Shown: in pieces, positions 1 through 64,000 of the stretch
How positions within the stretch are numbered: position 1 is the first letter of the stretch
Layout: the number at the start of each line of letters is the position of its first letter
NCBI RefSeq assembly: GCF_000516985.1
Contig: NW_006917092.1
Coordinates: 3,240,619 to 3,304,618 of the forward strand
DNA: 64,000 nucleotides
Source: Pestalotiopsis fici W106-1
Lineage: Eukaryota; Ascomycota; Sordariomycetes; Amphisphaeriales; Sporocadaceae
Direction of reading: 5' to 3'
Translations under genes and position numbers: made by a program
The notes under the pieces: generated by a model
The model's input: only the letters and a program-made list of their open reading frames with translations
Databases searched by the model: none
Told to the model about the DNA's origin: nothing

Positions 1-3000
1 CTAGGCTGATGACGAATGCTGTCTAGACTCTAGAAGGCAGCGATGTGGTGGGAAACAATAATGCTGATGAAAAGCTTAGAAGGGAGGAAGGGGGTGGTGG
101 GTTCGATATTGCTAGCCTGACTCGACATGATAGGGAATGAATGGCTGGCTGGGAGTACGTATTGAATCGATCGTTTGGCAGTACTGTCTAGTCTGTTCAA
201 GAACCCTGGTGTGTCAGTGTGAGATGAATTGGACAAGTAGTAGTGATTATGCCCCGAAGTATACGTATTAGGTACCAGGCTTGCGATTAGGATTGTTTCG
301 AGAAGTTTGTTTCTTTATGCATCTGGTCTCTGTTCTACAAATGCCGTCTTCACAGCTTTCAAGCTTGCAGTAGCTACGGTAACAGCGACTTTGGATGGGC
401 GGAGGGCTGTGACTGAACTGGGGCTTGAATTGGATGCTGTCACAGGATAGAACATATGGGTAACTCCTTCTAGAGATGTCTTCTCCAACACCCCCGGGTT
501 GTCTGAGAGTAAAGCAACTAGACAATGTCCGGCAACTCAATATTTGGTACGCCCTGGACATCGGAATGAATTGGCTTTTGTGGTCCAGCGAATCCAACTG
601 TTGCCGGCGAAGTGTATCTGTAAACCCCCCGGAATCTTTTAGGCGGTAGAGGTCGGGGCTGTATGGTGCTAGGCATTCTGTCGAATGTCTCTCGGCAGCG
701 CTGGGCGGTCCTCTTGGCATAATGGTCTAAAAAGCCTTGGATTTTTCGGACTGACCAACATGTTTGTGCATTTGTGTACCTCTGAGCTTTATCTGGGGTT
801 GCATGTTTCGATCGACAACAGGGCGAAAGGAACTAGAGAAAGAACAATAAGGCCTTCCTTCCACTAGGGAGGCAGGCGAGACTGCAATTAAGAATATGCC
901 AAGCGCAGCTGCTTAATTGCGATACACGCACCGCCACACTGGCGAGTAAGAGTACCTGGGGGCGGCGGCATGTCTGTATAGGGTAGCAAGTACTGCGGAA
1001 ATTCTGCCAAATAGTTGGCGAGGCGATCAGCAAATAAATCGTAGACGATGATGTGATGCAAAGCCATGCCCAGTGCTTGGCTCTTGACTAAAGATCAAGC
1101 AATCGGCGGCGGCTGTTTACTGTATGTGCATCCGCCTAGATATTGAGTCAGGGATGTTCCGGCGGATATGCATAAGCTTCTAACGATGCCAACAAGCTTA
1201 TTTTCACGGCGAAGACGCTCCAACCTGTCCAGCTTAGTTGGTTGTGCCGCTAGTGGAGCACCACCAATGCTGGCAGTTGTCTGCTGAAGCTTTCTTACCA
1301 CCACTAGAAAGGTGCCTATAGAATTCGGTGAACATTGAAGGTGCACTCATGCATCCTAAAGTGCAGAGAGCATCAATTGTTGGATCATGTATGATTTTAG
1401 GCAACGGTGGTTTGAAGCCTTCCTGCCTTCTGCGCCTTTTCCTCTCTCTTTCCCCTCATGGTTTAATAACCATGCATACTTGTGATGCCATCCGTCTTAC
1501 TCGTAGCATCATGATCTGGCTGTTATCGCATGCTCTTGGCCCATTTGCACTCTCTTCTGAAAGCATTTACAATTTACAGTTACATTGGCAGCACCTACCG
1601 TGGCACCGGCCCTGGCCCTATATGCGCTGGGCCCTATCATGGTATGTTTGCAACGGCAAGTTCCATCGAGTTGCTCTCCCGCCAACCAGAGCCTCGTCGA
1701 TCACCAGCCTGCTTTGGCTATACGTCCGCGCGAGTCAAAGGCTCTAGCTTACGAGTCTTGGGTAGTACTCTTCATGACGACAGAGAACTATGCTTGGCAC
1801 TTATCGGCCGTTATAGGTGGTCAGTCAGCACAACGACCGTCTGCCCTACCGCCAACTATACTACCCACTACATGGTTTATGTCTCTTCCTAGCAGTGTAT
1901 TTCCACATCTTATATGCGTGTCATCATGAGTTCCATGGAGGCTTTGTCGCATTTCTTATGCATTGCCGTGCTACACGCGTCTACCAGTCGTGCATGAGAC
2001 TCTTGATCCGATCTTTTCTTTGGGTCCGGACAGGGCGGTCTGTCGCATTTGTTTCCTCGCCATAGGCATAAAATGACTGGTGCGACGAAATCTGTCCTCG
2101 AACAATCAAAGATCCACTGCGTCCGCCCATCTTTGGGGTAATGACGGCGCCGTCAGTGGCACTGCAAGATCCCATGGTCTGGGCATCCCTCCACTGTGAC
2201 CCGATTTTTGTGTTCGGCCAAGAAATTACAGGTCCGACTATACGAGAGCGGCTGGTGGTCAGCAGTGGCAGCAAGGCCCGGCTCCAGGGCTTATATTTAA
2301 CTAGGTAGCAATTGTTGAACATTAGCATTGAATTAAAGATTTGAGACATGAGGCTTTGCAATATGCTATATACTATTCGCATAGCAAAGCCAACCTGCAG
2401 GTGAAACCCCCAATACCTCAACTTAGTATAAACATTTCTTGTCTCATTGCCCAAGTCGCATCTTTTGGCACATGATGCTGGAATGACGGAAGGAATTACA
2501 CTTTCAGCTCAGTCAGCGACTTGAACATTGACTTTGCAAGGCAATACATTCATGGTTCAACGGCCAACACCGAGGCTTACCCATCCGGCGGCAGGTAAAG
2601 CTTGTCGTGCAAGTGGCGAATCTCCGTTCTGACGCACCATAAGCTTATACCCGCAGCCGATCCGGCTGAGGTTGGGTTTGTGTGACCCCGCGGGAGGTGT
2701 AAATCTCAACTCTCACTTTTTTTTTCTTCTTTAATCCTTTCCCTCGCACACCCAAGACCCGCCCCCTCGTCTCACCTCATCATGATACACCCATTTTCCC
2801 TATTCCCGTATGGTGTAGCCTTGCAAAAGGGGGGGACGTGCCAGGTGTTTGACGTCCGCTTTTGGATTCGACTCTGGCCTGTTTCGTCAAGATTGGGGTC
2901 CCCGTTCGGGACGCACAAACATACTTTTAGTCCTCCACCCCCCAAAAAGAAGGACTCGATCATTTCTTTATTTCCGCGAGCCTGGCAGCCTCGAAAAGAA

Positions 3001-6000
3001 GCAGGAAAAGGACTTTTCCCAGGGGCTGGCCCTGTCAAAATTTCTTGCCGGGCTGCGAACTGTGCTCCCGCCTGTTCTACCGGACAGGGTATCCACTCCA
3101 AATTGTACACCACCCTCTTACCACAATAGTCTTTTATTTTTATTTGCTCGATTTTTGTTTCCCTCCCTCTGCTGACCACCAGTGAGTAAGGTGAGTGTGG
3201 AGTCACCTCCCGTCGTACCTTTGGCGGATCGACATCGATCTCGTCAGAGCCCAATCAATCTCGAATCCGTCCCGTATAAGCCAGTGCAATGAAACAGATC
3301 ACCACTGACGGACGGAACTCGAGAGTCATTCCTTTTTTTTTTTTTTTTTTTTCAACGGCGGTATCGATCGAGAATCTGCAGGGTGCCGCTATGCAAATGC
3401 ACACGGAGGCCTTGACCTGCCACCGTTAGCTGTCAGCATATTTTATGGTTCAGAAATTCTTATTTTAGCTTTTGCTTTTATTTGCTCCTCTAGTCATTTA
3501 TCTTTTTAAATGACGACAATATTGATGAAGATAATCTTTGGTGGTCCTCTGCCATGGAGTATCAGCCACAGCCAAGGCGTCCGGCCATTCGGATATCCGG
3601 TGCGGCATGCATATGGATCTACTCGATCGGGAAACCTCAGGGGCTCTTCATACCCCCCTTAGCGAGCTTCTACATTGAACTTTGTACACACTCCGTGGTT
3701 ACAATTACATTAAATCGTAATATCATTTCTAGCACTTGGGTCCCGTAGGATTCAAGCTTGTTCTTCCTTTGCTAGACGAACCGCACGTATCAAAATCGAG
3801 CACAGGAGCTCGCTTGTTGTGTTGGATTACACCCTAGGAGCATATCCTGGGCCATTCCTCGAAGGAATATTCGGATGCTTGCCTACAGTCGTACATTGCT
3901 AGAATCCCGCAGCCTGGACAATGCATTACCGCAAATCTATCATGCTCTCACAGCCTCCATATTCTGCGCATATCAGAGTTAGGGATGATCCTTATTCATC
4001 GGTTCTCAAGGACGGACAGGCAACAGAATAAGCAAGAATAACAAGTCCCTGTAATTGTCTGGCTGGCTTTTAGCGGCCACGCGTGTTCGACCCCCAGTCA
4101 GCAGTCACTTTTAAGCTTCAATTTAAAGCTGTCGCTAGCCCCGCCGGGCCAGTCCAAAGAAACTTCTTCCACCCCCTCCACATCCAAGCCGCTGTTTCTT
4201 GGCTGCATGTCTTGAGGCTGGCTCGTGAATTCCTTTCACAGGATGCGGCTGTCGCTTGTCTATTGGGACCAAGTCGGCATATTCTAGGATACCCTATGGA
4301 TTGTGCAATTAAGTTTGCAGCTTCTTCTTGGTAAAACCTTGGCTCCGATAGACCGCAGACAATCACGGGAGGGACGGCAAGATGTATAGTATTACGTCGT
4401 GTAGGTAGAACTTCCTTCCCCACCCCCCCCCCTTTCTCCACATGTGAGATTACCCAAGCAGGCTAGAGGCTTGGAATACCTCGGCCGCTCCTCGCTTCGA
4501 CGATCAGAGAGCTGCTGCCACACCGTTGGCTTGAGCTGACAAAGATAGGCCGCGCGTTGCTGGCTATTCCCGGCAAAAATGAGTCAGCAATGGGCATTGA
4601 TATTGTTGCATTTCTAGTCAAGTAAAGGACCGTATTTGAGTCAATATTCGCCGGGGTTGTCAAGTTAGATGGGCAGTGCGATGAATCCTACAACCAAGTG
4701 GTGGGCACCCCCAAGTTCTCATCAGATGTAAATGTACTGCATCACGAGCGATCTCCAACAAGGACTCGGCAATGGCTTGGCGAGTGGTTGTTTGTGCGGT
4801 GTTTGGCCAGACGGTTTGACGGTGAGGGAACAGCCGGAGCTGGGTCTACTGCTTTGGTTGGTTGATATTGTTATCCTTGGCGCTGGACCCCGTTTCAACC
4901 TGCCCGCCGCTGATCTTGTATTCTGATTATGTCTGCTGGTGTCACACAAACTAGCGGCTTTGACCAGAGAAAACGAATGCAGAAGAGAAGAAAAACAAGA
5001 TGGCAATCCACTCTTCTTGCTAGCCAAGGCATCGGTCTAGGGACTACTACGGTGGTGCTGCAAGGCGATGGAGATAGTACGGAGTCATATAGCTAATGTT
5101 ATGCATAATATACGAGCCTAACACCAAGGCCAAAAACACAACGGTGCTGCCGCTGTCATTTTTATTGTAAAAGTTTCTTGAAACGGCGCTTGTCACTATG
5201 TGCGACCGAACGAGGGAACTCTTCTCGCACTACCATTTCTCATGCCCTCGAGCAGACGGAGACAGGCAAAGACAGGATGGTTCACCAAATAGAGAAAAAA
5301 ATGATCTTGGCCGGGAACGGGCATCCTGAAAGGCTCGTTGCAGCGGTCCGTCCTGGCGGGACCAATCGTATACATGCGCTTATCTGCACCCGGCCCGGAC
5401 CCCAGATGACCACCGTCACAGATCTTTTGTACTGTGGTGAAAGATTTACGACATCTTCATTCATTTCCTTCCGGAAAACGCCTACACCGCCACACAATTG
5501 CAGACCTCGGGATGGTATCTTCAGGCTATACTATTACCATTACAACCATATCATAGTCCGAGCCGAATGCCGCCGGTGGGGCTCGTGAGAGGTAAAAAGA
5601 TTGTGGGTAGTATGTAACCCTAAAACGGTATACGTACCCCCTTCGAAAATAGACATGGTGCTGAGTGTATATCGTATCTCCGAGCCTCGCGCTTTGCGTG
5701 CGAAAAAATGGAAGATGCATGGCAGTAAAGGAATCTGCAGGATGCTCAACCCGCGGGCGGATGCGCTGCATGGGACATGCGGGGATGCGAAGGTGATGTC
5801 TCGAAAAGGTCATGTTGGTCACGACCCTACTCTGACAACGCCGAGTCTGTGCCGAGCAAAACAATCGACGACTCTCTATTGATTGAACAGCGGAAGTCGA
5901 TGTAGCATCCTTGTCGTACGCCGCCCATCCAAGCAATGGGCACCACGCAACAACTCGAGATTTTTGTTTGCCGAGAACTTGTTTGCCGAGAAATGTGATT

Positions 6001-9000
6001 AGTTCTTGGCAGTATGCCTTATTCTTTTTTTTCCCCACGGCTTGTTGGTTCTTCCAAGTTGGAGCTGACGGGTCATGCATGCGACAAGATGCTTCGTGCT
6101 CGACAATCAGGCCTTTTTTCTTCTTCTTGTTCTTTCTTGTATCACCACTCAATCGGCCAAGCCTTTGTGCAGATGCGCACGACAGGAAGGTGAATCATGG
6201 GTATGGCGAGAACGCTTAAAAGCGCCACTTTAGCCCAAGCTTGCAATAGGGACTCCATGGGCAGCTTAAACGAGAACCCTACCAGCCCTTTTCCCGGGTC
6301 GTTGGACTAATCCTGGGTCTCAATCTCTTATTGGTACATTAAGCTATACGACAGTTTGTTCCAGGCCTGGATAGACATTCTACTCGGCAAAACATTCCAT
6401 TAAACATAATTAAGAAGACTGGGACCTGTTGTCATGCGATTCTAGTTGTTTTTTTACGACAAGTACGAAAGCCACGTGGAGTAGTATACGGAATAGTCAC
6501 TGTGCTTATCCCTGAAACCCTGCCAACACGCAGAAGTGACATTACGGCTGTGCCAGCCGCCGAGTAACCTTGGGGCCATTATACCACCAGAGAAAACGAC
6601 GGCAGATTACTCACGGGTCTCACTCCCCTCCCTCATACAAAGATCACATTTTCGAATGTGACAAGAAAAAACTTGTCGGGACAGTTGTTCGATTGCTGGA
6701 CATGCGGCCAACTCATATGCGGCCAAGACGTCGGTGCTGCCCGCCACGGCGCACCTAGCGCTGTGGAACAAACTGCCCCAAGCATCTTGCTCGCAGCCTG
6801 TGGTATCGACGTCGACTGAGCAAACTTTATTCCATCTGCGCCTATCCGCTACCCTGACCCTGATCAGGAGTTACATTCTTGGTATGGATGGGTCTATTTC
6901 ATCCGGTTATTGGGAAGCAAGGAAGAAACTGCAAGTCATTACCCATCTTTCAAGAGAAAGGAGCTATATTTCCTTATACGAGTACCCCTGGTTCAGAGAC
7001 TTGTTCATGATATGACCGATAGTGTTGAATATTACGCAGCTTCAGGGCTAGAACATGATGTGTATTTACGCTTCGGCGCAATTTTTGGGTCTTGGGAATG
7101 CGGCGTCGATAGTCGACGTATGGGTGATCCCACGTGGTTGCTAAATGCGTGCGTACTGATATGACATTCGAGCTTGCTTTGGGAAAGATGAGTAACTGCA
7201 ATCGAATTGCAATCGCACTGATCGGAATGCTGACGACTACTGCCACAGGCCAAAACCACGCAAGGACTAACTAGATGGACAGCTGAAAACATAGCTCGCG
7301 ACCGCCAAGGGGGCTTGTCGTTTTCTTATTTCACAGGTCATAGGACTGCCGGCAGCGCCAATGAAGAAATTCTAGACTCGTGGCTTGCAAAGAAGGCGCT
7401 GGGCGTTGGGCCTAATCTGGTATAGGCGCGGCCGTGATGGCGGGGCTCTTGTTCGAGTTCAGTTGGGCCCCGGTGCGCTGGGTAAAGGGACGGGAGAGGC
7501 AGGAAAAAAATCTTAAACAGACGTCAGCCCGGCTGGCCGAAGCCAAGCCAAGCCAAGCCCCCCCTCGCTCGTTCGCTCTTCTCAATCCACGTACTGTACT
7601 AATACGCAAGATACGGCATTCCGTGGTGACTCGTCAGTTTTTGGATCAGCAGATTCGCCCAAGTCCCGGGATTGGACGTTATGCTGAGAGCAATCTTGGC
7701 AATCCGTGCCGTGCGATCCTATCGGTCACTCAGCTGTTTCCGTTGCTCACCGGTATCCGCCTGTCACGAATGAAGCATAGGTACTACAGTCATCAACCTT
7801 TTTTTTTTTTCTTGCTATTTTCATGCAGGGGTATCTGAGTGTAAGCGTATCGGCCGCAGAGCCGCGTCTAAGATGATGTGGATACGTATTTCCTTGATTT
7901 CTTTGACAAAGGGTCCATAATATTGAATGTAAATGCAGACCGAAGGATTTTTCGTTACTTGTTCACTAATGATGAAAGGAATCATTATGGAAAGATGAAA
8001 TCTATTCATAGAAAGAGACACCAATGGCGTCTTACGCAGCTAACCTGCCGTGGACGGCTCCGCCGCACACTATTGTTCCACTATATAGTCCATACAGCGC
8101 CATGCGACCACGTATCCCAAAGAGCTGGTACCTACCTGTGCAATAGACTGGTCTTGATGCACTCGTTGTTTATCTAGACCACGGCACGGGCAATAGTCGC
8201 AATTGTTACTATTGCAACCGTTGTGATTTGATGATGCCAATCCCGTATTTGGTGGACAGGCAGTGGGGATAGTGTAAAAGAATAGCTTGGCTAAAATAAT
8301 GGACGGAATAATGTACCTTGGTATTCAGCGCAAACTCTCGCAGTGGGTCATCGTTCTGTCTCTTTCACTGGTTATCAACAAAGTACTATGCGCAAGTGAC
8401 CAGAGCCCTGCTTACAACAGGTTCGAATATTTTTCCCTGATATGATGATTGATCGTCGACGTCATGTGTATGGATGGGTATATTCCCAGCTAATCAAGGC
8501 GAGAGGCAGCAAAAGGTCAAATCCAATAGGAGGACTCTGGCTTCACTTTTTTGTGCTCGTAATAAAATGTAACCCCCGACAGCCCCGAGCACATAGGCTT
8601 GGTCCACTTTAAGCTTATTTGCACAGAAGAGCTAACCGCAATCATTCAGGGGGCCCTTGTTCCAGACCCAGATAATATACAGTGCAATACTATGTAGTCG
8701 TGTACCTCTCTCGCGGGGGCCATCGTCCATCCATTTTCATCCTCCCCCTCCACACGCACCACCCATCCCTCACTGACCAACACTCAAGTCTGGCACCCAA
8801 CAGCAAAAGGACGCGCAGGTGCGGATATCCGCCGACAGGGATTGAATTTCCATCTGCCATTCCCCTGTCGGATTGAAAAAGCTTGGCAAACACGAGTCTT
8901 AGTGTCTTACGCAAACCCTGAGCCCCCAAGACCTGGGCAAGCTGGGCAGACGACCAGGAAGGGCCGTGGCAGGCTGGCCTTTTCTGGGGCCAATGTACAT

Positions 9001-12000
9001 CTATCGATCCATCCCTGCCTTCTGTGCTGCGCTCATCACCTGTCGGTTGGTGATGCACCACGTTCTGCTATCCCATGTAGGCATCAAAACGGCCGATTAT
9101 GTTTTCGATACTACTACGCAACCAGTACGGCATCTCCGCAATCAATGGCGATCGTCCATCGTCTGCCAAGGCATGAATCAGCTATACTTACTCCTCACTG
9201 CCTCCAATCAGTGGACGACGAAGTTTGCATACTCCACCAGCATGTTTGACGTGCTGGCTCGGCGTACCTTTGATTGCTCGGAGAAAGGAGGCGGATGAAG
9301 GATGGATGAAAGACATTGCACTCACACCCGCACACACACACACAGCACATGCGGCTACGCCATGTACTATCAAGATGACAAGGCCCCCAGTCAGGCCAAG
9401 CTTTCTTGGCGGTAGGGATTATAATCAAAAGTAGTATAGTCGAAAGCACATCAGCCCCGCCAACCCACTTCAATCCTTCCCTGGCTACACTCTAAATTGA
9501 CATGCTGCCCAGGTGACGCGCGGCCTCATGCTCTCCATGGTCCACTCGTCTGCCCACAGTCCGGATGATGTTTGAGATTGGCAAGAGAAGGCTCCCAGTT
9601 GGTTCGACAATAACAACAAGCTTTTGTCCTGGAGAAAATCGGCAGAACCCCTCGGCAATCCGCCGCTTCGTTGTTGCTGATGGCTGGGAAAACTTAAAAC
9701 TGCTACTACAATGCATCTGAGACCCTGACTTGCCTGACAGATAGGTGGTACGCTGCCGCTTTTGTAGACTGTGACATCGTTGAACCGCGCCATCGTCTAG
9801 CTAAATACGTACGATTAGACGAAGAGAACATCCACCGGACAAACCCACCATCTTCTGATTGATCCTTATCTGTGATTGGACCTTTCATACTCATCATATC
9901 TTCGTGTGTAGAATTATTCTCAAGAGGCTCGTCGGTTCCGGTTGTTCAAGGGAACGCTGCTCCGGTGGTGGCAGGCAGAGCGCTGATCTTTTGCCAAGCC
10001 GTTATAGGCAAGCCAACTCTATGCCACCCCTACCACCCCCAGGCTGACGCCATATCTAATTGTGACACACAAGACGACAGATAGCAGTAACAGGAGCACT
10101 TCTGTGCGTTGATGATATCGCTGATTCATCGTGAGCAGGATGCTGACTACGATGACAAACGAGCTCACAAGCACAAACAAGCGCAATTGACTTACGAAAG
10201 GCCAACGTGGCCTTACAAAGACGGTCAGCTTCCCCCGAGGGGAAAAAAAAAAAAAAAGCACTCGCCACTTTCGTTGCTTCCAGGTCCCATACGCATGTGG
10301 TACAGTCCAAGGTAGGAATATTCACAATTTACAGTTTTCCATGTCCTCGGCGCCAAGCAACGCTGGCCTCGTCCTGCCTTTTTGCTCGGTCTCGGTCCCG
10401 TACGGGCTTTTTGCCATGGTCCTTCCATTGCAACTCTCCCGGAGGATGCGCGCACCCACATTTCCGGGTCCTGGCCCGTAATCCTTCGCAGCCCTCACTT
10501 GTCCCAGTGAAGTAAATCCGTGGGGAGTACAGCTTATTTTGGCCTCCAATGAACCAACCAACAGGCTGAAAACAATAAACACCCCCCCTTTTCTTCCCGG
10601 CACGGGCATGATGACAAACAAGGTTGATCTGACACTTGGTCCAGAAAGCCCCGGCGTTTACGCCGCCAACAGGCATGGCCGATCTGCGCAGCACGTAAAT
10701 AGTATTCACCATCCCCACCGAGGAGTCCGAGACTCAACATAGGATGATGAAGGAATCTACAGGTACAGTAATCCATATGATCTGGTCTCATTTCGTCTTG
10801 TCCCGAAACGGACCGTAAAAGGGCCACGAATGGGGGGGAAGGTCTGCCTACAAATGATGGGGGTTTCGGTGTGCTGGGCTGATCCCCTAAAGTTAGAGTT
10901 ATCAAGAAGGTTAAGGTTGACCAGCCGTCTTAAATGAGCTTTTCTTGACTTCTTACCGTCACCGCGGCGAGCGCGGGAATCACTAGGTAGGCTCGGGGAA
11001 GCCTGTTCCTTGCTGCTGTGTAACATTCAAATGTCCGCCTGCGCCATACTCTAATTTTGATGAATTAATCATCTTCCTTGCAGTGCTCATATGGCGAAAA
11101 CCCTCAACAGTCTACATCAATCATACTGCTTTATCGATGTGTGATTCTTACCAACTTTCTAGATTGATCTATATTCGTCGTTCTTGGAATGAATTATGCA
11201 TGGCTTCCCTCGGACCGCCTAGGCAATGTAACTGAGTGTTCTTTATGAATGCTTCAATCTGGTGTAGAGTTGGAAATAGAGTGTTTCAATTGAAATAGTT
11301 CCCTTGTCAGCCTTACGAATTATTATTGAGGCCAATTCGGTTTTCTCACAAATGGAGAAATCTGAGAGTGGCAGGTTTGTTATGATGCTCTCAAATCTTC
11401 CAACTAGAATTAAATATCCCTTCATTATCATACATCTGCGTTCTTGTCCTCACTAGAGAATTTCAAGCCGTTATAGGGTAGATTCTTGATGATACGAAGC
11501 ATACAATACAGTTGAGACATACCATGAGTTACGCAGGAGTCAGGCAGTATCAAAATACAGCAATGAATCTGTTGACCTTGTCGTTCTACTGCTTCGGACC
11601 GGGCATCTCAACATGCTCCTTTGTCAAATATGACGGAGACTTATTCCACTGAAGGCAGGTTAAAGATGATGGTGCCGGTTATTTAGGACATGACGCAAAA
11701 TTCTGCAAAAACATCACTTATCGCGGAAAGAAAGCTACACAGCTAATGGCACAATCATTCATCTATAATACCAGTGTCTACGTCAGTGGTATTTTTCTGA
11801 GTGAGTTGGACAGCTCTTTAACGTCAGGATTCTGCAGCTCTCCAGGGCCTACCCATATTCTTTTCCAAATGCCATTTTCAACTTCAACTTACTTTCAATT
11901 CGAATAAATCATTGCGTGATCATCATACAGGGTTGGTCATTGGAAATTACCCCCGATTGCCAAGCAGACTATCACAGTCGGAGGATTCCTCCGAAGAGCT

Positions 12001-12917
12001 ATGTGAAATCCAAAGTTCACATGACCAATTTACAACTTGAAGAGCGAGTCCCATCATGTATAGTCTCATATCAATGATATTTGCGGCGATTGTCCTGACA
12101 GAAAACAGTAAAACTACCATGCGGCCCCAATGTAAAGCTGGGCATACTAACTTTGAAAGAAATAAAGGCATGTGATTGTGTAATCATATCATCTCTTGAA
12201 CTCCCTGTACGATATGTCAAATAATCACTTGGTTCCATTTTCATGAGATAACAAGCCTGCCGTAGCCAAGCGAGTATTACAAGGTTGACGCGATGACTGG
12301 GTAAGAGTGCAGTCTATCATTCGCAATGCGATAAATATTCTGTGGCCTTCAGGTCTCATACTGGATTACGCGAGACGTCATGCTGCAACACAGCCGGAGT
12401 TGCCTGAACACAAGATGCTGGACAACATTTAAAGATGCAAAAGGCCCATCCGTACAATGTTGGGGTATCTACATATCTAGTCTCTGCCTACCAAATCGTA
12501 CAATGCTCGGGGAAAGCCCACGAGCTTTATCTTACACGGCATGACTTGCCGACGGGGGTATCACTTCTGCATTCGGGCTTTTAAACTCGTACAACCTTCC
12601 CAAAGTGGTCACGAGGGATCGGGGATACGCAAACACGGCCCAAATCGAGTTGCCAGCACTGAGGCCATTCCCTTTTCAGGGTCTCGGGATACTCATCAAG
12701 TCCTCCGCCTGCAATGTTGCAAAGGGACAATGCAGGGTGTTCTTTGCAATTCCATGGCACTCTGCATATTTGCGTAACCTAGAGCAGCCCGGCAGATACC
12801 AGTTGAAACAACATCGGGAAGGCCGAGTCGTATCCTGGTAGCACAAAGACATGACCCTCCGTCCTAGAGCAGAAAGCGTTGACGAACATGACCTGATTCG
12901 AGCGATGCCAAGGATAA
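1..12917. other. Gene-poor region, no supportable gene
   Basis: All reading frames here are short, overlap on both strands and match no family I recognise; I could not join them into a convincing spliced gene. Local features are a pyrimidine-rich stretch at about 2705-2780 that resembles a fungal transcription start or 5' leader on the plus strand, a run of 20 T at 3333-3352, an AAGCC tandem at about 7540-7560 and a CA repeat at about 9330-9344. The region could be the upstream control region of a gene beyond the left edge, or could hold non-coding RNAs. Nothing in the sequence decides between these. Confidence 0.5.
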
Positions 12918-14639
12918 TTAGCAATCACATCTGCCGTACCATCGAGGGAAGGCTGTGGTATCTCTGATGGTCTGAACGCCAGAAAGGTAGCAAATCAAGC
13001 GGTCAAAACCTAGGCCGAAACCGCCATGCGGTGGGCAACCCCAGCGTCGTAGGTCCAGATACCAGTCGAGATTATTGCCTACCGTCTTTTTAGAACCAGT
13101 GGCGTCGGGACTTTGCTCAGAGGTCGTGTCGAGGCCATTGAGCTTCATCGATTCCAGCAGATTATCGAGACGGTGCTCACGCATGGATCCTCCAACAATC
13201 TCGCAGAAATCGGGAACGAGGAGATCAAAGCACTCCACAGTCTCACCAGGGGTCGCCTTCCCGAGATCATTTGCGGCTGCCTTCATGTAGAAAGCTTTGA
13301 AGCTCCGAGGGTAATGAGTGACAAAGACGGGTGTTTCCCCATTGCCAATGTGTGCTGCAAGGTATCGTTCATGCTCGGTGCGAAGGTCTTGCCCCCAAAC
13401 CGGTTTAACCTCGAACGACTCGTTTGAGGCCTTGAGGGCGTCGATCGCATCCGTGTAGGTAATACGAGGCCAAGCTTCCTGCGCCATGAGACCACGCCAA
13501 CGCCGCTCAACCTGGTCCGTAGGAACCATGTCGGATGATGACTTTGCAGACCTGCTAGACATTTCCTTGACAGTTCTAGTATCATGTAATTCAATGGCAA
13601 CGTGCTTTAGCATGTCCTCCACGAGACTCATAATGGACTCCATATCATCCGTGAAGCTCATCTCGGCCTCCAGCATGTAGAACTCGCTGAGGTGGCGCGG
13701 AGTGTCGCTCTGCTCAGCACGAAAGGTGGGAGATAATGTCCAGACATTTCCCAGAGCCTGGGCTAGAGCTTCAAGATGTAGTTGTGCTGAGACCGTGGTG
13801 TAGACAGGGCGGCGAAAGAAAGATTTGGCTGTTTCACCGTCAGGGCGCGGGCTCTCATCGACGGTAGAGACACCGAATACTTCTCCAGCACCCTCGCAAT
13901 CAGACGCGGTAAGTATTGGAGTGTGAGTTTGCACAAACTGACGACTCTCAAAGAAGCGAGTCAGAGAAGAAATGACTTCTGATCGAAAACGCAGCAGTGT
14001 AGAGTTGAACGGTATCCTGGGCCTCAAGTGAGGCAATGAGCGCAGAAACTCGGGACTCTGATACTTTTTCTGCAAAGGGAATGTCTAATGACATGTCAGT
14101 CTGAAATGGCCAGGCGCAAGATTCGTGCTAGAAGAGGTAGATACCTTGGCATCCGAAGCCCCGAGCACAGTCGCCTTCTGGACTCGCAGCTCATGACTCT
14201 GTCCTGATCCGCGAGAGGCGACCCAATACCCGTGCAAACGAACGGCAGCTCCTGTTGTCAGACTAGATGAATAAAATTAGTTCATATTGGACCATATCAG
14301 AGTGGATTTGTGGTCTAATTTGTCCCACCCTTCAGCTTGTTCAGCAGGAACCACTGCCTGTAATGAGTCGATTGATGAACCATCTCCCAGGGACACGAAA
14401 TGGTGGTGCTTCTGGGCTCTCACGGAGCGGATGTATCCGTCGATCTCAATGCCCTTGGTTGGCATCGAAGGTTTCCATTGCAAATACTCAGCTACTGTCT
14501 TGGGTAGCGTCGATTTATGAGCTCTGGTGCCCTGCCAGCGTACCCGCAGCGCATGGCTGAATAGGGGTCGTCGAGTGGCGGGGCTGAGGATTGACATGGC
14601 GCCAGCAGGGAATGAGTGGTACTCATGCACTCCAACCAC
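12918..14639 (-). CDS. Asparaginyl-tRNA synthetase, probably mitochondrial
   Basis: Class II aminoacyl-tRNA synthetase that charges tRNA-Asn with asparagine. Three exons: 14639-14329, 14262-14145 and 14084-12918. Intron 1 is GTGGGA...CTAG and intron 2 GTATCT...TTAG; the joined frame closes exactly. The N-terminal OB-fold (near LGDGSSIDSLQAVVP) is followed by the catalytic core with motif 1 around FLRSLPHLRPRIPFNST, motif 2 around FRAEQSDTPRHLSEFYMLE and motif 3 GGFGLGFDRL. The protein ends in GRCDC, as expected for the family. From the first ATG it has 531 residues. The second ATG (14597) starts MSILSPATRRPLFSHALRVR, rich in R and S with no acidic residues, as in a mitochondrial presequence, and is a likely true start. 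Length and lack of a long N-terminal extension favour the organellar enzyme (yeast SLM5 type) over the cytosolic one. It stands alone between gene-poor regions. Confidence 0.93.
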
Positions 14640-14867
14640 AGAAAATCAAGTCAAGCTTCAGTACATGACGAGGCGCTCACGAGAAATTTGTGGTTGGCTG
14701 GCGCGAATCACTGACTTTGTCATGGATTCTGGTGTTTTGCGTTGCCAGCTGGTACGTACTGCGAGCTATCGTAGATCTTCGTGTGGATTAAGTGTTGAGC
14801 CGGCACCGGCCAAGAGCTTGGGCCAAGTTAAGCAGTCGTGTCTTATCTCGATTCCCCAAGCGTCTTT

Positions 14868-15095
14868 TTTATAATTTAGAAATTTTAAAGCTATGATATT
14901 TTAAAGGTTATTTTAAAAACTTATATAATTTAACATTTATATAATAATTTATAATATATTATATAAATTATTAAATTTATAATTTTAAAATTTTTATAAA
15001 TAAATTTATTTATAAATATTTTTATTAATCATGTTTTTTATTTAATCTTTAAACATAAGATAACTTTGCGTTATTTATATAAGCAAAAAAAGAAA
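14868..15095. repeat. Extremely AT-rich block, possible RIP relic
   Basis: About 230 bp composed almost only of A and T, with TTTATAA/TTATAT words on both strands, set sharply into roughly balanced flanks. It lies about 230 bp upstream of the AsnRS start. Possible origins are a short transposon remnant destroyed by repeat-induced point mutation, a mitochondrial DNA insertion, or a replication or scaffold-attachment element. No open frame runs through it. Confidence 0.75.
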
Positions 15096-16350
15096 GCCGG
15101 CCTCCGGATTAAGCATTATGCTTCCGCGGCTCGATAAATGCCTGTCACGTAAATGCAACCCGCTTCAAACGAGCAAAGGATCACAGTGTGTATACTCTGA
15201 ACCCTTAGTACGTTTGTTAGAATTGGCATGCCTGGATGGGAATCCATTTGTCCCCTAGTTCTTTGCACCGATCCACAGCCTTACTGCACCTTGCATTCTC
15301 CTTCTTTTGCTCCCTTGCTCCCCATTCCCGCCCCGCACATGGTCCTGACTTCTGCCCAATGATGAATTGTTCTGGGTGCTATCTACACTATGTACAGATA
15401 CTATTGAAGCTCCAACTGCCAGATTGCCGGGACATGCCTGTACGTAGTATGCGGGTGATTCCTGCCCACGATGCAATCTCCATACGCACTAGCACCAAGG
15501 ACGTTAATATGGGCGTCTACCGGCGGACTCCTTTGGCCAATTTGTTTTCGTTCTAGCTGCGCTTCTCTAATTCGCCCGCGGATGCGGTACGTAGTAATAG
15601 TATGGGTAATAGCAAGTATTCTTTAAGAATATGACCAACTTGATCAGTGCAGAATGTGGATCCTCTTAGATCATGATTCGGCACGCAAGTATATTACCGG
15701 TTCGCCCGTATGGAGGCTGTGATGGATCAAACATTGCTTCCCTTGTGCCTCTGCATCCCTACAGCACCCCCAAAAAAGACCACAGAGATCCATATGTCTT
15801 GTTAAAACCTCATCCGCACGGTACATCTCCGCGTCATACAAGATCGATGGGTAGGACAGAGATCTGTCCACAGGTAGCCGATTCCACGCTCCTGGGAAAC
15901 AAGCACGTTACACTATGCGGACGGGTATTTTTCTGAACACAATATGAACAAGGCGGATTCTGCGAAACGCAGTCACGTCTATATACAGCCTTCATTATCC
16001 TCACTTATTTCTTCCGTCATTTTCATCTGGATGTTTTAGACAGGCCAAGTCGTTTTCAATATATTTGTCTCGCGTTGCAAGATACATGGTTGAGGGTCGA
16101 TGACTACTTCCCAGCCAGTGGCCGAGGAGACTCACCATGTATCATTGGCTGCTCATGAGGCTGCTTCTGGAAACTTGCTATAAATAAAGCATTTTTCTCG
16201 AGTATTCTGCCAAATGCCCTTATTCCTCGACGGCATGACATCACGGGGGTACAGTACCTTGGCAAAGAGTAACCGTCGTCTAATTTTATCTCCATTTTGT
16301 GATTTAAAGTCGCTTCTTTTCCCCTTTCGTGATACAACCATCACCTCACC
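15096..16350. other. Intergenic region
   Basis: Only short overlapping frames without recognisable motifs. The last few hundred bases presumably contain the promoter and leader of the PARG-like gene; the sequence just before its ATG is C/A-rich (TCACCTCACCATG). Confidence 0.4.
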
Positions 16351-17549
16351 ATGCCACCAGCCCGGCCCAAGCCAAGCGACGTCGCTGCCGAAACGAAGAA
16401 GAACGAGATTCCTGCAATCAAGTCGCAATACTCACATGTATGGCCGTGCCATTCATATCTCTGGCACTCGCCAGCTACCCAGATTCAACTACAGCGGGAG
16501 CTCAACCAAAGCCTACTGCCGCCGTCGTTCTGTGTGTCTAGCATCCTCTGGCTGCTGCCCTTTATGCTGGCATCTGTTTACTGATTCAATGCAGCTGTTC
16601 ATCATGCCGATCCAGTGGATTTCGCTATTGAATGGGAAAGGAGCCATAAGGCAGCAGGGAACGAGACCCGTGTACCCTTTATTTGCGCAGCAAATGACAG
16701 AAGACCAGGGTGCGGAATCTCTTCAACGTCTATTAAAAGGGAGCGCAACAGAAGAAGAGGAAGCTAACATTCATGAATCAGTGGTGATTGGGAGACTGGT
16801 GTTATTGGTGCGCTGGATGCATCCCATAATATATTATATCGAATTACTAACTGAGGCTAGGCTACGAAGAACGATTGTGCCGTCGCAGCAACTTGTCGGC
16901 CACTCTTGCTACGCCAGGACCCGGCTCGACAGTCGCGTCAAACTATCCAATCCCCAGCGAGGGCGGGATCTACTCTCAGTTTGTCGTTGTGTTCCGTGGG
17001 CCCCACGATGCTTACGAGAAGCTGCCGCAATGGGCCAGCCTGCCAGTCATTTCTATTCCTGCCGCACGCTGGCCAAAGCTTAGTCACGGAGGGACCAAGT
17101 ATGCCTTTCCACTGGAGAGGGAAATGGTGATGAATAAGATTCGCGCCGGCCTGCTCATCTGTGCAGGCCAAGGCTTCAGCCAGGTGGTGATTATGGACTT
17201 TGGCCTGGGCAACAGCAACCGCAATCCACCGCAGGAAATTGCCGAGATGTGGAGGGAGGTCTTCATGTGGGACCCCGAAATACGTGGCCACTTCTCGCAC
17301 GTGGCATTCGTCTTTGAAGACCCTTACCAGAGCACGACAAAGCTCATTCTGGACGACATTGCTAAGAAGAGCAAAGGTGGATCTAGTTCCAAGAAGTCGA
17401 AATCCTCATCTAGCTCCAGCTCCAGCTCCAGCACGCACTCGTCGCCTAGCGACTACGATATCTTTGCAAACGTCTTCTGCTCGCAAGCAATTCAACAAGA
17501 AGTGGCTCGCATCGATCCTCGCTTCTCTCTCTCAACACTTACATCTTGA
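16351..17549 (+). CDS. Microbial-type PARG / TIGR02452-like macro-domain protein
   Basis: Resembles the family of microbial-type poly(ADP-ribose) glycohydrolase domain proteins, which in characterised members remove ADP-ribose polymers. Exons: 16351-16531, 16595-16709, 16782-16807 (26 nt) and 16861-17549, giving 336 residues. Branch sites GCTAAC and TACTAAC precede the last two acceptors. The joined core reads RRPGGDWETGVIGYEERLCR, aligning with the family signature PGGG...QEE.LCRRS, but the third Gly is Asp and QEE is YEE; the second Glu, the catalytic position in bacterial PARG, is kept. After SNYPIPSEGGIY come GTKYAFPLEREM and VVIMDFGLGNSNRNPPQE, then a serine run (about residues 280-300) from an AGCTCC microsatellite. 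The first 60 residues are the least certain: another frame (about 16476-16530) also looks protein-like. Activity on ADP-ribose is inferred. Confidence 0.78.
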
Positions 17550-20500
17550 TACGGTGGATTCAATATTAGGAGTTACTGTTTGCAAGTCATCTAGCCGGTG
17601 GCTATGTTGAGGCGGCGTTCCGGGTTTGCAGGTTTTCCAAGGTGATTATTCGCCTCTGTATTCTGTCAATTGTAAGTTGTATCAACCCCGTATTTCATCG
17701 TTTTACAATACGGGTGCCAATTAGGGATATATTAGGGATATATAGGCAGTGGCATGCAACAGACACTAATAAAGTAATTATCTAAATGCCAACTCTGTTG
17801 CTGGGATCCGATTCAAGAGGACTCGGCTCAGCGTATATTGGTCATGATGTATGGATACCTACTGCAATCAATGGGGCTTTTTATCGGACTATCACCTCAA
17901 GCTTTGATATATAAACCCGACCATACTTTTGTGCTTATCAGAGTCTAATCCCCTAAAGATATGATGTCTACTATTATTATTCATGTCGAACCTTGTATAA
18001 AAACTTTATACCATGCTTGAAGAACACCGACCATTTCCCATTTGACACAAAGTTGGGACGAGTCGAATGGGTCAGCCAAGGTAACTGTTCATCGGTACCG
18101 AGCCTGCCAAAGTCTGGAGCTTGTGATGACCCGTTTGGCTTATGCATGCCAGCACACTCAATTTTGTGCGGGTCCACGATAGTGGATGGTGGTTACACAC
18201 TGCCTTATCCAGAGTCTCGAGTCAAGCATTTATTCAAGTCTCAATGGTCTTGGCACATTTATGGTCTGGTAGGTCCCAGTAAGTTACCGAGATGGATATC
18301 CACAAGTAATTGTGAATGATCGACCATTCACTAGCACGAGTCATATGCAATTTGGAGGTGGGAAGACAGCAAAAACAAGGTTTCTCAGGTTGCCAGGATG
18401 GGAAGCACGGGGGTCAACCCGAAGCGGCACATCCCTCCCGTCAGTTTCCCGTGAGATTTCTGGGCATGGGGTATCGAGACTTCGATACGTACATAATGAA
18501 GGTTGGTTGCACGCAGAGCTCGGGTCTGAGCAAAAGCCCCTCTCCTCCGAAACATGATATTCTACGGCGTTTCTCCAGCATTAGCTTCACTCGTTGGGAA
18601 AGAGATTCGCCAAAAAAACACGGACTTCACGCGTCGTGGACAATGTTCAATCATCAGACTTCTACATATATACATACGTACATAATCTCAGTGTGACATG
18701 GCACTGCAGTGTAACGGCTTTCTTGCAGATTATCCGCCGGTCGAATCACCCTGAAGAAATCGACAGCAGAACTTCGAGCCCGCACTCAACTTCTTCGCCA
18801 ACGCAACGACACGCGAGATACCACAATGAAAGAAGGAAAACTATCATCGAATGAGAAGCAAGACCGGTTTCAACTATCAGGTGCCCGCCTCGATCTGCAA
18901 GCCAAGCGCTTCAAGCGGTTGCGTGCAGCCAAGATACACCCTTTACGATCAATCTGCAGTGGGCCGCAGATCCAATCTCATTGAGTGATGGGCCATCTTC
19001 AGGTCTCTAGGGCACTGCAAGTTGCCTCTTCTGTCCCATCCTGATACACAGATCCTGCAATCGTTGTGTCGAGCTGCAGAATAGACACCCCATCGGAGCA
19101 CACCAAGTTTGTACCGCGAGCGACGACGGACCAGTATCGATTCAGCGCAACCCATCACCGCCATTTGAACGACGCGAGACATCGGCCGAATACCCCGTGA
19201 TTCATATCCAAGAGGCTCTATGGAGTGATTGATAGATCAAAAGTGCTCATGATGGTCGTTGACTGTCTTGGATCGCAATATCTGCTTGCCCTTGGGTTTC
19301 TCCACACCGGAAATTTCTGACAGAAGCTATATGACAGCCGGCTGACATCTTACACGTCAATTTTTTGGCACAAAGTCCGATCCCAACGTTGCCCCTCTTA
19401 GTCAATCGCTCGAGCGCGGCAAGCGAATCGAAACGGCCACAAACTCGAATCAAATTAGCCATGCTGCGCCCGTGCGCATTGACAGCTTGGAAAGAGGAGG
19501 TTGCGTCCAAGCTCGCTACGGCCGAGGTGCATAGCTTGAGGATCAGACGAACACCCAGCCTCTGGCTACAACGTCACACACAGCGCTGCGTGTCTCGGGC
19601 TCGTATAGATTCTACCATTTCCCCCAAGATACACCGCATTGACTCTCGAGGCGGAGCCCTATCTGCCTGTTACAAGGTAAGGACTTGATCAAGTCGTGCA
19701 ACGAAAAGAAACGTGGAATAGATTGGCATTGAATAGGCCGCAAATCACGTAAAAAGGCTGAGACCGTTGTAGCGGTCTGACTGTGAGAGGTCAACCTCAC
19801 GTAAGGCTATTGGGCCGCGAACCCATCGTAGTGACAAGTCTTTTTTTCAAGAATCCGGAATTTCTGGACTAGCATGCATCCTCATTCGTGCTCGTACGTA
19901 CAGAATAAGCTTGATCATTCAACATCCATGTATCTTGATTCGCAGCTGTCCCGTAGGGGCTTCCTGCAGACCACTTCTTATCATGCAAAGCCGACAAAGG
20001 CACACTCTGGCATGCTTCTAGAATCTGCGTATTCGTATGAGATGTACATTGCATCCTGTTACAATGGATTGCCGCAATAGGAATGACAGCAAATGATTCG
20101 CAGCGTTGCTGGCCCGTAGTACACAACCCTTGACAGCACGGCTGCAGAATCGCTATCTACATTGTTGTTGGACGAAGCGAATGCACTGTACTTGGTGGTC
20201 TTGGTCTTTGTTCAGATTTGGTTGTTTTGGCGATAACATCTTTCGTGTATTCAGGCACCAGGATGCCCTTCTTGCTCACTAAAATAGCACCCGGTGGCTA
20301 GAATTCTGACGGATACAGAAATTAACTGTGTAGTTATCCGGATATCCGTCTCTTTACCTTTGAAACTGCCACAAGGACACAAATGGTGTTGCGACGATGC
20401 TTAGATTTCTTAATTGATGTCCAAACCATTAATTTACTATGGATAGCACGTGGAGACTGAATAAGGATGATTTTGTCGTTGGAAGTCACCCTATCTGTAG

Positions 20501-23500
20501 AATTAATCGTTTTATCGCGGGATCAGAAATCTTGAAAGCACCTCTGCCGGACTCTCACCCAATGTGGGGAGAGCAAAAAATTAAACATACGGGTGCGAGC
20601 TGGTTTGTCCCTTTCACGATATAATGTTTGTATTCATAGGGAATATTCATGTAGAAGAATCCAACAATGATCAGCATAACACGAGTACGGTCCGAGCCTG
20701 ATCATTGAGGCTCTTGCGACTGTTCGTTGAGTTGACGGTATGAGTCTTCCGCCAGCATAGTTATTATTGTCGATCCTCCCTAATATGAGGCTGGCTAGGT
20801 TGTAATGACCACTGCCCCGTCACTCGCTAAGCCTTGACCGAAGCTTGTGGTTTCATCAACTAGAGTTGTTCCCAATAGGTATTTCTCCTGACTCCAAGCA
20901 GAACTCGAATGCAAATATTGTTGATCATACGTGCTTATCGCACTTCACTTGCTTCAACGGACAAGGAGACTCGACATCATTCAGGTGAAAACGTCCAGCC
21001 ACGCGGTCTCGTCGCATAGGTTGCTCATCATGCGGTACGACCGTTCCACTACGTGACGAATCGTTCTAGCGAAGGAGCACTGGATATGCTGAGCGACCAC
21101 TACAAAGCCCCGTAGTTGGAAATATGCTGTCTTATGCTGTGCCAGCTGTCACATCAAGCTTTGTGGGTAAACGAAAAAGTTGATGATATGGTTGGTAGCT
21201 AGCCCGTACAGTGTATTCTTCTGTGAATGACTTGGGGATAACACGCGTCCATCCATGCTGGCATACATTACCATCTTGTCAAGAGTATGTGCCAAGAAAT
21301 AAAATTAACCAAGAAGATGGCAAGGACTTCTAGGTGCTATCTGAATGCAAGCAATAGTGTGGCTATCTACGATTGTGCTCGATAGAGATCCTCAGTTACC
21401 TGCACGCTGGTTGCTGGCAATCACAGCATGTCACACCCTCAGCGCTTGAGTTGGGTCTCACCGGTGTCGAGGAGACGGTACATTGGCCGAGGTACCAGAA
21501 AACTGTAGTTTCGATCTATCCATGAACCCTTCTGCCACCGCTGAGAGAATTCTTGACCGGTCTCTTTTTCTTCAACCGATGTAATGCCTGAATTGTCAAC
21601 TCCTTGGTCCTTAGGGGAACGTGGCCAGCTGACAATGGTTGAAGATAGGACTTCAGGTCTACAAAGAAGATGCTGCAGAACCGAATCTGCAACTTGCACT
21701 CCTCATCTATCTCTCAGTGTTTATGTTGGTATCCAAAATCATACCATATTCCCGTTTGCATCTGTAGCCAAGACAGACAATGTACACCAAGTAGGCCGTA
21801 CTCATTGAAGACTGATGCTAATGCTGGTGGTAGATCTATTCCACGATTGAGTAGTTCCCGGATGATAAATGTCTATCGATGGCAAAACATATTGGCAAAA
21901 TGTCACAACGATAAATACTTGATCAGAATGATATCTAATACTATGTGCCATCAAATATCAACGGCAATGGATGTTTTTAGAAATCTGGTCCATCGAATCT
22001 GATTTCCTTTGCTATATAATCATTGGGCAAGGCATACTCCTCCCCAAGTTGAAGGGGGGTTCAGGGGGCGTTTCCCCAAGTAAACCGCCGTGTTGCTCGG
22101 CCAAAGGCTAAAAGCACAACGATTGAGTCCCTCGAAAGAAATGCAACTAACAAAAATACTACAGGGTCGAATGCAAGTAAAACGATATTAGGCAAGCTTA
22201 GCGACTGCCGGACCGGGACGCCTCAACGGGATCTTGATGGCAGATGCGGGTCTGTTTGTAACCCCCCAACCCTGCCTGACAGCCTGCGTGAAGAGATCTT
22301 GAGAAGGATGGGCCCTGTTACTATCAGTATGGGTGTTTATGGCTGTTGGCTTCAGCAATGTTCACCCAGTTCAGATCTTGGTGGCTGAGAAAGGCCCCCT
22401 GAACTGACGGCTCGAGACCAATGACTCGAGGCTAATTGCCCGCCAGGCGGCAGATGAAAGAGACTAAACGAGACACTTGTTGATGTCGAGTCCTGGTCAA
22501 ACGTAACCAGGATCCTCGAGCGTGAATGTTGTTAGGACCATCGAGATTCTGAATACTGCATCCCGAGCTGTCAAAGTTTTAAGAGCCTTGCTCTTTTCGT
22601 ACGAGCAACTGCAGACAGGTATCTAGGCAAGATGACAGATATGGCGGGCTAGAGTACTCCGCACCGGTGTTGATTGGAGACGCTCGTCATCGTGTTTGTC
22701 GGCAGCATTTCTCCTCATGGACTAGAATCCAGACATGTAATTATTCCCGTCAGTATCAACATGCGTCCTGGTCCGGAACAGATTTCCGGCGCGTAGGGAA
22801 GGTCCAAAGGATACTTTCTTTCGTAGTATTTTCGGCGTTGATGACCCTCCAAGTGTGCCGCACTGTACGTGGAAAACACACCGGTCTGAACGAGGCCCTT
22901 TGTAACCATTTCTGCCATGGTTCTTGAAGCAGGGCACTCCTTGCGATTTTGGCCTCGTGGTGGAGTCGTCGAGACCCAGAGCAATGAAATCAGGATGATG
23001 CAAACCGCTGCCAAGCTGGCCGCACAGCGAGTCTACAGGTGTACGAATGGACGAACATGGACATAGATCCGAGGGTTCAGGAGCGGAAGATTTCAGGCGG
23101 CACAATGCTCGTACGTGATCAATTGTTGGTGGGAAAGATGTGATGTAAAAGAGTCAAGCTGAACAATCACTTCTTTCTTGAAATCACTGTGGAGCTAGTT
23201 AGTCGTCGCAATAGTCTCGATTCACGATCCCCAGATCCCGGATCCATGGAGACAGCTCTGCGCACTCCACATAATGACCTCGTCTTTACGAAGACCCGTA
23301 GAAACGGAGTTTCCTAGGTAGGCTGGTGTTGGTATTTGTGGCTGGCCACTGGACTCTGGTGCCCCTGCTCAGCGTTACGAGGAGCACTCGTGGAACTCTT
23401 TGCATATCCAATTAGACAAACATGGCTTTCCCTACTCCTGGTAGTGTCCGGGATATGGACCTGGCGCGTAATTGGCGATCCGGCAGCTGGCTCGGTTCCT

Positions 23501-25115
23501 ATTGGGTTTGCTCACGGACAATGCTCCGGAACTGCAGGATGAGACTTCCGCTCACGTCAAGTATCAATGCGGGTTGGTACCTCTTGACTTTGGAACCAAC
23601 ATCCAGCAAGCATCCCGAAGTGGATCAATTCCTCAAAGTATGAGACTCATAACCTTGACTGATGATCGTGCGATATACTAACCAACTGTGTCGAGTGCCG
23701 AGGTTATTCGCCTTGTGATCAACTACCCATACGACAGAGCTTCATGGCATCGTGGAAAGCCATCAATGGCCCCAGCCTTTGCCCCATATGAGACTAAGGG
23801 ACGACATCCACTGGGAAGGCGCTCGAGGGTAAGTCCAGGTGCAGAATCTCTCAGAGATTCCACGATATGCGAGTCTTGTAGCCACATGATTGAATTACCA
23901 CCAGTTGATAGGCATTTAGAAATTCTCTGAAACCATACGGACGAGGTATGAGCTTCTCTAATGCTCACACACGGATGCTTTGGTCAAGCCGCAAGATATT
24001 GCCGTGAATTGTCCATGTCTTTGCCTCCTATGGTACTTCTTGGCCGTAATGGATATATGAATGACTGGGATTTGCTACGAACAGATTCGACATGGCAATA
24101 TTGGTTGGGGGCTATAACACCCAAAACACTCGATTCAAGACAGACCACGATTCCCCCAACCCCAAAATCTTCTTCCTAGTACCGAAGTGCTTTCCGCTCA
24201 GCATATATGCAATTCCTTTTTACGAATAACTCTCTTGAATCATCTATCACAAGTGTCAGTCATCCTGATGTCTTTGAATGGATATGATTTGTTGGATCGC
24301 AACTGCCGATGAGAAACATGAAATCTCGGGCCACCCGCCATGCATCATCCCTGAACACGAGGCGGCCCGAACATAATTTTAAGCCTCAATCACGAGGAGC
24401 CATGTACGGGATGTTACCTCGGAAAGCCCTATCTGATCATTGTAGACTCAAGAAATATTGAGACATTCACCGGGTAAACGTTATCGTGACGAGCCATGAC
24501 GAGCAGCAAGCAAGAAGCCAATTCGTGTGCAGGGCATTAAAGAACCACTTCAGTCAATGCACAGAAGCAGCAACTCATAATAGGCTTGATTTTGCCAGCC
24601 AAGGACTTCCCAATGTACTATCCAGAGCTTGCTCACGATGCCTTTGCCTACTCCTACTAATGAGGCATTAGGTCCAAGGCTAGTTCAGTAGCTTTTGCTT
24701 TTTGTGCGGTGGATGCTTGAAGGTTCTTCCCGCCCGAGTCAAATATAATATCCCCTAACCTTAATACTGCTGGGCTGAATGTCGGCATTTGTTCTTTGTC
24801 GTCTCGTGGCCAATGTTTCAAAGGGGAGCGAATACTGATACACAAGGGATGTATAGATACGAACATGCCGAAGCTTGGCACGGTCGAAACATCGCAGAAT
24901 AATGCAAGTTTGGAAGATCATTAGCGTCGTAATCATCATCGGGTTTATTCATTGGCTTGAAAACAGGGCCATCTTGCCCTGTGCTATTTGATTTAGCTCT
25001 AGTGATCCGCTTCGGCTTTGAAACCTTGAGATGAACCATGGACGGTGGAATCTCTGAACTTCATTACTCGTAGAGGGCATCATAACCCACTCAAGTCGGA
25101 GTGTTCAACTTTTGT
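17550..25115. other. Gene-poor region, no supportable gene
   Basis: About 7.5 kb with only short frames on both strands. The most protein-like pieces are at 22715-23105 (-) and 23336-23680 (+), but neither carries a motif I can name nor connects to neighbours by good splice sites. TTAGGGATATA occurs twice near 17724 and is not a telomere array. The part next to 25116 holds the SEC24 3' end. Confidence 0.45.
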
Positions 25116-28100
25116 TTACCAGTAGGCCGGCCGAAGTCCGCTGAAGTTGCCTAGAGTACTGGAGAGGTTCTCGTCACCATCCTTTTTCCGATGACCGGCA
25201 AGCTGATCCAAGTTCCAAGTCAGCATTTCCCTTATGTTAAAGTACACAAGACTATATTGGCCAAACGACAGACGATAGATTGAGACTTACCTCAAGTTGC
25301 ACACCCTTGTGTAACGATACCAGCCAGTCAACATAGCTTTGAGCCTCATTGTTTCGATCCTCAACCAGCATTCTCGCAAATTCGAACTCGGCTCCGTCAA
25401 TACCTTGCCGAGCAAGCTGGATGGTCAGAGCCTTGGAGCCACGTAGAGTCTTCAGGAACTCGATTATGTTTCGGACTTGAGCATTTAAATGCGTATCGAG
25501 ATGCGGCAAGCTTGAGCTATACGGGTCCAGCGCCTTGAGACTATCCTTCCCTTCTCCAAAGAGATCAGACAAGAGGTTGGGTGATGTTTGGCTGTGGAAC
25601 CAGATGAGACATTGCTGGCCATTGTCGACAAGGTAGACACCACCCGGCTCAATGCGTGAAAATGACGCACGAAGACTTGGTGGCACCTTGAGGTGGCCAT
25701 TCTCGTCTGGAAATCCATCCTCGGCAGTGAGATTGTGTATCGGGATCATGCGTGGGTATAGGTAGACACTTAACTCCCCAGCGCCCATGGATCTGACCAT
25801 GCGCATCTCATGTATTCTGCGATCCGAGCTCTCATTCCCGCCCTTGAATGCACGGCATTTCAGGAGACCGAGCATGTACATGGAAAATTCTTTGAGTCTC
25901 TCGGGCATGATCAACTGGCCAGGGGGATGTGACGATGTTGTCAAATTCTTCCTGTAATTGGCGAGCACATCAATGGTTCTCTCCGTGAGGTGCTGCCGGG
26001 TCTCCTTTAGTGTTGCCGAGGTCGTTGCAAGCTTGGTGGCGGCTTCCTTGGCCAAAATCGATACAACGGCATCTTGATCAATCATCTTGACGCATTCTCG
26101 AGTCACCTCGCTGACACTGGCGATAATGTTGCAGCACCGCACGCGCCGTTGACCCGAGGCTGTCGTGTACAGAAGTGCTGACTGGAAGTGTGCGTCTAGC
26201 TTGGCGTCTAGCTTGCCATCATAGCCGAAAGTCACTCCAATCGCCTTGTCGGCATCAATGACTCCGATTTCGAGATCTGCACCAAAGGTGTGTTGCTGCA
26301 GATTGTAAAGTCAGTATCCAACTATGCATAGATTGTCTAGCCGCACTTACGAGGAAAGAACCATGATAATCCTTGATCTGGAGACCATTGGAGCACCGCA
26401 CCTTCATCAGTGCTTGGTAGCCAGTCTCCCTGGTCACCGTGTGCGTGATCTCAAGCGAGAGTTTGGCATTGTCTCGACCAGCCACGAAGTTGGGATAGTA
26501 GAAAGTCTCTCCGCCAGTCAAAGAAGCGACATGTCCAATAGTGGCAATGTCCAAATAACCACCGGATGGTGCAGCCAGGAAGAAGTCGACTCCAATTCCC
26601 GAAGCAACCATTTTCTCAGCCGTTTTCTTCCAGCCAGGATGCTCAGCCGTGTAGAGCTTCTTGTCCAGCTCTCCACCCGGGTGCTTGCCGTCGTCTCTCA
26701 TGAAGAGTCGGCCGGGACCCCATGTCGGAAGTGCGGATAAAGAGCAGACAACCTTGCCGCCAGTCTTGTCGAGAGCAGCAATGGCCGAGTTGAGCGTAGG
26801 CAGTAGAGCGGGCTCTGGGTTCTTTACGCTCGAAAACAATGTAGGTAATCTGGTCAGCAAGGATGTGATGACGGCCCTTGATTCCACGGGATCAACGAAA
26901 AGACCATCGCTGAGGGGCACAAAAGGGTCTTCCACATCTGGCATGACCATCATCTGAGGTTGTTCTAGCGATGCCTGTTGATTGATCAGTGACTGCCCTG
27001 TCAACAATGCACAGCAAAACTTACGTGGCAACTGTAGAAGTGTATTTCCTTGTCATATGTCAGGAAGCCCACTTTGGCACCCTGGGGCAGCCTCCGCTTC
27101 GGTTCTCCATTTTCGTCCACTTCGTCTTCAGCTGAATATAGTGCGGAAAGGATTCCATCACAGAAAGCCTCAAGGAAGCCCTTGTTGAAGGCTTCTTGAG
27201 TAACATCGATCAAGAAGAGCCAATTGAGACCAACGGGCTCCTTGGTCCAGTACTCTTTTGGAACTGTGAACTCGACTGTGCCGCGGCACAATTCGGGACG
27301 CTGGTCTCTGTCCACTCTTACACCCTGGGGTGTTGTCGCACAGAAGTATTCTGATGGTGTATCGTTGGGATAAGTGCAAAGGTTGCACACGAACTTTCCA
27401 CCACCGTTTCTAAACACCATGAAAGGATTAATCTGTTGAATTCGTTGTTAGTCTTCATCATATCTGTACGTAGGCTGGTATGTTGGTGCTCAAAATGTGG
27501 GGTCGCCTCTGATGTAGTCAAAATAGCCAAGCATAAACCCTTTCGCGAGCTACTTTTGGGAATGTTTTACAAGTTGCGACAAAGAGAGGACTCACGCTAC
27601 AGTATCAGATTAGCATTGATCCAAACAAAGACCGAGAAGCCATCCCCAACGTAGTGATCTACCGACACTGGCTCAAGATCTGGCAGAAAGCCCAACCCAA
27701 TCTTGAAGGAGAATTATACTTACTAGGCTCTACATCTTCTGCACCTTGGCGGGCCAACATCACCAAAGTCTAACACGGGGACTTCAAGTTCGCCCGGTTG
27801 AAGCTTGGCCAAAGGCTGGACAAGTAGACCCATGGGCAGGCCAGTGCTTTTCAATCCTTCTGCCGTCGCAGGGATATTGTTCATGGTCAACCTAGTGAAT
27901 TGTGGTGCAGAATTGCCCTGATCGTAGGAGACAAATGATGTCGCGGCGGGAGGCGGCACGTGACGCTCGAACGTGGGATACGTGTTGTTCAGGTAGAACT
28001 GCTGGGGGACGTCTCGCGAGACCGGGACACTGGGGATATCGTCAGGCGATACCTGACCAGCGGCAGATGCTGGCACGAATGCAGACTGAGGACCGGCGTC

Positions 28101-28664
28101 AGCAGCTCCATTCCTGGCAGCGAATTCGGCGGGAGAGGCTAGCGCAGGGTTGAATGGCTGGTTTGCGGGCGCTGGGAATTGGTTGCCGAACTGGCTTGGA
28201 GTGCCTGGCTGTCCGAGGAACTGGCCACCTGCTTGAACTGACGGATCGGCATTGAGAAATGCAGTTTGCGACGTGCCAGCAGGCGGTATGCCATTGAATG
28301 GCTGCGAAGAGCCAGCGGGGGCTTCAACACTGTGGAAAGCATGTCTGTCCTTCTTCTTCTTCCTTGCCCCGTGCTGCGCTGCGTCCGCAATGCCCAGACC
28401 AGCCATCTGAGAAGTCAGATCCGCCTGTCCAGCGTATTGGTCTTGACCCTGAGGCGGTCCGTATCCTGGTGCGCTGGCCGGAGAAGGAGCACCATAGTAT
28501 TGCTGCTGGGCCTGAGGTGCAGGCGATCCAAATTGTTGCTGATATTGCTGCTGGGCGACATTTGGTGCAAATTGAGGTGGCGCGGGCTGACTTGTTCTGT
28601 TCGGGTCGTTGGGATCGAGCTGCTCGCCTTGACCAAGCGAGTGGTACATGCTGTAGTCGGCCAT
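25116..28664 (-). CDS. sec24: COPII coat protein Sec24
   Basis: Cargo-binding subunit of the COPII inner coat; pairs with Sec23 on ER exit membranes. Exons: 28664-27724, 27596 (one base), 27432-27025, 26974-26351, 26295-25291 and 25202-25116; 1021 residues. Residues 1-310 are a Pro/Gln/Ala-rich tail. Next comes the zinc finger PPRCRRCRAYINPF followed by CNLC (two CxxC pairs), the trunk (VGLNWLFLIDVTQ, VGFLTYDKEIHFYS), the beta-sandwich with QHTFGADLEIGVIDADKAIG, a helical domain and a C-terminal gelsolin-like domain with YLVDNGQQCLIWFHSQ. The last exon adds 28 residues ending in RPAYW. All introns have GT-AG ends. The Tyr of RAYINP is encoded across three exons as TA + C, because direct joining of exons 1 and 3 would create TAA. 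The gene diverges from CFT2. Confidence 0.95.
27596..27596 (-). other. sec24: Single-nucleotide exon (C) of SEC24
   Basis: On the minus strand the context is TACTGTAG|C|GTGAGTCC. The upstream intron (27723-27597, 127 nt) starts GTAAGTAT and has a GCTAATC branch-like site about 14 nt before its AG. The downstream intron (27595-27433, 163 nt) starts GTGAGT and has GACTAAC about 14 nt before CAACAG. Exon 1 ends in TA and exon 3 begins ATTAATCC, so the single C supplies the third base of Tyr (TAC) at a position where Sec24 proteins normally carry an aromatic residue before xNPF. Confidence 0.85.
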
Positions 28665-29619
28665 TTTCGTTTCAATCGAGGAGTGCTACCGGGAAATCGT
28701 TCGTCGTAACGTAGAAGCGCAAGGTTTGTGTGACATAGGAAACGCTTCGAGGGACGGTCAAGCAAGGGAATAGACCATGGTGTGTAATGAAGCTGTCAGG
28801 TGCGAGTTGTGGTGGAAACAAAGTGGCATGCGTTTACGCTGCTACACTTGAGGCGTGAATAATGGTGGCGTTGGGTTGGTCGATCATGAAATCTGTCGTT
28901 CTAGGAGCTCCTACGCTGTGACGGGGACAGGGGGGTCTTGGCCCAAATAGCTCAAACTGTCCATGGCATTCTTGTTATCAGCCTATGAAAATGTTCTGGC
29001 CCAGCAGCGAACCCCTAAAAGGCCACCGTTGCTGCAGGGGAATACTGGCAGTTCGATCCGAGTTGTTTTTCCAGCGCCGGCACCTAGGTGACTTCCAGGT
29101 TGTATTTGAGCTTGTTCTTGATGGTCTACAGGGGTCCCTCAATGGGTATAGCGAGGATCTGACGCTAGAAAACTCACAGAATTTAGAGCACGAGCCTTGC
29201 ATTCACAGCCTAAACGCGAGGTAGGTACCTGCCGATTACGCGCCTAACGCAGTAGCTGGCCGGCGCCCGCAGCTTAAGCTGATTTGAAGCTTCGTGCGTC
29301 AACCTCTCGAGGCTGGACCAAAATTCCAACCAAAGCACAAGGCAATTTGTCGCAACACAGATAGTCACTGCGCCAAACCTCACGACAGCAGAGCCAGTCC
29401 ATTTGGATGTTTTGCATGATCTGAATTCTGCCTTCTACTGAATGCATTATTGAATTGATGCCAGTGGCGCGTGCCACTGCTGCGTCTCTTTCACGCATCC
29501 CAATCTATCGTCGGTGCTGCGTCATCTGAGGTTTCCATTGTCTTTGTAATTCGGGTTACCATCTACACAGCAACGATCTCCTTGCAGTTGCGCCTCGGCA
29601 CTTCCTCCTCGCTATCACC
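28665..29619. promoter_or_regulatory. Divergent SEC24 / CFT2 intergenic region
   Basis: 955 bp between the two start codons of divergently transcribed housekeeping genes, so it must hold both promoters. No convincing gene lies inside. Pyrimidine-rich stretches lead into each ATG (CCTCGCTATCACCATG for CFT2). No specific factor site is claimed. Confidence 0.6.
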
Positions 29620-32472
29620 ATGTTCACCTTTACTCCGCTACAGGGCGCCAAGTCGGACTCCACGGCAGTTCAGTCCATCCTCGAGCTCGATGGCGGCGTA
29701 AAGGTACTCGTCGATGTCGGCTGGGACGAGACATTCGACCCCCAGAAGCTCAAAGAGCTGGAAAAGTATGCTGCTTTATTCCCAGAATCAAACGTTTGTT
29801 CACCTTGACTGACTTTGCCCACCAGACAAGTACCGACTCTGTCGCTCGTTCTCCTCACCCATGCGACCGTCTCCCACCTTGGCGCATTCGCTCATTGCTG
29901 CAAGCACCTTCCATTATTTACGCGCATCCCCGTCTATGCGACGACACCCGTCATCTCCCTGGGAAGGACACTTCTGCACGAGCTCTATGCAGCCACACCG
30001 CTCGCCGCTACTACGATACCCAAGTCGTCCCTGAATGAAGTCTCGTATTCCTACAATGCCCAGGATGCGGCAACAGAATCGAACATCCTGCTGCAGCCAC
30101 CTACACATGAGGAGATTTCAAAATACTTTTCATTGATTAACCCGCTCAAATACCTCCAGCCGCACCAGCCGCTAGGCTCGCCATTTTCACCGCCTCTCAA
30201 TGGCCTATCGATTACCGCATACAACTCGGGCAGCACTCTGGGCGGAACTATTTGGCATATACAACATGGCCTCGAATCCATCGTGTACGCTGTGGACTGG
30301 AACCAGGGCCGTGAAAACGTATACGCGGGCGCAGCCTGGCTAGGTGGTGCTGGCGGCGGTGGTACCGAAGTCATTGAATCATTGCGGAAACCGACCGCCC
30401 TCGTCTGCAGCAGCAAAGGAGCAACAAAGTCATCACTACCGAGGGCGAAGCGAGACGAGCCCCTGCTCGAGACGATAGAAAGGTGTGTCACCAATGGAGG
30501 CACGGTGCTTATACCTGTGGATTCGGGCGCAAGAGTCTTGGAGTTGGCCTACCTTCTCGAACACGCATGGCGACGACATGCTTCCAGCAATGATGGTAAA
30601 CTTCATGCTGCCGAACTGTATCTTGCTGGCCGAAGCATACATAGCACTATGCGATATGCTCGTAGTATGCTGGAATGGATGGACGAGCGAATTGTACAAG
30701 AGTTTGAAGAGGTTGCAGATGGGGCTAAGAAAACCAACGGACCGGCCGACAACGCGAACCAAGCCAAACAGGGAGGACCGTTTGATTTCAGATACTTGAA
30801 GCTACTTGACAGAAAAGGTCAAGTCGACAAGATGCTTGCTAAAGCAAACGGCGAAGGGTCAGTTGGTAGAGTCATACTGGCTAGCGACGCGAGCCTAGAA
30901 TGGGGGTTCTCGAGAAATGCTTTCAAAGCGCTGGTGCAAGACCCCAAGAACCTGTTGGTTCTCACTGGGCTCCCCTCTCCGCCTGCTGACGGATCTACAA
31001 CCATGTCTAGCATCTTTCACAAATGGTGGAAAACTGCAGTTGAGGAGAATGGGAAGCATGGCGTTGATGCCGTTGGAACAGGTATCGGGGTGGATGGAGC
31101 GCTGATCCAAGTCCCAGGCGACGGGCGGGAGGCAACACTGCGAAATGTTCAAAAGGAGCCACTTGAAGGCGACGATCTTGCAGTTTACAGGTTTTGGCTT
31201 GCACAACAGCGTCAGTTGCAAGATACACTGCAAACGGGCGGCACCGAAACACTTGATACAGGCCTTGACATTGATGATGCTTCTTCAGAATCCTCGTCCG
31301 AGTCTGGAGACTCTGAAACACACCAACAGGGCAAAGTCCTTAATGTTGCTGCCACACTGGGTAGGGCCACTCGAAAGAAGGCTGCTCTGGCTGATGAGGA
31401 CCTCGGCCCTAACATTCTACTAAAGAAGAAGGGCGTCTATGATTATGACCTTCGCGGCAAGAATGGTCGCGACGCCATGTTTCCTTACCCGGTCCAGAGG
31501 AAACGAACGGACGACTATGGCGATCTCATTCGCCTCGAAGACTTCCTGAAGACTGATGAGCAGCAAGAGGAAGCAATGGCCGGAGACGAGGATGGTAAAC
31601 AGGAATCTCAAGACAATCTTGGCAAGAAGCGCAAGTGGGCCGACTCTGCTGGCAACGCTGGTTCAACCTCAGGGACCGACAAGCGACCGAAGCTGGAGCG
31701 CAATATGTCAGACGATTTCGAGCTGTCTGTGGTCGATGGCCCCATGAACAATGACCTGGACGATGTGCCAGACGATGAAGAGGACCAGGAGGAATCTTCC
31801 ACGGGACCATTCCGGCTCAGTATCACAACGGAACAAATTGCTGTCGCCCTGGGCATAACTTTTATCGATTTTAGTGGTATACACGACAAGCGAAGTCTCC
31901 ATATGCTTATTCCTCTCATCCAACCTCGGAAGCTGGTGCTTACCGGCGGTAGCGCCTCGGAGACAGATGACCTATCAGTAGAGCTGCCGAAACTATTCCA
32001 ATCTCAGATTGATATCTTTATGCCAGATGTGGGCGCAACAGTTGACGCTTCGGCGGATACCAACGCCTACACAGTCAGCCTAGCACCTGCCCTTGTAAAG
32101 GGCCTCAAATGGCAAGACGTCGGAGGTGTCAAGATTGCCACACTGGTTGGCCGACTGTCTGTGGCTGACGAAGCGAAGAACCCCATCCTCGATATGCCTG
32201 CCGCTCTTACAACCGGGCTGACTGCAACACACTCTGTTACTCCCTTCCACGTAGGAGATCTTCGACTGGCAAATCTGAGAAAGGATCTTAGGGATAGTGG
32301 ATACACGACAGAATTCATGGGAGAAGGTACACTATTGGTACAGAACTCAGTCATAGTCCGCAAAGCCGCTACTGCTGGTCGCATCACTGTTGAGGCGGCA
32401 GGCTGGGAAACTGATACGGTGCAAATCGTGAGAAAGAAAGTGTATGATAAGCTAGCTGTTCTCGCCAGCTAA
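29620..32472 (+). CDS. CFT2: Cleavage and polyadenylation factor subunit Cft2 (CPSF100)
   Basis: Structural subunit of the mRNA 3'-end processing complex; a nuclease-dead partner of the Ysh1/CPSF73 endonuclease. Two exons: 29620-29765 and 29826-32472, intron GTATGC...CACCAG, 930 residues. The N terminus MFTFTPLQGAKSDS and VLVDVGWDE are typical of the metallo-beta-lactamase fold. The metal-binding HxHxDH motif is replaced by THATVSHLGAF, as expected for the inactive subunit. A beta-CASP domain follows, including TVLIPVDSGARVLELAYLL. An acidic/Ser insert lies near residues 530-560, and a basic stretch KKRKWADSAGNAG with KRPKLERN is a probable nuclear signal. After an acidic stretch the C-terminal domain resumes with VLTGGSASETDDL. 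It shares an upstream region with SEC24; the pairing makes no known functional unit. Confidence 0.94.
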
Positions 32473-32719
32473 AAGGCTAGCTTTCGCTGGGTACTAATTC
32501 ACCTATTTATATATATATTCCAATATTAGAGAACGTGCCATCATAAAGTTTTCTTGTTCAGTCATTTCTGTGAAGCTGAAGCTGTTTATGGCATCCATCC
32601 TAAATATGAAGACTGTGACGCAAGACTGGAAGTTTTGGACATAATTTATCCAGTTCATCGAGAAACTAACTCATCGTAACAATTAAGAGTCTGAATTGAA
32701 ATAAATCTTTTCCTGGCTC

Positions 32720-32974
32720 TCATTCCTCTGCCCCAAACCCATGCTCATCCTCATCCATCGTATGGTCCCATTCGCCTCTAATCAACGCCAACCGACTTGC
32801 TCGCGACCTGGAATTACCAGCACTAGCACCAGCAATCGAATCCACACCCCAATAACCAGAAGCATCCTTGTTCCCCAACTTTCTGGAAGCGACGCCAAGT
32901 GCGGAGAAATTATGCCTGGTCGGGGTAAATCGACACGAGCCAGATGCTCGGGTATGATGTGATGTGCTTGGCAT
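32720..32974 (-). CDS. Small hypothetical protein
   Basis: An 84-residue frame from ATG 32974 to a stop at 32720, convergent with CFT2 and divergent from the GH43 gene. It is rich in Ser, Arg and Gly, with a patch near YWGVDSIAGASAGNSRSRAS and an acidic C terminus ending HGFGAEE. No domain is recognised. Composition and the sharply different halves look protein-like rather than random, but the ORF is short and overlaps what must be the CFT2 3' region. It could be the last exon of a longer gene or an artefact. Confidence 0.4.
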   Translation of the reverse strand: MPSTSHHTRASGSCRFTPTRHNFSALGVASRKLGNKDASGYWGVDSIAGASAGNSRSRASRLALIRGEWDHTMDEDEHGFGAEE

Positions 32975-33116
32975 CCATGATTGCGTGAATTGGAGCCACT
33001 ACAAAATCCAGGAGTCTCCGCTATTTTTGTTTAATGTGATCGCTTGCGATACTCGTGCCGTCTAGCGATTCGGATTCATCTCATCAATTAAGGCAGAATA
33101 GTAGTCCCGCACCAAT

Positions 33117-34847
33117 ATGCGCTCATCAATTGCATTGAGCTTGCTGGTCGCCAGCTCGGCAGCAGTGGCGAAATACATTGTCCCTGGTGCTCGGTGGCTC
33201 GACACAGATGGTGAGCTCGTCAACGCTCATGCGGGTGTGGTGTTGTTTGATGAGAATACCGAAAAGTTCTGGCTTTTTGGAGAGTACAAGATCCAAAATG
33301 CCACAGAGGGGGCAGGAGTTGCGGTATACAGCTCTGACGACTTGGCAACGTGGGAGAACCATGGCCTGGCTCTAGGTGAATTGCAACCTTTCAGATATTT
33401 TGTACCAATATGAAGTGCCGAAAATAAAACTGACAAATACTCATCCCTAGAACCAATTGAAGGTCACCCGTACATCTCGCCAAGCAACATTATCCAAAGA
33501 CCAAAAGTCGTTTATTCAAATTCGAGTCAAGAGTATCACATGCACTGGCACGCGGATAATTCAAGTTATGGTCTGCTTCTCCAAGGATACGCCACGGCGC
33601 CTACCATTCAGGTGCGTCAGCAACTCTTCGTAAATTGCAATAGGATCTAAGTTGTAAAAAAACAGGGGCCATACACCTTTGTCAATGCGACGGCGCCACT
33701 GGGGAACTGGTCGCAGGATTTTGGCCTATTCACAGACTACAAGGACGGGCGATCCTATGCCCTGTACTCGAATGGAGATAGTCTGTACGGGCGAGATGTT
33801 TACGTCACGAGATATGATGAGGACAAGGCCGAGCTCGAAGAAGTCGTCCACCGTTTCCCAAAGTATGATCTCGAAGCACCGTCAATTGTACAGACCGAGG
33901 ATAGCTACTACGCCATAATGAGCCACAAGACGGGCTATCGACCCAACAATGTCGTGGCTTTTCGGGCAGATTCACTGTCTGGGCCATGGTCACAGCCATG
34001 GATCATAAACCCGCTCAACACCCGTGGCTTGAACAGCCAAAGCGGTAATACACTACGCATTGTCGGGTCAAAGCAGACCACATACCTCTACATTGGTGAT
34101 CAGGTAAGATGTTCCATCGAGAGTCACGATTGAGTTGCTTTTTGCTACATACTAATTTGACGGGGAAATTTCTAGTGGGACTCGAACTCTCTTTGGGAAA
34201 GTCGATATATCTGGCTACCACTGAATATTGACGACTCGAAAAAGCACCTTAGCATCGAATGGTATGATGTTTATGATCTAGACGTCAAGACAGGCGAGTG
34301 GTCCGTTGTCGAAGGTAAAACGTATTATAGCAAGAATGCACTGGCTTCTGGTAATGCCTATCACCAGGAGGCCAACTTTGGCAGTAATGGTGTGATTGCT
34401 ACTGGCATCTATGGAAATGACAGTACCGTTACTTTCACCAACATTGAGGGTACCGGTAAGCCGCAATGGGTATCGTTCTACTATCAGAGTGAGTGTTGTC
34501 TCTAAACTTACTTAATGCCTAGCCAATCATTCGTGCATCCAAGCTAATTCCATGCGATAGACACCGATGACATGGGTTTTGGAGACCAACCAGGCGGCTC
34601 ACCCGATCGAATTGGTGGATCATGGCAGTTGCGCCGAATCAGCAGCGTTGTGGTCAACGGCAACACGCAAAATCTCGAAACCTTGTTCCAAAGAGACACT
34701 CACAAGGGCATCATTTTGTCCACGCCACTGCAATTGACCTTGAATCGAGGCTGGAATAACTCCATCACCGTGGGAGGGCTGTTGAACGGTTTCGATTACA
34801 AGGGTGCTGATTTGGACAGGATCGTGGTGTATCCTCCAGAGCAATAA
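33117..34847 (+). CDS. Secreted GH43 enzyme, exo-beta-1,3-galactanase-like (GH43_24 type)
   Basis: Glycoside hydrolase family 43 five-bladed propeller; the closest remembered group acts on beta-1,3-galactan (arabinogalactan side chains). Five exons: 33117-33375, 33451-33611, 33666-34103, 34176-34488 and 34561-34847; 485 residues. A signal peptide MRSSIALSLLVASSAAVA is followed by IVPGARWLDTDGELVNAHAG, typical of this group. Further blocks are IIQRPKVVYSNSSQEYHMHW, YDLEAPSIVQTEDSYYAIMS (candidate acid Glu within LEAPSIV) and SQSGNTL. Members of this subgroup lack the usual Asp general base, and a Gln is proposed to act instead; Gln in NSQSGN is a candidate. The C-terminal part (GSWQLRRISSV to VVYPPEQ) looks like a beta-sandwich or carbohydrate-binding module. 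Several NxS/T sites fit secretion. Substrate is inferred. Confidence 0.88.
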
Positions 34848-36085
34848 TTAGTAGGCATCAAGTACCAGATCGCATGAATATACAGTCTTGAGATATTCCT
34901 GGGCAGTCGGTATACGGCCTGAGTACTCTTCAATCCCAACTCAACACATTATGTGTTGAATATCGTATTGTTGCTGCCACCATGCGATACTGTCAACCGT
35001 GTTGGCTCTGAACCCTTGGTACTTGACGCACAACGCCGGATGCTTGGCCTTTTGGACACTTGAGTCCAAGTGATTGGGCAGTGGTAGTTGACATACAAAG
35101 CCTCCAGACAGCTTGTCTTGATTTCAGAGATTTGTATCCCATCAGTCTTTTGCGCAATCGTCTTCCAATTGGCCAAACAAAACCTCCCTCTGAAAGGGTT
35201 TCTGGCAGTCTCACCCATTGTTTGTCGTTTAGTGTTGTTTGTGGCGCCGCTGACTGTCCTGCTAGTCACCCATTGACTGGTTTAGCTGCTGTAGCATGGC
35301 AATTCACTATCTATAAATGGACCAATATCCCGCACCATGATCAGTGAATTCCTTATTCTTTACCAATTAGAAAATCCAAATTAAGCCTTGCAGTATGACT
35401 TCCACGTCGACCAAGACCACTTGCCAGACCATTAGGCGGTGTCAGCACTCAGTGAACGGCCTCTTTTCTGGGATTTAATGGCCCTGAGAAATGCATTGTG
35501 CTGCTGCAACACCTAGGATGCACCCGGTGGGGTAGGGAAGCTGCCCTAGCCGCCGCCCCTTTAGTTAGGCGTCTGCTGTTTGGCGGGCAAGCCAACTCCT
35601 CTTGCGGTTGCACACCCACTCGGATTGGGTGATACTATAAAGATTCCCTTTCCAACCCGGTGCCATCTATGTACCTCTACGAATTAGTGTTTCCTAGTGC
35701 AGCTGTCTCCACCTAGTATCATGAGTTGTGTGGTGGGCAGCCCTACCAAACTTAACCATTGTCGATCTGCCTAGCCTCTACAGGGCCGCAAACAAAGACT
35801 ACTAGGTACATTACGTACCTCGCTAGCTTAGAGCGTGGAGGCAACGTCCAGTTCACCCAGTCCCACCGCAATCGTCAGCCAAGGCGACCTCGTCCGCCAT
35901 TGAAGCCACATATCTGCCAAGGAGTATCGACGCGAATTCAATATGAGCTCAACGAGAAAAGAATACCTGCATTCATCTCCAACCCAAGGATAGCCAGAGT
36001 CCCCAGCCTCGAGACAACAGGGCACCACGAAAACATGGCCAGCAGAAAACTGGTCAAGAACAGTGCATAGTCCCAAGATATCACT
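34848..36085. other. Intergenic region
   Basis: No supportable gene. Short frames occur on both strands (for example 34949-35269 on the minus strand and 35759-36070 on the plus strand) without recognisable motifs. The right end runs into the helicase relic. Confidence 0.4.
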
Positions 36086-36089
36086 ATTA

Positions 36090-37225
36090 CCGAGACGGAA
36101 ATAGTTCTTTTGACTTCGTTGGCAATGTCAGTGGTGCAGTTACTGTACAATCACAGATGTAGCAAAGATACGGATTATGCCACTGAGAAGCCGCTTTATT
36201 CGTGCCGACAAATCAACTGAAGACAAGAGGCATGAGTATTACATCTTTGTTGCCGCTGGCCAGCTGGTGAGTGTCAATTTACTGCATTCCATCCTGTACG
36301 CCGTCATTGTGAGCGACCACATTGCTGACAAACTTTGAAATAGTCCAAGTATTCGCTACGACCGATAGCATCTCAGCCTATGGACAAGGATGTATAGGAA
36401 GGTTATGTCCAGGAACCCGATGTTCTTGGAAGCGGAGCGTTAGGTGATCTGGTCATCAAGTTTCAAAACCCCGAATCTTGCGAGGATTTCCAAGCCTTCG
36501 ACAACTTTGAGCAAGGTGGCGACTATTGGGACAAGATTTATATCTCTTTCGACAATGGCCCCAGTATTGCGAGGCGGAGAGTGGCTCTGGTTGGAGGTTT
36601 TTGTGGCTTCAATGCTTCACGAGGAGATACCCTAGCAGAGATCGACTTTGCAAGGTTTGTCGGCTATGAAAACGCGGAGATCGGTAGAGTGACAGCACAG
36701 GTATGTTGAAGAAACAACAGAAGCCTGCCATTGGAATCGCCGGTACGATGTACGGAGATCCAATGGTCCTTGTACACATGGTCGAGAAGGCCAGGTCGTT
36801 ATATTCGTGCTGGTTGTTGATCGGTACACCGGATCTGGGTTTGTGCGTGAGAGCCCCCGGTTTTGCGTCGGCATCAGCCGCCACGTAAGCGATTCGCCGA
36901 AACAGCGTCCCTTGGACACAGCCATCTGGCGCAACAGTTGAAGATTTGGATCGATAAGCGGTATAGTTCTACATCCTTGGACGACATATCCTGGCCTGTG
37001 TTTCTCAGTTGCGAATACTCGAAAGCCGACGTTCTGAAGATCTCGAGATTCAATGACATCCAAAACGCTGTCGCTATGACGCGGCGTTATCATCGCACCG
37101 TATAAGGCCAACGTCGACTCCTTTAGAGGATGCACTGTTACTGAATAATATGCAGAGCAAATTCCCGTCAGTCACCAACTCTTCTCATGGCCGCGAAGAG
37201 CAGGTCTTCATAATGATTCTGTAAA
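36090..37225 (+). pseudogene. Mosaic relic of the SF1 helicase family
   Basis: Fragments in several frames match parts of the helicase at 55389-59352. LTSLAMSVVQ (about 36110) parallels LTSLTQSVVQ. RHEYYIFVAAGQL before a GTGAGT donor parallels ECYVIIAATEL before GTAAGT. EGYVQEPDVLGSGALGDLVI (36398 on) parallels EGIIQHPDALGSDVRGDLII. FDNFEQGGDYWDKIYISFDN parallels FETFADGGDHWDKVYLYMDD. HGREGQVVIFVLVVD then RFCVGISRH (about 36770-36880) are helicase motifs V and VI. LAQQLKIWIDKRY (about 36930) and GVIIAPYKANVDSF (about 37085) are the wrist segment and motif IV, followed by a second motif V, HGREEQVFIMIL. No Walker A is seen. Motifs V/VI precede motif IV, so two truncated copies or a rearrangement are joined. 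Frameshifts and stops make it non-functional. Confidence 0.85.
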
Positions 37226-37952
37226 AAATGCAATCTAGAAAATAAAGTGCTAGACTAAAAGAAATATGAGAGAAAAAGAGAGGGAAAATGTCAAAGAAGA
37301 GGAAGGAAGAAAAAACAGACATGGAAAGAAAATTATATAAGCTTCTTATCAGCTCATCTTCATCACTTCCCCATCCTTACATCTAGAGGCTCCCAGCGAG
37401 GGCAACCAAGACATAATGTCTCGCATAGACCAAAAGAACAGAAATCGTGAATATATAGCAGTAAAGGCAACAGACATGGTCAGGCAAGACCTTTCGGAAT
37501 GCAATGACAATTTGCTCTTCAGTTTAGAGCAGCTCGCAGCTCCGCTTGCGCTTCATCTACATTAATGGCCAAGAAAGTCTCCCGAATGGTCGTGCGGGTG
37601 ATGCGACTTGATGTTGGGTGCGTCAAAGGACGGCAGCCTGGACGACGATAAGGGTAAAGTTTTGAGTTGGTGCGAATAAGGCCCGGTGAATGCAAAAGGT
37701 GGCGCAGGGACTGGCCACCAAGATGGATCAAGTGTCGCAATGGTTGCGTGTCTGGGTCGGTGCTGGCAATCGCACGAGCATGGCTTCCGTCGAATCGATA
37801 TTATGGAGAACGTCCCACAGCACCCCTACCATTCGTATCTACCGACCCCGCCGCCACGATCAGTACCCTTTGTTCATGCTCACAATTCCCATGTCCCGTC
37901 GCAGCCTGTCTCTTCATATCCTTCGCCCGGAGTGGTCGATCAGAACTAAACA
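37226..37952. other. Intergenic region upstream of the methyltransferase
   Basis: Purine-rich at about 37255-37335. A plus-strand frame at 37686-37949 ending just before the methyltransferase ATG contains a Pro/Ser/His-rich stretch (HPYHSYLPTPPPRSVP) that resembles N-terminal tails of LaeA-type proteins, so the true start of that gene could lie further upstream through an unrecognised splice. Confidence 0.35.
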
Positions 37953-39200
37953 ATGGCTTACAACGTGCATGACTCTTGGCCCTCCGACATCAGAGATGCA
38001 GTCACCCAACCCCTTGTGACGGAGGACTTCTTACCGGCTTTGACGGTAAACTCTGAATTGGACACGCATCAAGTCACCGGGAGCTCCATCTTTGCCCCTG
38101 GAACCGTGACCGACTCGAATGGGAGGACTTATCAGGGTTACCGTGAAGGCAAATACTTTCTTCCTAACGATCCGGCATGTACAACTCCGCTCCAAAACAC
38201 CGAAACTGAAGACTGATTCTACACACGATTAGGCAGAGCAAGACCGCTTAGACTTTCAAAGTGCTGGGACAATGGTACTTCTCAATGGGGAATTAGCGCT
38301 GGCGCCTATTCAATCTCCCAAAAGAGTCTTAGATGTTGCTACTGTACGTTGTGGCCATAGTTAAGTGTCTGCCGAGAGGTCAGAACTCACGTCGAGATCA
38401 GAATCCATATGCCAGGATCTTACTTGTGTCCACTGAGAGATCCGAGAATTCTAATTATTGAACCTACAGGGAACCGGCATCTGGGCTTTGGAATTCGCAC
38501 AGCAGCACCCCGAGAGTGAGGTGATAGGAAGCGACTTGACGCAAATTCAGCCGACATCCGAGCTTCCCAATCTCAGCTTTGTTCAAGAAGACTCAGAGGA
38601 GCAGTGGATACACGATCGCCCCTTTGATTACATTCACTTCCGTTATGTCTACACATGCTTCGACAGTCCCCAGACTGTCATCAAACTCGCCTGGGAGAAC
38701 CTAGCACCTGGTGGGTTCATTGAGTTTCAAGATGCCACAATGGAACTGCACTCCAACAAAGGTCCTGCCCACATTGAGAATAATCCTCTGAAAAGACTGT
38801 TTGACCTAGCAATCCAGGGAGCAGCTGCACAGGGCAGAAATATTGTCGTCTCCAGGTTCTACAAGCAGTGGTTGTTGGAAGCTGGATTTGTCGATGTTGT
38901 CGAGATCAAACTCGCAGTTCCCATCAATGAGTGGCATCCAAGTATGAGACTCAAACGAGTCGGTCAGTATTCAAGCCGCATGCTGATTGACAACCTTGGG
39001 GGAGTCGCCTGGAAAATGCTTTCGGTGTACGGGCTATCTGACGAGGAAATCAACGAGACGGTTGTGCAGGCTAAACCCGAGCTTCGCAATTTGGATCTCG
39101 AGGCTTTCTTCCCCTTGTAGGTCATATTCCCTGAATGTGCCATGTCGAATTCATGCTGACTCTATTTAGCTGGGTTGTCTATGGACGGAAGCCCGAATGA
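37953..39200 (+). CDS. LaeA-like SAM-dependent methyltransferase
   Basis: Class I methyltransferase of the fungal LaeA/Llm type, a group that includes regulators of secondary metabolism; targets of most members are unknown. Exons: 37953-38174, 38233-38343, 38470-39116 and 39170-39200; 336 residues. The N-terminal part has YQGYREGKYFLPNDP, joined to AEQDRLDFQ as in LaeA proteins. Motif I is VLDVATGTGIWALEFAQQHP with SDLTQIQP for the ribose-binding acidic residue; FDYIHFRYVYTCFDS and LAPGGFIEFQD are the following motifs. The C terminus is VVYGRKPE. The first intron has no usable GT donor in phase: a GC donor (GCATGT...TTAG, 38175-38232) restores the frame exactly. The start at 37953 (AAACAATGG) is in good context, but an upstream exon is possible. 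No biosynthetic backbone gene is visible nearby. Confidence 0.87.
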
Positions 39201-39926
39201 TTGCAGTATGTGCAGAAGAACATAGATTTTGATCTAGTTACCTCGAATCGTCATTGTGGTGAACTTTTTATCTTCCGCCTGATGTATATCGCTTGCCAGT
39301 CTCACTTAATGCAAACTCCACTGCTATCGGATCGGATCTCAAAGTCATCTTAATGTCTAAGTCGTAGTGGTAGTCATCGTGGTGACCGTGGTGATCTTCA
39401 GTGTCGTCAAAGACTGCGTTGTCTTCATTGTAGTGATTCCATCAACTGGTTGGGGAGACTGCAGCAATCTCAGCGCTATTTGAGAAGTAAGACTTTCCTC
39501 GCCTCTTTTTTTCTCTTGAATTTGTTTCATTTAATTTTCGTCATTTCTATTTCTTTCTTGATTTTATTCTCTATTCCCTTTTTCTGTCTCTTTTCGCAAA
39601 GCACCTCGCTCTTCCGTTTCCCCAGGGTTGTCTTCTTTGTCGAATATGTTGTGATCGACTTTTACGATGTAAAAGAGAGTGTAGACGTTGCATTTAGACT
39701 TTGTAACAGACTCTTGAATGTCATCCCAGTCCATTGGAGCTCCAATGCTTGACCAGACTATCATCCTATAGCGCCAAACATCCTCTGAGATCTCTCCTCA
39801 AGATACTGCAGCTTAACGTCCACCAAGATGAGCCGTACCATTTTCAATCCCAGCTCTGATAATTGCAACTCACGACGGAGATAACCATGCAGAGTGTGGC
39901 TTCTGAAGACAACCACGGGTCAATCT
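39201..39926. other. Intergenic region
   Basis: T-rich around 39500-39600 (runs of TTTTTTTCTC). No gene recognised. The frames at 39450-39752 (+) and 39564-39764 (-) look like products of this low-complexity sequence. Confidence 0.4.
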
Positions 39927-40769
39927 TCAGATCCAGGTTTTGTGGAAGATCTCGACCAAGATTCTCGAGTAGGGCATCGACCTTTGCTCTGTACTGGTTG
40001 TCCCCTCTGAGATCCGTAGCCAAACGACTTGGCATGAGTTCGATGCTTTTTGGGCGGCTACAAGGGCGTCAAGGTCTTGAGCCGGCTGTGCCTTCGGGCG
40101 CATCCACCGAGGCATGTCTTCCGGTCTGATTTGAAATGATTTCGGAGCGTCATTCTGAGTCTTGGCCCATTTGCTCGAACGGAAACAACCCTTCTTCATG
40201 TCGTAGGTTCTAGCTGCCCACTTACTGGCACTCAACATCATGTCTGCATGGCGCAGCGGGATATACAGCCGTTTATACTATTAAAAAACCGGCTCGTCGC
40301 ATTCTGGAGCTGAGAGACATGTCTTTTCATCGCTGGTGTACGGGATGGCAGGAATTTGGTATGCCTCTGCGTTGAACTCGTTCCTCCGGTCCCTACTGTA
40401 AGACTCAAAGCGATTCTGTGATCGCCCAGAAAGATCTTCCAAGCCATCCAGGACGTCGAGACTGTTTGCAAGACTGTGCTTCAAGGTCACAAGCATAGAT
40501 GCCAGATGCTTGACACGAACTTCCTCGCTGTCACCCATGACCAAGGTTCCATTTGGCATAAACACCTGGCAGTGTGACTCCGAAGAAAAGCTGGTTCCAA
40601 GGGAGCTCCCGGATTTATCCTCCGTTTCTTCTTTGTTGAACAAGTCAAAGACTTGCGCCGCCTACGCCTTTGCCATGTTGTGGGTGCGAGCATGAGGCTC
40701 CTGTATCAGTGAGGCCCAGGTAGTGGCACAGAACGCCCTCTCCGACCCTGTGTAGGCCTTGATGGTAGC
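39927..40769 (-). pseudogene. Decayed gene of unknown function
   Basis: A long protein-like frame runs on the minus strand from 40769 to 40281, interrupted once by TAG at 40664-40662. Before the stop it reads ATIKAYTGSERAFCATTWAS and NMAKA; after it, AAQVFDLFNKEETEDKSGSS and later DVLDGLEDLSGRSQNRFES. It ends at a T-run (about 40275) where the frame breaks. A second protein-like segment follows in another frame at about 40220-40040, with KWAARTYDMKKGCFRSSKWA and PEDMPRWMRPKAQPAQDLD. I recognise no family. The stop and the break at a homopolymer suggest a pseudogene, though short introns could rescue parts. CAG to TAG would explain the stop. Confidence 0.5.
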
Positions 40770-42779
40770 TTAGTTCTTGGTCGTCAGGTCGAGTGACGTG
40801 CAGTTGTCGCTTCTTCGTTTCGCTATGGTAGTGGACCGCTAGCAAGAGGATGGTGATGATGATCAAGAAGTTGATTTCGGGTATGCCAAGGGGCCTGTGT
40901 GGCGTTTATTTTGTTTTAATATTGGGCGCCTTGGAAACGGCCGCCCGGATGAAGGTGTTGATCTTCGATCTGTCTGCGCAACACTGGTCAAATCTTGATG
41001 ACACGTTGGCAGTTGTTGGGTGGAAGGGGGGAGAAGAAAGCAAATGCGAAAGGAGTAAGGAATAAGAAAAATGAATGTTGCGGAGAACCAGCGCAGCTTA
41101 CCTATCGAGCCGAGTGAGAATTGCGATTGCCTTAAACTTTTGAAATATTGTCAAACATACTGGATAACAGGCGTATTGCAGATTTTCAGACAACTGTGTA
41201 CAGGAGCACCAGAACAATACGGTCGGTGTGGTGCTGACTTTCTCGACTTTTAGAACTGTTAGTTATTGGAAGATGTAATAGAGGCTGCTAGACATCGGCA
41301 ACGGCGGGTAATGGCATCTATGTCAGAGAGAGGAAGGGAAAGCGATAAAAGTTCATCGTACCTTTGGTTGTGAGCGGCAGTATTTGCTAAAGTTGAGACT
41401 TCTGGATTCCGATCGAGTGACAGTCTGTGAAGTTTTGTTGGTGGGAGTTTGATGACAAGATAAAGGAGAGTAAAGGTCTGAAATTCGCTGGTGGTTGAAA
41501 AAATAAATCTATATAGAGGTTTACGGTTCAAGGCAGACAATAACAGGTCCGTTGTAATGCCTGTTCAGATTGTTGTTGGCTGGTGTTTAAATAGTAAGAG
41601 AAATGGGGAAATGGACACTGTTGGTATTTTTATGCTGGAGCTTTGCAATCAATACCTACCTACCTATGCAATAGACAATTTTTGTTGCTCTTTAAGAAAA
41701 GCCAGGGTTTGTTTGGAAGTTTAGTTTGAGCTGGCACCCAACGAACGCGCATTTTGATTGCGCGACTTGTGACATGGGCAAGAGCCAGTGACACCTAATA
41801 ATTGCAAGCAGTGAAATGATTGTATTGGAAGCGGAAGTAAAAACCAATGTCAAGATTTGGCGATGGGTGCGTCAAGGATAGTCACCAGGATGATGTTGTC
41901 TTGGGGGTGTCATATCTAGCCGGGAGGTGAACAAAGCTTTGCTATTTGTTAGGAAATATGCCCTACACAACGCCGTGGGCGCGAGTGGCCACATCAAATC
42001 CCGACACAACAGTAACACAACACGAACGTATGAGCGCCAGGGTTCCTATGGCAATGACAACTTTACTACTGTCGAGAATGAAACAGGAGCAGAATATTGG
42101 AAGGTCATACTGACTTGCGCCCATCCCATATTCTGCTTCCCTAAACCATGGCACAAGAAATTCTCTACTGACTGACACGAATTTGATAGAAGGGCAGGTT
42201 GGGGCACAAGTCCCTCGGCTGGCACATTCAAGCTTCCAACCACCGACGCACTAGAAGCCGTTCGAATATACCGCAGCGCTCGGGGTGGCTTTGGCCGATT
42301 CCTCGAATTCATTTTCAAATTGCTACAATCCACCGGTCTGGTCTGTATATGTATCGACCCATTGAAGAGGAACATACCCACGATTGGATAGAATGCTACA
42401 ACTTCCATGTGGGTCCAAAGGACGTCAACAAGCTCGACGCCAGTGGCCACCAGAGTTACATTAAACAAGAAGAAGGCATTTTTTGGTCACAACGACGAGC
42501 CTTGGGCCACTGGGTATGATCAATCGGGATCATTATCAAAACAGTCTATATGAGCTCATGACAAGTGAACCGGCACACAACACCTCACCACCTCCATCCG
42601 CTTGAAGCCAACAGCATGGCACTGCCTCAGCCGGAACTTATTGCAAATTTATCGTGAGAAGTTGTTGACTATGAGTCGAATGCAAGTTTTTCATAAGGAG
42701 TTAACTGTAAGCTGACTAAAGGCTTCTCGTGTACAGTTGCTGTCAACACATTTCTATCCTGAAGGCCGCCTCGGGGGCG
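40770..42779. other. Region without a supportable gene
   Basis: Short frames only. Two plus-strand pieces are somewhat protein-like: 41927-42175 (ends in FCFPKPWHKKFSTD) and the stretch near 42190-42350 reading TFKLPTTDALEAVRIYRSAR. They may be remnants of one gene but cannot be joined with confidence. Confidence 0.35.
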
Positions 42780-44010
42780 TCGGATGAGCATCACAAGATC
42801 GTCAAGATTCTTTCCACCGAAAATGTCAAAAATTGAAAATAATTTTCAGAGGATGTTCTAGTATCGATCTCGCCTTTCGGCGGTGGCTCTGAAAAAACCT
42901 TTACCAAGTTGGCTGGGTCCGCGACACGATCAAGAGTGACATTATAGCCATACTAGACAACAGGCAGTTAGTAAAGGGAAAGGGACCAATGGTAAGGATG
43001 AGAAGAGGATAATGACTCACAAGCTCTTCGGATGCAATAACTAGAATGGCTTTCCGTTCCCAGCGGGCTCGGCAAGATGTTTTTCGTATTGGCCCAATCC
43101 TAAGCGTGCCTGGGAGAGTTGATATTATTTAGAGAAGACTTTTGGCAAAAAGGCAAAAGGCAAAAGGCAAAAGGAAGTCTGTTCGCCTGTCGCCGAGTGG
43201 GCATACATAGTTGGGATCGCCAGTTTCTCCTTCTAAAGCAGTCTCGACAGTGTCTTCGGTTCTGTTGTTGAGTCCACGGTCGGTCAAGAGGATATGAAAC
43301 TCTTTCTAAAGGCAGATCTGGCGCAACGTACGACCACCGCCGAGGTTGGTACCGTTGTTGATATAACCATAATCTCACCTGAGCCAATACGTGAAGGGAA
43401 ACTGAAGACGGGATGATCGAGAAAGCATTGAAGGATATCTGAGTTGGCCTTTAGTCCATAAAAGAGAGGCGTTGAGAGGCGAACTTTATACCCACGCATG
43501 TGGGCTGCTGTGTATACTGACTACGTCAGTACGACACATCGACAAGAGTTCTTTCGCCTTTGAAAGCCGTACCGAGCTGTTTATTGGTTTCTCGTGATCT
43601 TTTAGATTGTCGTTGAGCTTGATATGCATCACAGACATCTTCTTGTTTCGGTCTAGTGCAGTCCTGAACAGGATTCGGTGCAGGTCATCGGGACCTGTTG
43701 GCAAAGAGCCGGTGGTTGGGCGCAAACACTGCTGAGGATTCTCCTTGTTCTTATTGTTCGGTCCGAGAGCAAATGAGGTAAAGTCGATCTCAGCTCTAGG
43801 AAGACTTATGGAGATACAAATGCAAGGGCGACTGATGGTCGTTCTGGGACTTATCACAGCTGTCATGTCGATATGGCCGGCCAAGAATTTGTGGAAGCCA
43901 TTGTTAATTTGCTCTTCAGCCTAGAGCAGGCTGAACGGCTTGGTCTTCTTCGCGTTTGGGCGCTTCTTTTTGTCCTTGGGCCCCGGCTTGAGACCCTTTT
44001 CGGGGGCCAT
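42780..44010 (-). pseudogene. Decayed gene of unknown function with in-frame TAGs
   Basis: From ATG at 44010 a frame runs to 43486 with a lysine-rich start (MAPEKGLKPGPKDKKKRP), one TAG at 43923-43921, then AEEQINNGFHKFLAGHIDM and HIKLNDNLKDHEKPINSS. Next come GLKANSDILQCFLDHPVFSF (about 43430), NNGTNLGGGRTLRQICL, a TAG at 43308-43306, and LLTDRGLNNRTEDTVETALE with GDPNYVCPLGDRRTD. Near 43100-42850 there is WERKAILVIASEEL before GTGAGT and then YGYNVTLDRVADPANLVKVF. The pieces read in order as one protein, but several stops and frame changes interrupt it. I do not recognise the family. Introns could remove some breaks. The 5' side lies next to a duplicated segment. Confidence 0.5.
43144..43174. 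repeat. GGCAAAA tandem repeat
   Basis: Four tandem copies of a 7-base GGCAAAA unit (the first with one extra A), inside the decayed minus-strand gene. Because the unit is not a multiple of three, slippage here would shift the reading frame. Confidence 0.85.
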
Positions 44011-44129
44011 GTTGAAAGCGTTCGACAAAGCCGTTGGGATGATAGTGATGTTGATTTGATTTGTTGCTGGATAGGTCGAGGGCTGTTACCCGGATGAGGG
44101 TGATGGACAAGTCTGGAGCTGGCACAGCA

Positions 44130-44425
44130 AGACTGGAACTGTAAGGCCAGTGCCTTGATGGTGAGTAGCACTGACGACACGTAAACAATAGGAAACGAGC
44201 ATCTGGTTGGAAACGATCATGTCAACTAGCTACAGGCCACAAGACTGATAATGATCAGGCGTTGGTGATCTTCTCAATCTGACTGTGGCAACACGTAGCA
44301 AAAGTGATGAAAAGACTAGGCCAAAAGCTGGTAGCAGCCAAAAGAGGGCGGGAAGCTGTAGTAGCAGCGGGGGGGAATAGGCACTACCTTAGTAGTATCT
44401 GATACCTGGTGTGGTGCCTAGCACC
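44130..44425. repeat. Segmental duplication, copy A
   Basis: Matches 52031-52285 in the same orientation by eye: AAGGCCAGTGCCTTGATGG against AAGGCCAGCGCCTGGATGG, then shared blocks such as GCTACAG, GACTGATRATCATCAGG, CTCAATCT, GTGGCAA, GCTGTAGTAGC and GGTGGTGCCTAG. It covers the region upstream of the decayed minus-strand gene, so the second copy probably marks a truncated duplicate of that locus. Confidence 0.75.
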
Positions 44426-45447
44426 TAATTATAGGTATTTAGGTAGGTAGTAATCAAGGCTGCAAATTCCCCAAGCATCAAATTGTAAAGATTTCAAGTG
44501 AGCTATGTGACTGGAAGTAGACTGTTGAAATAGTATACAATGAAAAAGAGGGACACATCTATGCTGTAAGCATTCATAGAGGCAAGCTTGATGTGAAGAT
44601 TGACAGGTTCGCGTTCTGGTGCGCATCAGCGAGTCCCGCTTCACCAACGCGTCGGCTATCAGACCTACTCTGCCGGCTCAAATCCATGATGCAAGAACTT
44701 TTGGAGCCCTGCAATTTTATCGTTACACTCTAGGTATCCCTAGTACATACTGTGAGTCACGGAAAAGATGAAGAGAAAAGCCCTGAGCTCGCAATGGGGA
44801 TTGATGCGGTGAACCAAGCGCGCCGGTAAGGGGTAATGGTGCAGGTGTACATAGAGAATCACAAAGAAGAGGAGTGATATGTACTAACGTGATCTTTAGC
44901 ATGACACCGATTGTTGCAACCACTCATCTCTTTTGCCCCAAGCTCGTCATCACATCCGATTCTCGTGTATCCAATTCGTCTTGAGGCTGTCAGAATGCGA
45001 GCATTGGCTCTGCTGGTGTCTCAACCCTGCTATCAGTGGCCTTGTACGATTTTCATGCTAGTTTGATTCCCGGCCCAAGTTGGGAATACAGCTCCTCTAC
45101 TGTTATGACATATTGCCGGCCAATGACAGCAGTCTGCTGGTCAAGTCATACAGAATTGCAATGAACCGTTTTATTCATCTGAATATGTCTTTCCTGGAGG
45201 ATTATTACATCCCCTGGCTAAATGACATGATGTCACTTTTCGAGCGAGTATCTTACATGTGTATCGTCCCGTTCTTGTCAACAGCATTGGAAGTTTCCGT
45301 CTCCACCTCAGTCAGAACCTCCCTCATCCCTGTCGTCGGATACTCCGCCGTTGGTTTGATTCGAGTCTCCGAATTGACCATTGGCGCGCTCGGTCGTATG
45401 ATAGTGGACGCCGTATAGATGATACTCGTAATCGAAGATTGGCTCGT
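44426..45447. other. Intergenic region
   Basis: No supportable gene. A 112-residue plus-strand frame at 45080-45418 has hydrophobic stretches but no motif and runs into the 3' end of the F-box/ankyrin gene; I treat it as chance. Confidence 0.4.
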
Positions 45448-46730
45448 TTACCAGTGTGGCACCGCTGGGGCACAGGGCAAAATCCTTGATGCTATGACAA
45501 AGAGCTCAGGTTTGTCGGGATCCAGGCAAGAATAAAGAATGTCGGACATTTCCATGCAGTATTGCGGTCTTTCGTCGAACTCTACAGGCACATGTATGAA
45601 GTTTTGGATTATACAAAGAGCGTTCCTGGGACATCCACTTTCGATTGCTGTTCTCAGCAACCATAGGTCTTGAAGGGAGGGTTCTAGAGATCCGTCATAT
45701 TTATCAACGTTATACGCATCTCGTTGTCTCATCTCCCAATGACGGTGCATACGCTCTTCAGAGCAGAGGAGGTCCAAAATGCTCTCGTTCCCTTCGAATG
45801 TCGCTGCCAGGAATAAGGCTGAGGGCAAGGTACCGATACGTGGTTCGGCGATACCAGCCCTGAAGAGTGCTTTCAAGACAGGCTGCATGTTGGCAACAAC
45901 AGCTAAGGCGTAAGGGCTCGGAAGATGAGCACCGGATAACATCCATTGGGGAGTTCTTTTTCTCGTGCCGGGGAACCTATTCCTTTCCCAGTCAGCTGTA
46001 ATTTCCCAGTGAGTTGTCACTTCCAAGTCGGCTATCGCGGTGAAGCTCATGAGGTAGGTGGCTAGTTCTTCATGTCCCCCGAGAATTGCGATTGTGAAAG
46101 GATTGAGTGTCATGGAATTGGCGGTGAGATCTTCAAACACGCGACCAAGAAGGTGTTTTCTGGTGACTTGGTCCAGGTTCAGATGAGGCACTACGACGTA
46201 GGCGTCAATATAGCAACCCATATCATGAAGAAACTTGACGACATCGATGTGACCTTTGCTGGAAGCTAGCAATAGTGGTGAATAGCCCTCCGGGTCTTTT
46301 GTATCGATGTATTGCGGCCATAACGGCAAGGCTAGGTTGGAAATCCTAGAAACGAGACCTGCGTCTCCTCGTTGTGCTGCTGCGTGGAAGGGCCCGCGGA
46401 GAATATGGTGCCTAGTCTCGCACCACTCGAAATGGCGACACATGGCATTGATCGATACGTTCCTCATTCTACAACGACAGTGCGGTCGAGCTGATGGAAG
46501 ATCTCGTGCGAGGAGGATGTCGGCAATGTATATCTCGTTTTCTAGCAACTCCCAAAGAGTTTCGCAGGTTGTGGCAAGGGAGAAGAGGTCTAATTTTACA
46601 TCACATGTCAGTTACACGTATTCAAACTTGTCCCTTGTGCACAAGCTGACAAGGAGTGGAGGCACATACCTCGAGGATCATGGATATGGTTTCTGCCAAC
46701 ACGCCACAGCACGTCCATGGAGATGCCCAT
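45448..46730 (-). CDS. F-box-like ankyrin-repeat protein
   Basis: Likely two exons: 46730-46670 and 46589-45448, intron GTATGT...TTAG with a CTGAC branch site; 400 residues. Across the junction the protein reads DPRDLFSLATTCETLWELLE, a typical second half of a fungal F-box; the first half (MGISMDVLWRVGRNHI) is weak and lacks the usual leading LP. Ankyrin-type units follow, including GPFHAAAQRGDAGLVSRIS and YSPLLLASSKGHIDVVKFLH, then a more degenerate repeat region with NPFTIAILGGHEELATYLM. Such proteins usually act as substrate adaptors of SCF ubiquitin ligases. An upstream exon is possible, since a TAG acceptor-like site precedes the first exon. No closed partner gene is seen next to it. Confidence 0.75.
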
Positions 46731-46822
46731 TTTGCTGGGAGCTTGTTCAGGGGCCTACGAAATCGTAAGTATTGTTTCTTTTCCTCTGAGTGTCTGACAT
46801 GTCGCTCTCAAATTCAAGCTAA

Positions 46823-46864
46823 GGAGAGAGAGAGAGAGAGAAGAGGGAGGGGGGGGGGAGGGGG
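46823..46864. repeat. Polypurine GA/G tract
   Basis: About 40 purines in a row: alternating GA followed by a long G run, with only the complementary pyrimidines on the other strand. It lies about 90 bp upstream of the F-box/ankyrin start. Such tracts can form triplex or quadruplex DNA and often act as nucleosome-poor promoter elements. Confidence 0.8.
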
Positions 46865-49599
46865 ATCTCTCATTGACGCGCAAATGGAAAGCACTGAAGT
46901 TGCGCAGAGGATAGCGAAACATACCTGCATCGTGAATGGCAGCGTTGGAGAACTTTTAGTGATCAAACACTTGGCTTTGGGATGCAATCTAGGAGAATTC
47001 AGGCTTGACTGCGCCCAAACCAAGACGATTCAGAGGAATTGAAGTGTTTGATTTGCAGTCAATAGCTCCAAGAAGTTGAGAATCGATGTGGCGTGAAATG
47101 GGGTCGATAAAAGGAAGAGATTGTTGGATGTATCAGGTGGCACAAACAAACGGTATGATTAGGGCCGGCGACGGTGAGGGGCAATCGCGACGTGCCTGTT
47201 GCGCGCCACCCATTGAATGTTCCGGTCCAATGGTCAAGGTGGAGGAATTGCCAACCAGAAATAAAAACGCCCGAAACCCTGCACGCGGCGTGACAAATCG
47301 GCTGCGCCAGGCAAGAGAAGTCTTGACTCTCACAATAATGACCCAACGCAGTCACATCCATGTAAGGCTGCCAAGGCCACTATCTAATTCTCACTGAGTG
47401 TGGCAAACGATGGTGCTCACTTGAGCACGTGTCCTTGCCATATTGATCGGCTCAACTAAGGCGCCTTGGTGACCTCCTCCAATGACAAGAAATCAGTTAG
47501 CCATTTTTGTAAGAAAGTCGCGGTTGACTACATGGAGCAAGCTTATTCTCATGGACACATCTCTCCAGATAGCTGCAACAAAACATCCAGTCACCAGCTT
47601 GTCTCAATCTGCCCGAAGGGCGTCAGCAGAGAACAGACTAGAAGTGTTGGTGTTGCTACATTAATATGACGGTCCTTGGGAAGCCTTTTCTGTTATGTCC
47701 ATCTAGTGTACGATGTTAGATTGCCCTTTCGTATAAGCGCTACGAGTGAAACTTTAAATACAAATGTTCAGGTCATCTGCAATGACCATTACATACTTGA
47801 GCCTTTCCAATTCGTATTAACAGTCTTCTCCGTCACCGATGTGTTTAATCTATTCAGAAATGTAACAGGGTCTTCTGGCATGTGTACCAAGCCAAATATA
47901 TCCTCAGAATCAGTTAAAGCTTTACGGTGAACGAATGGAGCTTTTGTATCATGAGTCGAGTCATGAAATCCGTGTATTTATTTGTCTTGACACCAACCTT
48001 CTCGGATGCGAGCAGGATTCGAACGTCGAACAATCGTATATATAAAGAACTCTCCAGACTAGTGGAAGCCTCTGATCTTGAACATACACCGGTATCAGAC
48101 TATCCGATTGTCAAGCATTACATTGCGGTACAGGCCAAGATGTGCTGGGAATGTGATATTCACAAATGGAAAATATCTCTTTCGGTCCCCAAGGTCCACT
48201 ACATCCCATCAGATGTAGTACGCCTTATGTAGGTGATTATCTTCGACTTCGCACACGTGGAACCTTTCCAGTCCGGCTACATTAGCACTTGCTCATTCTG
48301 CTTGCCTTCATACAAGGCCGCGGTGACAGTAAGCCCACTCAAGAAGAGTCCAATGGCAACCTTTGTGAGACGTGAATAGTCTTGTTCGCCCGAGTATAAA
48401 TTGTCACACAAAACACTCATCATGGACATCATTTTAGGTAGCCTAGTCGCAACTGTTACTTTGCACCTATATATCATGCGGCCTGTCTAGTCTATGCTTC
48501 TCGTACAACATTGAAGCTGGTGGACTTGCTCAGCATGATTTCTGTAGAATAGACAGTAATAATGCTAGAATTCGTCACGAATGAAGTGATTCAGTATGTT
48601 ATTGCAAAGCCTGCAGCGTTGTCCGGGGTCAAGTCTTGTACTTTTGGCTAGTGTCAAGTGATGCCAAATACAACTACATTCATTTTTACGAAAGAACTGT
48701 TTATGCACGAATTAAGGCAAGATTGCGTGCAATAATGCTCCTTACTGATACAACCAGTATCTAAAATGAAGAATGAATTGAAAGATGGTCTACATCTACC
48801 AAAATAATGTGTGTATAAACAAACTTAGTAACCCTTCCCGTTGTGTCACGCGGAGGTTTCCACAACCAGCCACACTGTGGCGCATGACTTACATTTAGTT
48901 TGGAGTTTATCCGAATATTTTCTGGCATTGAAATTCATAAATACTGGATACGTACCAGTAGTGTGCAAGGGATGATATTAGTCAGCTGATCAGATATCTG
49001 ACATTTCAAACTTACCCGAGAGTATCAGCTCAATGCTAATGCATGTTATCATTGAATGGTACCAGGAAGCACTTCTGTTGCTATAAGCATCACATTTTCC
49101 AGTTCAGTCATAGACTTGGGATTCGAAAAGAGAAAACGCAACGTTGCACCTTCTTAGCTTTCTCATTTCGTTAAATGTGGCGATCCTCATCGCCAGCTCC
49201 ATATCCATTGAGAAACACTGTGTTGCAGCTGATACGTACAATTTTTGGATCCAACATTGTTCACAAACAATGGTGTACCCGTACGTACATACCCGAATCA
49301 TGCACACTAGCTCCAATCATCGGCAACATGAGGAATATTTGTCGTTGGACATGGCTCTACCATTCGGCATCGAGTATTAACCTTTTTGCCGTGCCTCTGT
49401 CACAACTCCTATCGTTCTGAACCTCGCCCTTGGCATTGTGAGCCGCCGACGCAAGGTTCCGACTTCTCGTCTAGATTCTGATCAAACAGCACGAAGGTAC
49501 GAAGTCGTTTTCACTCTATTTACCCTCAGCCAATATTTTGCATCCCAACTCTCCGTGGCTGCTATTGCGGCTGGAAAATTCGGCCGCCCGCTGTTTTTG
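46865..49599. other. Region without a supportable gene
   Basis: Short frames only. The longest, 47927-48232 on the plus strand (101 residues), has no motif. A tRNA-like T-loop near 48015 was tested and rejected. Confidence 0.4.
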
Positions 49600-49965
49600 C
49601 CAGCTGCCTGCGCCGCCGGCTGGCTTTTCGAGTTGCGCGCGGCCTATAAACTGTGGGCCCACTCATTGCGAACTAGGAGGTACTTACTATGTAGGCTAAT
49701 GTAGTACATACTGTGATGTAGGTTGACTTAAATGCAGCCAATCCCACACAACCCTTTCAAGAACTCGTTACCACACACTTTCGAAAAGCGCATTTCATAC
49801 CAAGCATACCCAGCCGCATCCTGCACAGCTCCTGTTACCAACAGAGTGCTAATCTGAGCAATTCACCAATTTTCTGTCAGCATACAAATTTGGTCTGGCT
49901 GTGTACAGTAAGGTCCACGCGTCGTCTCGCAGGTAAGATTCCGTCCTCCTCACTTGGCTAATTTC
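49600..49965 (+). promoter_or_regulatory. Helicase-family promoter/leader, copy A
   Basis: GC-rich sequence, a TATA-like CCTATAAAC, TGGGCCCACT, and about 300 bp later ACGCGTCGTCTCGCAGGTAAG. The same order is found upstream of the intact helicase at 54630-54975 (CGTTAAAAG, TGGACCCACT, ACGCGTCATCTCACAGGTAAG). The shared CAGGTAAG suggests a conserved leader-intron donor. Confidence 0.6.
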
Positions 49966-50404
49966 TCCTACGCTTCAATAGCCTTGAAATATGCCCGAGG
50001 TAAGGTATTTTGTTGCCCCACGCCGCACTAATTCCCCTCTAAACATTCCAGCTTTTGTCATTTCTGCACCCCACCGCGTCTGGCTGCAATCGCAGGCAGC
50101 AGTGCTAAAGCAACTGTTATACAATTAATCGTTATATACATTGTTTCTCCCTCCTCAAAACTTCAGATTTGCCAGCTTCAGCAGGAACGGCAAATAGCTG
50201 CTACATGTGAAGAACAACTCGATCGCCTGTAAACTGCGAATAGCAATCCATATACCTGTCAACTGCAATCAGAAGATTTATTTGCCGTAAGTCGTCAGGA
50301 ACATTTTCTCTTTTCTGCATGATTCACTGACCAAACCATTTGTCAGACGAACCGTTCCACTCCTTTCGTTTTGGATTTCTTGTCTTCACCAACATATTTC
50401 TATG

Positions 50405-50575
50405 ACACCCGCCATCGGTCAACATCAACACCCGCCATCGGTCAACATCAACACCCGCCATCGGTCAACATCAACACCCGTCATCGGCCAGTGTTCACAG
50501 CCGTCATCGGTCAACATCAACGCCCGTCATCGGCCATTGTTCACACCCGTCATCGGCCATTGTTCACACAAATCA
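50405..50575. repeat. 23-bp tandem repeat in the leader of relic copy 3
   Basis: Three nearly perfect copies of a 23-bp unit (ACACCCGCCATCGGTCAACA plus TCA), followed by four or more diverged copies with CATCGGCCA/TTGTTC variants. It lies between the leader and the first ATG (50657) of the third helicase-family copy, a position comparable to the 51-bp array before the intact gene. Confidence 0.85.
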
Positions 50576-50656
50576 TTCCTCCCACCCTTGTAATTTGGCT
50601 TCTTGTCTTCGCCAACATTTCTTCCACTACAACCACCAATCGAACATACTTCCACG

Positions 50657-51400
50657 ATGGCCATTGACCATTCGCAAGAGACCACCGACAAGCCTTCTGA
50701 TACCGCCGTCGACCGTTCAAAAGAGATTAGTTGGGTGATGCCAGGGAAGCCATAATGCGGCGCTATGCTTTGAGCAATGGAAATTAGGTACTGCTGGAGA
50801 ATCCCGGGAGAGGAAACTGGTTTAGTCAACGTAAATCAGTCGACTTCTTTACTGCAATTTTCCTGCACTTCCCGTAGCTTCTTTTCTTCCCTGTTCGTGA
50901 TAATTGTCATTGCCATATAATCTAAACAAAAGCCGCTGGCGAGCACTTTGGCAGTGGTTTTTCTTGGCTACATTCAACTAACGAGCCGTCGGGCAATGCT
51001 TCTGTTTCGAAAGGTTCTACTAACAAGGTTGTGTAGGACATGCCCATTGATATGCACAATCCGTCTATTTTCGAGTCCTTTCAAGCTACCAATATTTATT
51101 ACGACACTATCATCTATTTGACCGATAACTTGGAGGTGATGCAATACAGAGTTACACTTATCAACGAGCTTTTCTCATTTAATACAACACTAAGAGATGA
51201 AAGAAAGAGAAACGTGAATTTGGCAACAGGATGGAAGATAAGATGTTGGTGACCAGCTTCTAGGCAAGCCACCCCGTCATGAGCTTTTCAACGACCCCAG
51301 TCCTTCAAGGATAAGGGCCATCATCGCCACGCTGTCCCTCTGGTCATGCTGCACGACTCGTTCTACCTGGCGGATTTGTAAGACGGAATCGAGCTAGCGA
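50657..51400 (+). pseudogene. Truncated relative of the SF1 helicase
   Basis: After the leader repeats an ATG in good context (CCACGATGG, 50657) opens MAIDHSQETTDKPSDTAVDR and stops after 32 codons. A Ser/Thr-rich frame from about 50935 (GEHFGSGFSWLHSTNEPSGN) meets TAG at 51036-51038 and continues as NPSIFESF, YYDTIIYLTD and RVTLINELFSFNTTLRDERK, which parallels FETF, WDKVYLYMDD and RVAVANQLFSFNPVPVEER of the intact helicase. About 51290-51360 gives SRIRAIIATLSL, parallel to ARVKAILDQLSL just before the Walker A region of the intact copy. No ATPase motifs follow. It could be a non-functional fragment or a short expressed paralogue of the N-terminal domain only. Confidence 0.65.
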
Positions 51401-52030
51401 TATGTATTGATAGGTTGCTCGTTTGCTAGCTAAAGGGCTGTTCGAGCGGGTTTGGTGAGCAAAAGTGATATGCCTCACTGGGCTGATGGCTTGTCGTCCG
51501 GTAAGTCCAATACATAGAGTTGCTGCTGCTTTAGAAGCCTATGACTGCATCATGGAAAGCCGCAACGCTTGTCGTTGATCAGAGATCCGTTGTCTAAAAG
51601 CTTGCGACGTAACCCTCTTGATTGAGCTCTTCGTGCAGAAGATAGGCTTCAGCTGCCTGGAATCATGGTCGATTTCTGGCCTACCTCGGTCCATTAAGAG
51701 TGCTGGTCGCCCAGGTATGCTAACTGCTTGGATTGAGTGGTGATTGATGCCGGCGGGTTGTTGCCTACGTGGCTTGGACAGCGGTTCGTACCATGCGCTC
51801 CATTTGTGTCTTTACGGCGGTCTGAATGCCCCTGTCATTGGAGGGTAAGACCAGCACCTTGCTAGATGTTGCTTATCCACCTTAGCTGAGTTCGGAGTGA
51901 CAGGATAGTGCTCTATCTGCCGTTTGAGCTGTGATATGCAGAATGTCTCAGGGTCTGTGGGATCATCAGAATCCAAGCACGTTGAGGGCATTGCTGCGGA
52001 ACTTGGGAAGCGAAACCTCGGGTTCGTCTT
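51401..52030. other. Region without a supportable gene
   Basis: Short frames only. A minus-strand frame at 51812-52075 extends from the duplicated segment and may be the start of a truncated second copy of the 42.8-44.0 kb gene, but the similarity is limited to a few residues. Confidence 0.35.
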
Positions 52031-52285
52031 GTAAGGCCAGCGCCTGGATGGTAAGTCGGGTAGCAGTGACTTCACGGAAATAACGGGAAACGAAGGTTTT
52101 AAAAGATACGGTTATGTAAGATAGCTACAGACTACGAGACTGATGATCATCAGGTGTTGATGATCCTCTCAATCTAGATGTGGCAAAGCGTAGCAAAAAG
52201 TAAAGTACAGAAGAGGGCTGAAAGCTGTAGTAGCTGCGGGGAAAATTAGTAGGTACATACCTAGGGTGGTGCCTAGGACCTAACA
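52031..52285. repeat. Segmental duplication, copy B
   Basis: Second copy of the 44130-44425 segment, same orientation, diverged by many substitutions and small indels. The gene body that follows copy A on the minus strand is not present here beyond a short stretch. Confidence 0.75.
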
Positions 52286-52621
52286 CGTCTCTCTCTTAGA
52301 TCGTCTCAAAAGCTGCCATCGAACCGAGTAGTTCCGACTTTGTAAGCCTTTGTTTGCAGTACCATCAATCTGAACAGGCCATCGAGTTCTCCATCAGCAG
52401 ATGCTATTTTTCTGCAATGGTTTCCAAATACCTGGTCAGATCTTAAACAGGAGAGAGTCTTCCTCCTTGCGAAGAGAGTCCTTGGGACGGTCAAGGGCTC
52501 ATATCTTAGGCTGTCGTCCTTCCATGCGTCGGCTTACCCCTTCGTATAGCTCATGTCGTGATCGTGGTCGTATCGCTGGACCGCTAACTAGTTATAACCA
52601 CAGCTTTCTGTTCGTCACGAT

Positions 52622-53042
52622 TTACCGAAACAAAGTTTTCCTGTAAACTAGGAACGCAGGTCGCTGCTGAGTGTTGCGTTGCTGCATTTGGACGTTGTCC
52701 ATACTAATAGAGGTCAGCCTCGTGTACGCTGGCGCGACAGGCCGGGCAAGCGCTTGGGGCTGCATAGGGATGGTGTAGTGTGGCACCGCGGGCTGATCGA
52801 ATACAGGTGAACTGTGTACGGACAGATCAAACTTATGTTGATTCTGCATCATGGTGCTGCTGGGGCTTGGAAATGGCAGGCCAAATGTGTTGGGGGGAGG
52901 GGTTGAGCCACTATGCCGATGCCCGACACGGAGGGCTGGGCTGATCCCGCTGGATAATGGCGTGTATGAAGCGGTCAAAGCCGCGCAGGGCTCTCATATT
53001 GATACAGGTTGCCTCCAGGACGCCGGGGGTAAATATTCATAG
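52622..53042 (-). CDS. Pro/Gln/Ser-rich hypothetical fragment
   Basis: On the minus strand MNIYPRRPGGNLYQYESPAR starts at an ATG near 53040 and, after a one-base frame change near 52980, continues as LTASYTPLSSGISPALRVGH, then GSTPPPNTFGLPFPSPSS and PQALARPVAPAYTRLTSISM. The composition resembles disordered tails of fungal regulators. No DNA-binding domain is visible. A further basic/Ser frame at 53194-53466 (-) may belong to the same decayed gene. The frame change means it is incomplete, spliced in a way I cannot see, or a pseudogene. Confidence 0.3.
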
Positions 53043-54240
53043 CATGTTAGATTCAGACATTGTGTTCCGTTCCACCTGGTTGCAATGGCCATAGATCTCG
53101 GTAACGTCTTGGCAAAGGTCTTTATATCGAAAACTTTCACTGTTGGAAGAGTCTCGTAAGGTTGTACCGCACCACTGCTGCTTCAATCCAAACTCACCAA
53201 GGAACATGGCTCAAAATTGTCTTCCCATGGCCAGCACCTTGCTTCTCTTGCATTGTTGTATAGTCTTCGCAGCCGTGAGAGCTGGATTTTCCTTCTGTCT
53301 GTGCATTTTTGCCTTTTCCACGTCGCCTGATTCTGTCCGTCGTATTCCTGGGGGTGGTAATTCTCTGGATTTGGTATTTATTCTTGCACATTTCTACCAT
53401 TTCTTTCGATTCTGGGTTAGTAATGCCGCCGTAGTCAAGTCCCAGAGAGGTTAGTAGACATATCATTCATGTCATATCTGTGGTATGCTGCATGAATCAG
53501 TCGTGCTCGATGAATGCGTGCCTATGATCATTGCATTGGGTGGAAATCGAAAGATTGAAAGTTACAAGGCTTTGCGGAATATGTCAGAGAAGAATATCGC
53601 GTTCAAAACCAGTTGCGGTTGTCTTTAGGGGGCACAGTCCAAGTACACATGGTTATTATGCTAAAGATCAATGTCACTATTCGCAGAAATGGTCATAATC
53701 TAGCTGTTGCGTTGCCTTTGACGGTCAGTGACGGTCGCGGTCCCCAGCCTCTGCATGTTATTGTTGTGCATTTTTCTGTGCATTTCCTCGCACTCTATCA
53801 TTCAGTTGGTTTGGTACGAAATAATTATTTTGCGCTCTGAGTAACCAAAGTCTGCTATCATGGCTAGCCATCGTAGACGCAATCAATCGGATCCAAAAGA
53901 GTGTTCCCATTGAGCCCCGATGAAAGGCTGACCTGCAATGAGATGGCCAGGACCCTTAGTGTAGTATGTAGGCAGAGAACAATGACTTGTAATACATCAA
54001 GCAGCTGCGCAGACCGCGCATAACAATCAAATATGCGTCCCAACGCGGTAAGTACTAGGTACCTCGGGCACCTATCTGCCAGGTGGGCAGGCAATTCAAT
54101 GTTCAAGCTGCTAATCCCATTGTTCTGCCGCTCGAGAACGTCAAACAAGTGGGTCCGCACTAAATGCCAAGCTCCATTGATCTGGAGTATTTGAAGATTC
54201 CAATCCGTAGCCAAGATCCAGCTCCTCTTTCCAACAAACA
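53043..54240. other. Region without a supportable gene
   Basis: Only short frames; none with recognisable motifs. The right boundary is the 51-bp tandem array. Confidence 0.4.
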
Positions 54241-54476
54241 ACGAGTGTTGATTTCGATCACGCTCAGAATCTTACACCACCAACTCCTCCACGAGTGTTG
54301 ATTTCGATCACGCTCAATAATCTTACACCACCAACTCCTCCACGAGTGTTGATTTCGATCACGCTCAATAATCTTACACCACCAACTCCTCCACGAGTGT
54401 TGATTTCGATCACGCTCACGAATCTTACACCACCAACTCCTCCACGAGTGTTGATTTCGATCATGCTCACATACCA
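54241..54476. repeat. 51-bp tandem repeat array
   Basis: Four full copies and one partial copy of a 50-51-bp unit beginning ACGAGTGTTGATTTCGATCA and ending CACCACCAACTCCTCC. Copies differ at one or two places (CACGCTCAGAATC, CACGCTCAATAATC, CACGCTCACGAATC). As 51 is a multiple of three, the array is open in several frames on both strands, which explains the apparent repeat proteins there; I do not consider it coding. It lies upstream of the helicase leader. Confidence 0.92.
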
Positions 54477-54629
54477 TGACCTCAAAGGTAAGAAATCTTT
54501 TTCTATTCTCATTTGGTCTACGCCTCTGGGCCCAATTTTTGCTTCACCATTTTTGTACGAGAAAAAAAAGTAGCAGATTTTGCAAACGGCAGATACGCTG
54601 TGAGCCCAACAGTGATGGTCAGCTTTTTG

Positions 54630-54975
54630 GGGGCCTGGCCGCGGCCGCACGGCTGCGCGGTGCGGCCCGTTAAAAGTGGACCCACTAAAAGACTATTTGG
54701 ATTGACTCAATTGCAGCCAAACCCGACAACCCAAACTCCCACAACCCAAACTTTCCACAACCCAAAACCCTTACAACTCAACCGGAATTTTCCACAACTT
54801 TGACATACCCACTGCCAACAGGTACTATCCCAACTGAACCCGATCATCTGCTTTGCTGACGTTGTACTGACTAATGCGCTGTAGTTTCGGATTTTTGCAA
54901 CTCTGTCGAGGCACGATTTTGACTTTGCCGTCACCAGCAAGACCAACGCGTCATCTCACAGGTAAGCTCCATTTA
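54630..54975 (+). promoter_or_regulatory. Helicase-family promoter/leader, copy B
   Basis: GC-rich block, TATA-like CGTTAAAAG, TGGACCCACT, a run of CAACCCAAA-type repeats, then ACGCGTCATCTCACAGGTAAG, which is probably a leader-intron donor. The same element order occurs at 49600-49965 in front of the third family copy. Confidence 0.6.
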
Positions 54976-55254
54976 CTCGTCGTCAAGTTTTCTCTTCTCT
55001 CAGTGGGCTTGAATCGAGCACTTTGCACTCTTACTGCTACCACTCAAACAATTTCAGTTTCAGTGCTTTGCCCCTCACTCCCAAACACAGTTCAAGGGTC
55101 TTTCCACGACAAACAAGCTGTCCCGCACCTCTCCAATAACGGCCAACAACACATTCAACTAACATCAAATTGTCAGACTTGCAACAATACACAAACTTCT
55201 TGACACTCTCTTCATTTCCTTCTTTGGTATAGATTACGATCTTGCCATTACTTT

Positions 55255-55354
55255 NNNNNNNNNNNNNNNNNNNNNNNNNNNNNNNNNNNNNNNNNNNNNN
55301 NNNNNNNNNNNNNNNNNNNNNNNNNNNNNNNNNNNNNNNNNNNNNNNNNNNNNN
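55255..55354. other. Assembly gap (100 N)
   Basis: Exactly 100 undetermined bases, the usual placeholder for a gap of unknown size. It lies in the presumed leader of the helicase, 34 bp before its first ATG, so a further N-terminal exon or a longer repeat could be missing. Confidence 0.99.
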
Positions 55355-55388
55355 CCATCCTCGTCGTACCGCTTAGGAACATTCCGCA

Positions 55389-58300
55389 ATGCCTCCCAAG
55401 AATGCCACCCAGGATCGCCATTGTGCTCTGTTCTTCCCTGACGACAAAAGTGTCGTTGGCGGCAGAAAGTTGGGTCTCACGGACAACATTGACACGGTCT
55501 TCTTGTACAAGAAGCAAACTGCCAATACTCGCCCTTACCTTTCTATTTCCCTCCGGTTTGACAGACAAGACATCAACTATGCCTCTTTTGGTGACGAGTT
55601 GAAAGCCCTCCAGATCTCAATCGTCTTTTTGAAGGATACATACGAGATCTCTGGCTGCTACCTTTCTGATGACGTTCATCAGAGTCTGTTCAACACGGCG
55701 CCCAAGGAGAAGAAGATGTATGTTGCCCATATCCGCCTCAAGGATGGCCATGATGCCCTGATCCGAGGTATCGGCATGCCATTTGTTGGTGCGAACGATA
55801 CCATTCAAGGTTACGTCACCAAGAAAACGAAGATCGACAACTCTCGGACCTTGCGGGAGGTTATGGACCAGAAAGAGTTCCATGTTCTCTTTGCCAACGA
55901 TGGCATCAAGAAAGCAGTCGAGAACAACTTTTCGGTCTCCATGGAAACTGATCAGGGCAGAGCTTATCCATATGGAAATGAGTAAGTCCAACAGAGCACA
56001 CTGTCCCGATCTTCTGTTCTAAACGACTAACGTGGGGTTCTCGTAGGCATTCTTGGGACATTGCAAGATATGGTGAACAGCTGGGTGGACCGCATGCTGA
56101 CGCCAATGCCTATCCCAAGACGGATTATCATCAAACCGCCAACGATGCTCTGACTTCTCTCACCCAGTCTGTAGTTCAAGACAACTACCACCTCATCACC
56201 GATGTCGCCGCCATCAGCGAGAATCCTGTCAGAGCCCGGTTTGTTCACATTACTAAGCCTGTGGGCGACTTGGAGCCCACAAAGCTTCCCGATGAGTGCT
56301 ATGTCATCATAGCTGCTACTGAGCTTGTAAGTGGGATTGTTCTCTCCTCTGTCTTGTTGTTCATTTGTCAGCTAACGGTCCGTCATCTAGAACTCGTATC
56401 AGAATACACTGCGGCGCGCTGGAAAGCCCAAAGGTGCAGTACGCATTGGGCTTCGGGCTCCACCACCGAAGGGGAAGGGAAAGGACATGAGCCTCTAGGA
56501 AGGAATCATTCAACACCCTGATGCCCTCGGCTCCGACGTTCGTGGCGATCTCATCATTCGCATTCGCCGCATCCGTCAGAAGACCAAATTGGACTCGGCT
56601 CCTGTCGAGGACTCACAGCATTCCGATGAACCCAATGCTTCTCAACAACCTGACGCCAACTCCCAAGAGCCTGATACCAACTCTCAGCAGCCTGATGCCG
56701 ACTTTCAAGAGCTTGAAGCCAACTCTCAAGAGCCTGAAGCTGACTTTCAAGAGCCTGATGGCGACTCTCAAGAGCCTGATGGCGACTCTCAAGAGCCTGA
56801 TGCTTCTCAAGAGCCTGATGCTTCTCAAGAGCCTGATGCCGACTCTCAAGAGCCTAACGCCATCTCTCAGCAGCCTGATGCTTCTCAAGAGCCTGATGCC
56901 GACTCTCAAGAGCCTGACGCCATCTCTCAGCAGCCTGATGCCAACTCTCAACAGCCTGATGCCAACTCTCAACAGCCTGATGCCGCTTCCCAGGAGCCTC
57001 GAGCCTTTGAGACTTTTGCAGATGGTGGTGATCATTGGGACAAGGTGTACCTTTACATGGATGATGGTGCAACGGTTGTGAGACGCAGAGTCGCTGTTGC
57101 TAATCAACTCTTCTCATTCAATCCTGTACCAGTGGAGGAGAGGGTGAAGAAGCCAAAGTTCAAGTCACGTCGCAAACAACCAGAGTTTGATGACGATGAA
57201 CATCAAAATCTCGACGACGATGGTGAGCCCGGCGACGACGACATCACTTCAAAAGAAGTGCAAGCAGCCTTGGCAATAGCTCCCACGACGCCTGATCTTG
57301 CAGAGCAGCATGAGCAAAGATGTATGAATGCGTATTTGCGAGATATATACCAAGGTCTCGGGTTACCCACCGCACTGAACCCTCCCCCTTCCCTGGTTGA
57401 AGAACTCAGCGACGAGCTCACTTCCCGAATGGCTGCCTTGAACCTTGGCAATCAAGAGTCCATTCTCGCCCCTCGCTTTGAGTTTGTCAAATGGTCAACT
57501 CCAGCCAGAGTCAAAGCCATTTTGGATCAACTGTCTCTGGTCGACAAGGAGCGCTTGACTCAGTACCTCTCTCTCTGTGTACTTGGTCTTGTGGCTATTG
57601 CTGGATTTGCGGGTTCGGGAAAGACGCATCAGCTTGCTGTCGTCTCTCTTCTCTTCAACGCTGATCCAAAGGTTAGCCAAATTTACGTCTCTGCTCCCAC
57701 ACACGTCGCCGTCGAGAACATTGCCACTCGTATCCACGCCATTGGCAAGGCTATCAACGATCACGCTGCTCGGGTCAACCAGTGGCACATTCCGTTCGTC
57801 GTCCATGGCCACTCGTTGGAAAGAGAAGTTGTCAATTGTTCTGGCTACTGATACCACCTTGACCGTCCCTCCCATTGATGAGTGGCAGGGACCATCCATA
57901 TATGCTCTGCCCCTTTCTCCGTGTGAGTGGTTGTTGAAGGTGGTTGGCTCTGGTTCGTGGAAATTGGACAAGGATGATCACCCGACCCTGTTGTCATTGC
58001 AGCAGTCTTTTGGCCAAAATGCCAAATATGAGAAACTACGCGAGTTCGCCAATGGCACGAGAAAATGGGATGATGTCGATGATGGCAAGGTTCTTGTCAA
58101 GTCTCTCTTGGTGGCTATCATCTCTGGCGCCGAATATGTGTGTACGACCCCGCATACGTCCAGGGAGACGCCATACAAGCAGGTCCGCGCGATCGCGCAA
58201 GCCGTTGTGCTTGATGAAGCAGGAGCAATGCATAAACTTGATGCATTGATGGTATGGGGCCCATTGGCACGGCCGTGTGCCATGGCCGGTGATGAGAAAC

Positions 58301-59352
58301 AGCTCAACCCAGTCGTCATGGAGCACGAGAAGAACTTGTTCCAGGAACATGGTCGTGACTCCATCCTTGAGCATATCAAGGACATCGGCTACCCGCGTAT
58401 TGTGCTCAATGAACAGAAGCGTATCGCTGCGGGGCAATTCGATCTCGCGCACAAGCTTGTGTACTCTCATGTCAAGGACTTTGCTTATGCCCAATCCGCG
58501 CAACTGGCGAATCAACCGATTGCTCGGGAACTCAAGGTTTGGTCGGACCAGAGATACAATCTACAATCTCCAAGTGACAAGGCATATCCGGTGTTTCTCA
58601 GTGTCGAGAAGTCCCCGTGTGTCATTACACCCGCACACTCCAGATTCAACCGGGGTCAGAACCGTGCTGCGAGAAAATTGATTCGAGACCTTCTTGCACA
58701 GAATAAGGCTATATCACCTGGAATGATTTCCGTTGTGACGCCGTATCGTGCCAATTTGGAACTTTTGAACTACCAGATGTCCAAAGAACCATTCGGGGAC
58801 AAGATATCCATCACAACGACAGATTCATACCAAGGTCGAGAGAATGACGTTGTCGTTCTTGTCCTCACCGTTGACGAAAGTACGGGCCCCGCATTTGTTG
58901 CGAATACCGCTCGTATTTGTGTTGGTACCACACGACAAAAAAGTGCCCTATTCGTCATTGGAGATGCGGAGACAGTCAGTAAAGATCTCACCAAGGAGCA
59001 GGAGAAAGATGTCAAGGCACTCAAGGGTGAGGAGGCTGACGACGGGGAAGTCATCCCCGTGCGTCATGACATGTTCCGCCGATTTGTCCAATGGTTCAAA
59101 GATGAATCACGGACCGTCGATGTCCCCGCCATCGACGATGGCTATGATTCTTCAGACGATAAGGACTTTCCCTTCGCTGACAATGTCGGACAACAGACCA
59201 CAGACAGCACCAGTGGTGGCGGTTGGGGACCGGACACAGATAATGATGCTTTCGGCGATTGGGGTGCCAACCCAATTCCCGGTGGTGATGCTTCTGGCGA
59301 TTGGAATGCCGACGCAATGCCCGGTGGTGATGCTGGCGCATACAAATGGTAA
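55389..59352 (+). CDS. SF1 (UPF1-like) helicase with heptad repeats and WG-rich tail; possibly disrupted
   Basis: Superfamily 1 ATP-dependent helicase. Exons: 55389-55981, 56047-56326, then from 56391. The N-terminal domain has no known fold. Residues about 390-510 are SQEPDAD-type heptads. The ATPase core follows: Walker A GFAGSGKT (about 57604), VVLDEAGAM (motif II), AMAGDEKQL (III), ISVVTPYRANLELL (IV), TDSYQGRENDVVVLVLTVD (V) and RICVGTTRQKSALFVIGD (VI). The last 45 residues carry WG/DW repeats (GGWGP, GDWGAN, GDWNAD) like Argonaute-hook tails. Two obstacles exist. An in-frame TAG lies at 56496-56498, removable by a 60-nt intron 56439-56498 (GTACGC...CTCTAG). A frame change lies near 57830-57852, removable by a 61-nt intron 57828-57888 (GTTGTC...GGCAG). 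Using both gives a closed frame of 1237 residues. The donors are weak, so a pseudogene or assembly errors remain possible. Confidence 0.8.
56640..56995 (+). repeat. In-frame 21-bp repeats encoding heptads
   Basis: About fifteen degenerate copies of a 21-bp unit (core CTCAAGAGCCTGATGCCGA) encode SQEPDAD, SQQPDAN and similar heptads in the helicase. Variants alternate SQEP and SQQP. Because the unit keeps frame, copy number can vary without breaking the protein; the stretch is probably a disordered acidic linker. Confidence 0.9.
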
Positions 59353-59353
59353 A

Positions 59354-59440
59354 CAAGTCTGTTGGCGTTGGTTACGACCACGCCGATGCTAGAAATTTTA
59401 GGTGTTGAGCAAGTCTGTTGGTGTTGATTACGATCACGCC
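59354..59440 (+). repeat. Pair of 31-bp direct repeats after the helicase stop
   Basis: Copies at 59354-59384 and 59410-59440, starting CAAGTCTGTTGG, differ only by three transitions (two C/T, one G/A). Their core GTGTTGATTACGATCACGCC matches 18 of 20 bases of GTGTTGATTTCGATCACGCT in the array at 54241-54476. Related repeats therefore bracket the helicase unit on both sides in the same orientation. Confidence 0.85.
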
Positions 59441-60138
59441 ACAATATATATTTTGCAACTTTCGAGAAGATTGGCGAACAGGAGTGCAGGTCTATCACAT
59501 TTATTTTCAAATCACCGTTTGTCCATTTGATGAATCTTGTTTTCTCCACGAAATTATGAATACAGCCTATTCCTCTCAATCTCTTCCAAATCGCCGAAAG
59601 GTCGAGACCATCTGATGGGCATACCATGGAACTGGTAGATGAACTCGATGAGGAAAACACCACGGAGCAGCCATGACAATCCTCAGGCGCGAGGTGATGT
59701 GCCCAAATTATGACATTGTGGACAATAGGCACTGAAAAAGATTCATCTGTGGCCCGTCGTTATTTAACCACCATCAAGACAATCGAAAAAATTCCTCCTG
59801 CCAAAATTTCAGCATCCTTCCGGGTTGGCCAGCACAATCACGTTCCTGCCGTTCTTGGGTCTCGCCAAAAGGATTCTGGCAAACTTGGCGCTTGCCCGAC
59901 TTTTTCCAATTTGTGATATTTCCACATTTCTGGCTGTTGCGGAAAATTTCTTACACAAGACACAATTATCACTGCCTCTCCTGCCTTTTTTTCATTCCTT
60001 CACTCGACAACAATCAACCCGAATTGGACGCGAGGCAATCTACTTCCGCGACAAAAAGTCACCATTCACCACATTTCAACTCTCTCACTACTCAGCAACC
60101 AAGAACCCCCAACGACAAAAGCACAGCGCGAGACAACC
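59441..60138. other. Intergenic region between helicase and coiled-coil gene
   Basis: About 700 bp without a supportable gene. The last 150 bp are A/C-rich and lead into a good start context (ACAACCATGG), so this is the promoter and leader of the coiled-coil gene. No shared sequence with the helicase leader was found by eye. Confidence 0.5.
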
Positions 60139-62811
60139 ATGGCTGATCCGCCGCCCCCAGAGAATCCCGTCGATGGCGCCCAAGGAACTGGCGGAAGCAA
60201 GAAGCGCAAAGATCTAGGTGATCAGCGCCCAGCGGAGAACATCATGGGCGAATCACAGGGAGCCCAAACCAGCCACACGGCGGCCATCGGCAATACCGTT
60301 GACCAAGAGCACGATGAGAATGCGGGCGAGAATGTAGCGCTCCCAGCACAGAACCAAGCATACGTGCCCTTCATGAGAGACGGCGACCACGAGACAGCAG
60401 AAAAGCAAGTAACTTTTGACGAGGCCGCGAAGAAGAATGATGGCGGACAAAAACTCAAGAAGAAATCGGGCAAGTCCAAGGAACCCAAGGTTGAAGAGGA
60501 CATTGACGACAACCGATGGCCGGAAAGCATGGGGGGTCTCAAGGTCGTGCGCCATCTGGTGGTTAGGCCCGGAGAACGATGGCCAAGAAGGAACGAGGAG
60601 GCCGTTGGCGCAGACAATTCACTCGACGATGTTGCTCCCAATGACGATCGATGGATGGGTGCCGTGCAGCAAGTCATGGCACAAATTAGCATGGCCGATC
60701 GTGATACTGATGTCGGCATCCGACGCGCATATCAACACCAATTTCTCGGCAATGACAGCTCGCAGAAAACGCGATTAATGCCGGTCGGCGCAAGCCTTGT
60801 CCCCAACGGCGCGAGCCTCGTCCCTCTGAACTTTGAGCATCAAACCATGAATGACCATTTTCGGGGCACACTAGACAAACGCGTCAGACTCTGCCACCTC
60901 AGCGGCGTGCAGTGTCTGATTATCGCCAAGTATGAATACTTGGTTCAATCGCCATCATATTTCATCGATGAGGAATTGTGGGTGAAGGACGTTATCAAGA
61001 CCCCCGACATTGATTTCCTCTGTAACGTGGGATCGAATAATGGAGTCAGAACCCTTCGTTTGTCGCCTGGCCAGACTGTCGACGTCCCCGATGAATGGTG
61101 CATATCAAACAAAGATCGAGAGGTGATGACACTCGAGGAAGTCAGGCGAGTACAAAGACTAATGGTCCAGCTGGTGCGAGAAGGTTTGCCAATAGAGGTC
61201 TACGACAATATTGTCGAGATCATACTGCTATCGGATCCAAGGGATACAATTTCAAATTGTTATGCATGGAGGGCATGGAAGAAGCAAAACAGACCTTTGA
61301 CCTTTAATCAGTACGAAGCCATTAGATGCTGCAACATTGGCGTTGAGCCCACAATCATAAGGAAAGCCATTGAAGCATCCGGATTACAGTTTTTTCGACA
61401 GTCCAAGATGATATTTGATGGCTCGAGACCCATCAACCTTTGTGCCGGTAATGGACACGGCGTATCTCACGACAACGAGGAGGTTCCCGGGGTTAGTCGC
61501 CCGACAAATCTGCAAAAGGAACTCGCCGCAGATGAACAGCAACGACGTGAAAACAATGAACAACAGATTGACGACGGTGACGATGCCATGGATGACGACA
61601 GAGACTCTGGCAAGGTGATTGGAAAGGGCAAATCGCCCGAGACGAGTGTCAAGCGTCCTACTCCAGGACGTGGAACATCTAGCAACAACGATTCCAATCT
61701 TTCCATCCAGCTGGAGGGCACGGAGGCGAGGGTTATCGAATTTGTCGAGGTCATTTCCGAGAATATATCGGAGTCCAATAATCAGGTCAAGGCGTCGACG
61801 GCCAATATTGACGAAAAACTCGAAGAAGCAAAGATTGCTGCCGACGGCCGCTCTAAGGAGATTTCCGATATCGGTAAAACAGTGGCCAGCATGAACGACG
61901 GAGTCAAGTCAATCAATGATGAGATTCATACGTCTTTGCCCAGCATTGGTGAACAGCTCAAGGAAGCAAAGGTTACCGCCAACGGCCAATCCGAGGGGAT
62001 TTCCAACATCGGTAAAACAGTCGACGACGGATTCAAAGAGACCCGTGAACAGCTCAAGGAAGCAAAACTTGCCGTCAACGGCCAATCCGAGGGGATTTCC
62101 AACATCGGTAAAACAGTCAACGAGGGATTCAAAGAGACGCGTGCAAAGCTGGATGAATCGCAAGCGGTGGCCAATGACAGATTTGAAAAGTTGGACAAGA
62201 AAATCGATGAGGATTTGGTCCACAAGCTAGATGGTTCGCTATCTGGTATCAATGACCTCAAAACAACTGCCCAAGATATGGGCATTTCCTTGTCAAGCCT
62301 TGCCAACCAGTTTGCCACCGTTGACGAAAAACAGGACAAACTAATGGCCAATCAGGAAAGTCACTATATGGCCATCCAAAGGCTTGAAGAATTCCGTCAA
62401 CATGAGGAATCAACTAGAAACGAGCAAGAATTGGCCAATCAAATCCATCGAGACAATATGGAGAATCGTATCAGGGAGCTGGAAAAGGAACTAGCGGACA
62501 CCAAGGAGAAGCTACATGACACTGCCAATGACCTGACGAATGAACGAAAGCTGACGAAAGCCGCCATCGATAAAAGGGACAAGGCCATATTACAGCTTGC
62601 CAACGGAGAACGCTACCCGAACAAATATTATCGTATCAGCAAAAGATACGTCGCAGTCGCTTCCAAAACCGCATCTACGGCGGTTGCCGCGCTCGCTGTT
62701 TGGAAGGCATCCCCCCGGTTGGCCAGAGCCGGAGCTCGATGGTCGGGACCCAGATTGCAGCGTCTAGGCCAATGGCTGTCCGACAAAGCTATGGACATGA
62801 ACCGCCAATAG
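60139..62811 (+). CDS. 890-residue coiled-coil protein of unknown function
   Basis: Single exon. Residues 1-130 are disordered and charged, with nuclear-signal-like GSKKRKDL and KKKSGKSK. Residues about 130-440 look globular, with MGGLKVVRHLVVRPGERWP, HLSGVQCLIIAKYEYLVQSP and EEVRRVQRLMVQLVREGLP; I know no family with these. An acidic/polar linker follows, then a long coiled coil (about 540-830) rich in E, K, Q, N. This contains two near-identical 32-residue units (EQLKEAKVTANGQSEGISNI and EQLKEAKLAVNGQSEGISNI begin them) and a diverged third before them. The C terminus has a moderately hydrophobic Ala/Val stretch (VAVASKTASTAVAALAVWKA) and a basic end, possibly membrane-associated. It follows the helicase in the same direction; a functional link is only inferred from position. 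The translation start has an excellent context. Confidence 0.85.
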   Translation: MADPPPPENPVDGAQGTGGSKKRKDLGDQRPAENIMGESQGAQTSHTAAIGNTVDQEHDENAGENVALPAQNQAYVPFMRDGDHETAEKQVTFDEAAKKNDGGQKLKKKSGKSKEPKVEEDIDDNRWPESMGGLKVVRHLVVRPGERWPRRNEEAVGADNSLDDVAPNDDRWMGAVQQVMAQISMADRDTDVGIRRAYQHQFLGNDSSQKTRLMPVGASLVPNGASLVPLNFEHQTMNDHFRGTLDKRVRLCHLSGVQCLIIAKYEYLVQSPSYFIDEELWVKDVIKTPDIDFLCNVGSNNGVRTLRLSPGQTVDVPDEWCISNKDREVMTLEEVRRVQRLMVQLVREGLPIEVYDNIVEIILLSDPRDTISNCYAWRAWKKQNRPLTFNQYEAIRCCNIGVEPTIIRKAIEASGLQFFRQSKMIFDGSRPINLCAGNGHGVSHDNEEVPGVSRPTNLQKELAADEQQRRENNEQQIDDGDDAMDDDRDSGKVIGKGKSPETSVKRPTPGRGTSSNNDSNLSIQLEGTEARVIEFVEVISENISESNNQVKASTANIDEKLEEAKIAADGRSKEISDIGKTVASMNDGVKSINDEIHTSLPSIGEQLKEAKVTANGQSEGISNIGKTVDDGFKETREQLKEAKLAVNGQSEGISNIGKTVNEGFKETRAKLDESQAVANDRFEKLDKKIDEDLVHKLDGSLSGINDLKTTAQDMGISLSSLANQFATVDEKQDKLMANQESHYMAIQRLEEFRQHEESTRNEQELANQIHRDNMENRIRELEKELADTKEKLHDTANDLTNERKLTKAAIDKRDKAILQLANGERYPNKYYRISKRYVAVASKTASTAVAALAVWKASPRLARAGARWSGPRLQRLGQWLSDKAMDMNRQ
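61951..62142 (+). repeat. 96-bp in-frame tandem duplication
   Basis: Two adjacent 96-bp units (61951-62046 and 62047-62142), each encoding 32 residues of the coiled coil, nearly identical at the DNA level. A more diverged unit lies before them at about 61817. The close identity points to a recent duplication or gene conversion. Confidence 0.9.
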
Positions 62812-64000
62812 GCTGGCAACAATGACTCTGGTTATTGTTAGAATTTGCTTGAAAAGACCAGGACCTTGGCTATATATCAAACTGGCCAACCCAAAGGCCG
62901 CTACCTGTTTGACAGGACCGGCAAACCAAGAATGGTGGACGATGGGCGCCGTGCGTTGTTTTTTCCTTCACTCCAGTATTGGGTGGTGTTTCCCTCGCCG
63001 TTGGCGACGGCTGATTGCGTTTCGTCCTGGCAATGAAAGATAATGGTCATTGGTGATGGATGGGCATCACCAAGATTGGGTGGATTATCTGGGCACGGGA
63101 ATTAGACGTTTATAGTCTTGGCCAATACATCATCTTTTGACCACAATTATCTTTGACGACCATGATTAACAGCCATCAACCTATATTAACCATTGCTGAC
63201 GGCTCTCTTTTAGTTGCAATACAACTTCGGTCAGTGGCTCCCAGTGGTAATTTGATAAAACGGCACTTGGAGAGGACCGCGGATGCCTCGTGTGTACTCT
63301 GCGCAGTCATTGCCTTTTGAGTTTTCCCAGCCGGCTCAAATGTACAAAGTAGTGTGTCAAATAATAAATATCTATGAGGACGAGCTGTTGGACATGTTGA
63401 ATCATTTCCCAGATTCAATGTCTTGGTAGAATTTGCTAGCCATATCAAGCTTTTGAGCTTGTGTCTTGGATGTGCAGTAGGCGAAAGATCACGACGGATG
63501 CAGTTTAAAGTAATTCTCGAAGCATTCCTTTTGCAAAAGCAGCACCTTTGCTATTTTGCATGGAAGAGGTACAAGCTTTTAGATTAGAGGTCGCGAGTCT
63601 AGTCGCTGAGGTCCACGTTCAATGCGTCTGATGGAACCATTTTTGAAATCCGCAAGATGCACGGAATCATTAGATTCTAGCTGCTTGAAGTGTATGCAAA
63701 ATCTACGGCATTGGTACCATTGAAGACTTTACATATTTTGATCATTCAAAGTCTGGTTGCCCAATTCAGGAGCAGCGGTAGGCGGATCCATTTCAAGTTA
63801 CAATCTCACGAATTGCCCCGTCTCATTGGGATTAGGCGGACAGAGGCTGAACACCCCTCCAACAAAAGCTGGTTGCTGCATCTGGTACCTTGGTATTGAG
63901 CTCAAATATAATTATGTCCAAAAGTTCGGCATCAGAACCCCGAAATGAGGAATTGTAAGTGCTGTAAAAGTCATGTTTCGATAGTTTCCCGGTACGCAAG
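62812..64000. other. Region without a supportable gene
   Basis: A plus-strand frame at 62845-63036 reads KTRTLAIYQTGQPKGRYLFD and is protein-like, but it lacks an ATG and starts just after the coiled-coil stop; it may be a leftover of a longer ancestral C terminus or an exon of an alternative transcript. Nothing else is recognised to the right edge. Confidence 0.4.

Follow-up and report, generated by a model that had tools for sequence, protein, structure and literature searches.

We consider it highly probable that the gene for the COPII coat protein SEC24 of Pestalotiopsis fici W106-1 contains a constitutive exon of a single nucleotide, a C at position 27596 of the window (the whole 64,000-nt stretch of DNA analysed), whose flanking introns would be removed in turn and which would have arisen through the loss of a coding base. 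The sequence, the reading frame, the strength of the splice sites and the constraint on the protein were observed directly, and from these we infer that the exon is used, in which order the introns leave and how the structure arose. A one-nucleotide exon at this place had been proposed in the initial annotation and is supported by being the only enumerated way to the expected protein through good splice sites, by two related gene models that are broken at the same codon and by the uninterrupted frame, with the tyrosine in place, of the closest relative.

SEC24 lies on the minus strand of the window, with its ATG at 28664 and a genomic span from ATG to stop of 3549 nt (28664-25116; Table 1). 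The spliced model joins six coding pieces (941, 1, 408, 624, 1005 and 87 nt) across five introns (127, 163, 50, 55 and 88 nt), all of them GT-AG with GTAAGT or GTGAGT donors, and encodes 1021 residues followed by a stop. The spliced protein matched five Pfam families (zf-Sec23_Sec24, trunk, beta-sandwich, helical and gelsolin), as expected of a SEC24 COPII coat protein; the exon 1 frame alone matched none. The junction under study falls within the Pfam zinc finger (residues 305-343), with the tyrosine at residue 314. The divergent neighbour of SEC24, on the plus strand (29809-32472), is a CPSF100/CFT2-type cleavage and polyadenylation gene with Lactamase_B_6, Beta-Casp, RMMBL and CPSF100_C matches in Pfam.

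Table 1 Features of the SEC24 gene, in window coordinates.
Feature	Position	Strand	Basis
Exon 1, ATG at 28664, 941 nt, ends GCC TA	27724..28664	-	sequence, homology
Intron 1, 127 nt, GTAAGT...CTGTAG	27597..27723	-	spliced model
Intron 1 branch-like CTAAT, presumed branch A 27610, 13 nt from acceptor G	27609..27613	-	motif
Putative 1-nt exon: a C at codon position 3 of Tyr 314 (TAC)	27596..27596	-	model, path search
Intron 2, 163 nt, GTGAGT...CAACAG	27433..27595	-	spliced model
Intron 2 branch-like CTAAC, presumed branch A 27448, 15 nt from acceptor G	27447..27451	-	motif
Coding exon after junction, 408 nt, begins ATT AAT CCT (INPF)	27025..27432	-	spliced model
Intron, 50 nt	26975..27024	-	spliced model
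Exon, 624 nt	26351..26974	-	spliced model
Intron, 55 nt	26296..26350	-	spliced model
Exon, 1005 nt	25291..26295	-	spliced model
Intron, 88 nt	25203..25290	-	spliced model
Terminal coding exon, 87 nt, includes stop	25116..25202	-	spliced model

The junction elements described in the initial annotation were recovered base for base on the minus strand, namely GCCTA/GTAAGT at 27724/27723, CTGTAG/C/GTGAGT with the C at 27596, and CAACAG/ATTAATCC at 27433/27432. The range given there, 27433-27723, corresponds exactly to a gap of 291 nt (127 + 1 + 163), and the branch-like sites that it placed before both acceptors are present as CTNAY matches (CTAAT at 27613-27609 and CTAAC at 27451-27447); a second branch-like site, CTGAT, starts at 27608 (minus strand) near the intron 1 acceptor. 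Direct joining of GCC TA to ATT AAT CCT does read TAA, the stop that had been predicted, and moving the donor or the acceptor by one base at this GCCTA/ATTAAT junction gives TAG. A Tyr codon at the junction requires one pyrimidine; the single C makes it TAC and restores RCRAYINPF as claimed, in agreement with the path search and with the constraint on Tyr among relatives. C27596 shows two properties of a single-nucleotide nuclear exon: it stands alone between an AG and a GT, with a U2-type intron on either side (CTGTAG/C/GTGAGT), and it is required for the frame and for the conserved protein.

The tyrosine is strongly constrained. Among 259 different proteins collected as relatives (the best 120 from each of three protein searches that gave 954, 338 and 1477 matches), 254 have C-x2-C-[RKQ]-x-Y immediately followed by [IVM]NPF[ML], two reach INPF without the Tyr motif (P0002 and P0003) and three have no INPF match (P0121 and P0122, which are exon 1 frames, and P0210). 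YINPF was read through in 117 of the 120 rows of the second search (best 120 of 338), and the solved Sec24C chain (3eh2) has Tyr at the equivalent place. The best named matches to SEC24 among the matches listed were from Pestalotiopsis (93%) and Seiridium (84%), which both belong to the Sporocadaceae.

Splice paths across the gap were enumerated from GT donors at 27758 downward, with GC donors also admitted for single introns, to AG acceptors, with introns of at least 40 nt and an inner exon of at most 150 nt. Four single-intron and 76 two-intron paths were in frame and open; VGPPRCRRCRAYINPF was restored by two of the 76 and by none of the four, and both of these two-intron paths also give RCRRCRAYINPF. 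Scored on donor, acceptor and branch criteria, the path through C27596 reached 16 of 16, the path through T27667 reached 13 and every remaining path at most 14, the next best after C27596 scoring 14 and adding 14 residues. Of the solutions enumerated, a one-nucleotide exon alone combines good splice sites with the expected protein. That the cell should use T27667 instead is barely credible: this second AG-Y-GT site of the 291-nt gap, CAG/T/GTCGGT, would also encode Tyr (as TAT) in an identical protein, and its first intron of 56 nt would come close to the 50 and 55 nt of other introns in the gene, but its donor GTCGGT is poor, no CTNAY site lies upstream of its acceptor and its score is 13 against 16.

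A longer internal exon or a different donor/acceptor pair, with a finger that tolerates extra or missing residues (for instance CRRCRAYVSPLFVATCKTFPKINPF via a donor at 27553), is highly improbable. The further 74 two-intron and four single-intron paths are in frame and open, yet none yields RCRRCRAYINPF, the spacing found in 254 of the 259 collected relatives (from the best 120 of 954, 338 and 1477); the two-intron paths of this kind score no more than 14 of 16, and the sister sequence P0001 has neither an insertion nor a deletion at the junction. Single-intron paths from the GC donors at 27728 and 27750 were rejected for the loss of Ala-Tyr or more, those from the GT donors at 27758 and 27744 for the loss of at least one zinc-finger cysteine, and six paths with larger internal exons that retain both flanks for the 3 to 19 residues added inside the finger.

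P0001 is 97% identical to the SEC24 of the window, has one open frame of 1020 amino acids on a 3513-nt contig and reads RCRAYINPF. It appears cDNA-like because its contig is shorter than the ATG-to-stop span of the window, and it is best read as a spliced transcript, as deduced from these lengths; proteins from its source (lgn) resemble frames translated without splicing, P0122 and P0123 both continuing into introns. Should the window and Pestalotiopsis have the defect in common, it would be expected in the P0001 genome too, and the P0001 transcript would then reflect splicing that restores Tyr. P0121 (85% over exon 1) ends in RCRAYVRSQ and a stop, and P0122 (82% over exon 1) in RCRAYVRVINTLM and a stop; Tyr is followed in both by GTN and then AGR or CGN, which points to an intron directly after the Tyr codon in these kin. 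Their VR fits either the first or the second donor as the older one.

Trees were built from hand-chosen sets of 19 (exon 1) and 12 (full-length) of the 259 relatives. The full-length tree has P0001 as sister to the window (99/96) and Pestalotiopsis next (80/99, below the starred level); the exon 1 tree places Pestalotiopsis elsewhere with weak support (67/79). Weighing against our reading, P0121, P0122, P0004 and P0007, whose junction is ordinary or whose YINPF is uninterrupted, fall in the same 8-row clade (100/100, full-length tree), in which the branching order is mostly unresolved and P0121 and P0122, of odd letter make-up, fill about 30% of the columns.

The splice motif around C27596 is not readily explained by chance. 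YAG-N-GTRAGT was present in 0.41% of 20,000 first-order simulated gaps, in 0.16% with a pyrimidine as middle base and, together with an upstream CTNAY and any middle base, in 0.085%, percentages that are indicative because the patterns were picked after the site had been seen. The loose form AG-Y-GT appeared in 37% of the simulated gaps and is not rare. Over both strands of the 64-kb window YAG-N-GTRAGT occurs twice; the other occurrence, at 34485 on the plus strand, resembles an ordinary donor closing a coding exon (TATCAGA/GTGAGT) and not a micro-exon. Introns 1 and 2 showed no copy relation (longest common word 7 nt) and the sole match of the 291-nt gap in the genome (51.7 Mb, 20 contigs) was itself, so that neither an introner nor a duplicated intron is indicated.

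Two gene models from other genomes are irregular at the same place. P0002, from Pestalotiopsis sp. NC0098, reads CRRSMSQINPF, with SMSQ in place of CRAY, and P0003, from Seiridium cupressi, reads DFGE/INPF, with 12 residues missing, the same escape as the sole enumerated GT-AG single-intron path ending at the window acceptor (27758 to 27433). Both appear forced at the junction, as if annotation pipelines had hit the same frame problem in separate assemblies, and annotation software that met an out-of-frame donor after Tyr might produce such breaks; a non-GT donor, among other causes, could also explain the oddities. A 9-nt stretch possibly behind the MSQ of P0002, similar to 27676-27668 of the window, was dropped, because 12% of simulated gaps would be expected to hold a match this close, with one mismatch. 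At the zinc finger the deposited models appear incorrect and merit re-annotation; if the one-nucleotide exon is read rightly, P0002 would be without the second cysteine of the first pair of the finger and P0003 without both.

The failure of P0002 and P0003 at this junction also argues against an assembly or sequencing error in the window, in which a coding C or T would be missing between GCCTA and GTAAGT and a single intron of about 290 nt would follow the Tyr codon. We regard such an error as very unlikely: a structure with the base present does exist in kin, given the intron directly after the Tyr codon of P0121 and P0122, but the junction is no homopolymer (GAGCCTAGTAAGT) and a full-strength AG-C-GTGAGT with its branch-like site would have to be a coincidence (0.085-0.41% of simulations, depending on the pattern).

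A genome search in which the best candidates were scored found one SEC24 and one paralogue, 31% identical to it. The paralogue (L008; G000:C2:4575583-4578790, frame 501-2708, plus strand) is uninterrupted, has the same five Sec23/Sec24 families and no intron at the finger, and we take it to be probably SFB3/LST1 (Sfb3/Lst1-like). SEC24 is essential in yeast. The description of the exon in the initial annotation as essential for a housekeeping gene draws on this background and on one SEC24 having been found besides the 31% paralogue among the best candidates scored. The likelihood of a decayed gene copy, or of a translational frameshift that bridges the frame instead of splicing, is almost negligible: direct joining does hit a stop at once, but the remaining frame is intact with consensus introns, no other SEC24 turned up among the best candidates scored in the genome and the cDNA-like contig of P0001 has an unshifted frame.

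An acceptor and a donor one base apart can hardly be bound jointly. In SEC24 one base separates the intron 1 acceptor AG from the intron 2 donor, so that these sites would not be recognised simultaneously and the two introns would be removed consecutively. For APC11, the available text of Guo and Liu describes simultaneous splicing as very unlikely and suggests successive removal (PMC4674806). The simplest order would take intron 1 out first, giving GCCTAC/GTGAGT, and intron 2 thereafter; the match of donor 2 to CAG/GTAAGT rises from 5 to 6 of 9 after removal of intron 1, a weak hint at this order. Either order would lead to an identical mRNA, in which TAC ATT AAT (Tyr-Ile-Asn) would make the Sec23/24 zinc finger complete, and skipping of the C or retention of intron 1 would bring a stop immediately after RCRA. 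A [D1,2] stwintron, in which the donor of the external intron is interrupted by the internal one after its first base, was rejected, as the downstream piece, C/GTGAGT, contains a whole donor and total removal of the gap gives TAA. The resemblance to fungal stwintrons, described in Hypoxylaceae and Xylariaceae, lies in neighbouring introns and consecutive removal reactions (a word search in one paper, PMC9024468, gave no match); whereas the [D1,2] stwintron splits a donor and retains no exon base, SEC24 must keep one base and has both donors whole.

As to origin, an intron would have been gained after the Tyr codon (TAY/GT), the last base of exon 1 would then have been lost in the Pestalotiopsis line, and a cryptic AG-C-GTGAGT within the older simple intron would have rescued the frame. 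Loss of the C before the donor, with rescue by the one-nucleotide exon, is the likeliest history; in the reverse history, a second intron would have been inserted between the A and the C of the Tyr codon. Since kin appear to show a plain intron after the same codon, together with the broken models, an origin by a lost base and cryptic AG-N-GT rescue is directly testable.

Nuclear one-nucleotide exons in print, according to the portions of the papers available, comprise APC11 (PMC4674806, PMC8831610), VPS55 (PMC8831610) and Fusarium CYP621A, which Nelson and Syed (2026) describe as the second case and the first from a fungus and for which they propose the loss of an exon-edge base and rescue by a cryptic AG-N-GT (PMC12940212). 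As described there, CYP621A is a close parallel, a nuclear fungal gene with a single base between two introns, essential for the frame in a conserved motif and with the same type of origin proposed; it differs in being a rarely expressed P450 with G as the middle base and SRA reads across the junction, whereas in SEC24 the putative exon, read from the genomic sequence, is a C followed by a GTGAGT donor, with relatives that have an intron directly after Tyr. Plant APC11, a core cell-cycle gene, likewise needs its constitutive one-nucleotide exon for the frame (Guo and Liu 2015, PMC4674806), but the available text reports a 422-nt intronic stretch and an A as the exon, demonstrated by cDNA and reporter constructs and later by RNA-seq (PMC4674806, PMC8831610). 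Plant VPS55 is, like SEC24, a protein-transport gene with a one-nucleotide exon followed by a GTRAGT donor, conserved in land plants, but it is a different gene in another kingdom and forms without the exon are described in some plants, in the part of the source available (PMC8831610). Mitochondrial one-nucleotide exons are described, in the available texts, from fungi (PMC12308204) and a placozoan (PMC5436844). Our literature search, which covered few subscription journals and preprints and approached the fungal family only through Pestalotiopsis, found no paper on a one-nucleotide exon in SEC24.

The SEC24 exon is very probably an addition to a known, very rare kind of exon. A further reading, which we hold to be unlikely as a whole, is that the exon is conserved in Pestalotiopsis-like fungi, perhaps including Seiridium, and also acts as a checkpoint on Sec24 output, with two splicing steps that must both occur and whose efficiency would set COPII coat levels. 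The site would place a one-nucleotide exon in a gene of the secretory pathway for which a single copy turned up among the best candidates scored, beside APC11, VPS55 and CYP621A, and, if our reading is true, standard annotation would mis-model SEC24 wherever this exon occurs.
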